DNA from: Planctomycetota bacterium
GTDB lineage: Bacteria; Planctomycetota; Phycisphaerae; Phycisphaerales; SM1A02
Length of the DNA stretch: 53,051 nt
Direction: 5' to 3'
Assembly (NCBI GenBank): GCA_022563315.1
Contig: JADFNO010000006.1
Location: 1 to 53,051, forward strand
The notes beneath the pieces were generated by a model. That model searched no databases. It was not told where the DNA came from and worked only from the letters and a program-made list of their open reading frames with translations. This document shows, one piece after another, positions 1 to 53,051 of this stretch. How positions within the stretch are numbered: the first letter of the stretch is position 1; every line of letters begins with the position of its first letter. The translations under genes were made by a program, and so were the position numbers.

Positions 1-916
1 AGTTCCATTTCCCACGCATTATTACCGTGCTGTTACACACCGACATCTCCACCCATCCCGATGAGAACGCCCTCTTCAAGCGCCATTCGAAAAACCCTTT
101 TCTTGACGGTAATTCGTGCTGGCTCTGGATCGATCCCTTTTCTCCATCCTGAATACCCCTGAATGGCCTCGACCGCTGCCAGAGTCGGATACCACACGAC
201 ACCCCTCTCGGCCATCATCCGATAGATTTCCCTTGTTCCGCCATCTCCGTGTTCGATCGTCTCGACACCAGCCAGAATAGCTCGACGCATGCCTTCTTCT
301 GTGGAGGCATGAGCTACCAGAGCTCGGCCCGTGCTTGCAGTTGTCCGCTGCATTAGGGTCAGTTCCTCAAGAGAAAAGCTCGGCATCGCCTCTGAGTTAG
401 GACCCCAGCGATAGTCGGCGTAAACCTTGATGAAATCAGCTCCTTTTCCCATCTGCTCTCGCGTGACTCGTATCAGATCATCGACGCCAGCAGCGGTCTG
501 GGCTCCAAGCGGCGGCTCGAAATCGGGATGGAATCCTTTCGGACCGTAGCTCCCGGTCGCTACAATCGCTCTGCCAGCCACCAGCATTCGGGGACCCGGA
601 ATGACGCCTTTTCGGATTGCCGTCTTTATCCCAACATCAGCGTAATGGGCACCCTCAGAGCCAAGATCTCTCACAGTAGTAAATCCTGCATGCAGGGTCG
701 CGCGGGCGGCCACACCCGCTCGTAGAACGCGTTCCGCGCGAGATTCTTTCAGGACCTGGTCATTCCAGGAGGTCTCGCTGTAGGGATGCAACAACAGATG
801 GGAATGACCTTCAATGAAGCCTGGAGATAGCGTCATACCCGTCAGGTAGATCACCTCTGCCCGAGCGGGGATGGGAAGGGTCGATTCCTCACCAACTGCG
901 GCGATCAGATCGCCCG
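1..916 (-). pseudogene. Amidohydrolase remnant, joined to dus and interrupted by an in-frame TAA
   Basis: This is the amidohydrolase half of the fused frame, continuing past the left edge. Homology-like sequence starts abruptly near 916 (GDLIAAVGEES...) with no start codon of its own, so the 5' end has been lost and replaced by the dus 3' end. A TAA at 33-35 interrupts the frame between GGDVGV and QHGNNAWEMEL. Family members run straight through this point with an HGxNAxExEL segment, so the stop looks like a mutation and not a natural end. Metal ligands HxH, Lys, two His and the GGD aspartate are all present upstream of the stop. It may be a recently decayed gene, or a sequencing error may have created the stop. 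Confidence 0.6.
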
Positions 917-2069
917 GCCCGCGGCGGCGGCTCGGTGCGGGCCACTCGACGGTCGAGTCGTACCATGTGGCGAGCACCGCCCGCCAATCGTTGTGATTCT
1001 TCACGCGGATAAAGGCATCTCGCACGGCCCGCGCCTCCGGATGCAACTCGCTGTACTTGATCCCGAACTTGCGCATCATTTTTGAGGCCCGTCGCTCGCC
1101 ATGTAAACGCACCGACAGTTCAAAATGTTCGAGCAGCGCCTGACGTTGCTCGGCAAGCGTAGGTGTGGCGGGTTCCTCACCGGCCATGAGCTGCCGGGCC
1201 TGGCGGAATATCCACGGATTACCGATACAGCCTCGTGCGACGCCGACCGCGTGAACGCCGGTGAATTCGATCATCGCGAAGATGTCGTGGGCTTGGAAGA
1301 CGTCACCAGAGCCGAAGATGATCTTATCCGGATGGCGCTTCACGAGATCGCGTAAGAATTCCCACTGGCTCGGCCCGATGTACTTCTGCTGCACTGTTCG
1401 GCCATGCACGGTTGTCCACGCATAGCCAAGTTCGTAGGCGGCGTTGAAGATGCGATCAAAGTTGCATGCCATCTCCGGAGTGTCGTCGTACGATCGTCGT
1501 AACTTCACCGAAGTGGGGATATGACCGGGCACGACCTCACGCACGGCTTGCAGCACCGCGATCGCCCCCTCCGGGTCCGTCAGCAGATGCCCGCCGCGGT
1601 TGCGCTTCCTGATTTTTTTCACGGGGCAGGCGAAGTTGACGTCGATGACGTCGTAGTTCATCGAGACGAGGATTTCGCAGCCGCGCGCCATTTCATCGGG
1701 GTTCGTGCCCATGATCTGGCCGGCGATGGGGTGGTCGTCGAGACCGGCAGCGCGGTTCTCATCAGGATCGCCTGTGCCACATTCAGCCGCCAACAAATCG
1801 GGGTCCTCGCGCACGCGACCCTTGCCGCCGTTGATCAGCGTAATGTCCAGGAGCGCTTCGGTGACACAGTAGGGGCAACCATGCCGCCGCGCGACGAGTC
1901 GCATTGCCGCGTCGGAGTACCCAGCCAAGCCTGCTTGGAAGAACGGCGCATCGAAGCCGGGTATGAGCTGACTGATGCGCGAATCGAGCATCATACCTTC
2001 AGCGATCCGCTCAATTGGGCGATCGAATCGGCGGCGCGTCGGCACGGTTGGGTCGAGATTGACAGACAT
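33..2069 (-). CDS. tRNA-dihydrouridine synthase fused to a truncated amidohydrolase
   Basis: The 678-residue frame has two unrelated parts. Residues about 27-372 form a TIM-barrel dihydrouridine synthase, which reduces uridine in tRNA with FMN and NADPH. The catalytic Cys148 lies in NFACPVKK, followed by SVKLR (187-191), TVHGRT (220-225) and GSGDV (253-257). From about residue 385 it changes to a metal-dependent amidohydrolase of the imidazolonepropionase-like group: an AEVIYLTGMTLSPG strand, metal motif GHSH (421-424), a KVYADY lysine motif, VAHAST and ETIEHGD. The frame stops right after GGDVGV. The amidohydrolase lacks its first 30 or so residues, and its expected continuation lies in the same frame beyond the stop. 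The Dus part is complete at about 370 residues and is probably active. The start at 2069 is the only upstream ATG; Met27 is an alternative. Confidence 0.85.
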   Translation of the reverse strand: MSVNLDPTVPTRRRFDRPIERIAEGMMLDSRISQLIPGFDAPFFQAGLAGYSDAAMRLVARRHGCPYCVTEALLDITLINGGKGRVREDPDLLAAECGTGDPDENRAAGLDDHPIAGQIMGTNPDEMARGCEILVSMNYDVIDVNFACPVKKIRKRNRGGHLLTDPEGAIAVLQAVREVVPGHIPTSVKLRRSYDDTPEMACNFDRIFNAAYELGYAWTTVHGRTVQQKYIGPSQWEFLRDLVKRHPDKIIFGSGDVFQAHDIFAMIEFTGVHAVGVARGCIGNPWIFRQARQLMAGEEPATPTLAEQRQALLEHFELSVRLHGERRASKMMRKFGIKYSELHPEARAVRDAFIRVKNHNDWRAVLATWYDSTVEWPAPSRRRGPGDLIAAVGEESTLPIPARAEVIYLTGMTLSPGFIEGHSHLLLHPYSETSWNDQVLKESRAERVLRAGVAARATLHAGFTTVRDLGSEGAHYADVGIKTAIRKGVIPGPRMLVAGRAIVATGSYGPKGFHPDFEPPLGAQTAAGVDDLIRVTREQMGKGADFIKVYADYRWGPNSEAMPSFSLEELTLMQRTTASTGRALVAHASTEEGMRRAILAGVETIEHGDGGTREIYRMMAERGVVWYPTLAAVEAIQGYSGWRKGIDPEPARITVKKRVFRMALEEGVLIGMGGDVGV

Positions 2070-2188
2070 CGCCTGTGATGATAGAGCAGGCGCCTGCCGT
2101 GAGTCATCTCAACCATTATGGAGCGATGAAAGACGAGTCCGCATCGTGCCAATGACGGTAATGGCTCTGCCTGCCCAAGGGAGACTGT

Positions 2189-2734
2189 ATGGATCAGACC
2201 CAACAGCAACAGATCTACGACATTACCCGGCCGCACCAGAAGCTGCTGACGCTGTACACGCTGCGCAGCCTACTGACTACGGTGCTGTTTCCGATCATCT
2301 TCCTTCGGCTGTATTTCAAGTACCAGACGCTGAAGTACCGCTTCGATGGTGAGGGTATCGCGATGTCGTGGGGGCTGCTGTGGCGCAAGGAGATCAACCT
2401 GACGTACGCTCGGATTCAAGACATCCACGTCTCGCGCGGGCTGCTGGAGCGCTGGTTGGGGCTGGCGACGGTGCAGATTCAGACGGCGTCGGGAAGCGGC
2501 TCGGCGGAAATGTCGATTGTGGGGTTGACCGAGTATGATGCGCTTCGCGATTTTTTGTATTCCAAGATGCGCGGGGCGCGCTTCGGCGACCAGGATCCTG
2601 TTTCAACAGGCGACGGGCGAGGGATTACTTCGGCGACCGCGCCCAGCGGAGCCGATGAGGCCGTCGCGCTGCTGACGGATATTCGAGATGAGATTCGCGC
2701 ACTTCGTCGTCGGCAGGAGGATGCGGGCCGATGA
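2189..2734 (+). CDS. Bacterial PH-domain (DUF304/YdbS-like) membrane protein
   Basis: This 181-residue protein has a hydrophobic segment at about residues 25-45 and then a bPH_2 (DUF304) domain at about 47-130, with the family-type pattern YRFDGEGIAMSWG...NLTYARIQDIHVSRGLLERWLGLATVQIQTASG. The tail (140-181) is polar and ends in a basic helix, EIRALRRRQED. YdbS-type proteins are short membrane proteins of unknown biochemical role, often encoded beside a larger YdbT-type partner; that is the case here, since its stop overlaps the next start (ATGA). A good ribosome site (AGGGAGA) precedes the ATG by about 6 bases. Function beyond membrane association is not known. Confidence 0.8.
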   Translation: MDQTQQQQIYDITRPHQKLLTLYTLRSLLTTVLFPIIFLRLYFKYQTLKYRFDGEGIAMSWGLLWRKEINLTYARIQDIHVSRGLLERWLGLATVQIQTASGSGSAEMSIVGLTEYDALRDFLYSKMRGARFGDQDPVSTGDGRGITSATAPSGADEAVALLTDIRDEIRALRRRQEDAGR

Positions 2735-3489
2735 TCTTCAAGCGCATCAAACCACCACTATTGCGGTTGCTCAGAGCACCGACCGAGCCGCCGGAACCGC
2801 CTATTGGATCGCCGGAATCTGTGCAGACGTTCCGGGCTGCGCCGAACTTCCTTACGTATCAGATCATCACGTGGGGACTGGGCTTTGCGGCCGGCCTGAT
2901 CAGTGAGATTGTGTTCGTTGTCTTGGCGCATAGGGATGAGAGCGGCGCGTGGGAGGAAATCGCCCTTGTCTATGCGGTTGTTGGTATCACGCTTCTTCTT
3001 ACGATCGTGAAATATTTCTTGATTCGGCTGGACTACGACATGCGCTACTACATCGTCACGGACCGGAGCCTGCGCATCCGTGAAGGTGCGCTGTTGATCC
3101 ACGAGGCGACGTTCACCTACGCCAACGTGCAGAATCTGAAGATTCATCAAGGCCCGATCGAACGGTTACTGGGGATTTCCAACCTGGTGGTGGAGACAGC
3201 GGGCGGAGCGGGCGGCAAATCCGAAGGCAAGCGCGGCCCCGGGGCGTTCCCACATATGCACGGGCATCAAGGTGTTTTTCGAGGTATCAAGAACCCGGCT
3301 GAGGTGCGCGATCAGATCCTCGCCTTGCTCAAGGGGTATCGTGATGCGGGGCTGGGCGACCCCGAAGACCGCCGCCGAGCGATGCTGCCCGTGCCGTCGT
3401 CGGCTGGGTATTCCTCTCCCGCAGCGTTGACGCGCCTGCGTGAGATCCGCGACGAGCTGCGGCTACTGAACCGCACGGCTGCGGATTAG
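2731..3489 (+). CDS. Bacterial PH-domain (YdbS/YdbT-like) membrane protein, partner of the upstream gene
   Basis: The 252-residue product has two membrane segments (about 47-68 and 80-98) followed by a bPH_2 domain (about 100-200): YYIVTDRSLRIREGALL, then TFTYANVQNLKIHQGPIERL and LGISNLVVETAGG. The glycine-rich break GGAGGKSEGKRGPGAFPHMH between domain strands is unusual and may be a flexible loop. The ATG overlaps the stop of the preceding PH-domain gene by 4 bases, so the two are probably translationally coupled and may form a complex. Both end in a similar amphipathic helix (EIRDELRLLNR here, EIRDEIRALRR upstream), which suggests a common ancestor or an interaction surface. Confidence 0.8.
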   Translation: MIFKRIKPPLLRLLRAPTEPPEPPIGSPESVQTFRAAPNFLTYQIITWGLGFAAGLISEIVFVVLAHRDESGAWEEIALVYAVVGITLLLTIVKYFLIRLDYDMRYYIVTDRSLRIREGALLIHEATFTYANVQNLKIHQGPIERLLGISNLVVETAGGAGGKSEGKRGPGAFPHMHGHQGVFRGIKNPAEVRDQILALLKGYRDAGLGDPEDRRRAMLPVPSSAGYSSPAALTRLREIRDELRLLNRTAAD

Positions 3490-3565
3490 CGCTTTACACG
3501 GCAGAAGGATCGCGTCATTTGGCACGGCGATCCCACGCCTCGCCTTGAAATGGTAAGCTGGCGGT

Positions 3566-4015
3566 ATGATGAGAAGCGAGCGGTCAATGCGAATACGCAG
3601 GCTTGCGGCGGGCCTCCTGCTGGGCGGCACGCTGCTGGGATGCCAAGACGTCCGCTACGATCCCGCCCGGGCCACGCAGTCGTATCCGCATCACCTCCAT
3701 CACGCGAACTCGGTCAACATTCAGGTCTTTCGCCAAGACACGTCCATTGAGCTTGTGAATGCCACGACGCACGCGTACACCGATTTCGACTTGTGGATCA
3801 ATCAACGGTACGCGAGCCGGATCGAGTCGCTCCCCGCCGGCGCAACGCTGCGGGTGTCGCTGTGGGATTTTTACGACGAGCGAGGCGAGTCGCTCAACGC
3901 GGGCGGATTGTTCCGGTCCGATGACCCGACGCCCGTTCGCTTGGTGGAGATTCAGACGACTGACGAGGAGCCGCTGATTGGACTAATTACGATTCGGGCT
4001 GAGCCGGTGGAGTAG
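3566..4015 (+). CDS. Small predicted lipoprotein, unknown function
   Basis: The 149-residue product has a basic N-terminus, a short hydrophobic stretch and a lipobox LLGC with Cys26, so it is probably exported and lipid-anchored. The mature part has no recognised domain; it contains a region with ELVNATTHAYTDFDLWINQRYA and SLWDFYDERG that looks like a small beta-rich fold. Met8 is a possible alternative start. Its last 29 bases overlap the end of the convergent folA gene, so no independent terminator fits between the two. Confidence 0.65.
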   Translation: MMRSERSMRIRRLAAGLLLGGTLLGCQDVRYDPARATQSYPHHLHHANSVNIQVFRQDTSIELVNATTHAYTDFDLWINQRYASRIESLPAGATLRVSLWDFYDERGESLNAGGLFRSDDPTPVRLVEIQTTDEEPLIGLITIRAEPVE

Positions 4016-4499
4016 ACGCGCGCTCATAACGTCGGAAGCTGAACGCATAGGCGTGTCGCTCGTCGGATTCATGGCGTTCGTCCTCGACGAGTTTCCAGTC
4101 ATCGAAATCCAAGTTTGGGAAATAGGTGTCGCCTTCGATCGTGGCGTGAATGATCGTGAGGTATAGACGATCCGCGCGCGGTAGTGCTATTCGGTAGACG
4201 GTCTCGCCGCCCAGGATAAATATCTCATCCTCGTGAGCCGCATGATCCAGCGCCTCATCCAAACTGTGTGCGATGAAGACGCCCGCGCATCGATAGTCGT
4301 TGTTTCGCGTGATGATGATCGTTCGACGGTTGGGCAACGGTTTGCCGACGGACTCGAACGTTTTGCGCCCCATGATGACGGTGTGGCCGGTGGTGATGGA
4401 TTTGAATCGAGCAAGATCAGTCGGCAGATGCCAAGGCAGCGAGCCGTCACGCCCGATGACCCGGTTCTGGGACATGGCTGCGATTACGGAGATCTTCAT
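3987..4499 (-). CDS. folA: Dihydrofolate reductase
   Basis: The 170-residue enzyme reduces dihydrofolate to tetrahydrofolate with NADPH in the cytoplasm. Family features are all visible: [14 protein letters not shown] at the N-terminus, [13 protein letters not shown] with the active-site acid Asp28, [18 protein letters not shown] (NADPH-binding region) and [10 protein letters not shown]. Its start overlaps the thyA stop (ATGA), the usual coupling, since thymidylate synthase makes the dihydrofolate that this enzyme recycles. The C-terminal tail ends in a short proline-containing extension and overlaps the convergent lipoprotein gene. Confidence 0.96.
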
Positions 4500-5293
4500 A
4501 CCGCAACCGGAGCGGGAATGTGTGGATGAGGATCGTAGTTCAGCAGCTCGAAATCGTCGTACGTGAAGTCGAAGATCGACGTCACCTGTGGATTGATCCG
4601 CATCGTGGGTAATGCTCGAGGCTGGCGCGTAAGTTGTTCTTCTGCTTTCTCTAGATGATTGGAATAAAGATGTGCGTCGCCGAAGGTGTGAACGAAGTCG
4701 CCGACTTCAAGGTTGGTCACCTGCGCAATCATCATCGTGAGCAGCGCATACGAAGCGATGTTAAACGGCACGCCGAGGAACAGGTCCGCCGAGCGCTGGT
4801 AGAGTTGGCAACTGAGTTTCCCGTCGGCAACATAGAATTGAAAAAGTACGTGACACGGTTGCAGCGCCATCGCCTCGAGGTCGGCGACGTTCCAGGCGCT
4901 GACGATGAGTCGCCGTGAATCGGGATTCACTCCGATCTGGTCGATCACGCGAGAAATCTGATCGATGGGCTTCCCGTCTGGTGTAGGCCAGAATCGCCAC
5001 TGATGGCCATAGATCGGACCGAGATCGCCGGTGTCCTTGTCAGCCCATTCGTCCCATATTCTAACGCCGTGCTCGTTGAGGTATTCAATGTTCGTATCGC
5101 CGCGCAAGAACCACAGCAGTTCGTGGATGATCGATCGTACGTGCAGCTTCTTGGTGGTGACCAGCGGGAAGCCTTCACTCAAGTCGAAGCGCATCTGGTA
5201 CCCGAAGACGCTGAGCGTGCCGGTCCCGGTTCGATCGTCCTTGGGGACGCCGTGGTCAAGCGTATGACGCAGCAGGTTCAGATATTCGCGCAT
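4496..5293 (-). CDS. thyA: Thymidylate synthase (ThyA type)
   Basis: The 265-residue enzyme methylates dUMP to dTMP using methylenetetrahydrofolate. It matches the E. coli-type length (264). Visible motifs: [13 protein letters not shown] (19-31), [29 protein letters not shown], catalytic Cys147 in [30 protein letters not shown] and DAHLYSNH. The C-terminus ends in PVAV, close to the PVAI end that closes over the active site in the family. It is cotranscribed with folA (4-base overlap). The upstream gene on the same strand ends 95 bases away. Confidence 0.97.
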
Positions 5294-5388
5294 GGTGCCG
5301 ATTCTAGGAGACCGTTGGATTACTTATTGTAGTGGAATTGGAGCGGTATGGAATCAGCGCCCGGTCTTCACAGAGGAAGGCGAATGCA

Positions 5389-5883
5389 TCACGGTCCGAA
5401 GAAGCCACTGAACATGGCGACGAGCATGAGGACGCCGATCGCCGTGCCGATGAGTCCTAGGGCGATCGCGATCCAGGCATGAACGGTTCCTTTGCGCTCC
5501 GGATGACGCGAGACCTGAATGAGGCCTCGGATTCCGAGGAAGATGGAGATCGGGCCAAGGACGAGTCCGATGAGGGGAATGCACGAGAAGATGCTCAGGT
5601 AATACCCGACTAACGCAGCGGGGTTCTTATAGGGAACAAGGGCCGGTCCCTCGTGCGCATGGGGATCAACAACGCCAGTGGAGCGAGTAGGCGGTGCGAG
5701 GATATGCGCTCGCAAGCGCGGTTCGTCGGCGGCTGGATACGGCTCGCGCGCATCCTCTGGGACGAGCATCGCATCGGACGGTATGCGTCCTTCCTGTGCC
5801 CAACGCTCGAGCTGCCCCATATCGGCCGGGCCATACTCCTTCCCACCGGCAATACGAACTTTGTATTTGAGTTGATCCGCCAC
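5389..5883 (-). CDS. GYF-like/DUF4190-type small membrane protein
   Basis: The 164-residue product begins with a GYF_2-like domain (about 5-45; GGKEYGPADMGQLERWAQEG and IPSDAMLV), which in planctomycetes often precedes membrane regions. After a polar linker (50-85) two hydrophobic segments follow (about 88-115 and 133-160) around FLGIRGLIQVSRHPERKGTVHAW, matching the DUF4190 layout. The role is not known; GYF_2 domains are thought to bind peptides. It lies 14 bases downstream of the ABC ATPase gene and is probably in the same transcript. Confidence 0.75.
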   Translation of the reverse strand: MADQLKYKVRIAGGKEYGPADMGQLERWAQEGRIPSDAMLVPEDAREPYPAADEPRLRAHILAPPTRSTGVVDPHAHEGPALVPYKNPAALVGYYLSIFSCIPLIGLVLGPISIFLGIRGLIQVSRHPERKGTVHAWIAIALGLIGTAIGVLMLVAMFSGFFGP

Positions 5884-5897
5884 GGCAAGACACCTCG

Positions 5898-6731
5898 CTA
5901 TTGTGGGAAGGGTTGCGGAACCGCACCGAGTAGAGCCTTGGTGTACGCGTGCTGCGGGTCGTTGATGATCTCGTCGCGGCTGCCTTGCTCAACGATATGC
6001 CCGTTGAACATCACGGCGATGCGATCGCAGACGTGATGTATCACCGCCATGTCGTGGCTGATGAAAAGGTACGAGAGTTGAAACTCATCCTGAAGCTCAG
6101 CGAGCAGATTGAGGATTTGTGATTGAATTGAGACATCCAGCGCACTGGTGGGTTCGTCGCAGATGATGAGTTTGGGTTGCAAGGCGAGCGCCCGGGCGAT
6201 GCCGATGCGCTGGCGTTGGCCGCCGGAGAACTCATGCGGGAACCGTTCAGCTGCACCGGGCCAAAGCCCGCAGCGCTCAAGGAGATCGCCGACACGTTGC
6301 CGGAGCTGCTCGCCTCGGGCCAGGCCGTGCACTTCGAGCGGTTCGCCGACGATTCTTCCCACGCGCATTCGTGGATTGAGCGACCCGACCGGATCCTGGA
6401 AGATGATCTGCATCTCGCGGCGCAGGCGGCGCATTTCAGAGCCTGACAGTTCAAACAGATTGCGACCGCGATACAGAACCTGACCGCTGGTGGCGGGGAT
6501 CAGCCGGAGTATTGTTCGCCCGACGGTCGTCTTGCCGCACCCGGACTCGCCGACCAGCCCGAGCGTCTCACCGGCGTTGATATGAAAGCTGACGCCGTCA
6601 ACGGCTTTGACAAATCCTCTCACGCGTTGAAGGATGCCGGTGCGGATGGGGAAGTAGGTGCAGAGCTCCTGCACGTCCAGCAGGGGGGCCGCTGATTCAC
6701 CGGCTTTAGACGGGCGGTCCGTCCCTTCCAT
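5898..6731 (-). CDS. ABC transporter ATP-binding protein, oligopeptide/dipeptide (OppF/DppF) type
   Basis: The 277-residue ATPase carries Walker [10 protein letters not shown] (61-69), the Q-loop IIFQDP (109-114), signature FSGGQRQR (168-175), Walker B LIICDEP (188-194) and the switch histidine in [16 protein letters not shown] and the C-terminal [12 protein letters not shown] (start of the oligo_HPY region) are typical of OppF/DppF, which power uptake of oligopeptides. At 277 residues it is shorter than usual (about 310-330), ending soon after AVPQP. No permease, binding protein or OppD partner is encoded nearby, so it probably works with components elsewhere, or is a remnant of a larger locus. 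Confidence 0.9.
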
Positions 6732-6814
6732 AGTCTGGCGATGATATCGACTGACGGGCCGACTGGATACTTTACGAGAAGATCGATCTGGACATCGAGT
6801 GATCGGGCGCAGGT

Positions 6815-8311
6815 TCAGCGATTGTTCGGCACACGAACCCGCTGATTGTATCGTGTTCCATCGGGCCGCAAGAAGGTGATGCGCGCGCCGTTGCGCAGAT
6901 TGAACCGGTCTAGGATATCAAAGAAATCGTCTACATCTCGGACGAGATAGTCCATGACGCGAACGATAATCCAGCCCGGCTCGACGACGCCGTCGAGCTG
7001 CGATTCCGGGACAATCGCCAGCACGAGCACGCCGGGGCTGTAGGGGACTCCGTAGTCCCGGGCGAGCTTCGGGGTGTTGGTGCTCATGCGCGCAATGCCG
7101 AGCGCCCTGAGGCTGTCGCGGGGCTGATCGCCGGGAAGCACGCCTGCGACCTGCACGGTATCCAGGCGCGTGAGGCGAACCGGAACCGTAAGTACGGTTC
7201 CTTGAGCTTTATCTTCAGCGTCGCGCCAAATACGAAGCCTGGCGATATCACCGGGGAGCATGGACGAGATCACCGATCGAAGCTGGTTCATTGTGCCGAC
7301 CGCGGCGTCGTTCACATGGGTGATGATATCGTCGCTTCGTACCCCGGCAGCGAAGGCGGGCCCATCGTCATGAGAGCGGGTAACCTTCACCCCGCGACCG
7401 GCAAAGCCGCGTAACTCCAGTTCCTGCAGTGCTTGGGTCTTCAGATCCTCCACGCCGATCCCCAGATAACCCTTTGTGACCACGCCGGTTTCGATGAGTT
7501 GATCCACGACCGGCACGATCATGTCGATCGGGATGGCCAATCCGATTCCGGCGAACTGCCCCTCATCAAACGAGCTTTGCCTTCCCGTGGCGATGGCGGT
7601 GTTCATGCCGATGACTCGACCGCGTACGTTAGTAAGCGGACCGCCCGAATTGCCGGGGTTGATGGCGGCATCGACTTGAATGAAGTTCTCGTAGCCGATG
7701 GGCCGTCCGCGATCATCACGGATCACGCCGACGTGGCGCCCCGTCCCCGAAACAACGCCGGACGACATGGAGAACCGAAAGTCAAACGGCGAGCCAAAGG
7801 CGAAGACGATATCTCCTTGTTTGACTTGATCCTCCTCTTCAGCAAGGACGGCCGGGTGAAGTCTCGCCGCGGGAATCTGGATTACCGCGATGTCGGTGAA
7901 TCTATCGAACTCGACCAACTCGGCGTCTCGAAGCTTGCCGGTGTGGAGCTGGACCTGGATACGCAAGGCGTCCTTGACGACGTGATAGTTGGTGACGATG
8001 TGGCCTTCGTTGTCATAGATCCATCCGGAGCCGGACGAAGTGCTTCGCTGCAGGTTGCCCCAGCGGTCCTTCAAGACTTGCTCCGTGGAGATGTGGACGA
8101 CGGACGGCTCCACGAAGGCGGCGATGTCGCGATATGCCTGGTTGAGCTCCTCGAGGATTCCATTGTTCTCCAAGCGCTCACTCGCCTGGATGATCCGAGC
8201 TTTGGAATGGGCGAAGGTCAGTTCCTGCACCGCAAACGGGCCGATGACAAGCACGGCCAAGGCGGTGGCCAGGACGATCAAGCTCGGACCGTAGCTGTGC
8301 AGCTTGCGCAT
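6815..8311 (-). CDS. HtrA/DegP-like periplasmic serine protease with PDZ domains
   Basis: The 498-residue product starts with a membrane anchor or signal segment (about 10-35) and has a trypsin-like domain with the triad His110 (TNYHVVKD), Asp140 (RFTDIAVIQI) and Ser222 (NPGNSGGPL). A PDZ domain follows (about 282-375; GYLGIGVEDL, DDIITHVND), and the C-terminal 120 residues look like a second, more divergent PDZ (GVLVLAIVPES, GWIIVRVMD). HtrA proteins degrade misfolded envelope proteins. The frame is open further upstream, but the ATG at 8311 is preferred because it is preceded by GGAGAGG at suitable spacing and begins the hydrophobic signal. It lies 95 bases downstream of panB. Confidence 0.92.
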   Translation of the reverse strand: MRKLHSYGPSLIVLATALAVLVIGPFAVQELTFAHSKARIIQASERLENNGILEELNQAYRDIAAFVEPSVVHISTEQVLKDRWGNLQRSTSSGSGWIYDNEGHIVTNYHVVKDALRIQVQLHTGKLRDAELVEFDRFTDIAVIQIPAARLHPAVLAEEEDQVKQGDIVFAFGSPFDFRFSMSSGVVSGTGRHVGVIRDDRGRPIGYENFIQVDAAINPGNSGGPLTNVRGRVIGMNTAIATGRQSSFDEGQFAGIGLAIPIDMIVPVVDQLIETGVVTKGYLGIGVEDLKTQALQELELRGFAGRGVKVTRSHDDGPAFAAGVRSDDIITHVNDAAVGTMNQLRSVISSMLPGDIARLRIWRDAEDKAQGTVLTVPVRLTRLDTVQVAGVLPGDQPRDSLRALGIARMSTNTPKLARDYGVPYSPGVLVLAIVPESQLDGVVEPGWIIVRVMDYLVRDVDDFFDILDRFNLRNGARITFLRPDGTRYNQRVRVPNNR

Positions 8312-8406
8312 GGTGTGGATTCCTCTCCAGAAGACATACGGACGCCGACATTCACATTGGGCGGCTGAGGCGCGGTATTTCACCCAGCCCGGCCGACGGC
8401 GGATGC

Positions 8407-9321
8407 CTATGGCCTCTGCTGGACGAACTTGTCGAGCTCTCCTTCGTTCATGGTGTACGGATGTTCGCCCAGCTCGGATGCTCGAACCATCTCGATCCAT
8501 CGCTGGGCGGCGGCGATGATCCCCTCGCCCAGGGCGGTGATCGGCCGGGCGAACGACGGTTGCCAGTCGGTGAGTCCGAGAAGATCTTGCAGAACGACGA
8601 TCTGGCCGTGACAGGACGGCCCAGCCCCGCAGCCGATGACCGGAATCGAAGTCTCTTGGACGATGCGCTGGGAAACTTCGTCGGGGCAGGCTTCGATCAG
8701 AAGCATGGTCGCCCCGGCTTTCTCCAGGGCGATGGCGTCGTCAACTAATGGACCCGCTTGAGCTGCGGTGCGCCCGACCGAGCGATAGCCGCCTCGGACT
8801 TTCGATTGCTGAGGTCGGGAGCCAATATGGCCGACCACGGGAATCCCTGCCCGAACCATCTTCTCGACGAGGGGGGCGAACGAGCGGTCGGCCTCGATCT
8901 TGACAAGATCGGCCAGGCCTTCGGTCATGAACCGCCCGGCGTTGTGGATGCCCTCAGCGTCGTCGGCCTGGTAGCTGAGAAACGGCATGTCGGCCATGAC
9001 GAGCGAATTGGGTGCGCCTCGCTTGACCGCGGCGGTGATAGTAATGAGAAAATCCAACGGGGCATGGATTGTCCCCGGCAGGCCGAGGATGACCTCCGCC
9101 GCGGTGTCGCCGACGAGCAGCAGCGGTACGCCGGCTCGCTCCAACCAGCGTGCGGTGGTTACGTCATAGCAGGTCAGACAGGCGAATTTCTCGCCACGCT
9201 GGGCGAACTTCGCGATAGTTCTAAGGGTCACCTGCTTGCGGGCGGGAGGCTTGGGAGCAGCCTTCTCGACCGGTTCAGCAACCTGGTGGGGCTTGGCCGA
9301 CGGCGCCTGCGTCATAGTCAA
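8407..9321 (-). CDS. panB: 3-methyl-2-oxobutanoate hydroxymethyltransferase
   Basis: This 304-residue enzyme transfers a hydroxymethyl group from methylenetetrahydrofolate to 2-oxoisovalerate, the first step of pantothenate synthesis. Family motifs: FACLTCYDVTTARWLERAGV, LLLVGDTAAEVILGLPGT (metal-binding Asp), VMADMPFLSY, VKIEAD, GHIGSRPQ, MLLIEACPDE and IPVIGCGAGP with CHGQIVVLQDLLGL. The first 28 residues (Ala/Pro/Lys-rich) precede the conserved core and are longer than usual; Met3 is an equal start candidate. It could be transcribed with the protease gene downstream. Confidence 0.95.
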   Translation of the reverse strand: MTMTQAPSAKPHQVAEPVEKAAPKPPARKQVTLRTIAKFAQRGEKFACLTCYDVTTARWLERAGVPLLLVGDTAAEVILGLPGTIHAPLDFLITITAAVKRGAPNSLVMADMPFLSYQADDAEGIHNAGRFMTEGLADLVKIEADRSFAPLVEKMVRAGIPVVGHIGSRPQQSKVRGGYRSVGRTAAQAGPLVDDAIALEKAGATMLLIEACPDEVSQRIVQETSIPVIGCGAGPSCHGQIVVLQDLLGLTDWQPSFARPITALGEGIIAAAQRWIEMVRASELGEHPYTMNEGELDKFVQQRP

Positions 9322-9446
9322 TAGTGTATCGGCGCCGGCAAGATCAAGCCGCCCACGGCCGTAGATTCCCCCGTTTGCCCGCCAAACGACCCCGCCAGAG
9401 CCGATCGCCGCCTCCCCGGTGAACTCCCCGCTACGCTTGAGCCGAG

Positions 9447-10157
9447 ATGTCGATGCTGACCGCCCGGCGATGCACGCCCGAACTCATGGACGATCCGAAC
9501 GTTGATCGGGCCGAATTGGAGGCGTCGCTGCGTTTCATCCGTACGGTGAATCGCCGCCTCGGCGGAGCGGCGGCCGTCCTGAAACATCTTCAGCGGTGGT
9601 CGGCGGACTGGCCGAGCCGGCAGACCATCCGGATCCTCGACCTTGGGACAGGCTCGGCGGATATCCCGCTGGCGATCTCGGATTGGGCCGCTGCTTCACA
9701 ACATCCGGTTCATATCACCGCCGTCGATCTGCACGAGACGACCCTGGCCGTCGCACGAGACCAGGTCGGCGAACGAGGCGACATCGAGCTGGTCCAGGCG
9801 GACGCGCGCCATTTGACGGACGTGTTCGAGCCGCGCGCGTTTGACTACGCCCATGCCGGAATGTTTCTGCACCATCTGGGCGACATCGAGGTGATGACGG
9901 TGCTGCGCATCATGGATCGATTGACCACGCGCGGGCTGATCTGGAACGATCTTGTGCGCGGACCGATTGAAAAGCTCGCGGTGCGTGTGTTGACGATCCG
10001 CGCTCCGGCGATGGTCAAGCACGATGCCGTGGTGAGCGTTGCGGCGGGCTTCACACGGCGCGAGGTACTGGACTTGGCCAAGCGCGTCGGACTTGAGACC
10101 CCGACCTACCATCGCCACCTCTTCGGCCGGTTCACGTTGGTGAGCGAGAAAGCGTAG
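9447..10157 (+). CDS. Class I SAM-dependent methyltransferase
   Basis: The 236-residue protein has the SAM-binding motif I ILDLGTGSADIPLAIS (about 62-77), motif II acidic strand ITAVDLHETTLAVAR, and a VQADARHL motif before FDYAHAGMFLHHL. A conserved N-terminal helix (PELMDDPNVDRAELEASLR) resembles a group of methyltransferases encoded near polyketide or isoprenoid genes, but no such genes are present here. The substrate cannot be told. The gene is divergent from panB and convergent with the large secreted-protein gene, 17 bases away. Confidence 0.8.
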   Translation: MSMLTARRCTPELMDDPNVDRAELEASLRFIRTVNRRLGGAAAVLKHLQRWSADWPSRQTIRILDLGTGSADIPLAISDWAAASQHPVHITAVDLHETTLAVARDQVGERGDIELVQADARHLTDVFEPRAFDYAHAGMFLHHLGDIEVMTVLRIMDRLTTRGLIWNDLVRGPIEKLAVRVLTIRAPAMVKHDAVVSVAAGFTRREVLDLAKRVGLETPTYHRHLFGRFTLVSEKA

Positions 10158-10174
10158 CTCCGGAGCCCGACGCG

Positions 10175-12739
10175 CTAGCCGCCGGAAGTCGCTTCAATGA
10201 TGAACGGGCGCTCGTTCGGCGACGGGAGTTCTTCCGGCGCCAGACCGATTCTCGCTAACTGTTCCGGCGTGAGGATCTGGCGCAGGCGCCGCCGCGCCGT
10301 GGCGTTGAGTTCACTGCGGTCAAACTTGATGACTTCCAGCTTCTGCTGCCGCTGCATGTACTCCTGCACGTAGCCGGGATCGGTGAAGCTGCCGCCGCCG
10401 CTGGATTGAGAATGTATCTCGACCATCTGGTTGCAAAGGTTCTCGTAAACCGGCTGGTACTCGACGCGGTGCAGTTCGATCGCGAGTCGCTGGTCGTCGG
10501 AGAGCTTGGGAAGCTTCATCGCGGCCTCGATGTACTTTTCGCCGGAGTTCGGTTCGTTGTAAACGCCGGGGAAGGCCTTACGCCGATAGGCAGCGCGGAA
10601 CTTTCGAGCCGACCGATCGTCAAGCGCGGCCGTGATCTGTTGAAGCGTGTCGCGGTTGAGCTGGGTGATTTTTTTGTTAGCGTCCTCCACCGGCTTACGA
10701 ATGTCCTGCAGCATCTGCTGGTATTCCATGCCGAAAGCCATGACACCCTCGGTATCGCCTTCTCGCTGCCGGCGCATCATCTCGGCCATTCCCTCCGTTT
10801 GCTGACGTTGCGCTACCAAGCCAAATTCGTACCGATTACGAAACGCATCCGTGATCGTCTTCTCATACTCCTTGAGAAGCGCGTCGATGTTGTCAGTCTT
10901 GACCGCATCGATTTCGGAGTCGTCCACGAGGGCGGAAAGATCGACGGACGATTCGTTGGATTCAGTGCCGGGCAAGCCGGGAAAGCCGAACGCATATCGG
11001 TTGGGTTGCTGACCGAACAGGCGACGTTGACGGGCAAGCCGTAGTCGATCAAGTTGCTCTGTGGGCGCAGTCTCGCCGAGCATGAGCGCGAGATCGCTAA
11101 AGAATGCCTCGTCCGCAGCCTCGAGATCTTTGATCGTGCGATCCTGCGCATCCTTCATCCACAGTTGAATGTCGATCATGGCCATGCCGCTTCGATCGCC
11201 CTGGGCCCCATCGAAGAGCGCTTGGCGTTCTTCCTGTGCCTCTTGTGCTTGTTGCTTGGACTGTTCGGCGTACTTGGACCGGTACTCCTCATGAAGGAGT
11301 TGGATGACCGCTTGCTGTTCGTCGGTGAGACTGAGCTTCTCGGCGTAGCGATCAAGTTCGTGACCGCTGATCGCGACAGCCGCCCCAAGTGGTCGGCCAA
11401 ACTGGTCTCGTGGCTGCTCGTGGGGCGGGTCCTGTGCGGTCGTCGCTTTAGTCTTGGACTCCGCCTCAGCAAGAGTCCTCTGACGGATTGCGCGCGGATC
11501 GCTGAGTTTCGCCGCAAGCTCCGGGCCCAGCTGCGCCTCCAATGAAGCGTTGGCAGACTCGTTCAGCTCCCGCCACCGCCCCGAAAAACTCTGGAGCTTC
11601 TCGGTATAGTCCCTCCACGCATCCTGATCGAAGGCGAAGTCGAACATCGAGCGGCCTTCGTTGTAGTCTTCGATGAACTTGATCATCTCGTCGGTAATGC
11701 GATCGTGGCTGCGCTGGTGGGTTTGCGCAGCGTCTGTGATCGCCAGTCGCTGATCCTCCGTGAGCTGCGTCAGACGCAACGCCGCGGCGATCCGCTTCTG
11801 TGCGGAGTTCGGATCGGCCGGGGCCATCGGATACGCCCGGCGGTAATAATTGTGGCGCAAATCGCGGGCGTTCTTCGGCGTTAAACGAGCGCGAACGCTC
11901 TTGAGTGTCTTGCGATTCAGATCAGCGATCGCTGTGGATTTCTCGGTCATGTTTTTCCCGAGGTCCGCCCAGATTGCTTGCATGGTTTCCATCATCTGCT
12001 GTGCGGATTCGGGGTCCGTCATGTCCAGATCGGTCATTCCCGCTGCCTCGAAGGCGTCGAGCATGTCCAAGGACATGGTAATGGTTGCTTCGTACAGCTT
12101 CTCGACTGCGGGCGTGAGTCGACGTTCATAGGAGGCAATGAGCGGATCGGAGTCCAAGAGCTCCTGGTCGGACAACTCCAGTTGAGCGTACATTTCACTC
12201 AGGTCGATGCGGGCTGCCTGCGAGCCGATGCCGCCTCCGCCCATTGCTCCATTGCGGTAGCGTTGCCGCGCTCGCGCCAGGCGCACCCTCGGCATAGCCG
12301 CGCGCTGGTCGTCGGTGAGCACCACATCCATTTGGTTGAACAGCCGACTATCCAGTTGTTCGATCTTCTTGAAGGCTCGCTTCATGTCCTTGAGCAGCCG
12401 CTCCGCCGTCTCTCGTTGCGGCATACTGAATCCACCGCCTCTCATCTCGACCGTCTGCTTGAGCAATTTGGCGATGTCGTCTTCACGCAGTTGGCGGAAC
12501 GCTGCGCGATACTGCTCGTGTAACGGATCGATCGCAAGACGTTGGAACTCGTCGAGTTGAAGCCTCCGCGCGTAGCCCTCCAGATCTCGGCTGGAGATCG
12601 GGTCCGGCAGCATCCCGCTCGTCCCCTGGGCATGCGAATGAGTGGTCGCTGCGACCAACGGCACGATCATGACCAGCGCAGCAACATAGGATCGCAGCGC
12701 TTTACGACGCAAGATCAAGGCGAGACGTCTCATGTGCAT
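10175..12739 (-). CDS. Large secreted protein with duplicated helical halves, unknown function
   Basis: The 854-residue product has a signal peptide (about 1-38, ending in HSHAQ). It then consists of two related halves. Segments DLEGYARRLQLDEFQRLAIDP (near 55) and ELDRYAEKLSLTDEQQAVIQL (near 455) correspond, and YYRRAYPMAPADPNS (near 300) corresponds to YRRKAFPGVYNEPNS (near 715). Within each half, motifs of the form L(T/S)(E/D)DQRLAI recur and resemble LTxxQ/Spy-like helical hairpins, but each half is far longer than Spy. It is mostly charged and helical, with likely coiled coils. Ribosome site GGAGG sits before the first ATG. A periplasmic or cell-surface role is inferred from the signal only. 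Confidence 0.7.
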   Translation of the reverse strand: MHMRRLALILRRKALRSYVAALVMIVPLVAATTHSHAQGTSGMLPDPISSRDLEGYARRLQLDEFQRLAIDPLHEQYRAAFRQLREDDIAKLLKQTVEMRGGGFSMPQRETAERLLKDMKRAFKKIEQLDSRLFNQMDVVLTDDQRAAMPRVRLARARQRYRNGAMGGGGIGSQAARIDLSEMYAQLELSDQELLDSDPLIASYERRLTPAVEKLYEATITMSLDMLDAFEAAGMTDLDMTDPESAQQMMETMQAIWADLGKNMTEKSTAIADLNRKTLKSVRARLTPKNARDLRHNYYRRAYPMAPADPNSAQKRIAAALRLTQLTEDQRLAITDAAQTHQRSHDRITDEMIKFIEDYNEGRSMFDFAFDQDAWRDYTEKLQSFSGRWRELNESANASLEAQLGPELAAKLSDPRAIRQRTLAEAESKTKATTAQDPPHEQPRDQFGRPLGAAVAISGHELDRYAEKLSLTDEQQAVIQLLHEEYRSKYAEQSKQQAQEAQEERQALFDGAQGDRSGMAMIDIQLWMKDAQDRTIKDLEAADEAFFSDLALMLGETAPTEQLDRLRLARQRRLFGQQPNRYAFGFPGLPGTESNESSVDLSALVDDSEIDAVKTDNIDALLKEYEKTITDAFRNRYEFGLVAQRQQTEGMAEMMRRQREGDTEGVMAFGMEYQQMLQDIRKPVEDANKKITQLNRDTLQQITAALDDRSARKFRAAYRRKAFPGVYNEPNSGEKYIEAAMKLPKLSDDQRLAIELHRVEYQPVYENLCNQMVEIHSQSSGGGSFTDPGYVQEYMQRQQKLEVIKFDRSELNATARRRLRQILTPEQLARIGLAPEELPSPNERPFIIEATSGG

Positions 12740-12794
12740 TCCCTTCCTCCCGGATAGTTTGCACTCATTGTATCTACCGCAGCCGGACTACGCG

Positions 12795-13946
12795 CTACGC
12801 GCCGATGTATTTTGCGTAGATGGACCGGGCGGTTCCCAGATCGTCGGTGCCTTTGATGATGGCTCGGCCGTCGGGGAAAAGTGTCAGCTCCACCGGCTCG
12901 CCGTTCGCGCTGCGTTCGTTGGAGAACCGGCCGTGCATCAAATACGCGTTCTGTGTGAACGAGCCGTGCGGTGAGAGCTTTGCGGCCATCGCGGCCAGAT
13001 CGAGCCGTTTGGGTTGTGACCCATCGGGGCCTGGGGTGATTTGCACGGCATCGCGCCCGCACAATGTCGTGACGGCCCCGCCGGCCCGGCCTTGGAGATA
13101 CGCCCAATCGCCCCGCACGCAGCACGGGCAATCGTCCGAGTCCCGCGCGCCGCTGATATCCAGCGTTCGCTGTTGGTTTAACCACACGTCGATCGACAAG
13201 AGGGAACGATCGACTTTGTCCAGATTGCCCGTCAGGAGTTTGATTGCTTGAGCGCACTGATGGGCGGCGATGATCGCGACCGCCGCGCCCAGCACGCCTG
13301 CCGTATCACAGGTGGGGCTCGCCCCCGGCGGCGGCGCCTCAGGAAAGACGCAGCGCAGGCACGGCGTGGATTGCGCGGCAGACCATCGCACTAATGAGCG
13401 ACCCGTTTCGGCGCGACACTGCGGATGCGGCAGAACCAAAAAGGACATCCCCGTCGTTCCCACCGCGCCGCCATAGACGTACGGCAGACCGTGCTTCACC
13501 GCCACATCGTTCAGCAGATACCGTGTCTCGAAATTGTCCAGCCCGTCGAGAATGACATCGACGCCTTCAACGTACCGCTCGGCATTGCGGGCGCTGAAGT
13601 CGTCAACATGTCCGTGAACGACGACCTGTGAGTTGATGCGAGCGAGCTTGTTCTTGGCGGCCTCGGCCTTGGGGATCATCTGGGCGACGTCGTCCTCGTC
13701 ATAGAGCACTTGCCGCTGCAGGTTGGTCAGCTCGACGGTGTCGCGGTCGACAATGGACAGCGTGCCGACCCCAGCCCGGGCCAGGGCATCGGCGATCATG
13801 GTTCCCAGCGCTCCGCCGCCGACGATCAGTGCATGGGATTGGAGCAATCGTCGTTGCCCCGACTCGCCGATGTCGGGCAAGAGGATCTGACGGTGATATC
13901 GCTGCAATTCATCCACGATTCGGACTGCCGATTCTGTATAGCGCAT
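12795..13946 (-). CDS. ThiF/MoeB-family E1-like adenylyltransferase with C-terminal extension
   Basis: Residues 1-270 form an E1-type domain: RYHRQILLPDIG (17-28), nucleotide-binding GGGALG (43-48), NLQRQVLY (75-82), DGLDNFETR (134-142), zinc-binding CLRC (196-199) and CPCC near 285, and Cys213 before GVLGAAVA. Such enzymes adenylate the C-terminal glycine of a ThiS/MoaD-like carrier for sulfur transfer. The last 100 residues differ from the rhodanese domain often found: CGRDAVQI, LFPDGRAIIKGTDD and ARSIYAKYIGA resemble a short domain seen at the end of some ThiF homologues. The start at 13946 is chosen because its ATG overlaps the upstream TGA by one base (TGATG); an ATG at 13973 is also in frame. 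No carrier gene was seen nearby. Confidence 0.85.
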   Translation of the reverse strand: MRYTESAVRIVDELQRYHRQILLPDIGESGQRRLLQSHALIVGGGALGTMIADALARAGVGTLSIVDRDTVELTNLQRQVLYDEDDVAQMIPKAEAAKNKLARINSQVVVHGHVDDFSARNAERYVEGVDVILDGLDNFETRYLLNDVAVKHGLPYVYGGAVGTTGMSFLVLPHPQCRAETGRSLVRWSAAQSTPCLRCVFPEAPPPGASPTCDTAGVLGAAVAIIAAHQCAQAIKLLTGNLDKVDRSLLSIDVWLNQQRTLDISGARDSDDCPCCVRGDWAYLQGRAGGAVTTLCGRDAVQITPGPDGSQPKRLDLAAMAAKLSPHGSFTQNAYLMHGRFSNERSANGEPVELTLFPDGRAIIKGTDDLGTARSIYAKYIGA

Positions 13947-14884
13947 CAGTGGCGAAGGAGAGCCCGGGTCCATCGTTTGACATCGAAGTCGTACACGCCG
14001 GTGTCATTGAACTGGGCGACGAGAGCGCCTTGGTCGATTCGTGCGCTGGTGAGGAAGACGCGTGTTCGGCCGGCCAGTCGTTGGGCCTGGGAAGCCACGA
14101 GGCGGCGCTGGTCGGGTGTGAAGCTGCGATCGCGAGCGCTGGCGTTGAAGAGATCCTCGAGTTGGGATTTGGCGGTGTCGGAGGGCCAGCCGGCGTCGAC
14201 CAGCGCGCCGAGTCGGGCGAGCTGCAGTTGCAGCGCGCGAGCGCCGGTTTGCGGCAACTGACTGGAAACCCAATCGTAGAGGTTCATGGCCGGCCGATTC
14301 ATGGTTCGGGCCCGGCTGGCTTGGGCGGCCATCGTGTCGAGCCGGCGTCTGAGCGCCGTTTGCGTCGACTCCGGCAACGCTCCGGCACCGAGTGCAGCGT
14401 TGATATCCCCAAGCAGCGACCCGTTGGCCCGTGGATTCTCGAGCATCGGCGGCAGCTCACTGAGGAATCGCTCAAACTCACGATCGGTCATCTCCGGGAG
14501 CGTCGGCTCGAAGCTGGTGAGCTGCCAGCGAACATAAGCGTCAACGAACGGATCACGGTCGGCACGGCGGATGAGATGTCTGCCCACGATCATCGGTGGC
14601 AGCGGCTGCTGCCCCCCCTGGTGGGCGAAATCAGCGTCCTGGCGGGGTAGTTGCTCCTCGGTCTTGGCCAGGCGGGCTTCATCGAGCAGCGTCTTGAGCA
14701 CTGTAGCGAGGGTTGCCGCCGGCGATCTGGGCGGGGGCTGAGCGATCGCGGGCGCCGCCGCGAGCAGGCCTGCGGCGACGAGAACAGCCAATCGGCGGCG
14801 GTATTCGTCAAAAGGAACAAGCGCCATCGACCAATCGTATGCGCCCGCGCGGGCGGGGAACCGAAAGTCGCCGTCGCCATCCAT
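13946..14884 (-). CDS. Secreted paralogue 2 of a tandem pair, unknown function
   Basis: The 312-residue product contains a signal-like segment at about 29-49 (RRLAVLVAAGLLAAAPAIAQ); Met20 may be the true start. It is homologous to the next upstream gene: RDPFVDAYVRWQLTSFEP, then LPEMTDREFERFLSELP and the ENPRAN motif match that protein closely, as do the end motifs DQRRLVASQAQRLAG and VKRWTRAL. No known domain is recognised. It begins 3 bases after the paralogue's stop and its own stop overlaps the ThiF-like gene start, so three genes form a tight operon. Confidence 0.65.
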   Translation of the reverse strand: MDGDGDFRFPARAGAYDWSMALVPFDEYRRRLAVLVAAGLLAAAPAIAQPPPRSPAATLATVLKTLLDEARLAKTEEQLPRQDADFAHQGGQQPLPPMIVGRHLIRRADRDPFVDAYVRWQLTSFEPTLPEMTDREFERFLSELPPMLENPRANGSLLGDINAALGAGALPESTQTALRRRLDTMAAQASRARTMNRPAMNLYDWVSSQLPQTGARALQLQLARLGALVDAGWPSDTAKSQLEDLFNASARDRSFTPDQRRLVASQAQRLAGRTRVFLTSARIDQGALVAQFNDTGVYDFDVKRWTRALLRH

Positions 14885-14887
14885 GCG

Positions 14888-15823
14888 TCATCGGTCGGTC
14901 CGGATCCCGGCCAGGCGGTCGGACCACCGCTTGACATCGTCGCGGTCCACGCCGCTGGTTGAGAACGTCACGCGAACGGAGCCGTTGGCGAGGAAGGTGA
15001 CTTCATTCACGAAGCGGCGTTTGAAGCCGACCAGTTGCTGCGCCTGTTGCACGACGAGGCGGCGGTGGTCGGAGGTGAAGCTCTTGTCATCGAGGCTGGC
15101 CGTGAAGTTGCGCGTCATCCTGGTCTTGATGGAGCGTGTGGACCAGCCGGCCCCGATGGTGGCTGCGCATCGAGCCAGCAGCCATTGGCGCGGGCGCGGG
15201 CCGGTCTCGCCGAGCTTGCGTTGCACCCATTGCGCGAACGATATGGCCGGTTCGTTGAACTGCGCCGTGATCGTCGTGCGACGATCGAGCTCGGCGATGT
15301 CCGCCTGCAACTGCTGCAAGCGCTGCGCGGGCAAAACAGCTGATTCGGCCAGCCGCTCCAAGGTGTCGATGATCTGCGGATCGGCCCGCGGATTCTGAAC
15401 AAGGGCTGGGATGTTGTCCATGAAGTCGGCAAACTGTTGATCGTTGAACTCCGGCAGCGCTGGAGCGAAGCTGGTCAGTTGCCAGCGCACGTACGCGTCC
15501 ACGAACGGATCGCGATGCGTCGGTTCGAGAATCGCCTGCGATAGATCCGCGTCCGGGATCTCACGATCGAATCGCTTCGCGAAGTCGGGGCTGAGCGTCG
15601 GGAGCTGTTGGTTCTTCTTCGCGTCAAGGGCTTCGCTGATCAGGAGGCGACGCGCCTCGCGAATGTGTTCGTGGTCGCGCGAGGATTCTGAAGTTGCGGC
15701 CGGCGGCGGGAAAGTTGTCGGCGCAAACGTGAGGTTGTGGGTCAGGATGACAAAGAACACGCAGGCCGGCGCAAACATCGTCGCTGGAAGTGGATCGTTG
15801 CGAACATGCGCCAAGATTGTCAT
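14888..15823 (-). CDS. Secreted paralogue 1 of a tandem pair, unknown function
   Basis: The 311-residue product has a hydrophobic N-terminal segment (about 14-32) and then a mostly helical region with RDPFVDAYVRWQLTSFAP at about residues 104-121, QNPRADPQII and the end motifs DHRRLVVQQAQQLVG and DVKRWSDRL. These match the downstream paralogue, which shows an old tandem duplication (conserved core motifs, diverged linkers). The conserved RWQLTSF motif may mark the functional core. No family could be named. It is the first gene of a tight three-gene operon that ends with a ThiF-like enzyme. Confidence 0.65.
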   Translation of the reverse strand: MTILAHVRNDPLPATMFAPACVFFVILTHNLTFAPTTFPPPAATSESSRDHEHIREARRLLISEALDAKKNQQLPTLSPDFAKRFDREIPDADLSQAILEPTHRDPFVDAYVRWQLTSFAPALPEFNDQQFADFMDNIPALVQNPRADPQIIDTLERLAESAVLPAQRLQQLQADIAELDRRTTITAQFNEPAISFAQWVQRKLGETGPRPRQWLLARCAATIGAGWSTRSIKTRMTRNFTASLDDKSFTSDHRRLVVQQAQQLVGFKRRFVNEVTFLANGSVRVTFSTSGVDRDDVKRWSDRLAGIRTDR

Positions 15824-15872
15824 GGCATCATCGTAACAGTGGCGCTGTTAACGCTTGCCTGACATCACATGA

Positions 15873-15916
15873 GAAAAAAAATCCGGCCGCCGCGTGACGA
15901 GCACGCTGGCGGCCGG
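15873..15916 (-). terminator. Rho-independent terminator after rpsG
   Basis: Read on the minus strand, the stem CCGGCCGCC (15908-15916) pairs with GGCGGCCGG (15883-15891), extended by an inner GCGTG/CACGC pairing with one bulged base and a five-base loop. A run of eight T residues follows on that strand (15873-15880). It lies about 60 bases after the rpsG stop and separates the ribosomal genes from the secreted-paralogue operon. Confidence 0.9.
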
Positions 15917-15975
15917 GAAAGGGGGATCGTGGTTGGGCCCTCTTGGGCTGTGCAGGTAATTGTACCAGAAGAAGT

Positions 15976-16470
15976 CTACCAGGCAAAGTGAGCAAATGCT
16001 TTATTTGCGTCCGCCATTCTGTGAGTATTTTCACGGGTGGTCATGGCCTTGCCCTCCCCGCGGGCGGCGTCGTAGAGCTCCCTGGCCAGGCAGCGGTGCA
16101 TGGGCTTGCCCTTTTCGGCCCGGGCGGCGGTAATAATCCACCTGAACGCTAAACTCTGCTGCCTACGGGCAGTTACGGCCATTGGGACCTGGTAATTGGC
16201 CCCGCCCACCCGCTTGGACCGCACTTCCACCCCCGGCTTGACGTTGCCGATGGCCTGGCGGAAGACCTCAATGGCCGTTTCGGGGGCTCCCTCGGGCTTT
16301 TCCTTGTCCAAACGGGCCTGGATATCGTCCAGGGCGGAGTAGACCACCCGTTGGGCGACGGCCTTCTTGCCACCGTGCATGATGCAGTTGATGAATCTCG
16401 ACAGGACCTTGTCGCCGTAGCGGGGGTCGGGGCGAAGCTGCTGCTCGGATTTGGTGATTCTGCCTGACAT
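15976..16470 (-). CDS. rpsG: 30S ribosomal protein S7
   Basis: S7 organises the head of the small ribosomal subunit by binding the 3' domain of 16S rRNA. The product is 164 residues (usual 156) with the conserved DPRYGDKVLSRFINCIMHGG, AIEVFRQAIGNVKPGVEVRS, KRVGGANYQVPMAV and HRMADANKAFAHFAW. The extra residues lie around DKEKPEGAPE (53-64). A ribosome site (AGGAG) sits a little far, about 12 bases, from the ATG. It follows rpsL by 120 bases and ends at a strong terminator, so fusA and tuf are not in this cluster. Confidence 0.97.
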   Translation of the reverse strand: MSGRITKSEQQLRPDPRYGDKVLSRFINCIMHGGKKAVAQRVVYSALDDIQARLDKEKPEGAPETAIEVFRQAIGNVKPGVEVRSKRVGGANYQVPMAVTARRQQSLAFRWIITAARAEKGKPMHRCLARELYDAARGEGKAMTTRENTHRMADANKAFAHFAW

Positions 16471-16590
16471 ATTCGATTCGATCTCCTGCGGCTCATCCGT
16501 CCCGCGTGAGGTCTTGCGGGCCCTTGTTCACCGCAGCGTCGCCGGTGGGGGCCGAAGCTGCGATTACTTGCCGTTTTTCTGCCCTAGTGC

Positions 16591-16962
16591 CTATTTCCCT
16601 TTTTTCGTCCCGTATTTGGATCGGCCCTGCTTTCGGCCTTCGACGCCGAGGCAATCGAGAGAGCCGCGGACGATATGGTACCGAACGCCGGGCAGGTCGC
16701 GGACACGACCCCCGCGGACGAGCACGATGGAGTGTTCCTGGAGGTTATGCCCCTCGCCGCCGATGTAGGCCGTGATTTCCTTGCCGTTGGACAGCCGAAC
16801 GCGAGCGACCTTCCGCAGGGCGGAGTTGGGCTTCTTGGGCGTGACGGTTTTGACCTGAAGGCACACGCCCCGCTTCTGGGGGCTGGCGTCCAGGTCGCGC
16901 ACCTTGCTCTTGCGCTTGGGGCTACGCCTGGGCTTGCGAACGAGCTGATTGATTGTCGGCAT
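16591..16962 (-). CDS. rpsL: 30S ribosomal protein S12
   Basis: S12 lines the decoding centre of the small subunit. The 123-residue product shows [39 protein letters not shown] with the lysine whose mutation gives streptomycin resistance in other bacteria (wild-type here), and [19 protein letters not shown]. It is cotranscribed with rpsG. GGAGG lies about 9 bases before the ATG. The gene upstream is a lipoprotein and not rpoC, so the classical rpoBC-str arrangement is broken here. Confidence 0.98.
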
Positions 16963-17041
16963 CGGAATGTGGGCCTCCAGAACACGCGAACCGCAGAGTT
17001 TAGCGGGGTGGTCAGGTCAAGGCAATGACGTACATGCAGCC

Positions 17042-17722
17042 CTACCACACCATGCGCAGGCCGCGGGGCGTGATGGCCCAATCCAGGCCGTCCCAGATGC
17101 AGGTGACGCGCTGGCGGGCGGATCGGCGGCCGGGGGCGTGGGCGCTGACCTCGGCGATGAGTGTCGCCTGTTCGTCGATTCGCTCGATCACGCGAAACCC
17201 CAGGTGCGTCGCCGGTTCTCGGGAGTGAGGGAACGGCTCATATGAGCTGCCGGGGGGATCGGATTCCCAGCGAGCCCACGCCACGGGGAATCCCCAGCCC
17301 ACCAACGCCGACAGCACCCGCAGGCGAAACTCGCGCAGCGTGATCGGCAGAAGGTCGATTGGCGCTGCGTCAGCCTCATCGAGGAGAAAACGCTCAGCCG
17401 CATCGGCGAGTCGTGTGTGGTAGGCCGCCTCATACAGCGCCGCGTGCAGCCGAATCTCCCGCCGCGTCCAGGCGTTCGAGACGGGCGGCATGGTGACCAC
17501 CGCCATGGCCGCAGCCCGAGCCGAATTCAGCTCGGCGGGCAGGTCAGCGCCGGGGCCGGGGATTGTCGACGCCCTAAGCGTCCACGGCGGCGCCGTTGGT
17601 CCGGACTGCCTCGCCGGCGGCGATTCACACCCGCCCGACAGGACCGCCAAACTAACACTGCTCAGCAAGCGGGTGACCAGCGACCAGCTCGCGGTCTGCC
17701 TCTGCTGCGGCAGGTGAGTCAC
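17042..17722 (-). CDS. Predicted lipoprotein, unknown function
   Basis: The 226-residue product has a hydrophobic segment and lipobox-like LSGGC with Cys32, so it is probably lipid-anchored. The mature part begins Pro-rich and continues with helical sequence (REIRLHAALYEAAYHTRLAD) and a beta-rich end (RQRVTCIWDGLDWAITPRGL). No known domain was recognised. Its ATG overlaps the stop of the PNGase F-like gene by 4 bases, so the two are coupled and possibly act on the same extracellular substrate. Confidence 0.65.
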   Translation of the reverse strand: MTHLPQQRQTASWSLVTRLLSSVSLAVLSGGCESPPARQSGPTAPPWTLRASTIPGPGADLPAELNSARAAAMAVVTMPPVSNAWTRREIRLHAALYEAAYHTRLADAAERFLLDEADAAPIDLLPITLREFRLRVLSALVGWGFPVAWARWESDPPGSSYEPFPHSREPATHLGFRVIERIDEQATLIAEVSAHAPGRRSARQRVTCIWDGLDWAITPRGLRMVW

Positions 17723-18798
17723 TCATCGTCTCCATCATCGGCGCTCGGCCAAGGCTCGTCGGCCACCACCACCGCACTGACAACCCAATACCCATGATCT
17801 TCATCATCGGGTTTCTTGGGTCGAATGTCCTTGATCTGAAGCTCGATCGTGTGGGGCCCGGGCCCCAGCTCGGGAACGGGGATCATCACCGGCTCGACGA
17901 CGAGTCCCGGGTGCCAGCCGCTGCGATCGAAATCGCTTGACCACAGTTCGCGTCCCTTGGTGGTGCTGCGCCCCGCCCAGGGGTTCATTCCTCGCAGGTC
18001 GCCGCCTCTTTCGGCCCATGGCCTCCACTGTGCCACCACCTCATCGTCGATGCGTAGTACATGGGTGCAACTGACGAACTCGTTTTCAGCCATGCCGTCA
18101 GTAGAGTGGCCGGTGGTGATGATGCGCAAGCGCGGGCGGGCCAAACCCCGCGGGACTACCACCGTCGCCCTGAGGCTCGGGTCGTCCGCGGTGACATGTT
18201 GGTCGTCGAAGAGGGGGACCGCGAACACCGGCCGGCGGTAGCCCACGCCTTGGCGCGCGTAGGTCAGCGTGGCCGAGATTTTCCATCCGGGTCGTTCGCT
18301 GTAGCTACTGATCTGGGCTTGTAATGTTTGGCGTCCGTACAGCAGCGGCGCGAGCGCCGTCACGTCCTGCTCGTAGTCGGCTCGCCCGCCGAAGCCGGTC
18401 ACGAACCGCATCAGCTCGATGACGGTGGGCTCTTGCTGGGGGTCGTCAGCTGGGATCAGCACGCACAGGCTACCCAATCGCGTCCACGGATCGTTTGGGA
18501 TGCGCCGGTCGCCGGCTTGGGTGTAGATTGGCTCGACGTGCACCCTCGCCACGATGCGTTGGGCGTCGGCTTGATCCGTCGGTGCCGGCGGCAGCGTCAC
18601 CGTCCGCTGCACCGACTGTCCAGCGAAGCGGATGACATAGCCGTCGGCGTCCACCACCGCCGGCCGATCCTCATCCCAGGAGATATCGGCGGCATCGATG
18701 ACGGTGATCGTCTGGTCTTGCGCGACGATGGGGGTCGAGGTGAGGCTCAGCAGAACCAGGGTTGTTAGCAGTGTGTTTTTCATCGCTTCAATGGACAC
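17719..18798 (-). CDS. Secreted PNGase F-like protein
   Basis: The 359-residue product has a signal peptide (to about residue 27, ending in IVAQ). The second half resembles the C-terminal domain of peptide-N-glycosidase F: RIITTGHSTDG, then ENEFVSCTHVLRIDDEVV, WRPWAERGGDLRGMNP and SDFDRSGWHPGLVVEPV, and a closing GPHTIELQI strand. In the characterised Flavobacterium enzyme the two-domain protein removes N-glycans from proteins. The N-terminal half here is less clearly matched, so the reaction is inferred from the fold. Met6 (18783) is an alternative start. It is coupled to a downstream lipoprotein gene. Confidence 0.75.
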   Translation of the reverse strand: MSIEAMKNTLLTTLVLLSLTSTPIVAQDQTITVIDAADISWDEDRPAVVDADGYVIRFAGQSVQRTVTLPPAPTDQADAQRIVARVHVEPIYTQAGDRRIPNDPWTRLGSLCVLIPADDPQQEPTVIELMRFVTGFGGRADYEQDVTALAPLLYGRQTLQAQISSYSERPGWKISATLTYARQGVGYRRPVFAVPLFDDQHVTADDPSLRATVVVPRGLARPRLRIITTGHSTDGMAENEFVSCTHVLRIDDEVVAQWRPWAERGGDLRGMNPWAGRSTTKGRELWSSDFDRSGWHPGLVVEPVMIPVPELGPGPHTIELQIKDIRPKKPDDEDHGYWVVSAVVVADEPWPSADDGDDE

Positions 18799-18827
18799 AC
18801 CCAGACGTCAAAATCGTCCCCGACGCC

Positions 18828-19304
18828 TCAATTTTCGTCGCCGGGCGGAGACTTGAATCGCTCCACGGCGGCCACGGCCAGCTGATCGCATCGTTCGTTC
18901 TGGGGATGGTTGTCGTGACCGCGTATCCAGTGGCAGGTCACGTCGAAAGTCTGCCGCAGCGCATCGAGCTGCTTCCAAAGCTCGAGGTTCAGGACGGGCT
19001 CGTTTCTCTTGCCGCGCCGCCAGCCCTTGGCCTTCCATTGGTCCATCCACTGCATCAAGCCGTTGCAGACGTATTGGCTGTCGGAGTAGAGTTCGACTCG
19101 GCATGGGCGATCCAGGGCCTTGAGGCCCTCGATGACGGCGGTCAGCTCCATGCGGTTGTTGGTGGTGGCGGGCTCGCCGCCGGCCTGCTCAATGACCTTG
19201 CCGCTGCCCGGATGTTCGAGGATGTAGGCCCAACCGCCGGGACCGGGGTTTCCGGAACACGCCCCGTCGGTATACAGCTTGATCGTCGCCGCTGACTCCT
19301 CCAT
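18828..19304 (-). CDS. rnhA: Ribonuclease HI
   Basis: The 158-residue enzyme cuts RNA in RNA-DNA hybrids. Catalytic residues are visible: Asp13 (LYTDGACSGNPGPGG), Glu53 (NNRMELTAVIEGL), Asp75 (YSDSQYV), His130 (WIRGHDNHPQNE) and Asp140 (RCDQLA). The open frame extends further upstream, but the ATG at 19304 gives the normal length (E. coli: 155), and the extra upstream residues are unlike the family. It is divergent from purL, with 115 bases between the two starts. Confidence 0.96.
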   Translation of the reverse strand: MEESAATIKLYTDGACSGNPGPGGWAYILEHPGSGKVIEQAGGEPATTNNRMELTAVIEGLKALDRPCRVELYSDSQYVCNGLMQWMDQWKAKGWRRGKRNEPVLNLELWKQLDALRQTFDVTCHWIRGHDNHPQNERCDQLAVAAVERFKSPPGDEN

Positions 19305-19419
19305 CGCCGGCGATTGTAGAGAAGCCGAGCCGGGGCGTCGTCGGGGTCGCCAAAGGGCGATAGGATCGAACCCGACGTTGGACGCGGGCGTGATCGAGGC
19401 CTTCACGAGACGAGGATCA

Positions 19420-22416
19420 GTGCCGACGAATCTTTTGCGTATCGAAGTTCGCCCCAAGCCGGGCCAAGCCGACCCGGCTGGCGAGGCCGCATGCCGTCAG
19501 GCTCGATCGTTGGGGTTGTCAGATTCGCCTTCGCGTATTGACGCCGCCTCGATCTATCTGATCCAAGGGCCGATCGACGAGCGTCAGGCCCGGCGGCTTG
19601 CCGAGGAGCTGTTGGCCGATCCCGTGATGGAGGATGCGACGATCGGAGCATCGCCGGCACGCGGTGCGGCGATGGTGGAAGTTCATCCACGTCCGGGGGT
19701 AATGGATCCGAATGCCGAAGCGATTCAGTGCGCCGTGCAGTCGATGCTCGGGGTCGAGGTGCAGGTGCGTACAGGTCGCCGCTACGACATGCACGCGGTT
19801 GATAACGAAACCGCCGAGTTGGTAGCCAAACGATGTCTGGCCAATCCTGTCGTTCACGCGATTCATACTGAGCCATACCACCCGCAGGCATTTCCCACAG
19901 GCACGCCGCGTGAGTTGCGGATCGTCACGGTGCCGCTTGACGAGATGGATGATGAGTCGTTGCAGAAGCTTTCTCGTGAAGGGCATCTGTTCTTGAGCCT
20001 GGAGGAAATGAAGGCAATTCAGGCAGACTACCGCCGATTGGGGCGCGCGCCACGCGAGATCGAGTTGGAGACATTGGCGCAAACCTGGTCAGAGCATTGC
20101 GTACACAAAACGCTCAAGGCGACGATTCGATATCGAGACGAGACAGATGACAGCGACCCAAACCCACGCATTGCTATGCGTGGGCGTCCAGGGCATGAAA
20201 TCAACTCCGACGGTTCGGTCACCATTCATAATCTGCTGAAATCAACGATCGTGGCGGCGACGAACGAGTTGATCGCAGACGGCCTCGACTGGTGTTTGTC
20301 GGTCTTCGTGGATAATGCGGGCATTATCGCGTTCGATGAGGAACATGCTGTTTGCTTCAAGGTCGAAACACATAACCACCCGTCAGCGATCGAACCCTAT
20401 GGCGGGGCAGCAACGGGCATCGGAGGGTGTATTCGTGATGTGATCGGCACGGGATTGGCGGCGAAACCGATTGCCGCCACGGATATCTTTTGCGTCGCGC
20501 ATCCTGATCACTGGCGCCAAAGCCCACGCCATGCACGGCGTGGGCTTTCGTCGGCGCAACACGATCTACCTGCGGGGTGTCTGCATCCGCGACGAATCCT
20601 GATGGAAATCGTTGCGGGAGTGCGCGACTACGGCAACCGCATGGGCATCCCCACCCTCAATGGCGCGGTGTGGTTCGATGACGACTACGTCGGCAATCCG
20701 TTGGTCTATTGTGGTTGCGTCGGCGTGATGCCGCGCGATCTCGTGAAGGGAGACCCGCATCCCGGCGATTCGATCATTGTCCTGGGTGGTCGAACCGGGC
20801 GCGACGGCATTCACGGGGCGACGTTTAGTTCAGCCGAGCTGACCGATGTTCACGCCGATGAGTTCAGCCATGCTGTGCAGATCGGCAACCCGATGACGGA
20901 AAAGAAATTGCTCGATGTCGTGCTTGCGGCTCGCGATCACGAAGATGGTTGTTTGTTCACCGCGATCACCGATTGTGGAGCCGGTGGGTTCTCCAGCGCC
21001 GTTGGTGAAATGGGCGAACAACTCGGTGCGGAGGTGAATCTTGAACAAGCGTCGTTGAAATACGAAGGACTCAGCCCAACGGAAATCTGGATCTCCGAAG
21101 CGCAGGAGCGAATGGTGCTGGCCGTGCCCCCGGAAAGGATTGAGAAGCTCCAAGCGGTCTGCGCGCTGCATGATGTTCAGATGTGCGAGCTGGGTACGTT
21201 CGGCACAGACGATCGGGAACTCGTGCTGCGCTACGACGGGACGGAAGTGGGCCGGCTTTCGATGGAGTTTTTGCACGAAGGCCTGCCGAAGACGACGCGC
21301 GACGCGGTGTGGTCTCCCCCGGCAAGCCGGGGGCTAAATAGCCCGCCGCTTGCGGCCGGTGAGGACCGCCCGTCCATCCGGGAAGCGCTGCTTGCGCTTC
21401 TCGCTCACCCCAACATTGCGTCGAAGCGCTGGATCATTCGCCAATACGATCACGAGGTGCAGGGCGCGTCAGCCGTGACGCCGTTGGTTGGCGCTGATGG
21501 CGAGGGACCGTCCGATGCGGCTGTGATTCTGCCCGTGTTGAATTCAAACCGTGGGTTGGCGATCGCCAACGGCTTGGCCACCGGCTTGCGCGATGATCCA
21601 TACCTGATGGCCCTTGCTGCCGTCGATGAATGTGTGCGCAATCTTGTGTGTGTCGGCGCTGACCCGAGTCGAATCGCCATACTCGACAACTTCTGCTGGC
21701 CGAGCTGTGACGATCCGCAGGAACTCGGCGGTCTGGTTCGCGCCGCGGAAGGTTGTTACGACGCGGCGAAGGCGTACCGTACGCCGTTTATCTCCGGCAA
21801 GGATTCGCTGAACAATCAGTTTGCGACCGAGGACGGCCGGACAATCAAGATTCCGCCGACGCTTTTGATCTCGGGTATCGGGATCGTGGATGACGTGCGC
21901 AACTGTGTGACGATGGACTTCAAAGCTGCGGGCAACTCCGTCGTCGTGGTCGGTGCGACGCAGGAGTCATTGGTTGGATCACACTATGCGGAGGTGTACG
22001 GTTGCGCGGATAAGAACTTGCCGCGCGTTGATCTTGATCTGGGGCCACGCATCGCCGGTACGATGCACGCGCTGATCAAACGAGAACTCGTGGAATCGGT
22101 CCACGATTGTAGTGATGGCGGGCTTTTGGTTGCAATTGCTGAGATGTGCATTGCCGGCGGTCTTGGCGTGGCATTGGACTTGTCGCCACTCCCCGATTTG
22201 AGTCCCCAGACGTTGTTGTTCGCTGAATCGCCAAGCCGTTTCGTGATCGAAGTGTCGCCGAGTAATCTGCGCGCTGTCCAGTCGCAGCTTGCCGAGCTAC
22301 CTTTTGCGGTTGTGGGTAAGACGCGAGGCGAGCGAACATTGGATATTGACGGGTTGGAGTGTGCCTGGCCGCTCGATAAGATATCGGGTGCGTGGTTGGG
22401 AACGCTCGATTGGTGA
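19420..22416 (+). CDS. purL: Phosphoribosylformylglycinamidine synthase, PurL with fused PurS-like domains and palindromic insertions
   Basis: PurL uses ATP and glutamine-derived ammonia to convert FGAR to FGAM in purine synthesis. With the GTG at 19420 the product is 998 residues; a frame start at 19279 would overlap rnhA. The first 160 residues contain two PurS-like units (LLRIEVRPKPGQADPAGE and MVEVHPRPGVMDPNAEA), then PurL proper: ETHNHPSAIEPYGGAATGIG, LHPRRI, TDCGAGGFSSAVGEMGE, IASKRWIIRQYDHEVQG, ISGKDSLNNQF and DCSDGGL. Three palindromes lie in the reading frame at about residues 248-255, 367-376 and 632-645. They add peptides such as SPRHARRGLSS that look foreign to the family. The frame stays open throughout, so the enzyme is probably active. 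The glutaminase partner purQ lies downstream. Confidence 0.95.
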   Translation: MPTNLLRIEVRPKPGQADPAGEAACRQARSLGLSDSPSRIDAASIYLIQGPIDERQARRLAEELLADPVMEDATIGASPARGAAMVEVHPRPGVMDPNAEAIQCAVQSMLGVEVQVRTGRRYDMHAVDNETAELVAKRCLANPVVHAIHTEPYHPQAFPTGTPRELRIVTVPLDEMDDESLQKLSREGHLFLSLEEMKAIQADYRRLGRAPREIELETLAQTWSEHCVHKTLKATIRYRDETDDSDPNPRIAMRGRPGHEINSDGSVTIHNLLKSTIVAATNELIADGLDWCLSVFVDNAGIIAFDEEHAVCFKVETHNHPSAIEPYGGAATGIGGCIRDVIGTGLAAKPIAATDIFCVAHPDHWRQSPRHARRGLSSAQHDLPAGCLHPRRILMEIVAGVRDYGNRMGIPTLNGAVWFDDDYVGNPLVYCGCVGVMPRDLVKGDPHPGDSIIVLGGRTGRDGIHGATFSSAELTDVHADEFSHAVQIGNPMTEKKLLDVVLAARDHEDGCLFTAITDCGAGGFSSAVGEMGEQLGAEVNLEQASLKYEGLSPTEIWISEAQERMVLAVPPERIEKLQAVCALHDVQMCELGTFGTDDRELVLRYDGTEVGRLSMEFLHEGLPKTTRDAVWSPPASRGLNSPPLAAGEDRPSIREALLALLAHPNIASKRWIIRQYDHEVQGASAVTPLVGADGEGPSDAAVILPVLNSNRGLAIANGLATGLRDDPYLMALAAVDECVRNLVCVGADPSRIAILDNFCWPSCDDPQELGGLVRAAEGCYDAAKAYRTPFISGKDSLNNQFATEDGRTIKIPPTLLISGIGIVDDVRNCVTMDFKAAGNSVVVVGATQESLVGSHYAEVYGCADKNLPRVDLDLGPRIAGTMHALIKRELVESVHDCSDGGLLVAIAEMCIAGGLGVALDLSPLPDLSPQTLLFAESPSRFVIEVSPSNLRAVQSQLAELPFAVVGKTRGERTLDIDGLECAWPLDKISGAWLGTLDW
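20163..20184. repeat. Palindrome family E, copy 1, in frame inside purL
   Basis: An inverted repeat with arms CCCACGCA and TGCGTGGG around a six-base centre lies inside purL and is translated in frame (NPRIAMRGRPG). Related in arms and spacing to the second copy at 20519, with the inner arm bases changed in a compensatory way, which suggests a mobile palindrome and not chance. No cognate transposase is seen in the window. Confidence 0.7.
20519..20548. repeat. Palindrome family E, copy 2, in frame inside purL
   Basis: A perfect inverted repeat: AAAGCCCACGCC pairs with GGCGTGGGCTTT around ATGCAC. It lies inside purL between the DIFCV strand and the conserved LHPRRI motif, where family members have a shorter loop. 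It is translated in frame as QSPRHARRGLSS. Confidence 0.75.
21315..21357. repeat. Palindrome family D, copy 1, in frame inside purL
   Basis: The 18-base palindrome CCCCCGGCAAGCCGGGGG is followed by CTAAAT and a second small hairpin CCGCCGCTTGCGG, a REP-like arrangement. It is translated in frame as SPPASRGLNSPPLAAG in purL, in a linker before the conserved NIASKRW motif. An identical 18-base palindrome occurs at 51850. Confidence 0.75.
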
Positions 22417-22425
22417 CGCGTCGTG

Positions 22426-22510
22426 GCGTCGGGAGGCCGCCCGCTAAACGTGGAATTGATGTGTTGGCGCCGATCGCAACGTTTAGCGGCAGGGCCCCGC
22501 CCCGCGCGTT
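22426..22510. repeat. Repeat family A, copy 1 (upstream of RAYT-A)
   Basis: This 85-base element has inverted arms CCGCTAAACGT (22441-22451) and ACGTTTAGCGG (22479-22489), bounded by GGCGTCGGGAGGCCGC on one side and GGGCCCCGCCCCGCGCG on the other. It begins 10 bases after the purL stop and precedes the transposase start. Copies flank the other side of the same gene and occur at 29093. Confidence 0.85.
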
Positions 22511-22533
22511 CTTTGTACGTAGGATGCGTTGCG

Positions 22534-23139
22534 ATGATCTGTGCCTATCACGCTATCTTCTGTGCGTACGGATTCTGGTTGCCCAACGATCCGCGCGGAT
22601 CGTGGTCGGATTGGGTTCGTTCCTGGGAACTATTCCGTTACGGGCGAGCAACAAAGGTCGCAACCCGACGATCGGTCGCCGGCGTGCCTCACGATGACCG
22701 ACAACGTTCTGCTGCCAAGAGTGCGCTGCGGTATAGGCCTGTCGTTTTTACCGGCCGGCAGGCGCTGTCCGTCGCCAACGGATTTCGTCAGGCCGTAGAC
22801 GACGCAAATTACTCCATTCATGCGTGCGCAATTTTACCGCAGCATATACACACCGTGATCGGCCGCGACGGTCGATCGGTCGAGCAGATCGTGTCTCATC
22901 TAAAACGTGCAGCTTCGCGCCGGTTACGCGAGGACGGAATCCACCCGCTTCAGGATCATGGTGGGAAGGACGGAACGCTTCCTTCCCCCTGGGCACGCAA
23001 ATGCTGGAAGGTATTCATCGATCGTGACTGCGACCTCGACCGGGCCATTTCGTACGTTCAGCAGAACCCGATCAAGGAAGGACTTCGCGCCCAAACATGG
23101 TCGTTTGTTACCTCACGGCGTCCGGAGGCCGCCCGCTAA
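22534..23139 (+). CDS. RAYT-A, REP-associated tyrosine transposase (IS200-like Y1 family)
   Basis: The 201-residue protein begins with the YHAIFCAYGFWLPNDPRGSW motif shared with RAYT-B. The HUH motif is in LPQHIHTVIG, and the candidate nucleophile tyrosine is in AISYVQQNPIKEG. RAYT proteins of this class are single-copy, domesticated relatives of IS200/IS605 transposases that act on REP palindromes as single strands. The ATG at 22534 is chosen because the upstream frame runs through the family A repeat. Its stop TAA lies inside the downstream copy of that repeat. The gene separates purL from purQ. Confidence 0.88.
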   Translation: MICAYHAIFCAYGFWLPNDPRGSWSDWVRSWELFRYGRATKVATRRSVAGVPHDDRQRSAAKSALRYRPVVFTGRQALSVANGFRQAVDDANYSIHACAILPQHIHTVIGRDGRSVEQIVSHLKRAASRRLREDGIHPLQDHGGKDGTLPSPWARKCWKVFIDRDCDLDRAISYVQQNPIKEGLRAQTWSFVTSRRPEAAR

Positions 23140-23203
23140 ACGTGGGTGCGATGGATGCGTGTCGTTTTCAACGTTTAGCGGCGGGGGCCCCGCCCCGCGC
23201 GTT
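23117..23203. repeat. Repeat family A, copy 2 (downstream of RAYT-A)
   Basis: This copy shares both ends with copy 1: GGCGTCCGGAGGCCGC, arms CGCTAAACGT and ACGTTTAGCG, then GGCCCCGCCCCGCGCG. The interior differs, so arms and ends are the conserved parts. It overlaps the last codons of RAYT-A and provides its TAA. It ends about 50 bases before purQ. Confidence 0.85.
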
Positions 23204-23251
23204 GTGCGCGCAGATGTCCGAACGCGCCTAGACTTCCATCATTCGTGCCAA

Positions 23252-24055
23252 ATGCCTAACGCCTTGATCATCACGACGGCCGGGATCAACTGCGACCGCG
23301 AGTTGGCGCACGCATTCACGCTGGCGGGCGCGCGTGTCGAATCGATTCACCTCAATCGGCTGTTGGACGACCCAGCCCTCATCGATCGTTTTCAATTGAT
23401 CGGCCTCCCGGGGGGGTTCAGCTACGGCGACGCGATCGCAGCGGGTCGCATCATGGCCGCGCTGATGCGGCAGCGGTTGTACCCCGCGCTGGTGCGAGCG
23501 GTCGAGCGCGGCGTCCCCATCATCGCGCCGTGTAACGGGTTTCAGATTGCGGTGCAGATCGGATTATTGCCTGGGCCTGCTCCCGGTGAACCGTGGCCGG
23601 AGACGGCGCCGAAGCCGAGCATTGCGTTGGCGCAAAACGCCTCGGCGCGGTTCGTCGATCGATGGTGTCGGGTTGAGCTGCTCGCTGAGAGTTGCTGTGT
23701 GTGGACGCACGGGCTCGATCCCGCCGACGAAACACGCCTGCTGCCGGTCGCGCACGGCGAGGGTCGATTCATCGGAGAGTCTGATACGTTGATTCAACGG
23801 CTCGCAGATGCCGGGCAGATCGCGGTGCGCTTCGCGCCGGACGACAACCCCAACGGCTCAGCAGGTGACATCGCCGGGATATGCGATGCATCGGGTCTCG
23901 TGCTCGGGCTGATGCCGCACCCCGAGCGATACACGCGGTGGACGCACCATCCGCGCTGGACACGGCTGGCACAGTCAAAGCTCGACGAAAAGCCGCTGGG
24001 GTTGGCCATGTTCCACAATGCCGTCGCCCACGCTACGCAGGCGGCTACGGTTTGA
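23252..24055 (+). CDS. purQ: Phosphoribosylformylglycinamidine synthase glutaminase subunit
   Basis: The 267-residue class I glutamine amidotransferase supplies ammonia to PurL. Catalytic Cys94 is in IIAPCNGFQIA, with the His/Glu pair in LMPHPERYT; ITTAGINCDRELAHAF and GLPGGFSYGDAIAAGR are family motifs. Its length fits the longer PurQ type. The ATG at 23252 is chosen because it begins the conserved PNALIITTAG strand; upstream frame is repeat-derived. It is separated from purL by RAYT-A and two family A repeats, which is unusual because purL and purQ products form one complex. Confidence 0.95.
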   Translation: MPNALIITTAGINCDRELAHAFTLAGARVESIHLNRLLDDPALIDRFQLIGLPGGFSYGDAIAAGRIMAALMRQRLYPALVRAVERGVPIIAPCNGFQIAVQIGLLPGPAPGEPWPETAPKPSIALAQNASARFVDRWCRVELLAESCCVWTHGLDPADETRLLPVAHGEGRFIGESDTLIQRLADAGQIAVRFAPDDNPNGSAGDIAGICDASGLVLGLMPHPERYTRWTHHPRWTRLAQSKLDEKPLGLAMFHNAVAHATQAATV

Positions 24056-24099
24056 CGCAAATCGCTGTTCCTGTATCGATGGCGATACCATGTTGGTTC

Positions 24100-25089
24100 A
24101 TGGGTCAGTTCCTCAGCAACAAGTACCTCAAGTTCCGCTCGGCCATGCAGGGCGGGCTCATCGACGTTGACAAAAAGTGCGATCAGTGCGGATACATCCT
24201 GCGCGGCTTGCGATATGGCGGCGCGTGTCCGGAATGCGGTACGTCGATCGTCCTGCGGTCCGATCCGAACCTCGCATTCCACGAGATGCCGTTGCCGCTG
24301 ATCAAGCAGTTTCGGATCAATTCGTGGATTGCAACGTTCTCGGCAGCGGGATTCGTCGGCCTGCTCGTCTTTGGCCGCGGTCTTGTGGGGTCCGCAGTGG
24401 GTTTGGCCGTACCTATTTTGGGACTCATCGGCGTCTGGATCTATGCGGTGTGGCGATTAACCCCGGTGCTCGACCAACCGCAGGCCGCCGCCCATGGATT
24501 CTCGCGCGAGGGTCGGCTTCGCCTGGCCGCGCGTTGGCTGCAATTCGGATGGGTTCTGGCCGCGCTGTCGATACCATCGAGCGTTCTCTTTTCACGATCA
24601 CCGTTCGGCTTCGGGCTGTTCACAACCCTGTTCTTCGTTGGTCTTGGGCTCGGCTTGCTCGGCCTGGTGTGCTTCGTCATGTTCCTTCGTCGGTTTGCCG
24701 GTTGGGTGGGTGACGACTTCGCCGAGCGGGCGTTCAATATGGCGGTGTGGGGGAACATGATCGCCATTCCACTTGCCTTCGTGTTGGCGAATATGATCTT
24801 CAGTCTTGCACCCTTCCTGATTCTCATTGTTCTCGTGTTTGTGTTGCCGGTCGCGGCGCTTCTCCTGGTGTCGTTACTGGCGTTTCCCATCGGGTTGCTG
24901 TCGTTGAGCCGTTCCGTGGATTGGTCTGTTGTTCATTCACGCCGTGAGGCTGAGCGCGCGCGCGCATTGCGTGAGAAGATGGCGCCTCGTCCTGCCCCGC
25001 TGCCGGAACCCCCAGCGCAGATCGAATTGGCTGCATCACCTGAGCATCACTCCACGCCGGTCGATCCGGTGCCGGAGAAAGACGCATGA
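24100..25089 (+). CDS. Zinc-ribbon multi-pass membrane protein, unknown function
   Basis: The 329-residue product has a zinc ribbon (Cys27, Cys30, Cys43, Cys46; CDQCGY...CPECG) followed by about six hydrophobic segments arranged in pairs (about 70-115, 150-200, 215-275) and a Pro-rich cytoplasmic tail. Soluble N-terminal ribbons of this CPECG type followed by membrane segments are frequent in planctomycetes; their role is not known. The start at 24100 has no clear ribosome site; 24079 is also possible. It overlaps the next gene by 4 bases. Confidence 0.75.
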   Translation: MGQFLSNKYLKFRSAMQGGLIDVDKKCDQCGYILRGLRYGGACPECGTSIVLRSDPNLAFHEMPLPLIKQFRINSWIATFSAAGFVGLLVFGRGLVGSAVGLAVPILGLIGVWIYAVWRLTPVLDQPQAAAHGFSREGRLRLAARWLQFGWVLAALSIPSSVLFSRSPFGFGLFTTLFFVGLGLGLLGLVCFVMFLRRFAGWVGDDFAERAFNMAVWGNMIAIPLAFVLANMIFSLAPFLILIVLVFVLPVAALLLVSLLAFPIGLLSLSRSVDWSVVHSRREAERARALREKMAPRPAPLPEPPAQIELAASPEHHSTPVDPVPEKDA

Positions 25090-26117
25090 GCGATCGAGCG
25101 CTGCGTTGTGCGGTCGTTGGCGTGGGGCGAATGGGGGCGCATCATGCGCGCGTTTACAGCGAAATTGAAGGAGCGGAGTTGGTGGCCGTGGTCGACCCGG
25201 ACCCGGCGCGGCGCACCTTTGCCAGCGAGAAGTGGGGGGTCGAGCCGTTGCCCACAATCGAGATTCTTCTGGAAAAGGGCATCGACGCGGTGAGCATCGC
25301 CGCCCCGACGGTTCATCACCGGGCGCTGGCTGAACCGCTACTGGAGGCGAACGTGGCTTGCCTGATCGAAAAGCCCTTGGCCGCGGACGAAGCCGAAGCC
25401 GAGGCGATTGCCCGTGCCGCCGAGCGCAGCCAGGCTGTACTCCAGGTCGGGCACATTGTTCGGTACGACCCCGTGACGCGAGCGGTGTGTCAATTGAGCG
25501 ACCTCAATCCCAGGTTCATAGCGATGGAGCGCGTGAGTCCGATGACTTTTCGTAGTGTGGATGTCGGGGTCGTGCTGGACATGATGATTCACGACATCGA
25601 CGTGCTGCTGATGCTGCTCGGCGCTGAGCCGCAAGAAGTGCAAGCCAACGCGGTGTCGGTGTTCGGCGAAGCAGAGGATGTGTGCAACGCTCGGCTGACG
25701 TTTCCACCCGGGCCGGACGGGATAAGCTGTGTGGCCAACGTCACCGCCAGTCGTTTGGCGCTGAAGACCGAGCGCAAGATGCGCATTATCAGCGAAGCGT
25801 CGTATGTGTCCGCTGATTTCGTGAAAGGAAGCGGCACCGTGGTTCGCAAGACGGCCAATGCCGAGCAACTGGCCAGTGTGCGGCGCAGACTCAAGGCCGG
25901 CGAGGACCTTTCCCAGCTTGATTATCTTGGGCTCGTTCAGGTGGAGCCGTTGGCGGTCGAGGACGGGGAGCCGCTGCGACTCCAGATCGAGGACTTTCTG
26001 GCGGCGGTGCGCGGCGGTCATCGCCCGGCCGTGGACGTCCATGCGGGCTTTGCCGCGGTGCGGACGGCCAGTCGGATTATGGCCACGGCTCGGGAGGCGG
26101 GGGCGAAAATGATCTGA
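25086..26117 (+). CDS. Gfo/Idh/MocA-family NAD(P)-dependent oxidoreductase
   Basis: The 343-residue protein begins with a Rossmann motif VVGVGRMGAHHARVYSEI (about 10-27), then VVDPDPARR, SIAAPTVHH and the family's IEKPLA motif (about 93-98; Lys of the catalytic EKP). The C-terminal domain has MIHDIDVLLMLLG, with the conserved HDID that places a catalytic His. The family oxidises or reduces sugars and related compounds; similarity in layout to UDP-sugar 3-dehydrogenases is suggestive but the substrate is not determined. It is coupled by a 4-base overlap to the upstream zinc-ribbon membrane protein. Confidence 0.9.
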   Translation: MSDRALRCAVVGVGRMGAHHARVYSEIEGAELVAVVDPDPARRTFASEKWGVEPLPTIEILLEKGIDAVSIAAPTVHHRALAEPLLEANVACLIEKPLAADEAEAEAIARAAERSQAVLQVGHIVRYDPVTRAVCQLSDLNPRFIAMERVSPMTFRSVDVGVVLDMMIHDIDVLLMLLGAEPQEVQANAVSVFGEAEDVCNARLTFPPGPDGISCVANVTASRLALKTERKMRIISEASYVSADFVKGSGTVVRKTANAEQLASVRRRLKAGEDLSQLDYLGLVQVEPLAVEDGEPLRLQIEDFLAAVRGGHRPAVDVHAGFAAVRTASRIMATAREAGAKMI

Positions 26118-26132
26118 CCGGCATACAAGCGA

Positions 26133-26158
26133 TGAGCCGCAGAAAACTCTGCGGCTCA
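26133..26158. terminator. Inverted repeat between convergent genes, likely bidirectional terminator
   Basis: A perfect ten-base stem TGAGCCGCAG / CTGCGGCTCA with the loop AAAACT lies 15 bases after the oxidoreductase stop and before the end of the convergent EF-hand gene. There is no long T run on either side, so termination efficiency is uncertain. Confidence 0.55.
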
Positions 26159-26192
26159 CCGGGCGCGACAAGTCAAGAATTCAACTTCCCGA

Positions 26193-27509
26193 TCAGCCGA
26201 CGATGTTCACGCCGAGCTTGTTTGGACTCAGCATGCTGATTCGATTGATCAGATCCTTCGTGTCGTTCGCGGCCAGCGTGCCCCCCTTGACAAGGTTCGC
26301 CAAGCCCGACGGACCGTCATCCGCCAATCGTTGCATGAGCTTGTGTGCGATCTCCTCCAGGTTCATTTGCTGATAGGCCTGTGACGAGCGTTTGACCGCG
26401 GCGTCCCGTTCGCCCGGCGCTCCATTGCGGTTATCGTGATCCGACAGCCGCTTCATCGCCTCGCGGACGAACTGGTCCAGCTTCGCGTTGGGACTCATGG
26501 CGATGTGATCCAGCAACATGTTCCGGATCTGTGCCGCCAACTCCCGCCGACTGAGAGTGCCGTCGTGGTTGCGATCAAGGCGATCAAAGGTTGGCGTTGA
26601 TGGAACCACCTTCGGCGGGGCGATCGTGCTGCCGTCGTTCCGATCGAGATTGTCAATGACCGGTTCGGCGATCGCGGTCGCGTTGGCGCCGATCTCAACT
26701 GGGTCACCGGTCTTACTGACCGGGCCGTAGTCGACCGGTGTTTTCAGATGAGCCGGCGGTTCGGCCAGCGCAGAGGGACTCGGCTGCTGCGGGCTCGCCA
26801 CGTCGCCATGTGGCTCTTGGCGTGGCGGCGATCCCCCGCTGGTAAGCTTCGCCAGCAGCATGAGAAGGTCGTTGACGCCGACGATGCCGTTTCCGTCGAA
26901 GTCATAGGGAGAATCCTTCTCGCCCCAAGCTGCGAGCAGGGCGTCGAGGGGGTTGAGGGGCTCGACGGGGTCGGACCGCGAGTCGTTCGGACGCGAAGGA
27001 TCGCTCAGCCGCGGTTCGGCCGGCGCTCGGACGCTCGGCAGGGACGGGTCCGCTACGTCGCCATGGGGCTCTTGGGGTTGCTGCGTTCGCACGCCGGCAA
27101 GCTTCGCCAGCAGCCCGCCGAGGCGGTTGACCGGCTTCGCCGGCCCTGGGTCCGAGACGACCGGCTTTCCGGTCACCGCCTGTGCCGATGATTTCAAATC
27201 AACGCCCGGCCCGACGATTCGCCTGGGAGTTGGATTCGTCGTCCCGGTCCGGTCGGGTTGGATAGTCCGCGGCATCGGAACGATCGTCGGCGCCCTCATG
27301 ACCTGCGGATTCGTGCGTACGTCGGAAATATTCTTCCCGAGCGTTGAACTCAAATCAGTTAACGTAACGGGCTTTGAAACTAAGTCAGTCAACGTGCGCC
27401 CGTCGGTCGAGACGGGGGCCTTCGGATTCAATTGGGCTGACCGGGCTGAGGTCAACTGAGCGCGAGTGAGATGCAGACGATCGGCTGCGGCGTTGACATC
27501 GATTTGCAT
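26193..27509 (-). CDS. EF-hand/dockerin-like repeat protein, unknown function
   Basis: The 438-residue protein has no N-terminal signal. It is rich in Pro, Asp and Ser, with two calcium-binding-like loops: DFDGNGIVGVNDLLMLLAKL (about residues 225-244) and LDRNHDGTLSRREL (near 320). The first is dockerin-like and preceded by LDALLAAWG. A repeated EPHGDVA motif occurs twice (near 150 and 255), each before a Pro-rich linker. The start at 27509 is preferred, because AAGGAG lies 8 bases upstream. The last 100 residues are helical. No named family was recognised. Confidence 0.65.
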   Translation of the reverse strand: MQIDVNAAADRLHLTRAQLTSARSAQLNPKAPVSTDGRTLTDLVSKPVTLTDLSSTLGKNISDVRTNPQVMRAPTIVPMPRTIQPDRTGTTNPTPRRIVGPGVDLKSSAQAVTGKPVVSDPGPAKPVNRLGGLLAKLAGVRTQQPQEPHGDVADPSLPSVRAPAEPRLSDPSRPNDSRSDPVEPLNPLDALLAAWGEKDSPYDFDGNGIVGVNDLLMLLAKLTSGGSPPRQEPHGDVASPQQPSPSALAEPPAHLKTPVDYGPVSKTGDPVEIGANATAIAEPVIDNLDRNDGSTIAPPKVVPSTPTFDRLDRNHDGTLSRRELAAQIRNMLLDHIAMSPNAKLDQFVREAMKRLSDHDNRNGAPGERDAAVKRSSQAYQQMNLEEIAHKLMQRLADDGPSGLANLVKGGTLAANDTKDLINRISMLSPNKLGVNIVG

Positions 27510-27677
27510 ACCGAGACTCCTTGTGTGCTGTTTTGGACATCGGGCAAATCCCGCGCCGCATACCGAAATCGGCTTATCTATCGGCACAGGTGCTTGTTAT
27601 GGGACAGCGCTCGCGGCGCGGGGCAGTAATTGCGCCACGTCGTGCAAGGACTGCACCACAACCGTGCGCAGGATCAG

Positions 27678-28430
27678 TCAGCTGGCCCAGCCGGTCGATC
27701 GCGGTCGAGGTGGCAGTGGAGGCTGCGCGGCCGCTCGGCCGGCAAGGTCGGCCTCAGCCGCCCCGCGGCCACGAAAGCCCCAGGCGATCACATAGATCTC
27801 CGTCGACTTGTGCCGTGACGCCTTGGGCACGAATCCCTTGACCTTCTCAAACAGCATCCGACACCGAGCGAGCAGTTCGGCGTACGACTCGCCTTCGAGA
27901 ACTTTCATGGCCAGGCGCCCGCCTTCGGCCAGCAAATCCCCGCAGCGATCCAGCACAGCATGACACAGCCGCGCCGAGGCGAAATGATCGGCCGTGTGGT
28001 CTCCGGAAGTATCCGGGGCCATATCCGAAAGGATGACATCAAACCGCTTCCCCGAAGCCGGACCTGACGAATCCGCCGCCCCGGCGGACGAGGAAGGTCC
28101 GGGTCGTCTGTTCTCCGCCAAGTAACGCAGTAGCCGCTCGGTCTCGACCTCCTCCAAGTCAGCGTGTACGCATCGGACATTGTCCAGCTCGAACACGTGA
28201 TCGATCGGCCTGCGGTCGATGCCGACGACGAGGCCGTGCGGCCCGACGCGCTTTGACGCCACCTGCAGCCACGACCCCGGCGCCGCCCCGCAATCCAGCA
28301 CGCAATCGCCGCGTCGGAGCACCCCCTTGCGCGTATCGATCTCGATGAGCTTGTAGGCGGCCCTCGAAAGGTAGCCTTCGCGCTTGGCCTCGCGAAAGTA
28401 ATGGTCGTGCAGTTCCCGAGCCATCTCCAT
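27678..28430 (-). CDS. rlmE: 23S rRNA 2'-O-ribose methyltransferase (RlmE/FtsJ)
   Basis: The 250-residue enzyme methylates the 2'-O of a uridine in the 23S rRNA A-loop. The K-D-K-E catalytic tetrad is visible at Lys27 (SRAAYKL), Asp136 (ILSDMAPDTSG), Lys176 (LAMKVLEG) and Glu211 (STEIYVIA); SAM-binding motif VLDCGAAPGSWLQVA is at 44-58. Compared with the usual 210 residues it has a Ser/Ala/Gly-rich insertion at about 108-128 and a low-complexity C-terminal tail. The start may be Met3. It is divergent from the zinc-ribbon gene, 20 bases apart. Confidence 0.94.
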   Translation of the reverse strand: MEMARELHDHYFREAKREGYLSRAAYKLIEIDTRKGVLRRGDCVLDCGAAPGSWLQVASKRVGPHGLVVGIDRRPIDHVFELDNVRCVHADLEEVETERLLRYLAENRRPGPSSSAGAADSSGPASGKRFDVILSDMAPDTSGDHTADHFASARLCHAVLDRCGDLLAEGGRLAMKVLEGESYAELLARCRMLFEKVKGFVPKASRHKSTEIYVIAWGFRGRGAAEADLAGRAAAQPPLPPRPRSTGWAS

Positions 28431-28450
28431 CAGGGTACGCTTGATGGACC

Positions 28451-29083
28451 GTGGCTGCCGCTCCGAACCAGCCCGTCCGTCTCAGGCAGTGTCCGCAGTG
28501 TCGATACGACATCTCGGGCCTGCCCGCCGCCCACCGTTGTCCGGAATGTGGATTCGCCTACGACGAATCGATGCTCGTGCTGGAAGGTTGGCATATACCT
28601 GGCTTGGCATCATTGCCGCGATTCTTGGTTCTCTACGGAACACCGTTTGCGATTGTGCTCTTGATGATTCGCGGGATTTTCGGCTGGTCGTGGTTACTGC
28701 TCGGCATGATCACCGTGGTTGCAATCGGAGTTGTCTTCGGCCTACACCTTTATGTCCGTTACCGCGATGAGTCCGCCAGTCGCGCGTTAGTGAGATATTT
28801 GATCAGTACCGATGGAGTCGCTCGCTGGGGTGGCCCCACTCATCCCTGGCGGGAGTATTCTCATCTGATGTTGCTCCCGGATGGGAACACCGCTTGGCGT
28901 TTGCACCTGTACCCGGCTTGGTGGAGGCTGTACGGGCCGCCGGTTGTGAACGCTCGTTTGGAATGTTCGGATAAGGAAGCCGACGCGATTCGCGCCGAGA
29001 TTCAACAGCGCATCAATGCGGCCCGCACCGCAGACGCCGAGGCCCGCGCCACAGCGCGCGGCGAACAGCGTCGTTGGTGGTGA
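28451..29083 (+). CDS. Zinc-ribbon membrane protein, unknown function
   Basis: The 210-residue product has an N-terminal zinc ribbon (Cys14, Cys17, Cys30, Cys33; CPQCRYD...CPECG), then two membrane segments at about 57-75 and 78-100, and a soluble C-terminal region ending in a basic tail RGEQRRWW. The start codon appears to be GTG. It resembles the zinc-ribbon protein at 24100 and the two at 51-52.8 kb in the ribbon only. Function is not known. Confidence 0.7.
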   Translation: MAAAPNQPVRLRQCPQCRYDISGLPAAHRCPECGFAYDESMLVLEGWHIPGLASLPRFLVLYGTPFAIVLLMIRGIFGWSWLLLGMITVVAIGVVFGLHLYVRYRDESASRALVRYLISTDGVARWGGPTHPWREYSHLMLLPDGNTAWRLHLYPAWWRLYGPPVVNARLECSDKEADAIRAEIQQRINAARTADAEARATARGEQRRWW

Positions 29084-29092
29084 GATTCAATA

Positions 29093-29177
29093 GCGTCCGG
29101 TGGCCGCCCGCTAAACGTGGGGGCGTAGGATTGGTGCCGATTGCAACGTTTAGCGGCGGGGCTCCGCCCCGCGCGAT
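29093..29177. repeat. Repeat family A, copy 3 (no transposase attached)
   Basis: Same ends and arms as the copies flanking RAYT-A: GCGTCCGGTGGCCGCCCGC, CGCTAAACGT, ACGTTTAGCGGCGGGG and GCTCCGCCCCGCGCG. It lies 10 bases after the zinc-ribbon gene stop. The sequence between arms differs from the other copies. Confidence 0.85.
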
Positions 29178-29198
29178 CGGGCGCACGTGTAGCACTAC

Positions 29199-29229
29199 GG
29201 CGTCCGGTGGCCGCCCGCTAAACGTGGGA
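29199..29229. repeat. Repeat family A, left half only (copy 4)
   Basis: GGCGTCCGGTGGCCGC followed by CCGCTAAACGTGGGA matches the left half of family A; the right half is missing. It lies 22 bases after copy 3, at the 3' end of the convergent lipoprotein gene. It may be a deletion product or a half-element. Confidence 0.75.
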
Positions 29230-29269
29230 ATGTCAGGTGCGACTCGGCCTCGCTGAACTCGCAAGCACC

Positions 29270-30082
29270 TTACGGAAAAATAGCCGTCCCGATGTCGGTC
29301 GGGTCGGCGACGACGGCGATTTTGATATTTCCATCCTCGGTGCGCAGCGTGATGGCGTTGCCGCCGTTGTTGAGCGCCGCTTGAAGCCTGCCTTTTCGGC
29401 GATTGGGGGCAATCGTGAACTTCCCGTAGCTGATGTGATGATCGACTTTGCCGCCGACGGCAATGCAATCGAAGATTCCCGTCGACTCACCGCGCACGCG
29501 GTACTCGATGTCGCCTTCGCTGTTGATAATCGTCACTTTGCGGCGCATGGCGAGATTGGTCATGATGCGCACGTCGCCTCGCCGGTTGGCGATGTCGACC
29601 ACGCCTTCGATGTTGATGGCGACGACGTCGCCGCGCTCGGTCCGCACGAACACGCCGTCCACCGCCGGCACGTCGATCCGCAGGTCGGCCCGCTGGAAGT
29701 GCGGCTCGCCGTGCGTGGTCCAGAGGCGGACCCGCAACACCTGGCCGAGCTGCCCGGGCACGACTTCCGCCCGATAGCCGATCTCGGCCAGCGACGCCTC
29801 CGCCTCCTCCTGGCGTGGTGGGCCGTGCATGGCCACTCGCCGAACCGTGATTGTGGCAACCTCCAGTTCTTCATCGACGTTGATGATCACATCGCCGCCG
29901 AACGACTCGACATCGATCGCCACCGGCAGCGCGACCTCGATGACCTGCGGTTCGTCTGTCTGCTGCACGTAGGTGAGTCGCTGGATGTCAAACAGGTTGC
30001 GCGAGGACGAGGCCCGCCCCCCGCAGCCGCTGAGGATCGACAGTCCCACGAGAATCAACAAACCGTCTCTGATCGTGCGCAT
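29270..30082 (-). CDS. Predicted lipoprotein with DUF4097-like adhesin repeats
   Basis: The 270-residue product has lipobox ILSGC with Cys20. The mature part shows a repeating beta-strand pattern (VDIANRRGDVRIMTN, KVTIINSEGDIEYRV, NAITLRTEDGNIKIAVV), similar to the right-handed beta-fold of DUF4097/auto-adhesin domains. Such proteins are found on cell surfaces but their role is poorly known. It is convergent with repeats 29093-29229. Confidence 0.7.
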   Translation of the reverse strand: MRTIRDGLLILVGLSILSGCGGRASSSRNLFDIQRLTYVQQTDEPQVIEVALPVAIDVESFGGDVIINVDEELEVATITVRRVAMHGPPRQEEAEASLAEIGYRAEVVPGQLGQVLRVRLWTTHGEPHFQRADLRIDVPAVDGVFVRTERGDVVAINIEGVVDIANRRGDVRIMTNLAMRRKVTIINSEGDIEYRVRGESTGIFDCIAVGGKVDHHISYGKFTIAPNRRKGRLQAALNNGGNAITLRTEDGNIKIAVVADPTDIGTAIFP

Positions 30083-30235
30083 GGCAGGGTCCTTCGTGTG
30101 AGTATGACATCGGTGAACGTTCGTGGATTGTATCGGCGGGATCGGGCAGGTGTGTGTGGATTTGCCGGGTGATTTGAACTTCCTCGCAGGCTATGCTGCT
30201 GCCGGACGTCTAGCCCACTCCTCGTCTTCTTACGT

Positions 30236-30256
30236 AATCCCTAATCCCTAATCCCT
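30236..30256. repeat. Short AATCCCT tandem repeat
   Basis: Three copies of the heptamer AATCCCT occur in a row, ending 10 bases before the start of the DinB-like gene. It is short and may be chance or a common genomic repeat. Confidence 0.5.
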
Positions 30257-30266
30257 CTCTTTCCCC

Positions 30267-30785
30267 ATGACACCGTACGCCCAAGCGATCTGGTCCGGTC
30301 TGGAGTTTCGCAAATCCATGATGCTGCGCAACGTCGAGCCGCTTGACGACCAGCAAATGCGCTGGTTGCCCGGACCCGAGCGCAAGCCCATCGCCTGGCA
30401 GCTATGGCACATTGCCGAGGTCGAGGATAACTGGGTGCGGTCGATCGTGACTGATGAACCGCTGCGCTTTCCATTTGATGTGCAAGTTCGGGCCGCGGGG
30501 GAAGACGACTACCCAACGAAGCAACAGCTGCTGGATTACTTCCATGAAGTGCGCGAGATCTCCAAGCGTCGCCTTGCCTCGGCTGGTGAATCCGAGTTCG
30601 CTCGTCAAGTCGAGGATCCGGACTTCGGCACGTGTACCGTCCTGGATATCTGGTCCGGCGTCGTGACGAGCTTCGCCTGGCATTCCGGGCAGATCGCGCT
30701 CACCGCAAAACTGCTTCCCGATACGCCGGTCATGCCGATGAAATTTGACTATTGGAAATCAAAGAAGTGGCAGCAGAACGTTTAG
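30267..30785 (+). CDS. DinB-like (DUF-type) four-helix protein
   Basis: The 172-residue protein has the DinB layout: a long first helix (YAQAIWSGLEFRKSMMLRN), then LWHIAEVEDNWVRS carrying the first metal-binding His, and AWHSGQIALTAKLL with the second His group. Members of the family are metal-binding four-helix bundles, some of them thiol-dependent enzymes. The substrate is not known. A second DinB-like gene follows 48 bases downstream. Confidence 0.75.
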   Translation: MTPYAQAIWSGLEFRKSMMLRNVEPLDDQQMRWLPGPERKPIAWQLWHIAEVEDNWVRSIVTDEPLRFPFDVQVRAAGEDDYPTKQQLLDYFHEVREISKRRLASAGESEFARQVEDPDFGTCTVLDIWSGVVTSFAWHSGQIALTAKLLPDTPVMPMKFDYWKSKKWQQNV

Positions 30786-30833
30786 CCGCGACCCAAAGGG
30801 GAGCGCTTCTGCCCAGGACCAAAGGAGTATGCA

Positions 30834-31358
30834 ATGACTCGCCAGGAGATGTTGTCGGAATATATTCTTTCGACCAAGTCGTTCTTTGTGCGGTTCGTCA
30901 ACGGGTTCGAGGATTCGACGCGCACGACGCAAGCTGAGAATCTGCCGAATCATGTTGCCTGGTGTTTGGGGCATTGCGCGCTGACGATGAATCGCGCGGC
31001 CGAGCGGTTTGACCACAAGCCTCTCCCTGAAATTGACTTTGTCATGGGCGATGGCACAAACGGTGATTCGTCGCGTTTCGATACGGAGTCAGTGTGCTTT
31101 GATTCAACGCCCAAGCCCGATCCATCCAACTACCCGACATTGCAACGCGCGAAAGGAATCTACGAAGCCGCCTGCGACCGATTCGCCCAAGCCGTGCGCA
31201 ATACGAGTGACGCGAAGCTCGATGAGATGATTCCTTTCCATGGCAGCGAGTTGCCGTTGTACACGCTGATCATGCGTCTCTGTTTTCACAACGGCGCTCA
31301 TGCCGGCCAAATCCTCGACCTTCGCCGATCGCTGAATATGCCACGGGTTATCAAGTGA
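30834..31358 (+). CDS. DinB-like four-helix protein
   Basis: The 174-residue protein shares the DinB layout: LSEYILSTKSFFVRFVNGFE first helix, VAWCLGHCALTMNRAAERF with its His, and LCFHNGAHAGQILDLRR near the end, with histidines HNGAHAGQ typical of the third ligand group. A ribosome site AAAGGAG precedes the ATG. It is cotranscribed with the preceding DinB-like gene, but the two are only distantly similar. Confidence 0.75.
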   Translation: MTRQEMLSEYILSTKSFFVRFVNGFEDSTRTTQAENLPNHVAWCLGHCALTMNRAAERFDHKPLPEIDFVMGDGTNGDSSRFDTESVCFDSTPKPDPSNYPTLQRAKGIYEAACDRFAQAVRNTSDAKLDEMIPFHGSELPLYTLIMRLCFHNGAHAGQILDLRRSLNMPRVIK

Positions 31359-31431
31359 GAGCGAGATCAGAAAGAACAACGATCTCCTTCCCAATGAGGA
31401 ATCTGACGAGCCATTTGCTGGAGCAGGCATC

Positions 31432-31623
31432 ATGCCCCTACACCGATCCGTATCCAACCGAATGATCGGCGGCGTCTGCGGCGGAATCGCCCACGCATTG
31501 GACTGGGATCCTACCCTCGTGCGCGTCCTCTACGTGCTCGTGTCGATCCTCTCCGCCGCTTTCCCGGGGTTTCTCGTCTACATCATTCTGTGGATCATCA
31601 TGCCCTCGGCGTACGACTACTAG
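31432..31623 (+). CDS. PspC-domain small membrane protein
   Basis: The 63-residue product is a complete single PspC domain: LHRSVSNRMIGGVCGGIAHAL, DPTLVRVLYVLVSIL and a hydrophobic end FLVYIILWIIMP. PspC-domain proteins are small inner-membrane proteins linked to the phage-shock or envelope-stress response in enterobacteria; here no PspA is nearby, so only the fold is certain. Confidence 0.88.
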   Translation: MPLHRSVSNRMIGGVCGGIAHALDWDPTLVRVLYVLVSILSAAFPGFLVYIILWIIMPSAYDY

Positions 31624-31688
31624 CCCGTAGCCGCCCCATCTCACGGCATTCGCTCTGTCCAACTCAACTTGATACACTCCCATCGTTC

Positions 31689-31783
31689 GCGCGGGGCGCC
31701 CCCGGAAATCTTCCTACGATTTCTTGGAAGCTGAGATGCACCCGTGGAACCTGATCCGGTTCGTACCGGCGTAGGGATCGCGG
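31689..31783 (+). promoter_or_regulatory. TPP riboswitch (THI element) upstream of thiC
   Basis: The conserved THI-box cores are visible: GCGGGGCGCC near 31691, CTGAGATGCACCC near 31731-31743 and GAACCTGATCCGGTTCGTAC followed by CGGCGTAGGGATCG near 31747-31780. The layout is the standard thiamine pyrophosphate-sensing RNA, which represses thiamine biosynthesis genes when TPP is high. It ends about 55 bases before the thiC start, next to an AAAGGAGG ribosome site. Confidence 0.95.
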
Positions 31784-31838
31784 ACCATCACTTCCCTAGA
31801 GCCGGGCGATCGCTATTTCTCCTAAAGGAGGCTCGCCC

Positions 31839-33647
31839 ATGATCCAGTCCAAAGATACTCAACCGAACAACGACCGCTTTGGTCGTCCATTACTGGGGGC
31901 AGACAATCCCTCGTCTACGGCGCAAGGCACCACCCTCGGAAGTTTTGCCAACCCGACCGCGATTGGCGGCCCCTTGACGTTCTCGTCGCCCGACACTCCC
32001 GGCATGCCCGCGCCATCTCCCCTCACCGCCTGGGATTTTCTCCCCCCCGGCGCAGAATCCGACAAGTCTTCCTCCGTGCCTTTGTGCCTTCGTGCCTCCG
32101 TGCCTTCCCCTATCACGCAACTGGAGCACGCGCGGCTCGGCATTATCACGGATCAAATGAACCGCGTGGCCGAGCGCGAGACTCACCTGACGGCCCAACA
32201 GGTGCGCGATGAAGTCGCCGCCGGCCGTATGATCATCCCCGCCAATACGGTGCATCTGTCGTACAAGCTCGATCCGATGTGTATCGGCAGGGCGTCGCGC
32301 ACGAAAATCAACGCCAACATGGGCGCATCGCCCGTCTCCTCTGGCACCGATGAAGAATTAGAGAAACTCGAATGGGCGGTGCGATGGGGCGCAAGTACGG
32401 CCATGGATTTGTCAACTGGGGGTGATCTCGATGCGTGTCGCGAGGCGATCATTCAAAATGCGACGGTTCCCATCGGGACGGTGCCGATCTATTCCATGAT
32501 CATTGGGCGCAAGCTTGAGGATCTAAATGCTGAAATCATCCTTGCGGAGATAGAACATCAGGCCAAGCAGGGCGTTGACTATATGACGGTACACGCGGGT
32601 GTGCTGCGCGAACATCTTCCGCTGGTGAAGAAAAGGCTCATCGGGATCGTCTCGCGCGGCGGTGCGCTGCTGGCCAAATGGATGCTGCACCACAATAGAC
32701 AAAACCCCATGTACGAATTGTGGGACGACATCTGCGCGATCATGCGCCAATACGATGTCTCGTTCTCCATCGGCGATGGATTACGGCCGGGCGGTTTGGC
32801 GGATGCCACCGATGATGCGCAGCTTGCGGAGCTCGAAACGATCGGCGAGCTCACCGAGCGCGCGTGGGCGCACGGCGTACAAGTCATGGTTGAAGGGCCC
32901 GGCCACGTGCCGTTTGATCAGATAGAATATAATATGAAGTTGGAGCGCCGACTCTGTCACGGCGCGCCGTTTTACGTGCTCGGCCCGCTCGTGACTGATG
33001 TTTTCCCGGGTTATGACCACATCACAAGCTGTATTGGCGCTACGGCGGCGGCGTATCACGGCGCTTCGATGCTTTGTTACGTTACGCCCAAGGAACATCT
33101 GGGGCTGCCAAAGAAAGATGATGTCAAGCAGGGGTGTATCGCGTACAAGATCGCTGCTCATGCTGCGGACGTCGCCTTGGGCATTCCGGCGTCGCGCGAT
33201 TGGGATGATGAGTTGACCAAGGCCCGAGCTGCGCTGAATTGGCAGCAGCACTTTGATCTTTCATTCGATCCCGATACCGCTCGCGCGCTTCATGATGAAG
33301 ATCTCGATGTTGATACGGAGTTCTGCGCGATGTGCGGGCACGATTGGTGTTCGGTCCGCATCTCCAAGGAGATTCAGGAGTTCGTTTCCGGCAAGGATCA
33401 GCAGTATGCGTGGGAGAACGCCAAGGTTTCCGCCGCGCTGACGATCGAGCAGAAAGAGATTCTTCAGAATCGAGGCGTCTTGAGCCCGAAACAGATTCAT
33501 GCGCTGGCGACGAAAACCAACCGCACGATGACCGGCGCGGCCGCTTCAGCGGCCAGCGACTCTTCAGGCCCCGCCAAACTCTCATGTCACTCCGACTACG
33601 TCGATGACGAGTCGGCGAAGAAGATGCAGGAAGACGCCGCAATTTAG
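31839..33647 (+). CDS. thiC: Phosphomethylpyrimidine synthase (HMP-P synthase), with an in-frame repeat insertion
   Basis: ThiC rearranges AIR into the pyrimidine of thiamine, using a 4Fe-4S cluster and SAM. The cluster motif CxxCxxxxC is at Cys496, Cys499 and Cys504 (CAMCGHDWC). Other motifs: [46 protein letters not shown], and [14 protein letters not shown]. Residues about 77-90 ([14 protein letters not shown]) come from a DNA repeat of GTGCCTT-like units inserted in frame just before the conserved PITQLEHAR segment. The TAG stop lies within a partial family B repeat. A TPP riboswitch precedes it; an AAAGGAGG ribosome site sits 8 bases before ATG. Confidence 0.96.
32070..32108. repeat. GTGCCTT-type repeat inside thiC
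   Basis: Four near-repeats of TCCGTGCCTT/TTGTGCCTT/TCGTGCCT/CCGTGCCTTC lie in a row and are translated in frame as [13 protein letters not shown]. Units of this kind are common in intergenic repeats of planctomycetes. It lies in the N-terminal linker region of thiC, between a Pro-rich stretch and the first conserved core motif. Confidence 0.7.
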
Positions 33648-33745
33648 CCGCGCCGCATCTTCATTTAGCCGCGCCGCTTGCGGCGCGCTCTTCGCGAATG
33701 GCACACTCCCCCCCCGAAGAGCGCGGGGCAAGCCCCACGGCTAAA
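33642..33745. repeat. Repeat family B, copy 1 (after thiC, before RAYT-B)
   Basis: A half-unit ATTTAGCCGCGCCGC is followed by the full element: ATTTAGCCGCGCCGC, TTGCGGCGCGCTCTTCG, a variable stretch, CCCCGAAGAGCGCG, then GGGCAAGCCCCACGGCTAAAT. The inverted arms are GCGCTCTTCG/CGAAGAGCGC and ATTTAGCCG/CGGCTAAAT. The thiC stop TAG is inside the half-unit. It ends about 30 bases before the RAYT-B start. Confidence 0.85.
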
Positions 33746-33775
33746 TGCGACCGAATGAAGTAGACTTCGACGATC

Positions 33776-34339
33776 GTGATCCTGGCGTTTCACAGTATCT
33801 TCACGACCTACGGAACGTGGCTTCCCAACGAGCCGCGCGGCTCATGGTCAACCTTCGTTGCCTCATGGGAGCTCTACCGGTTCGGCAAGGCGACAACCGT
33901 CAACACGAGGCGATCCGTCGCTGCAAATACGTATGATCGAAACACAAAGACACAGATGCAGCGGGTGCTGAAATATCCGCCGGTGCGATTCACCGGCAAC
34001 CAAGCACGCACAGTCGCAATGGCGTTCACCGAGACGCCATATACGCTGCACGCTGTCGCGGTCATGCCCAGTCACGTTCACATGGTTCTCGGCTATACGC
34101 GACGAGACATACGGCGCGCGATCGGACATATCAAGTCGCAAGCGACTCGGGCGCTGCGGACACAGGGATGGTTCGCTGCGCAGTCGCCGTGGACAGATCA
34201 CGGCTGGAATGTGTATCTGAATACCGATCACGATGTACAGAGAGCGATTGACTACGTTTACGAGAACCCTCTGCGTGAAGGTTTACGACAACAACGCTGG
34301 TCGTTCATTACTCCATATGCCCCAGCGTCCGCCATGTAG
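33776..34339 (+). CDS. RAYT-B, REP-associated tyrosine transposase
   Basis: The 187-residue protein begins with FHSIFTTYGTWLPNEPRGSW, shared with RAYT-A, and has the HUH motif in MPSHVHMVLG and the candidate nucleophile in AIDYVYENPLREG. It is bounded by two family B repeats and is likely the enzyme that acts on them. The start appears to be GTG (33776). Its stop TAG lies in a repeat half-unit, exactly as at the end of thiC. It is related to RAYT-A but associated with an unrelated repeat. Confidence 0.88.
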   Translation: MILAFHSIFTTYGTWLPNEPRGSWSTFVASWELYRFGKATTVNTRRSVAANTYDRNTKTQMQRVLKYPPVRFTGNQARTVAMAFTETPYTLHAVAVMPSHVHMVLGYTRRDIRRAIGHIKSQATRALRTQGWFAAQSPWTDHGWNVYLNTDHDVQRAIDYVYENPLREGLRQQRWSFITPYAPASAM

Positions 34340-34445
34340 CCGCGTTGCATCCTAATTTAGCCGCGTCGCTTGCGACGCGCTCTTTGTGTACGGCGAACGG
34401 CGCGCACACCCCCCGAAGAGCGCGGGGCAAGCCCCACGGCTAAAT
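34335..34445. repeat. Repeat family B, copy 2 (after RAYT-B)
   Basis: Same design as copy 1: a half-unit with TAGCCGCGTTGCATCC, then ATTTAGCCGCGTCGC, TTGCGACGCGCTCTTTG, a variable stretch, CCCCGAAGAGCGCG, and GGGCAAGCCCCACGGCTAAAT. The base changes in the hairpin CGTCGC/GCGACG are compensatory. It lies upstream of the acid phosphatase gene, whose frame opens through it. Confidence 0.85.
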
Positions 34446-34502
34446 GGGGAGATGAGAATTACGCGCTTTGACCTCCTGGGGAGCTCGTGCGACCATGGAC
34501 GT

Positions 34503-35342
34503 ATGTTGAGAATACACAAAACCAACTATTGGACGCTTGTACTTCTCGTAACCAGCTGCGCGCAGCCTCAGCATCCGAATCTCAATAGCACGCTGTGGGC
34601 GCTGACGAGCGCGGAATACGAAGCTGCGACGCGAACCGTGTACGAAAGCGCTGCGCGAACGTTGGCTGAGGCCAAAGCGGACCTGACCTGGACCGCGGCG
34701 CTGGAACAGAGACAAGACCTCAACGATCCGAAGGTTCAGGAGACGCTCAAGCCGGCGGTTATTCTGGATATCGATGAAACGGTGCTGAATAACGCACCGT
34801 ACTTTGCACGAATTATTCGTGATGAGAAGCGTGTCGCAACGGGCACCTGGGATGCGTGGGTGGCGGAGCATCGCGCAAAGGCGCTTGCTGGCGTCATTGA
34901 CTATGTCCGCGAAGCGAAACGCCAAGGGATCGCTGTCGTATATCTGACCAACCGCGCGTGTCGAAAGCGCCCCGGCAGTGATGCGTCTTGCCCGCAGCGC
35001 AGCGATACGATCGCGAATTTGCAAGAGGTGGGATTGCCGGCGCTTGGGCCGGATGATCTGGTCTTGTTGCGCAACCAACAGCCGGGCTGGGACCGAGATA
35101 AAGGTAAACGCCGAGCGTTCGTGTGCGAGAACTACCGCATCCTCCAAATCTTCGGCGACAACCTCGGCGACTTCGCCCCCGCCCCCGGAAATAGAGATTC
35201 GACGCCCACACCTGATCAGCGTCGAGCCATGATTGCCCAATACCATGACAAGTGGGGCTCAAAGTGGTTCATGCTCCCCAACCCAATGTACGGCCCCTGG
35301 CTCAACATCCTCGGCGATGAGCCCGAGGCGTATCTTGAGTGA
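34503..35342 (+). CDS. Lipoprotein e(P4)-like/class B-C acid phosphatase (HAD)
   Basis: The 279-residue product starts with a hydrophobic segment and lipobox-like VTSC (Cys19), so it is likely lipid-anchored and exported. The HAD core follows: AVILDIDETVLNN with Asp89 nucleophile and Asp91, VVYLTNRACRK (motif II), and IFGDNLGDFAP (motif IV). The P4 family dephosphorylates nucleotides for uptake at the cell surface. The open frame begins earlier inside the family B repeat, so ATG 34503 is preferred. The next repeat (family C) begins directly after its stop. Confidence 0.9.
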   Translation: MLRIHKTNYWTLVLLVTSCAQPQHPNLNSTLWALTSAEYEAATRTVYESAARTLAEAKADLTWTAALEQRQDLNDPKVQETLKPAVILDIDETVLNNAPYFARIIRDEKRVATGTWDAWVAEHRAKALAGVIDYVREAKRQGIAVVYLTNRACRKRPGSDASCPQRSDTIANLQEVGLPALGPDDLVLLRNQQPGWDRDKGKRRAFVCENYRILQIFGDNLGDFAPAPGNRDSTPTPDQRRAMIAQYHDKWGSKWFMLPNPMYGPWLNILGDEPEAYLE

Positions 35343-35345
35343 TCG

Positions 35346-35398
35346 ATCAGAGCCGACCGCTGTGCGGGCGGATCGCGACCACAGGTCGCGGCTCGGTT
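35346..35398. repeat. Repeat family C, copy 1 (before RAYT-C)
   Basis: AGAGCCGACCGCTGTGCGGG, then CGGATCGCGACCACAGGTCGCG and GCTCGG form nested hairpins: CGCGACC/GGTCGCG inside, and a CCGC...GCGG pair and GAGCC/GGCTC outside. It begins a few bases after the acid phosphatase stop and ends 11 bases before the RAYT-C ATG. Confidence 0.85.
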
Positions 35399-35409
35399 AT
35401 ACTGATCGC

Positions 35410-35982
35410 ATGTCAGTTAATCCGCTTGCGTATCACATCACGTTCGGGACGTACGGCACGCGCTTGCACGGCGATCCGCGCGGAACGGTGGATCGAAAAG
35501 CGAACAAGCCCGGCGATCCGATCATCGGCGCGGAACCCGATTGGGAGCGTATGGAACGATCATCTCTGAGGTTCCCAGCAATGCTTTTGACTACCGAAAA
35601 TCGCTCGTTCATCGAGTTTGTCGTGCCGTCGTTATGTGATCGTGGTGGATGGGAGCTTCATGTGTGTGCAGCGAAGCCGGATCACGTGCATGTGCTGTTG
35701 GCGACGTCTCGAGAGGCAAAGCCGGTGCGCCGATGGTTGAAGACGTGGCTTTCGCAAGCGCTCAACGAGTGCCTGGGATCAGAGCCGCCCGCTGTGCGGG
35801 CGGACCGCGACCACAGGTCGCGGCTCGGTAACGAGGGGCTCGGTAACGAGGGTGGTGAGGATCGAAATCGCTCTTGGTGGTCCAAGGGCGGCAGCATCAA
35901 ATGGGTGTGGGACGAGAAGTACTTTGACAACGTATACGACTACATTGTGCGCCAGCGGATCACCGTTTATTCGATCGACTAG
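35410..35982 (+). CDS. RAYT-C, REP-associated tyrosine transposase with in-frame copy of its own repeat
   Basis: The 190-residue protein begins YHITFGTYGTRLHGDPRGTV and has the HUH motif in KPDHVHVLLAT; the candidate nucleophile motif is YDYIVRQ near the end. It is more divergent from A and B. Between about residues 123 and 141 a second copy of its neighbouring repeat (C2) is translated as SEPPAVRADRDHRSRLG, followed by two LGNEG repeats. This inserts foreign residues between the helix LSQALNECLG and the SIKWVWDEKYF region, so its activity could be lost or altered. The ATG at 35410 follows repeat C1. Confidence 0.85.
   Translation: MSVNPLAYHITFGTYGTRLHGDPRGTVDRKANKPGDPIIGAEPDWERMERSSLRFPAMLLTTENRSFIEFVVPSLCDRGGWELHVCAAKPDHVHVLLATSREAKPVRRWLKTWLSQALNECLGSEPPAVRADRDHRSRLGNEGLGNEGGEDRNRSWWSKGGSIKWVWDEKYFDNVYDYIVRQRITVYSID
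35778..35832. repeat. Repeat family C, copy 2, inside RAYT-C
   Basis: Nearly identical to copy 1 (AGAGCCGCCCGCTGTGCGGG, then CGGACCGCGACCACAGGTCG and CGGCTCGGTAAC). It interrupts the coding sequence of the adjacent transposase without a frameshift. GGCTCGGTAACGAG is present twice in a row just after it. Confidence 0.9.
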
Positions 35983-36084
35983 CGCCCAACTTCGCCCATC
36001 AGAGTCTGCGGCTGTGTCGGCGGTGGGCGGGTACCCCGGCGGTGCTGCCATAGTCGGCCAATCTGACGTTAGGCGGAGCTTCTA

Positions 36085-37323
36085 TTAAGCGCCGCGTGCA
36101 GTATTCTCCGAGCGCTTCTTGCAATTCTCCACTAACTCCGCGCGGCTATGTACGTCGTGTTCCTTGTAGATTTTTTTGACGTGAGCGTGGACGGTGCCGT
36201 AGGCGACGCTCATGCGTTTGGCGATCTGTTTGTACATCAGACCTTCCAGTAGGCCCGCGAGGACTTCTTGTCGGCGTGGGGCTGGGCGGGAGTGGGGGAC
36301 GTACGCCTTTTTGCGTATGTAGGGCGCTTCTTCGAGCGGGCGTTTGACTTCGCAACCGTAGAGCAATCCGCCGGAGATGTGGGTGATGAAGTCGTTCCAT
36401 CCGGTGCGGCCGGTGAGGGTTGTGTAGCGAACGCGCCAACAGTGATGGCAGGCAAAGCTGCGCGGGCCGGTGGCTTTGATGGGGTCGGAGAGGCCCGGAT
36501 GCCAGGTTCCGGAGAGGCGGAGTTTTGGGGTGTTGTTGGTGGGAGAAATACCCGGACCTTCGCAAGGCTCAGGTCCGGCTTCGGGGGCGACTTCGAATCC
36601 TTGATCGATACCCACAGCCTGCGGGAGGGTCCAAACGCATTGCGGGCCGAAGAGGCGTGTGACTTGTCGGTTGCAGGGGGAATGAGTGCCGTCGGGGTTG
36701 AATCGTCCCGGGCAGATGAACTTCCAGCCACGTTGTCGCAGTTTGCCACGATAGTTACGCCAAATCGGGGTGCGCGTGACGATCAGCTCGTAGTTCTTGG
36801 GAATCCGCTGCCAGAGTGTTTGCCACAGCGTTCCCCAGATTCGATCGGGCGCTTGACCTCGATTGGCGTTGGGGTCGATTGGTGATGGGCAGTAGACGAT
36901 TGGCACCGGTTTGCCGCGCTTGCCGTGTGAATGGGCGGAGTCGTATCGTGCTCGGAGGATGCCTTCGGCGATCCATCTTCGTATGGATTCCTCGTGTCGG
37001 CCGAGCCTGGCGGCGGCGCGGGTCCAATCAATGCCGGGCCAGGGGATCATGACAGGCTTGCAGAGGTCGCGAATGACGGAGCCGGTGAGGATGACGTCGT
37101 GTTCAAGCCGTTGTTGGATAGCGCGAGATGGGTCGATGGCGCAGCGATAGTCGTTGATGCGGGTGTCCGAAGCGCGAATGCAGAGGCACCACGGGCGCAT
37201 CGGACGAGTGAGGGCGGGTGTCAGACGTCGCCGGGCGCGATTGGCGGCTTCGAGCCGGTCACGGCGGACACGGCGGCTGATGCGGTTCCATGCTTCGAGC
37301 AAATTACAGTCGATCTGGTCCAT
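36085..37323 (-). CDS. Zinc-finger/LuxR-type helix-turn-helix protein, unknown target
   Basis: The 412-residue protein has three parts. A middle region (about 105-145) contains WTRAAARLGRHEESIRRWIA, a helix-turn-helix. Then two cysteine pairs appear, CPGRFNPDGTHSPC and CHHCW, that could bind zinc. The last 70 residues are a GerE/LuxR-type DNA-binding domain: RRQEVLAGLLEGLMYKQIAK, then MSVAYGTVHAHVKKIYKEH and a closing SRAELV. It has no receiver domain. The start at 37323 (ATG after GGAAGGA) is preferred over an upstream GTG. Regulatory function is inferred from the domains; targets are not known. Confidence 0.7.
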   Translation of the reverse strand: MDQIDCNLLEAWNRISRRVRRDRLEAANRARRRLTPALTRPMRPWCLCIRASDTRINDYRCAIDPSRAIQQRLEHDVILTGSVIRDLCKPVMIPWPGIDWTRAAARLGRHEESIRRWIAEGILRARYDSAHSHGKRGKPVPIVYCPSPIDPNANRGQAPDRIWGTLWQTLWQRIPKNYELIVTRTPIWRNYRGKLRQRGWKFICPGRFNPDGTHSPCNRQVTRLFGPQCVWTLPQAVGIDQGFEVAPEAGPEPCEGPGISPTNNTPKLRLSGTWHPGLSDPIKATGPRSFACHHCWRVRYTTLTGRTGWNDFITHISGGLLYGCEVKRPLEEAPYIRKKAYVPHSRPAPRRQEVLAGLLEGLMYKQIAKRMSVAYGTVHAHVKKIYKEHDVHSRAELVENCKKRSENTARGA

Positions 37324-37484
37324 AGAAAAGGCGTCCTTCCATAGAGGGACGAACGGCACGTTCGGCGCGCGCAGGATTGACCGCGGCCTAAGAGCACGCG
37401 AAGATCATGCGTGATGTTCGACGTTAGCGAACCGCATAGAGGCCGCGTGACGCTTTGGGCCAAGCTTGCGGGTTTACGCTGTGA

Positions 37485-38117
37485 CTACGCGGCCGATTGC
37501 TGCGAGCCGGTGTCTTGTTGAGTTGCCGGCGGTGTTTTGGCGGCTTTAGAGGCCGTTGGCGCGGCGTTGGGAGGTGTCGCGGTCTGCGGCGCCGGAGCTG
37601 GTTTCTCAGGAGACGCTGGCGCCTCACGTTTGGAGGTTGGAGCGGGCCCATCGGCGGCGGTCGGTTCATCCGGCGCCTTAGCGAGCGGATCAAGTACGAC
37701 CGGCACGCCCGTTCCGATCAGCGCTTCCACCTCAGTGAGGAACTCATCAAGACACACCTGGAACTGTTGACGCGCCCAACCTTCGGTGACGGACGACAAC
37801 GGCACGGTTTCGAGGACGACGGCTTCGCGTCGCTCTGTGAACGGATGGTGCAATTGGAATGAAGCAGTGACTTCAGCCGGCCCCCTGCGCCTGAAGAACA
37901 AGTCGATGAACATCTCTTTGCTCAGCGAGAACCGGAAGGGCCGAATCTTGTCGCATCCCTTCATCGCGACCGCGGTAAAGCCGCCACTGGTGACGAAGCT
38001 CTTGAGATCTTCAAAGGCAGGCATGATCTCCGCCTGCACGAGGTCGTCAAAATTACCGGACGACGCATGATGCAGCGCGTTCATCCGAGTCGCGAAATGT
38101 TCTTCCCACTTGCCCAT
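37485..38117 (-). CDS. Conserved-looking protein with Pro/Ala-rich tail, unknown function
   Basis: The 210-residue product has an N-terminal mixed alpha/beta part (1-145), with AFEDLKSFVTSGGFTAVAMKG and a Phe-rich strand RPFRFSLSKEMFIDLFFRRR. A disordered tail rich in Pro, Ala, Thr and Lys follows (150-210). No signal peptide and no recognised domain. The upstream gap to 38388 (about 270 bases) holds only its probable promoter region; nothing else could be supported there. Confidence 0.6.
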   Translation of the reverse strand: MGKWEEHFATRMNALHHASSGNFDDLVQAEIMPAFEDLKSFVTSGGFTAVAMKGCDKIRPFRFSLSKEMFIDLFFRRRGPAEVTASFQLHHPFTERREAVVLETVPLSSVTEGWARQQFQVCLDEFLTEVEALIGTGVPVVLDPLAKAPDEPTAADGPAPTSKREAPASPEKPAPAPQTATPPNAAPTASKAAKTPPATQQDTGSQQSAA

Positions 38118-38427
38118 GTTTGCCTGTGTGCGTACGGAGCCTCCGGGGAGCGGGCGCGGTCGCCCCGGCTTCGTTTCCGGCTGGTCGATCGTTGCACGGA
38201 TGGGCGATAAGTGATGAAGCGTTCGTGCGAGATTGACCGCCAGTCGGCCGTGGGCCGGCGCGTCCTACAGATCACACATTCGGTCTAACTCAATAGGGTC
38301 TTCACTAATACTGTTGCCGTAGGCCAGGGTAGCGTGGGTAGCGGGCCCAACTGATCGATCGCCCGACCCTTTTAGCCGGTTACCGGTCATGCGCGAGCGC
38401 GCCGTCCCAAGTGATACAATGAGGCTG

Positions 38428-38862
38428 ATGTCTCAGGGCCAGGGGAATTCGAAGCACGACGAGAAGGCGGTTCGGCCGCCGGATAGGCCGGCATGGCGCA
38501 GCCTGCCGCAGATGCGGTATCAGAACGCCTACGTGTGGATCGTGTTCTTTTCGTTCATGGATGTCTTGCTGACCTGGCTGATACTTTTGTTCGGTGAGGA
38601 CGCGGCCGTCGAGATCAATCCCGTCGCCCGGTTCGTCATCGACGGATGGGGTGGTTTGCACGGTCTTGGTATGGCGGGCGCAAGCGGACTCAAGTTCACC
38701 CTGGTTGTGCTGGCGATCGTCATTTGCGAGATCGTCGGTCGGAGCAGCGACCGCAAAGGCCGACGGTTGGCGTGGGTGTTGGCGGTCATCGCAGCGGTGC
38801 CCGTCGTCTGGTCGCTGGGGCTGCTGTTGATGAATCAAGCGATCCTGAGCGGCGTCGAATGA
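38428..38862 (+). CDS. DUF5658-like small membrane protein
   Basis: The 144-residue product has a polar N-terminus (1-35) and three hydrophobic segments. VFFSFMDVLLTWLILLFGED, then INPVARFVIDGWG, and KFTLVVLAIVICEIVGRSSD resemble the DUF5658 family of unknown function. The start is uncertain (ATG at 38419 is also possible); neither has a strong ribosome site. A TACAAT box precedes it. Confidence 0.7.
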   Translation: MSQGQGNSKHDEKAVRPPDRPAWRSLPQMRYQNAYVWIVFFSFMDVLLTWLILLFGEDAAVEINPVARFVIDGWGGLHGLGMAGASGLKFTLVVLAIVICEIVGRSSDRKGRRLAWVLAVIAAVPVVWSLGLLLMNQAILSGVE

Positions 38863-38906
38863 GATCGCATTGGATACTACTTGTGGTTGGGTTGCGTGGT
38901 AGGGGA

Positions 38907-38935
38907 AGGCATCAAGGCATCAAGGCATCGAGGAA
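38907..38935. repeat. GGCATCAA short tandem repeat
   Basis: Three tandem copies of GGCATCAA or GGCATCGA lie between a DUF5658-like gene and yjbQ. Octamer repeats of this type occur in planctomycete intergenic regions. It is short and may have no function. Confidence 0.55.
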
Positions 38936-38983
38936 GAAGCTTCGAGCTTTGCGCTGATATGCAGGACCGCGCTGATGCGCTTA

Positions 38984-39412
38984 CTACTCCCCTATCACCG
39001 TCACCATCAAGGTGCGATCGTGGGGACGAACGTCGCATTCCAGGTGGACGATCTGTTGCCACGTGCCCAACACAAGTGAGCCGTCGCGCACCGGCACCGT
39101 CAGCGACGGCCCGAGCAATGTTGCCTGCAGGTGTGAATGGCCGTTGCCATCATGCCAGGTCTGTTCGTGACCATACTCACGGCTGGGCGGCATGAGCTTG
39201 TCCAGTATCTCAGGCAGATCGCGCTGCAAGCCCGGCTCGAACTCGATCGCGCCGAGCGCGCCGGTGCTGCCCACGTTGAAGATGTGCACGAGGCCGGTGC
39301 GAACACCTGACGCGGACACGATCGAGTGAACGTCGGCGGTGATGTCCGTCATGTGGCCGTGCCCGGTCGTATTGAGTCTGATTTGCTTCTGAACCACCAT
39401 TTGTTTCTCCAT
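38984..39412 (-). CDS. yjbQ: YjbQ-family (UPF0047) secondary thiamine-phosphate synthase-type protein
   Basis: The 142-residue protein has the conserved motifs HIFNVGSTGALGAIEFEPG and WHDGNGHSHLQATLLGPSLT near the end, with DGSLVLGTWQQIVHLECD. The family is known for moonlighting thiamine phosphate synthase activity in E. coli and for a metal-bound conserved His cluster. Its normal substrate is not certain. It starts one base from the ORF of NDH-2, divergently. Confidence 0.9.
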   Translation of the reverse strand: MEKQMVVQKQIRLNTTGHGHMTDITADVHSIVSASGVRTGLVHIFNVGSTGALGAIEFEPGLQRDLPEILDKLMPPSREYGHEQTWHDGNGHSHLQATLLGPSLTVPVRDGSLVLGTWQQIVHLECDVRPHDRTLMVTVIGE

Positions 39413-39485
39413 GAGTCCAAGGAGCGGGGCAACCTACCACGTCGGCAACAGCCTGGCACGGACGCTTCGACTAGGATTCGCCGCG

Positions 39486-40853
39486 ATGGCGAGCGAGGGC
39501 AGAACAGATACGGACACGCCGAGGCGGATCGTGATTCTCGGCGCCGGGTTCGGTGGGGCGTATTGCGCTGCTGCGCTTGGGAAGAATCTCCGCGGACTGA
39601 ATGTCGAGGTCCTGCTCATTGATCGGAATAACTTCTTTGTGTTTTACCCGCTGCTGGTCGAGGCGGGCACGGGCAGCCTGGAGCCCCGCCACGCGGTGGT
39701 GCCCATTCGGGCGTTTCTCAAGACGGCCGAGTTTCGCATGGCCGAGGTGGTCGACGCCGATTTTGATCGTCGGTCAATCACCTACCGGCTCGTGGGCGGC
39801 GACGACACCCAGCAGATCGACTACGACGAGCTGGTGATCTCCCTGGGCAGTGTCACGCGCCTGCCGGACGTCCCCGGACTGCGCGAGTTCGGCTGCCAGC
39901 TCAAGAGTCTGACGGACGCGGTCGCCCTGCGTGACCGGGCGATCACCATGTTGGAGCTTGCCAATGCGACGGACGACGAAGCGAAGCGCCGCGGGCTGCT
40001 GCACTTTGTCGTGGTCGGCGGGAACTTCACCGGCGTGGAGGTGGCGGGGGAGTTCGACATGTTCCTCCGGGCCGCTGCGCGAAAGTACCGCCATGTGAAT
40101 CAGCGAGATATCAAGGTCACACTCGTGGAGCTTGGCGACCGCATCCTCGCGGCGTTGGATGCCGACCTCGCCGAGTATGCAGCGGCCCACATGCGCAAGC
40201 GCGGCATCGATGTCCGCCTCAACACTACAGTGACAGCGATCGAGCACGATCGCGTGACGCTCAGTTGCTCCGAGCAGCTTGACAGCCGGACCGTGATCTG
40301 GTGCGCGGGCATCGAGCCGAATCCGCTGATCGGCGCCTGGCCGCTGCCGGTCGATGATCGCGGCTATATCCTTTGCGAGCGCGATCTGCGCGTGAAGGGG
40401 ATCGAGCACGTCTGGGCGATCGGCGATTGTGCGGTGAACCTCGATCGAGACGGTTCAGCGTATCCCGCTACCGCCCAACATGCCGTACAGCAGGCGGCGC
40501 ATCTGGCCGGTAATCTCGCTGCGGTGCTCAGCGGCCGCGACCCTCGGCCGTGCAACATCAAATCAAGAGGAGCGCTGGCGGCGCTGGGGTGCCGCACGGG
40601 CGTGGCCAAGGTCTTCGGCTTCAAGCTGGCGGGCTTTGGAGCTTGGTTTCTGTGGCGGACCGTGTATCTGCTCAAGATGCCAGGGTTGGCCCGGAAGATC
40701 CGCATCGCCCTGGACTGGACCATCGACCTCGTCTTCTCGCGCGACTACGTCCAGCTCGGCGTCCATCGCACACCCCGGGAACCCGCCGACGCCGCACCAA
40801 CAGCGGGAGCGGGGCACAATAGGAAGGTTGCGCCGCCCAGTGGGGGCGCTTGA
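39486..40853 (+). CDS. ndh: Type II NADH dehydrogenase (NDH-2), FAD-dependent
   Basis: The 455-residue flavoprotein passes electrons from NADH to quinone without pumping protons. It has FAD-binding IVILGAGFGGAYCAA (15-29), then NNFFVFYPLLVEAGTG, YDELVISLGSVT, second NAD-binding VVVGGNFTGVEVAGEF, GIEPNPLI and AIGDCAV. The C-terminal region (AWFLWRTVYLLKMPG, then IRIALDWTIDLVFSRDYVQLG) carries the membrane-association helices of NDH-2. ATG 39486 is preferred; the frame is open further upstream but overlaps yjbQ. Confidence 0.92.
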   Translation: MASEGRTDTDTPRRIVILGAGFGGAYCAAALGKNLRGLNVEVLLIDRNNFFVFYPLLVEAGTGSLEPRHAVVPIRAFLKTAEFRMAEVVDADFDRRSITYRLVGGDDTQQIDYDELVISLGSVTRLPDVPGLREFGCQLKSLTDAVALRDRAITMLELANATDDEAKRRGLLHFVVVGGNFTGVEVAGEFDMFLRAAARKYRHVNQRDIKVTLVELGDRILAALDADLAEYAAAHMRKRGIDVRLNTTVTAIEHDRVTLSCSEQLDSRTVIWCAGIEPNPLIGAWPLPVDDRGYILCERDLRVKGIEHVWAIGDCAVNLDRDGSAYPATAQHAVQQAAHLAGNLAAVLSGRDPRPCNIKSRGALAALGCRTGVAKVFGFKLAGFGAWFLWRTVYLLKMPGLARKIRIALDWTIDLVFSRDYVQLGVHRTPREPADAAPTAGAGHNRKVAPPSGGA

Positions 40854-41020
40854 TTTAGCAATATTTCCCCTTCCAGTTGCGTTGTTGCTCGCGTATGGAT
40901 CATAATGGTACTGAGGCGAGCTAACCCCGGACACGCCCGTATTGCCCGGTGTTATAGTGGCGACCCGTTATCGGCCTCATTCAGAGATCAGATAAAAGAG
41001 CACCCACCAGGAGTGTCACC

Positions 41021-43792
41021 ATGCGTATGCGATCACTGGCGATCATCTCAGTTGCCTGCATCACCGCGCTCACCGCAGGCGTCTTGGGGCAGGGTAAGTC
41101 GGCCGACGACAAGAAGAAGCCCGACTTCCCGAAATTTGCCGAAGTGTCCAAAGGGTTCGAGAAGATCGTCTCCACCGCGGATGGCTCGAAGCCGTTGTAT
41201 GCGGTCTACCTCCACAAGAAGAAGAACCAGCTCCTGGCCGAGCTGCCGTCCGGGTGGAGCAGCCAGAGATACTTCATCGCCGTGACCCAGGCCAGCGGAA
41301 GTGTCTTCGCCGGCTTGCAAGGCCCAACCCGCTACGTCTATTGGAAGCGCTACGACAAGCGCATGGCGTTGATTGAACCGCAGATCAGAACTCGCTCCAC
41401 CGGCGAGTCGCAGTCCAAGAGCTCCGTGAAGCGCCTGTTCACCGATCGCGTGCTCGTGGATGTGCCCATTGTGACGATGGGCCCCGGCGGTCAGCCCGTG
41501 ATCGACCTCGATGATCTGCTCATCGCTAAGGCGAGCACGTTTCTCGGCGGGCGAGCTCGCGGCATCAACGCCCGCCTCGCGCGAGTCGTCAGCGCCAAGG
41601 CGTTTCCAAAGAACATCGAGATAGCCATTGAAGTTCCCGTTTCCGGCGGCACGCTTACCACCTTCCACTATTCCATTAGCGTTATCCCCGACAGCACCGG
41701 CTACAAGCCGCGGGCGGCGGATGAGCGCATCGGGTACTTCACGACCGTCTACCGCGACCTTGGTCAATACGAGCCGCACAAGAAGTGGACCCGCCACATC
41801 GATCGCTGGGACCTCCAGAAGCGCGATTCCAAGCTCCGCCTCAGTCCGCCCAAGGAGCCGATCGTTTTTTATATCGAGCACACCGTTCCCGTCCGCTATC
41901 GGCGATGGGTCCGCCAGGGCATCCTCTACTGGAACGAAGCGTTTCGGAACATCGGACTCGATAACGCCATCGAGGTTCGCTATCAGGACAAGGCCACCAA
42001 GGCGCACATGGATAAAGACCCCGAGGATGTGCGCTACAACTTCATCCGTTGGCTGAATAACGACATCTCGACCGCGATCGGACCGCACCGTTCGCATCCG
42101 TTGACCGGACAAATCCTCGATGCGGACATTGTTCTTACGGATGGTTGGATTCGTGCGTATTGGGGTTGGTATCACGAGCAGGCGCCGGAGCTGGCGGTCG
42201 AGGGCTTCAGTCCCGAGACATTGCTGTGGCTGGAGGATCATCCGGATTGGGATCCGAGGATTCTGCTGACGCCGCCCCAGAAACGGCCGGCGATTTTTGC
42301 CCAGCGGCAAGAGCGCAAGCGTCGACTTGCGGCCGGCGAAGCGATTGCGCCGTTTCCCACTGACCCCGCCTTGATGTACAACGATGAGTTGGCCGCGATC
42401 AGCGACTGGCTTGGCGACGAAAATAGAATGTGCCTGGCTGCGCACGGCTTGGCGGCGGAGATGGCCTTTGGACGATTGAATCTCGAGTCGTTGGGGCTCA
42501 TCGAGGCGTTCGACGGTGAAGACGCGCCCGAAGGTGACGTGCTGGACGGCATCCCCGAATGGTTCGTCGGCCCGTTGATGGCGGCCCTCGTCTGTCACGA
42601 AGTCGGTCACACGCTCGGTCTGCGCCACAACTTCAAGGCGTCCAGCGTTTATACGCTGGCCGAGATCAACAGCAACGAATTCAAGGGTAAGAAGACGATG
42701 ACCGGTTCGGTCATGGACTACAACCCGGCCAACTTCAACATGGAAGCGGGTGAAGTCCAGGGCGACTTCGCGATGATCGGCATCGGGCCGTACGACATGT
42801 GGGCCATCGAGTACGGGTACACGTTCGGTGATCTGAAGAAAGTGCTCGCGCGTGTGGCGGAGCCTGAGCTGGCGTATCTCACTGATGACGACACGTCGGG
42901 TCCGGACCCGCAGGCCCGGCGGTACGACTTCTCCTCCAACCCGCTGGACTATGCGGAGAACCAAATGCGTCTCGTGCGCTATCACCGGGAGCGCATCCTT
43001 GACAAATTCGTGAAGGACGGCCAAAGCTGGTCCAACGCCCGCCGCGGATATCAGACCACGCTGCGCATGCACCTTCGCACGCTGAGCATGATGGCCAACT
43101 GGGTCGGCGGCGCGCACGTCAGCCGCGACCGCAAAGGCGACCCCAACGGCCGAACGCCGGTGCAGGTCGTCGACCCGGCCAAGCAACGGGCGGCGGTTCA
43201 ATTTGTTATCGACAACGCCTTCAATGACGAGGCGTTCGGGCTGACGCCTGAGCTACTGGCCCACATGACGGTTGACAAGTGGTCCGATCGCAGCCCCGGC
43301 GACCGAAGCGATCCAACCTGGCCGGTGCATGATCGCGTCAGGTCGATCCAATCGTCGGCGTTGACCATGATTCTGAATCCGACGACCTTGACGCGCGTGT
43401 ACGACAACGAGTTCCGCACACCAAACGGCGATGACGCGCTCACGCTGCCGGAGCTGATGCAGACGCTCGTTGATGCGGTGTTCACCGAGTTCGGGACGAA
43501 GTTTGACGGCATGTCATTCACTGACCGCAAGCCGATGATCTCCAGCTTGCGGCGCAATCTCCAGTCGTCGATGGTTGATCGCTTGATCGGTCTGTCCACG
43601 AGCGACCGGCGTATGCCGCGGCCGATTCGGACGCTGGCGGTTCATCAGCTCAAGCAACTGAACGATACGGTGGCTGAGGTGATCGCCGGCTACGGCAAGG
43701 GTTCCCTCGATGGATACACGCTCGCGCATCTGGAAGACTTGACGGACCGCATCACCAAGGCGCTCAACTCGGTCTACACCGAGCGCATGTGA
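41021..43792 (+). CDS. Secreted zinc metalloprotease (HExxHxxGxxH, DUF5117/DUF4953-like)
   Basis: The 923-residue protein has a signal peptide (1-24, ending LGQ). A large N-terminal region contains YYWKRYDKR-type and GYFTTVYRDLGQYEP motifs; a metzincin-like active site HEVGHTLGLRH is at His526-His536, followed by NFKASSVYTLAEINS and SVMDYNPANF, where the Met of SVMDY fits the Met-turn. This layout matches the zinc-dependent metalloproteases with DUF5117 and DUF4953 that are frequent in Bacteroidetes and planctomycetes. Substrate is not known. An AGGAG ribosome site lies about 8 bases before ATG; a terminator follows at 43823. Confidence 0.92.
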   Translation: MRMRSLAIISVACITALTAGVLGQGKSADDKKKPDFPKFAEVSKGFEKIVSTADGSKPLYAVYLHKKKNQLLAELPSGWSSQRYFIAVTQASGSVFAGLQGPTRYVYWKRYDKRMALIEPQIRTRSTGESQSKSSVKRLFTDRVLVDVPIVTMGPGGQPVIDLDDLLIAKASTFLGGRARGINARLARVVSAKAFPKNIEIAIEVPVSGGTLTTFHYSISVIPDSTGYKPRAADERIGYFTTVYRDLGQYEPHKKWTRHIDRWDLQKRDSKLRLSPPKEPIVFYIEHTVPVRYRRWVRQGILYWNEAFRNIGLDNAIEVRYQDKATKAHMDKDPEDVRYNFIRWLNNDISTAIGPHRSHPLTGQILDADIVLTDGWIRAYWGWYHEQAPELAVEGFSPETLLWLEDHPDWDPRILLTPPQKRPAIFAQRQERKRRLAAGEAIAPFPTDPALMYNDELAAISDWLGDENRMCLAAHGLAAEMAFGRLNLESLGLIEAFDGEDAPEGDVLDGIPEWFVGPLMAALVCHEVGHTLGLRHNFKASSVYTLAEINSNEFKGKKTMTGSVMDYNPANFNMEAGEVQGDFAMIGIGPYDMWAIEYGYTFGDLKKVLARVAEPELAYLTDDDTSGPDPQARRYDFSSNPLDYAENQMRLVRYHRERILDKFVKDGQSWSNARRGYQTTLRMHLRTLSMMANWVGGAHVSRDRKGDPNGRTPVQVVDPAKQRAAVQFVIDNAFNDEAFGLTPELLAHMTVDKWSDRSPGDRSDPTWPVHDRVRSIQSSALTMILNPTTLTRVYDNEFRTPNGDDALTLPELMQTLVDAVFTEFGTKFDGMSFTDRKPMISSLRRNLQSSMVDRLIGLSTSDRRMPRPIRTLAVHQLKQLNDTVAEVIAGYGKGSLDGYTLAHLEDLTDRITKALNSVYTERM

Positions 43793-43822
43793 CGGTAGCG
43801 AGTCGAAATCTTCGTTGAATAG

Positions 43823-43853
43823 GCGAGTCGTCCTCTGGGCGACTCGCTTTTTT
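43823..43853 (+). terminator. Rho-independent terminator after the metalloprotease gene
   Basis: Stem GCGAGTCG (43823-43830) pairs with CGACTCGC (43840-43847), followed by six T residues. It is 31 bases after the metalloprotease stop and before the PEP-CTERM gene. Confidence 0.88.
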
Positions 43854-43995
43854 CGCCTCGATTCGGCAAAGTTCTGACAGATTGGACCGTTCGGACGAAT
43901 CTGTATGTCTGGAAGGGTCCCGGCGCGCGTGTGGCTGAACGCTCAGGGGCTTGGCCATAGTTTCGTTTTTTCGCGCGTAGCGAGGAGGGTCTGAA

Positions 43996-44640
43996 GTGAA
44001 AACAAGAAATGTCATCGGTGCCTTGAGCGCCGCCGCGATCATAACGTCCGCATCGCTCGGCGATATCCAGTCGTTGGAACTGCCGTTTCAGGGCGACATT
44101 ACCGAAGGTTTCGAGCAGTACGAAATCGGTGACTACCCTTCGTTGGATGTTTTCGACGGCAGTGGGTTTGTCACCGCGATCGGTCAAGAAGCGCCGCCGG
44201 TGCCGGAAGTCGAAATACACTTCGGCGTCACTATCCATGGGATTCACGTTCAGGCCCGTAGCGGCGTACGGATGCTGGGAACAACATTCTCCGATGACGT
44301 TTCGCCGGCGATACGCTGGAACTTGACTCAACCCGCGCTGATGTTTGGCGGGTTCTTCGCGACCAACAACCTCGTTCCGGACGCGACCGCATTCTTCTAC
44401 GACGAGGACAACAATTTCCTCGGCCAGCAGCCTTTGTTCATCCCCAACGATGGGAACTGGGTGTGGCAAGGATGGGAAACCACCGGCGCCGGCATCGCTC
44501 GAATCGACTTCTTCGGAAACGGCCAGTTCGGTCCGGGATTCATCTTCTACGACGACATGGACTACATTCCGATCCCTGCCCCGGCGTCGGCGGTGTTGCT
44601 TGGGGCGGTCGGCTTGATCGCGCGCCGCAGACGACGGTGA
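43996..44640 (+). CDS. PEP-CTERM-type exported protein
   Basis: The 214-residue product begins with a signal peptide (about 1-22) and starts with GTG behind a strong GAGGAGG. The mature region shows beta-rich sequence (GGFFATNNLVPDATAFFYDED, GWETTGAGIARIDFFGNG). The C-terminus IPIPAPASAVLLGAVGLIARRRRR carries the short Pro/Ala motif, a hydrophobic helix and an Arg tail that is the planctomycete form of the PEP-CTERM sorting signal. Such proteins are sorted by an exosortase to the cell surface or biofilm. Quoted motif parts are separate pieces; function is not known. Confidence 0.85.
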   Translation: MKTRNVIGALSAAAIITSASLGDIQSLELPFQGDITEGFEQYEIGDYPSLDVFDGSGFVTAIGQEAPPVPEVEIHFGVTIHGIHVQARSGVRMLGTTFSDDVSPAIRWNLTQPALMFGGFFATNNLVPDATAFFYDEDNNFLGQQPLFIPNDGNWVWQGWETTGAGIARIDFFGNGQFGPGFIFYDDMDYIPIPAPASAVLLGAVGLIARRRRR

Positions 44641-44707
44641 TTCACGCCTGAGTGAGGGTTGCTACCAAGATATGCGGCTGTTGGTACGATAGCTCCTGTT
44701 ATCTGAC

Positions 44708-45298
44708 ATGGGAGGTATCGCTGTGATCGGCTTGATTGGCAGACTGCTTACGCTTAGCGTCGGTGCGTTTCTGGTCGGCTGCCAGACGCACACCGGCAGT
44801 CAATACGAGCCGTTTGTTGCCCCACCGCGCGAAATCGAAGATTGGGAGGGGGTTCCTCGTTTGTCAGGTATAGGGGACGTGCTCTTTGCCGGTCAGCCGA
44901 CGGAAGAGGGATTCAAGGTACTCGCTGAGCGAGGTGTGAAGGTCGTCGTGAATCTGCGCCCAGATGCAGAAATGCAGCGCGCGGTTGATTTCGACGAAGC
45001 GACCTTCGTCGAGTCACTTGGCATGGAATACGTACACATCCCAATGACGCCCAGCACATTCAGTGCCGCTGATGTCGCACAACTCAAGGCCGTGTTTTAT
45101 CGTCGGGGAACAGTACCGGGGGAGCCGTTCACGCTGATGATCCATTGCCAATCGTCCAACCGTTGCGGTGCATTATGGGCAGCGTTTCTGCACGACGATT
45201 ATGGTTTCGATGAGTCAAAGGCAATTCAGTACGGCAAGTTGGCGGGACTTCGCAGTGAATCAATGATCGAAGCAACCAAGCGGGTGATAAACGATTAG
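44708..45298 (+). CDS. Lipoprotein with DUF442/beta-lactamase hydrolase-like phosphatase domain
   Basis: The 196-residue product has lipobox FLVGC (Cys25), then a dual-specificity phosphatase-like fold: VLFAGQPTEEGFKVLAERGV, then VVVNLRP, and the phosphate-binding loop MIHCQSSNRCGALWAAF with Cys147 and Arg152 (CX4R spacing as in DUF442). The family is linked to sulfide and thiol metabolism in some bacteria. The catalytic Cys and Arg are both present, so it may be active, and outside the cytoplasm. Substrate not known. Confidence 0.78.
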   Translation: MGGIAVIGLIGRLLTLSVGAFLVGCQTHTGSQYEPFVAPPREIEDWEGVPRLSGIGDVLFAGQPTEEGFKVLAERGVKVVVNLRPDAEMQRAVDFDEATFVESLGMEYVHIPMTPSTFSAADVAQLKAVFYRRGTVPGEPFTLMIHCQSSNRCGALWAAFLHDDYGFDESKAIQYGKLAGLRSESMIEATKRVIND

Positions 45299-45323
45299 AC
45301 GAACTCAAACCAAGGAGAAGATC

Positions 45324-45755
45324 ATGAACGCCCAAAGACGAATGATCTGTGCCATCGCGACCGCAGTATTCGTTTGCGGTTGCGGCGGCGAGGACGGGAA
45401 CGGCGATGCAGCAGCTACGCCTGGCGATTTCGGCTCCTTGCAGTCAGCCATGTCCGAGACGGCAAGCAAAGCCATCGACGCGGCGAAGAAGGAATTCACC
45501 AACCAGCTCGAAACGGATCAATCCAAGGTTGATGCGGCCAAGGCGATCGCCAAAACGCTTTCAGATGAGCAGCTTGACAAGCTTATTTACCGGCTTGACA
45601 CGCGGCTTGCCACTGCGCGCAGAAAACTGGCGAATCTTTCCACCGCCGATGAAGGTGCGGCCAAGGCCTTGCAGGATGAGTTGGCCGAATTGATGAGCGA
45701 TATCGCCACGCTCCACGGCCAGGCTATGGCGCGTATCGACGAGCTAAGTGGTTGA
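45324..45755 (+). CDS. Small predicted lipoprotein, coiled-coil, unknown function
   Basis: The 143-residue product has a short hydrophobic segment ending VCGC (Cys20) and is likely lipid-anchored. The mature part is helical and charged (KAIDAAKKEFTNQLETDQSK, ARRKLANLSTADEGAAKALQ), so a coiled coil is likely. AAGGAG precedes the ATG. It lies 25 bases after the phosphatase lipoprotein, probably in one transcript. Confidence 0.65.
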   Translation: MNAQRRMICAIATAVFVCGCGGEDGNGDAAATPGDFGSLQSAMSETASKAIDAAKKEFTNQLETDQSKVDAAKAIAKTLSDEQLDKLIYRLDTRLATARRKLANLSTADEGAAKALQDELAELMSDIATLHGQAMARIDELSG

Positions 45756-45809
45756 GACGCCCGTGCTGGTATCGGGCGATCATCTCCGGCGTGGTACAGG
45801 TGACTGCCT

Positions 45810-46547
45810 TTAGCCCACTTCGCCGGCGACGAGTTGTTCCTGTTTCCAGGCTTCTCGGCCGGTCATGGTCGCGGTAACCTCGACGGGCATGGACAGGTGC
45901 AGCGTGACGGGATTGTGCAGGTCGATTTCGCCGGAGACTTCGTGGACGCCTGTCTTGAACGCCGCGCCTCCCCAATCGACGTCGAGGGAGCCACAGGCCA
46001 GCCCGGCGCGTTTGCGCAGCCGGGCGCCGTGACTGCGCGGATACCAGCTCGCGGCGGCCATTTGGACGTTGATCACGTCGCCCTGGAGATGCGGGGGCAC
46101 AGCGATGGGCTGATGGATCACGCCGAAGTCGCCGCCGCCGGCCTTGAAGGCAAAGTGCACGTCGCGCATGCCGGGGCGAATGACGAAGCTGTCCTGGGGC
46201 GGGCGAAGGTGTACGATCGCCTCCACCGGGTTCTCAAAGCGATTCTGGTAATAAAGGCTCAGCTCCGCTTGATTCCTATTGGGGCGAACGATGGCCATGA
46301 ATGACAGCCCGTCCACGTCGTAGTAGATGTCGCCGAGCACGTCGCGCAGGTGGTCCGGCAGCTTGTCCTCGAATGTCAGCGCATAGAACAGCCAGGCCGC
46401 GCAGCCGACGATCAGAATCAACGAGGCGGTGCGTTGCGTCCAGATGGACGGCGCATCCGAGCCCATCAGGATCAGCCACACGATGATGGCCCAAACGCTC
46501 GAGGCAATCAGGGCCAGGACGAGAATAAAGTTGCGCGTCTCGTGCAT
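45810..46547 (-). CDS. Two-helix membrane protein with large extracytoplasmic domain, unknown function
   Basis: The 245-residue product has two membrane segments (about 7-27 and 39-57), then a beta-rich soluble region containing DGLSFMAIVRPNRNQAELSLYY, then a block from GVIHQPIAVPPHLQGDV to VNVQMAASWYPRSHG and a closing VTATMTGREAWKQEQL. No known domain was recognised. The start at 46547 is preferred because AGGAGA sits 7 bases upstream; a longer frame to 46649 has no such site. Confidence 0.7.
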   Translation of the reverse strand: MHETRNFILVLALIASSVWAIIVWLILMGSDAPSIWTQRTASLILIVGCAAWLFYALTFEDKLPDHLRDVLGDIYYDVDGLSFMAIVRPNRNQAELSLYYQNRFENPVEAIVHLRPPQDSFVIRPGMRDVHFAFKAGGGDFGVIHQPIAVPPHLQGDVINVQMAAASWYPRSHGARLRKRAGLACGSLDVDWGGAAFKTGVHEVSGEIDLHNPVTLHLSMPVEVTATMTGREAWKQEQLVAGEVG

Positions 46548-46746
46548 CGGCGGCTCTCCTGGTTGGCGTTCCGATGGCGAACCGGACCCCGCCCACAACC
46601 CACCAGCCGTGCAAACCTCATACCTCGGTTTGCCCGCCCTGTGATGCAACGGGCGGCTACGCTCTTTATAGTATCAGGTCCGGCCAGGTTTCGAGCCAAG
46701 ATTCGTCCTCGCCGGCCTCAACCGCTGCCAACCAAGGAAAAATGCT

Positions 46747-47343
46747 ATGGATTTCGACAATCCCCCCGCCGATCCGGTGGCTGAGGTCAACAAATGGCTC
46801 ATGGAGGCCCAGCGGCCCGATCGGGCCAATCCCAACGCGATGACGCTGGCCACGGTGGATCCGGACGGCCGGCCCTCGGCTCGCATCGTCCTGCTGAAAC
46901 ACTTGGACGACGAGGGCGCGGTGTTCTACACGAACCGCACCAGCCGGAAAGCCAGGGCGCTCGAGGCGAATCCTCGGGCCTCGCTCGTGCTGTACTGGGA
47001 TCCGGAACGCCGGCAGGTGCTGATCGAGGGGCGCGTGTCAACGGTGGACGATGCGCAGTGTGATGCGTATTTCGCCAACCGGCCTCGCGAGGCCCAGATC
47101 GGAGCGTGGGCGAGCGAGCAGTCGCAGCCGGTCGAGAGCCGGGCCGTGCTCGATGCCCGCGTGTTAGAGGTGGCGGCGCGGTACGCCGGCCTCGAGATTC
47201 CCCGCCCCTCGTTTTGGGGTGGGTATCGCGTCAGTCTCGACCGCATCGAGTTCTGGCAGGGCCGCGATGCCCGGTTGCACGATCGAGTCGCCTATACCCG
47301 AAACGACCAGGGCGGTTGGAGCGCGCAGCGATTGTATCCGTGA
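46747..47343 (+). CDS. pdxH: Pyridoxamine/pyridoxine 5'-phosphate oxidase
   Basis: This 198-residue FMN enzyme makes pyridoxal phosphate by oxidising pyridoxamine or pyridoxine phosphate. Motifs: NAMTLATVDPDGRPSARIVLLK (FMN-binding), VFYTNRTSRKARALEANPRA, LVLYWDPERRQVLIEGRV, and the end pattern PSFWGGYRV with FWQGRDARLHDRV. The conserved WQGRxxRLHDR is the substrate/FMN motif. Length is slightly below E. coli PdxH (218). Its transcript stands alone here. Confidence 0.96.
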   Translation: MDFDNPPADPVAEVNKWLMEAQRPDRANPNAMTLATVDPDGRPSARIVLLKHLDDEGAVFYTNRTSRKARALEANPRASLVLYWDPERRQVLIEGRVSTVDDAQCDAYFANRPREAQIGAWASEQSQPVESRAVLDARVLEVAARYAGLEIPRPSFWGGYRVSLDRIEFWQGRDARLHDRVAYTRNDQGGWSAQRLYP

Positions 47344-47547
47344 CGAGCGGCATCAAGCCATCGAGGGTGAGAGAAAAAGAGGTGATGCGGATTGGGATCG
47401 AAGCGAGCCGCCGCGTCCTCGCGAGCGGTCGACGTACGCGCACCGCGCGCCGATCGGTTCGCGCACTGCGTCCTGGTCACTGAAGTGACCAGGCCTCGGG
47501 CTCTTGCCCCATCTGCGTTCTGTGCGGATCTATGGTGAATGCTTCAG

Positions 47548-49356
47548 CTACGCGTCGCCGAGCGTGTGCCGAACCCAGTGATTGAGCGACACCCGTGTGA
47601 GCTGTTTGGCGGTCTCCGGATCGACATCGAGGAACCGCAGCCCCAGTTCGTGCTTGCGGAACCCAATCTTGTTCGATCGCACGACCTCGGCCTGCACCTT
47701 CATCGTCTCCCCCTCGTACGTCAGCTCGACTTCGACGACGGTGTCCTTGGGAGCGCGTGTGCAGCGAACCCGCATCCCCCCGAGTGACAGGTTCAGGACC
47801 TCGCCGAGGTTGCATTTCAGCGCTTCCTGCGGCAGACGGGCGTGAGCGCGCCGGTCGTCGTTCGCCTCGGTCGGCTTGGTCAGGGTCACCGTAAACCAAA
47901 AGGTGAGACCGTCTTCGTCTTGGCTGGTATCGACGCCGAACTCCCCGCCCATAAGCTGGACAAGTTTCCCGGAGATAGTCAGCCCGAGTCCACCGTGCGT
48001 TTTAGGTTCCGTGTTGTCTTGTCGTGGGGCAACGAAGTTCGGCCCAGGGATCGTGGTCGACTCGTGTGCCAACTGGAACCGAAGGGTCGTGTGGGAGTGA
48101 GTCTGGTGTTGCACCGCAACGTTCAAACTCACTTCGCCCGGCTCGGCGAACTTGATCGCGCGGTTCATCGAGTACAGGAGGACCTGGCGTAACCGACCGG
48201 GATCGCCCCGGACGAGGGCCGGAACCTCCGGGGCCACGCACTGGACCAGCTCGATCCCCCTCTTGTTGGCAGCCGGCGCGAGCATGTTGACTGCCTCTTG
48301 AACCATCGATCGCACGTCGAAATCAGAGGTCTCGAGCTCGATCTCGCCCTCGTCGAGTCGCGGCAGCTCGAGAACGCTCTCGAGCAAGCTTGACATCGCG
48401 GCCACGGCATATTCAGCCGTATTGAGGTATCGCTGTTGCTCGTCATCAAGCTTGGTGTCGCGCAAGAGCTCGATCATGCTGATCACGCCGTCGATCGGCG
48501 TGCGGAGCTCGCTGGACATCTCCGCCAGGAACTGGCTTGGCGAACCCGGCGGGTCGAGCGCGGACGGTCGCGCCGCCTTGAGGCGCTCGCACCGGGCCGA
48601 CAGCGCATCCAGTTCGCCTTGAAGTTCGGTCGTCGTCGAGCGTAGATCGTCGACGCCCGGAGCCCCCTGGTCCCTTGGGGGCGCCGTCAGCGGCAGGCCC
48701 GGCCCGACTGAAGATTCAGCGGCGGCGATCGTGCCTGGGGTTGGGTCGGCCTCGACCGTGTCCTTACACTCGTCGCAATCGGAAAGGTCTTCGACAACAT
48801 CCTTATCTACGGAAGGTGTCGGCGGAGGCGCGACGATCTGCGGTTGTTGGCGCGCTTCGACCAGGGCCTCGGATACGCGTTGGGCCATGAGCGCTACGTT
48901 GACCTCGGTTTTCTCGGTGATCTGCGCTACCGCTGAGGCTCGCTCCAGCATCGCATCGCTCGTATTCGCTGTCTGCTGTTGGAACTGGGCGACCGCCTCC
49001 TTGAGTCGATCATCGAACTCGACAAACTGCTGCTCGAGTCGCGCCTCAGCCTGCTCCGTACGGCGCTGTCGCTCGTCGAGATCCTCCGTTGCCGCGGCGA
49101 TGGTGTCCGTTCGTTCTTGAAGCGCCTTGAGAAGACGGAGGCCCAGACGAAGTCGCTGTTCCAGTTTGGCTGACGCCTGCTCGGCCTCGGCGCGGTGGCG
49201 CTGGGCCTGATCCGTCAGGTTCGTCAACTTGCCGGCGGCGCGTTGAAAGTCGCTGATCACCGTCTCGATCGTCTCGGCGAGATCGTCCACCGCATCCCGA
49301 TCCAACACCTGGATGGTGCGGATAATGTCGTTTTGGTCGTCCTGCTCAGTCACCAT
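47548..49356 (-). CDS. Degenerate histidine kinase fused to a C-terminal PilZ domain
   Basis: The 602-residue protein has a long coiled-coil N-terminus (20-170) with Gln/Glu-rich repeats, a Pro-rich linker, a HisKA-like region at about 276-340, a HATPase-like region at about 380-495 and a PilZ domain at 500-600. In the HisKA motif FLAEMSSELRTPIDG, Ser282 replaces the phosphorylated histidine (MSHELRTP is canonical). The N-box is YSMNRAIKF, without the usual NAIKF asparagine, and no DxGxG box is seen; the late HGGLGL box is kept. PilZ keeps RRAHAR and NLSLGG, the c-di-GMP-binding motifs. It is therefore probably a non-catalytic scaffold that responds to c-di-GMP. Confidence 0.85.
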   Translation of the reverse strand: MVTEQDDQNDIIRTIQVLDRDAVDDLAETIETVISDFQRAAGKLTNLTDQAQRHRAEAEQASAKLEQRLRLGLRLLKALQERTDTIAAATEDLDERQRRTEQAEARLEQQFVEFDDRLKEAVAQFQQQTANTSDAMLERASAVAQITEKTEVNVALMAQRVSEALVEARQQPQIVAPPPTPSVDKDVVEDLSDCDECKDTVEADPTPGTIAAAESSVGPGLPLTAPPRDQGAPGVDDLRSTTTELQGELDALSARCERLKAARPSALDPPGSPSQFLAEMSSELRTPIDGVISMIELLRDTKLDDEQQRYLNTAEYAVAAMSSLLESVLELPRLDEGEIELETSDFDVRSMVQEAVNMLAPAANKRGIELVQCVAPEVPALVRGDPGRLRQVLLYSMNRAIKFAEPGEVSLNVAVQHQTHSHTTLRFQLAHESTTIPGPNFVAPRQDNTEPKTHGGLGLTISGKLVQLMGGEFGVDTSQDEDGLTFWFTVTLTKPTEANDDRRAHARLPQEALKCNLGEVLNLSLGGMRVRCTRAPKDTVVEVELTYEGETMKVQAEVVRSNKIGFRKHELGLRFLDVDPETAKQLTRVSLNHWVRHTLGDA

Positions 49357-49453
49357 GGACAGCCTCTGTTGGACCGGTCGCGACGAGCGAGTCAGCGCGC
49401 ACCGCGATCCCGGTCACCTCCGTTGGCTTATCGGCCTAGCCGGGGGGTGTCGT

Positions 49454-50002
49454 TCAGTCAGGCTGGCCGTAACGATGCTCGAGAAGCTCGACCGTGAACC
49501 CGCCCTCGTGCTCACCGTCGATTCGGCCCTGGAGCAGGTATGCCCAGTCCGTGAGCTCCTCGATGGGGAAGCTCACGGTCTCACCCAGACCCCAGCCCGA
49601 GGCCAGTTCGGCCTGAGGCGGGTTGGCCAATCGCCCTTCGATCCGAAACGGCGACCAATGGAGGATGGGCTTGACCCAGAGGTGCTCGACCCCGCCGTTG
49701 ACGGTCGGCGCGGCCCATTTCACGGTCCATCGCGATCGTTCTTGCTCAGTTGAGCTCAACCATCGCTGCCGAGCCTGATCGACCGTGCGGCGGGCCTCGG
49801 CGATCGCTTCGGCGAGTTCCGGATCATCGGCTTCGTTGGGAACGGCCACTTGGGCCGAGCCGTCGGCGATCTGCCAGGGCGACGGCGGGGCGACCGTGGG
49901 CGGCGACCGCTTGGTCGCTTCCGGCGGCATCTCGGCGGACTCGCAGCCGATCAACGCCACCCACGAGGTCCCGACCATGATCCATACGATCGCCTTGTTC
50001 AT
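49454..50002 (-). CDS. Lipoprotein with DUF2314 domain
   Basis: The 182-residue product has lipobox LIGC (Cys20), a Pro-rich linker and a helical stretch followed by a DUF2314-like region: SRWTVKWAAPTVNGGVEHLW, HWSPFRIEGRLAN, and TDWAYLLQGRIDGEHEGGFT. DUF2314 proteins are of unknown function (YegJ-like). The start at 50002 gives a clean lipoprotein signal; the frame is open to 50050. Confidence 0.78.
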   Translation of the reverse strand: MNKAIVWIMVGTSWVALIGCESAEMPPEATKRSPPTVAPPSPWQIADGSAQVAVPNEADDPELAEAIAEARRTVDQARQRWLSSTEQERSRWTVKWAAPTVNGGVEHLWVKPILHWSPFRIEGRLANPPQAELASGWGLGETVSFPIEELTDWAYLLQGRIDGEHEGGFTVELLEHRYGQPD

Positions 50003-50221
50003 CGCCACTCCCATCGCTGGATCGTAGCCGGCGCCGCAGCAAGTAACCATACGAACCGGTCGTATGCGACTGGACGCGTCAGCGAACGGCCGACGGGTGG
50101 GATGCGTATAAACAGCTTTTGCACTGACCCAGACGGAGCGATGCTATCAGACTCGCCAGAGTCGAGATATACGGCTCAGGGCATACCAACTCGTCAAAAG
50201 ATGAAATAAGGAGACATCAAG

Positions 50222-50989
50222 ATGATGAAACACACGTGGACATTGCTGGCCGTTATTGGATTAGCCGTGTCAAGCGCATTGGCGGACACGACGTACATGT
50301 CGGGCGTGGTCACGATGACGCGCCTCGAACTCGCCCTTGGTGACCAGATTATCGCGACGGGCGACCTCACGATAATCTGCGATGAAGATGCGATTATCGA
50401 TGGCGTTATCCTCGGCGACCCGGGGGTGCGGATTGAAATCCGCGCCGACAACACGATCGAAATCCTCGGTTCCATATCTTACGGCTAACGGCGCGAATGG
50501 CGTCGATGTCGAGGAGGCAGGTCAGAGTAGCGGCGACGTGGTTCTTGTCGCAGACACTATCGAGCCTCCGGTCTCCACCATCGCCGCCGGGGCGGGCGGC
50601 AGCGCAGGCCCCTCGGGCGACGGCGGTGACGGCGGCACCGTCGAATTCGTTTACGATGTCATCTACGTGGACACCAATTCGAAAGTACAGGCTGGTCAGG
50701 GCGGCATGGCATCAATGGTTTCACCGTGGCGGCCAGAGACGGCGGATTCAGCGGCGCAAGTGGCGACTTAGTGATGACAGCCGCAGAGGAAGCCGAGGTT
50801 ATTATTATTGTTGATCCGTGCGCAGACGGGGCCGCCGGCGCGGGCGGGGCGGCCGGGGCTGGAAGTGCCGGGTTTCCTCCCGACTGCGCCCCAGGTGCTG
50901 CCGGGACAGCCGGAGTTGCAGGCACGGCGGGCACTGCCGTCAATACACCTGTAGCAGGTCCGAATGGACATGACGGTGGTGTATACTGA
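50222..50989 (+). pseudogene. Glycine-rich secreted protein gene broken by two compensating frameshifts
   Basis: The first 88 codons start well (AAGGAG, ATG, signal peptide ending in ALA). Near 50480 the frame shifts by one base, giving TANGANGVDVEEAGQSSGD and then a glycine-rich segment GAGGSAGPSGDGGDGG. Near 50705 a second shift returns to the first frame (GINGFTVAARDGGFSGASG, then GAAGAGGAAGAGSAG). With one base removed and one added, the product would be about 255 residues with no stop until 50989. Homologous collagen-like Gly-Ala repeats fit a surface or extracellular protein. The two shifts could be real decay or sequencing errors. Confidence 0.7.
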
Positions 50990-51790
50990 AGCCATGACGT
51001 CAGTGAAAACGCGGTGCCATCATGCCCGCAGTATTGGCCGGGTGGTGAGAAACGTCTTGGCGGCGCTGTTTTTGAGCTTCCTCGGGTCGGCGGCGATTGT
51101 ACTCGCCGCCGACTATTTTCTGTTTAGGAGCGGAACGTGGACTGGCTGGACGATGGTTGCCTTTTATCCCAGCCATGAAGATGTTCTCTGGTGGGAGTCC
51201 CAGGTTGGTCCGCTCCCTCCCCCTACTTCCACTGCTGGCATGGTGATGCCCCGCCAATCTCGCGGCCGTACTGGGTTGACCAGTGGCTCGGATGCCCTCA
51301 CGGCCTCGCGTTTAGCTTACGGACTGATGGGCGTACGGATGGAAACGGCGTCGGAGTGGATTCGCGGTAGTGTGCTCGTCTCCGAGACGAAGCATGCCTG
51401 GCACATCGGCGTGGAACTCCCCGGCGGCATGGCCTTTGAACGAATCTACATCGGCGCGCCAGGGGACGCACTAGCGCATCCGACGTACGGGACATGGGAT
51501 TTCAGAATCTTGCCAATCGGTTTGGCGATCAATTCCTTGTTCGTGGCCGGTCCACTTTTTGTGCTGGTAACCATATTGGCGTGGACCACGGCAAGAACAT
51601 TTCGCAGGATCAAGGGAATCGACCGGCGAGCCAGAGGACAATGCGAGGTGTGCGCGTACGTGCTAATTGCGGGCCAAAACCCCTGCCCGGAGTGCGGGCA
51701 TCACCGGAAATCAATCGAGTATAAAGCCGCGAGTTCTGGTAATAAGCAATCGTGACGCACCGCGATACGATCCCGGCCTTTCGCCCCCCC
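50917..51790. repeat. Tandem duplication, unit 1
   Basis: The end of the glycine-rich gene and the following membrane protein gene form a segment that is duplicated at 51926-52830. The shared parts include GGCGGGCACTGCC versus GGCGGGCGCTGCC in the glycine-rich tail, most of the coding sequence, and the 3' flank CAATCGTGACGCACCGC. Similarity drops quickly at both ends. Confidence 0.8.
50994..51755 (+). CDS. Membrane protein with C-terminal zinc ribbon, copy 1
   Basis: The 253-residue product has a membrane segment near the N-terminus (about 17-37; NVLAALFLSFLGSAAIVLAA), a central extracytoplasmic-like region, a second membrane segment (about 178-200) and a C-terminal zinc ribbon CEVC...CPECG with a basic tail. 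It is about 75-80% identical by eye to the next gene, with the last 40 residues nearly identical (NPCPECGHHRKSIEYKAASS). ATG 50994 is the likely start; the frame is open to 50964 inside the end of the glycine-rich gene. Function unknown. Confidence 0.75.
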   Translation: MTSVKTRCHHARSIGRVVRNVLAALFLSFLGSAAIVLAADYFLFRSGTWTGWTMVAFYPSHEDVLWWESQVGPLPPPTSTAGMVMPRQSRGRTGLTSGSDALTASRLAYGLMGVRMETASEWIRGSVLVSETKHAWHIGVELPGGMAFERIYIGAPGDALAHPTYGTWDFRILPIGLAINSLFVAGPLFVLVTILAWTTARTFRRIKGIDRRARGQCEVCAYVLIAGQNPCPECGHHRKSIEYKAASSGNKQS

Positions 51791-51849
51791 GCGAATGGTT
51801 ACATCAACGACGATGGCCTCTCAGTCCGTACAGATATTACGCCTCGGCG

Positions 51850-51867
51850 CCCCCGGCAAGCCGGGGG
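51850..51867. repeat. Palindrome family D, copy 2
   Basis: The 18-base palindrome CCCCCGGCAAGCCGGGGG is identical to the one inside purL, followed by TTATAT instead of CTAAAT. It lies between the two duplicated genes. Confidence 0.8.
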
Positions 51868-51925
51868 TTATATGACTCAAGGCGTTGGATTTCCGGTAAT
51901 CCGCGCCTGGCCGTTCACATAAGGC

Positions 51926-52830
51926 GGCCGGTGTGGCGGGCGCTGCCACCAATACGTCGGTAGCATGCCACAATGGAAATAATGGTGTAGAGTGCGATAA
52001 TGAGCATGGTGCTTAATGAGTGCTAACGCCGTGACGGCCGCGAAAACGCAACGCCATCATGCCCGCAGTATGGTCGGCAAGGTGAGAAACGTCTTGGCGG
52101 CGCTGTTTTTCAGCATCCTCGGGTCGGCGGCGATTGTCCTCGCCACCGACTATTTTCTGTTCAGGAGCGGAGCGTTGAGTGGCTGGACGATGGTTGCCCA
52201 TTCCTCCAGCCATGATGATGTTATCTGGTGGCAGTCGCAGGTTGGTCCGCTCCCTGCCCCCGCTACCACTGCTGACATCATGATACCCCGCCCTGCTCCC
52301 GGCCGTACTGGGTTGAGCGGTGGCGCGGTTGGCCTCTCGGCCTCGCGTTTATCTGACGGATTGATGAACCTACGGATGGAAACAGAGTCGAAGTGGATGC
52401 GCGGGAGCATACTTGCGTCTCGAACGAAGTATGCCTGGCGCATCGGAGTGGAACTCCCCGGCGGCATGGCCTTGGAGCGAATCTACATCAGCGCGCCAGG
52501 GGCCGCACTAGCGCCTCCGACGCTCGGGGGATGGGATTTCAGAATCCTGCCAATCGGATTAGCGCTCAATACCTTGTTCGTGGCCGGTCCACTTTGTGTG
52601 CTGGTAACTGTATTGGCGTGGGCCACGGCAAGAGCATTTCGCAGGATCATGGGGGCAAGCAGCCGGCGAGCCAGAGGACAATGCGAGGTGTGCGCATACA
52701 TTCTAATTGCGGGCCAAAACCCCTGCCCGGAGTGCGGCCATCACCGGAAATCAATCGAGTATAAAGCCGCTAGTTCTGGTAATAAGCAATCGTGACCCAC
52801 CGCCATACCATCCCGGCCTTTCTCGCCCCA
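51926..52830. repeat. Tandem duplication, unit 2
   Basis: Second copy of the segment described at 50917-51790. It carries a degenerate version of the glycine-rich gene's 3' end (no longer an open frame) followed by the second membrane protein gene and a shared 3' flank. Confidence 0.8.
52016..52795 (+). CDS. Membrane protein with C-terminal zinc ribbon, copy 2
   Basis: The 259-residue paralogue of the gene at 50994 keeps the same layout: N-terminal membrane segment, extracytoplasmic region with ELPGGMALERIYISAPG, membrane segment around 182-205 and zinc ribbon CEVC...CPECG. Differences are concentrated in the outer region, suggesting divergence in ligand contacts or drift. The start ATG has no clear ribosome site. 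Confidence 0.75.
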   Translation: MSANAVTAAKTQRHHARSMVGKVRNVLAALFFSILGSAAIVLATDYFLFRSGALSGWTMVAHSSSHDDVIWWQSQVGPLPAPATTADIMIPRPAPGRTGLSGGAVGLSASRLSDGLMNLRMETESKWMRGSILASRTKYAWRIGVELPGGMALERIYISAPGAALAPPTLGGWDFRILPIGLALNTLFVAGPLCVLVTVLAWATARAFRRIMGASSRRARGQCEVCAYILIAGQNPCPECGHHRKSIEYKAASSGNKQS

Positions 52831-52852
52831 GCAACGACGGCTGCGGTAGCGG

Positions 52853-53051
52853 CTAATCCGGACCCGAGCGTCGCGCGGCTCTGTGATCGGCGACGTAGTG
52901 CTCCATCGCCTTCATGCCGTCGGTCCGCTTGATCTCGCCGGCTTGTTTGACCCAGTCGAGCGAAAGAATCTGATCGACGAGCTTCTCGGAGTCGGCTTCG
53001 TCCGCCTTGTTGTACGGGCACACCGCGATACATATCCCGCAACCGTCCGTC
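52853..53051 (-). CDS. 4Fe-4S ferredoxin-domain protein, C-terminal part (cut by the window edge)
   Basis: The last 65 codons of a gene that runs in from beyond the right edge are readable on the minus strand. They include CGICIAVCPYNK, a CxxCxxxCP iron-sulfur motif, then KLVDQILSLDWVKQAGEIKR and a polar end with HYVADHRAARRSG. This end is like that of reductive-dehalogenase-like or epoxyqueuosine-reductase-like 4Fe-4S proteins, but the short piece does not allow a family call. Stop TAG at 52853-52855. Confidence 0.75.
   Translation of the reverse strand, partial: TDGCGICIAVCPYNKADEADSEKLVDQILSLDWVKQAGEIKRTDGMKAMEHYVADHRAARRSGPD

Follow-up and report, generated by a model that had tools for sequence, protein, structure and literature searches.

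The RAYT-C locus

The window, i.e. the whole stretch of 53,051 nucleotides that we analysed, comes from contig JADFNO010000006.1 of a Planctomycetota bacterium (assembly GCA_022563315.1). It encodes a small transposase, RAYT-C, downstream of a thiC homologue. The features used below are as follows, where G numbers denote genomes and L numbers loci.

31839..33647, + strand: thiC homologue, a syntenic anchor common to G071, G380, G010 and G311
35345..35397, + strand: upstream 53-nt repeat copy (core 35350-35394), with two non-Watson-Crick stem pairs
35410..35982, + strand: RAYT-C, a Y1/HUH transposase gene of 190 aa, with the HUH motif, the tyrosine and the Y1 fold
Within RAYT-C, + strand: catalytic parts, namely HUH residues 92-94 (DHVH codons 35680-35691), Y178 (35941-35943) and Q182
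35764..35874, + strand: coding region of an enlarged 37-aa loop (residues 119-155) between the helix 103-122 and the WW motif
35777..35829, + strand: internal 53-nt repeat copy in RAYT-C (core 35782-35826), with all stem pairs Watson-Crick
35822..35851, + strand: two exact tandem copies of the 15-nt unit GGCTCGGTAACGAGG, the first of which starts within the internal core and takes in its last 5 nt
36085..37359, - strand: convergent gene 3' of RAYT-C, which by eye we take to be HTH/LuxR-like, with homologues near RAYT-C in G071 and G380

RAYT-C is a Y1/IS200-type transposase. Its sequence match to PF01797 is weak (E 0.0053, under the family cut-off), and it stays below the cut-off of the NCBIfam model for REP-associated tyrosine transposases, NF047646 (16 bits vs 80). 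Y1_Tnp is hit at E <= 0.01 by each of the 11 sequences in the family alignment, and a profile finds ISDra2 TnpA with E 0.01. We predicted the structure of RAYT-C with AlphaFold2 (pLDDT 75, pTM 0.75), and a Foldseek search with this model found ISDra2 TnpA (E 8.6e-5), IS608 TnpA lower down, and a weak match to the REP-bound RAYT 4er8 (E 0.086). In the family alignment H92 and H94 are invariant, Y178 is near-invariant and Q182 is kept. REP-type hairpins flank the gene upstream in the window, and on both sides in G010 and G005.

Three other features of the window are worth recording. RAYT-B (33776-34339, in the stretch 33662-34344) is a second transposase with its own flanking repeats, located between thiC and the next gene; in G001 and G002, which belong to the same genus, this stretch is found at the same place, inverted and about 79-81% identical. 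Another dispersed family of hairpin repeats, CCGCCCGCTAAACGTGG ... CAACGTTTAGCGGC, has several copies at 22423-23203 and 29090-29228. In the region 50986-52832 a long direct repeat of 300 nt (85% identity) and another of 179 nt (92%) have the same spacing of about 1040 nt, which suggests a tandemly duplicated gene.

A copy of the flanking repeat inside the transposase gene

The initial annotation had reported that RAYT-C carries, in frame, a near-identical copy of the repeat upstream of its start, and our repeat comparison within the window confirms this. The direct repeat 35345-35397 / 35777-35829 has 51 of its 53 nt identical (96%) on the same strand. The starts of the two copies are 432 nt apart, i.e. 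144 codons, so both copies fall in one open frame. From the end of the upstream copy to the ATG at 35410 the distance is 13 nt. The internal copy had been placed at 35778-35832, which gives the right location with limits a few bases off.

The repeat unit consists of a 45-nt core, GAGCC...GGCTC, with 5 nt to its left and 3 nt to its right. The core can form two 8-bp hairpins with 3-nt loops plus a 3-bp outer stem, and the internal core encodes E125-L139 of the protein. The internal copy folds with z = -4.7 as DNA and z = -3.6 as RNA, and none of 200 shuffles equals it in either case. When a 33-nt core was searched with up to 3 mismatches in the 3.76-Mb assembly, matches were found at just these two places, and the reversed control pattern gave none. 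A covariance search, in which 150 of 3273 candidates in this assembly were scored, also returned the same two places only. Further places were found by the covariance search in G071, G380, G311 and G010, with 150 of 676 to 3415 candidates scored per genome. Both known copies in G000, the genome of the window, and three of the places in G010 are situated at RAYT-C (150 candidates scored per genome).

No target-site duplication is seen in the sequence around the internal copy. The initial annotation took the GGCTCGGTAACGAG duplicate as a possible mark of the insertion. The duplicate is on one side only, and as its unit takes in the final 5 nt of the repeat core, it is a frame-keeping slippage younger than the repeat and no insertion scar.

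In the predicted structure the insert lies between the helix 103-122 and the strand 162-166. Residues 132-152 have pLDDT below 50 and are predicted to be disordered, a prediction that comes from a shallow alignment, as the model was built on 11 sequences.

Loop repeats in the relatives of RAYT-C

We searched 151 near relatives, and genomes sampled by order (400), family (181), class (397) and phylum (392), with overlap between the samples. The survey loci were picked by similarity to RAYT-C or its insert-free paralogue and are hence biased toward relatives of RAYT-C. In the phylum search, matches outside the class have at most 80.6 bits, similar to other transposase groups. The subfamily, defined by the WWxxxGS motif, has 49 loci after removal of duplicates, of which 46 are full length; L063, L126 and L128 are truncated and were left out of the flank scan. 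The relatives named here are metagenome-assembled genomes of Phycisphaerae and other Planctomycetota.

Only six of the 46 full-length loci carry an insert, with loops of 37 aa in the window, 29 in both G071 and G380, 23 in G010, 19 in G094 and 18 in G005. In the other 40 loci the loop between the helix and WW is 8-14 aa long. A hairpin repeat is present in all six long loops. In four of them (window, G010, G005 and G094) this repeat corresponds to the flanks of the gene itself. The loop repeats of G071 and G380 match copies elsewhere in the genome or genus, and the loop/flank scan gave no match between them and the flanks adjoining the transposase gene. In G005 and G094, which are more distant relatives, the loop repeats are their own flanking repeats, different from those of RAYT-C.

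We scored the match of each of the 46 full-length genes to its own flanks. The four best matches, with scores 48, 26, 20.5 and 20.5, are all in the loop. These scores were reached by 0, 1, 6 and 6 of 2070 controls with mismatched flanks, whose median is 11. The highest controls mostly involve the insert-bearing genes, and once those are removed the control maximum is 20.0 in 1800 pairings. It might be argued that there is no true repeat here, only chance or GC-rich coding similarity, as the region is GC-rich and short matches between unrelated loci do occur, as the control median indicates. This explanation, to which we give almost no credence, is refuted by the own-flank score of 48, where the 2070 control pairings reach at most 26, by the covariation described below, and by the absence of the segment from close paralogues.

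The survey also gave an observation on another arrangement. In L026:1-3342 and L028:1-2526 a long open frame for a class I tRNA synthetase, presumably of the valyl type as judged by eye, includes the in-frame sequence of a related Y1 transposase. Pfam domains in both of the two scanned are tRNA-synt_1 on either side of Y1_Tnp, plus Anticodon_1. By eye L019, L024 and L052 have the same arrangement, with the repeat-like peptides SRDREGA and PLPHGRGS at the borders, and there are many more open frames of 980-1690 aa around such transposase matches. The literature searched gave no report of a Y1 transposase within a tRNA synthetase frame, and this arrangement may be more surprising than the finding on RAYT-C.

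Age and number of origins of the insert

The initial annotation read the internal copy as an insertion, and proposed a comparison with homologues. The segment is indeed absent from the close paralogues L033 and L006, whose loops have 11 aa without the repeat vs 37 aa in the window. It is present in the orthologues, and hence it is not recent. The order of thiC followed by RAYT-C is common to four genomes, i.e. the window, G071, G380 and G010. The orthologues in the latter three, which represent two other genera, have a two-hairpin repeat in the same loop, between HUH and the helix with the catalytic tyrosine. In a tree calculated without the loop columns the four genes form one clade with support 98/81. 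The segment is therefore an old part of the protein as far as the thiC-locus orthologue is concerned, which does not hold for the wider subfamily, with its 6 insert-bearing loci out of 46.

A recent self-insertion into RAYT-C alone, perhaps a self-limiting one, would agree with the 51/53 identity between the internal and upstream copies and with the absence from close paralogues. It is hard to reconcile with the repeat in the same loop of syntenic orthologues from two other genera, and we consider it improbable. An older loop copy could possibly have been replaced recently, as the core in the window fits those of G071 and G380 better when inverted (38 vs 35 of 45). Self-limitation is not visible either. 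The catalytic residues are kept, and in the 118 codons before the loop G071 and G380 differ by 12 synonymous and 11 amino-acid-changing codons, which suggests purifying selection.

On the tree the insert needs three changes, and the strongly supported branches force only two. A single origin of all six inserts in one clade is rejected (p 2.3e-5). Most simply, these sequences indicate that the insert predates the split of the three genera and was gained anew in G005 and in G094; loss and regain are also possible. The number of own-repeat gains in the loop would thus be at least two and most simply three.

The window, G071 and G380 loop copies have an identical offset of 18 nt and an identical frame, neither of which is shared by the G010 copy. 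The shared origin of the orthologue inserts therefore rests on the tree and the synteny rather than on the junction. Three other genomes bear on the history of the locus. G311 has no RAYT-C between thiC and the next shared gene, and has there a lone repeat of the same design (L144:1498-1545), which may mark a lost gene. In G002, from the genus of the window, 35340-37436 is missing, i.e. everything from the repeat through the convergent gene, and as the entire block is absent this genome is uninformative on an insert-free RAYT-C. In G001 the contigs stop on either side of the place of RAYT-C.

Resemblance of the loop copies to the repeats of their own genome

We aligned seven repeats: the three orthologous-loop sequences of the other genomes, a copy in a G071 fragment, the two copies of the window and one intergenic copy from G311. 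They align over 45 nt with no gap, and 95.5% of the cells pair. Six pairs have changed on both sides, a covariation score that none of 500 shuffles reaches, and all five stem pairs that differ between the window and G071 loops are compensated.

The loop copies resemble the repeats of their own genome or genus more than the orthologous loops of other genera. The loop copy of the window has 43/45 identity to its own upstream copy, that of G071 has 44/45 to the G380 loop and 43/45 to the G071 fragment, and that of G010 has 40/45 to another G010 copy. Between loop copies and the orthologous loops of other genera the values are 33-38/45 in the better orientation. The loop and upstream copies of G010 have a TGC apical loop vs TGT in the other G010 copies inspected. 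Judged from these alignments, this own-genome resemblance appears to come either from repeats being exchanged or inverted, or from their co-evolution with the transposase. In the G071 fragment (L045:1564-1731) the 3' portion of the transposase gene is present a second time, with the loop repeat as its precise starting point, as would be seen if a segment that was moved or deleted had ended at the repeat. The repeat in it is better kept than the surrounding coding sequence, with 43/45 identical vs 79% over the whole alignment.

Each lineage could also have had its own repeat inserted separately into the same loop, with the thiC-linked orthologues included. That the repeats closest to every loop copy are those from the same genome or genus, and that G010 differs in offset and frame, would fit with this possibility. 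Still, four of the four orthologues carry the repeat, three of them share the 18-nt offset and the frame, and one gain is simpler on the tree, so we regard separate insertions as a minority view that deserves some weight.

Another explanation is that the internal repeat is a working cis element under selection, where binding of the transposase, or of some other factor, to the hairpins of the transposase gene or its mRNA would limit synthesis of the transposase or mark the gene. Five loop copies have retained the two-hairpin design over genus-level time, with compensated changes, and in the window all pairs of the internal copy are Watson-Crick, compared with two non-Watson-Crick pairs in the upstream copy. 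The loop has 1 nucleotide difference in 87 between G071 and G380 vs 33 in 459 outside, which is suggestive only (p 0.029). However, the 45-nt repeat taken alone, with 1 difference in 45, is not significantly conserved (p 0.35), and the synonymous changes are 0/29 in the loop vs 16/153 outside (p 0.08). Moreover, two stem pairs are broken in the G010 loop copy, 40 of the 46 subfamily loci manage without the insert, and exchange can equally give likeness to the repeats of the same genome. We hence consider a cis element rather unlikely.

Our analysis favors as the probable explanation that a repeat of the transposase's own REP type was inserted and tolerated in a surface loop of RAYT-C, and was then kept matching the repeats of the genome by exchange or selection. 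The insert is real and older than the split of the genus of the window from two others, and the gene has stayed open with its catalytic residues kept. Beyond this lineage, repeats of the gene's own family have entered the same loop in one other lineage or more, with two being the simplest count. We propose that the two-hairpin repeat is moved in single-stranded form, and mainly over short distances, by the transposase or by a relative of it, and such local movement would be the reason why repeat copies cluster round the transposase gene. Insertions in the gene would persist only where a stop-free, frame-keeping insert is harmless, which in RAYT-C would be the disordered loop. The loop copy would stay a member of the repeat family of the genome and keep the hairpin design that the transposase should recognise, either through repeated exchange or inversion with other copies or through selection.

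Why the same loop is used

In the wider set, three of the four own-repeat insertion events that we infer are in the loop, which makes up 7.1% of the core (binomial p 0.0014, with the events counted post hoc, after the data were seen). The fourth event, L025 in G126 (L025:1501-2022), has its own flanking repeat just 5' of the HUH motif with an in-frame TAG adjoining; it was the sole standout when we scanned 41 other full-length homologues for their own repeats. An insertion hot spot due to a target motif was considered and rejected, as CnGA is found in 22 of 40 empty loops vs 20.5 expected. With no enrichment of the target motif in the empty loops, the site is left explained by tolerance alone. 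The simplest account would be tolerance in the loop that the model predicts to be disordered, following local insertion by the presumed cognate transposase.

Comparison with published systems

The phenomenon is already known in kind, and is extended here to another transposase group. In TnpA-REP subclass 2.4 a REP is inserted in frame in the tnpA-REP gene between the HuH and Y motifs, and the accessible text of PMC6006769 calls the in-gene REP unique to this subclass, with some members of subclasses 2.7 and 2.8 also having one. RAYT-C is similar in that its own-repeat core (residues 125-139) is in frame between H94 and Y178 and matches its own flank. However, subclass 2.4 as described there has the motifs Y-I-x-N-N-P and NH[IFV]H and REPs with a GT[AG]G foot, and is found mostly in Cyanobacteria and Bacteroidetes, whereas RAYT-C has YIVRQR and DHVH, a CnGA foot and a 45-nt two-hairpin unit, and is from Planctomycetota.

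In other respects RAYT-C is similar to the Class 3 TnpA-Y1 proteins in the accessible text of PMC6006769, which are from Planctomycetes and have a related core and flanking hairpins with a CnGA foot. The signature given there for Class 3 is Y----Q and NHVH, vs Y---Q (Y178, Q182) and DHVH in RAYT-C, and that text reports no own-repeat insertion for this class. By eye, the CnGA foot precedes the hairpins at 14 of 15 repeat places (L171 excluded, L169 on the coding strand); the G010 loop copy has no CnGA foot. As RAYT-C lacks the 2.4 motifs and Y----Q and has the CnGA foot, we call it class-3-like and file it in neither group.

REPs occur in many genes (PMC3733652). The intragenic REPs and the Rickettsia palindromic elements in the accessible part of that source are likewise palindromic repeats kept in frame inside coding genes. 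Their host genes are unrelated to the repeat, whereas the host of the RAYT-C insert is the presumed transposase of the repeat itself. We found no report of own-repeat insertion in planctomycete transposases in the literature covered, which took in few subscription journals. What is new here is the group to which the host gene belongs, an age at the level of genera, gains in separate lineages, and the likeness of the loop copies to repeats of their own genome.

Implications

The hairpin pair in the gene might have a function, in that the transposase reads its own gene or message (self-limitation), or in that the gene holds a protected master copy of the substrate. We view this as possible but doubtful. 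The in-gene repeat would then have been maintained in several genera, and would have undergone exchange or co-evolution with the other repeats of the genome.

From this finding, own-REP insertion would seem to extend beyond subclass 2.4. It also bears on an open question, i.e. how low-copy, vertically inherited REP transposases persist. A presumed substrate placed in a dispensable loop of its own transposase offers a natural test, as the hairpins can be removed with the peptide intact, and each gene bearing its own REP indicates which repeat its transposase can be expected to recognise.
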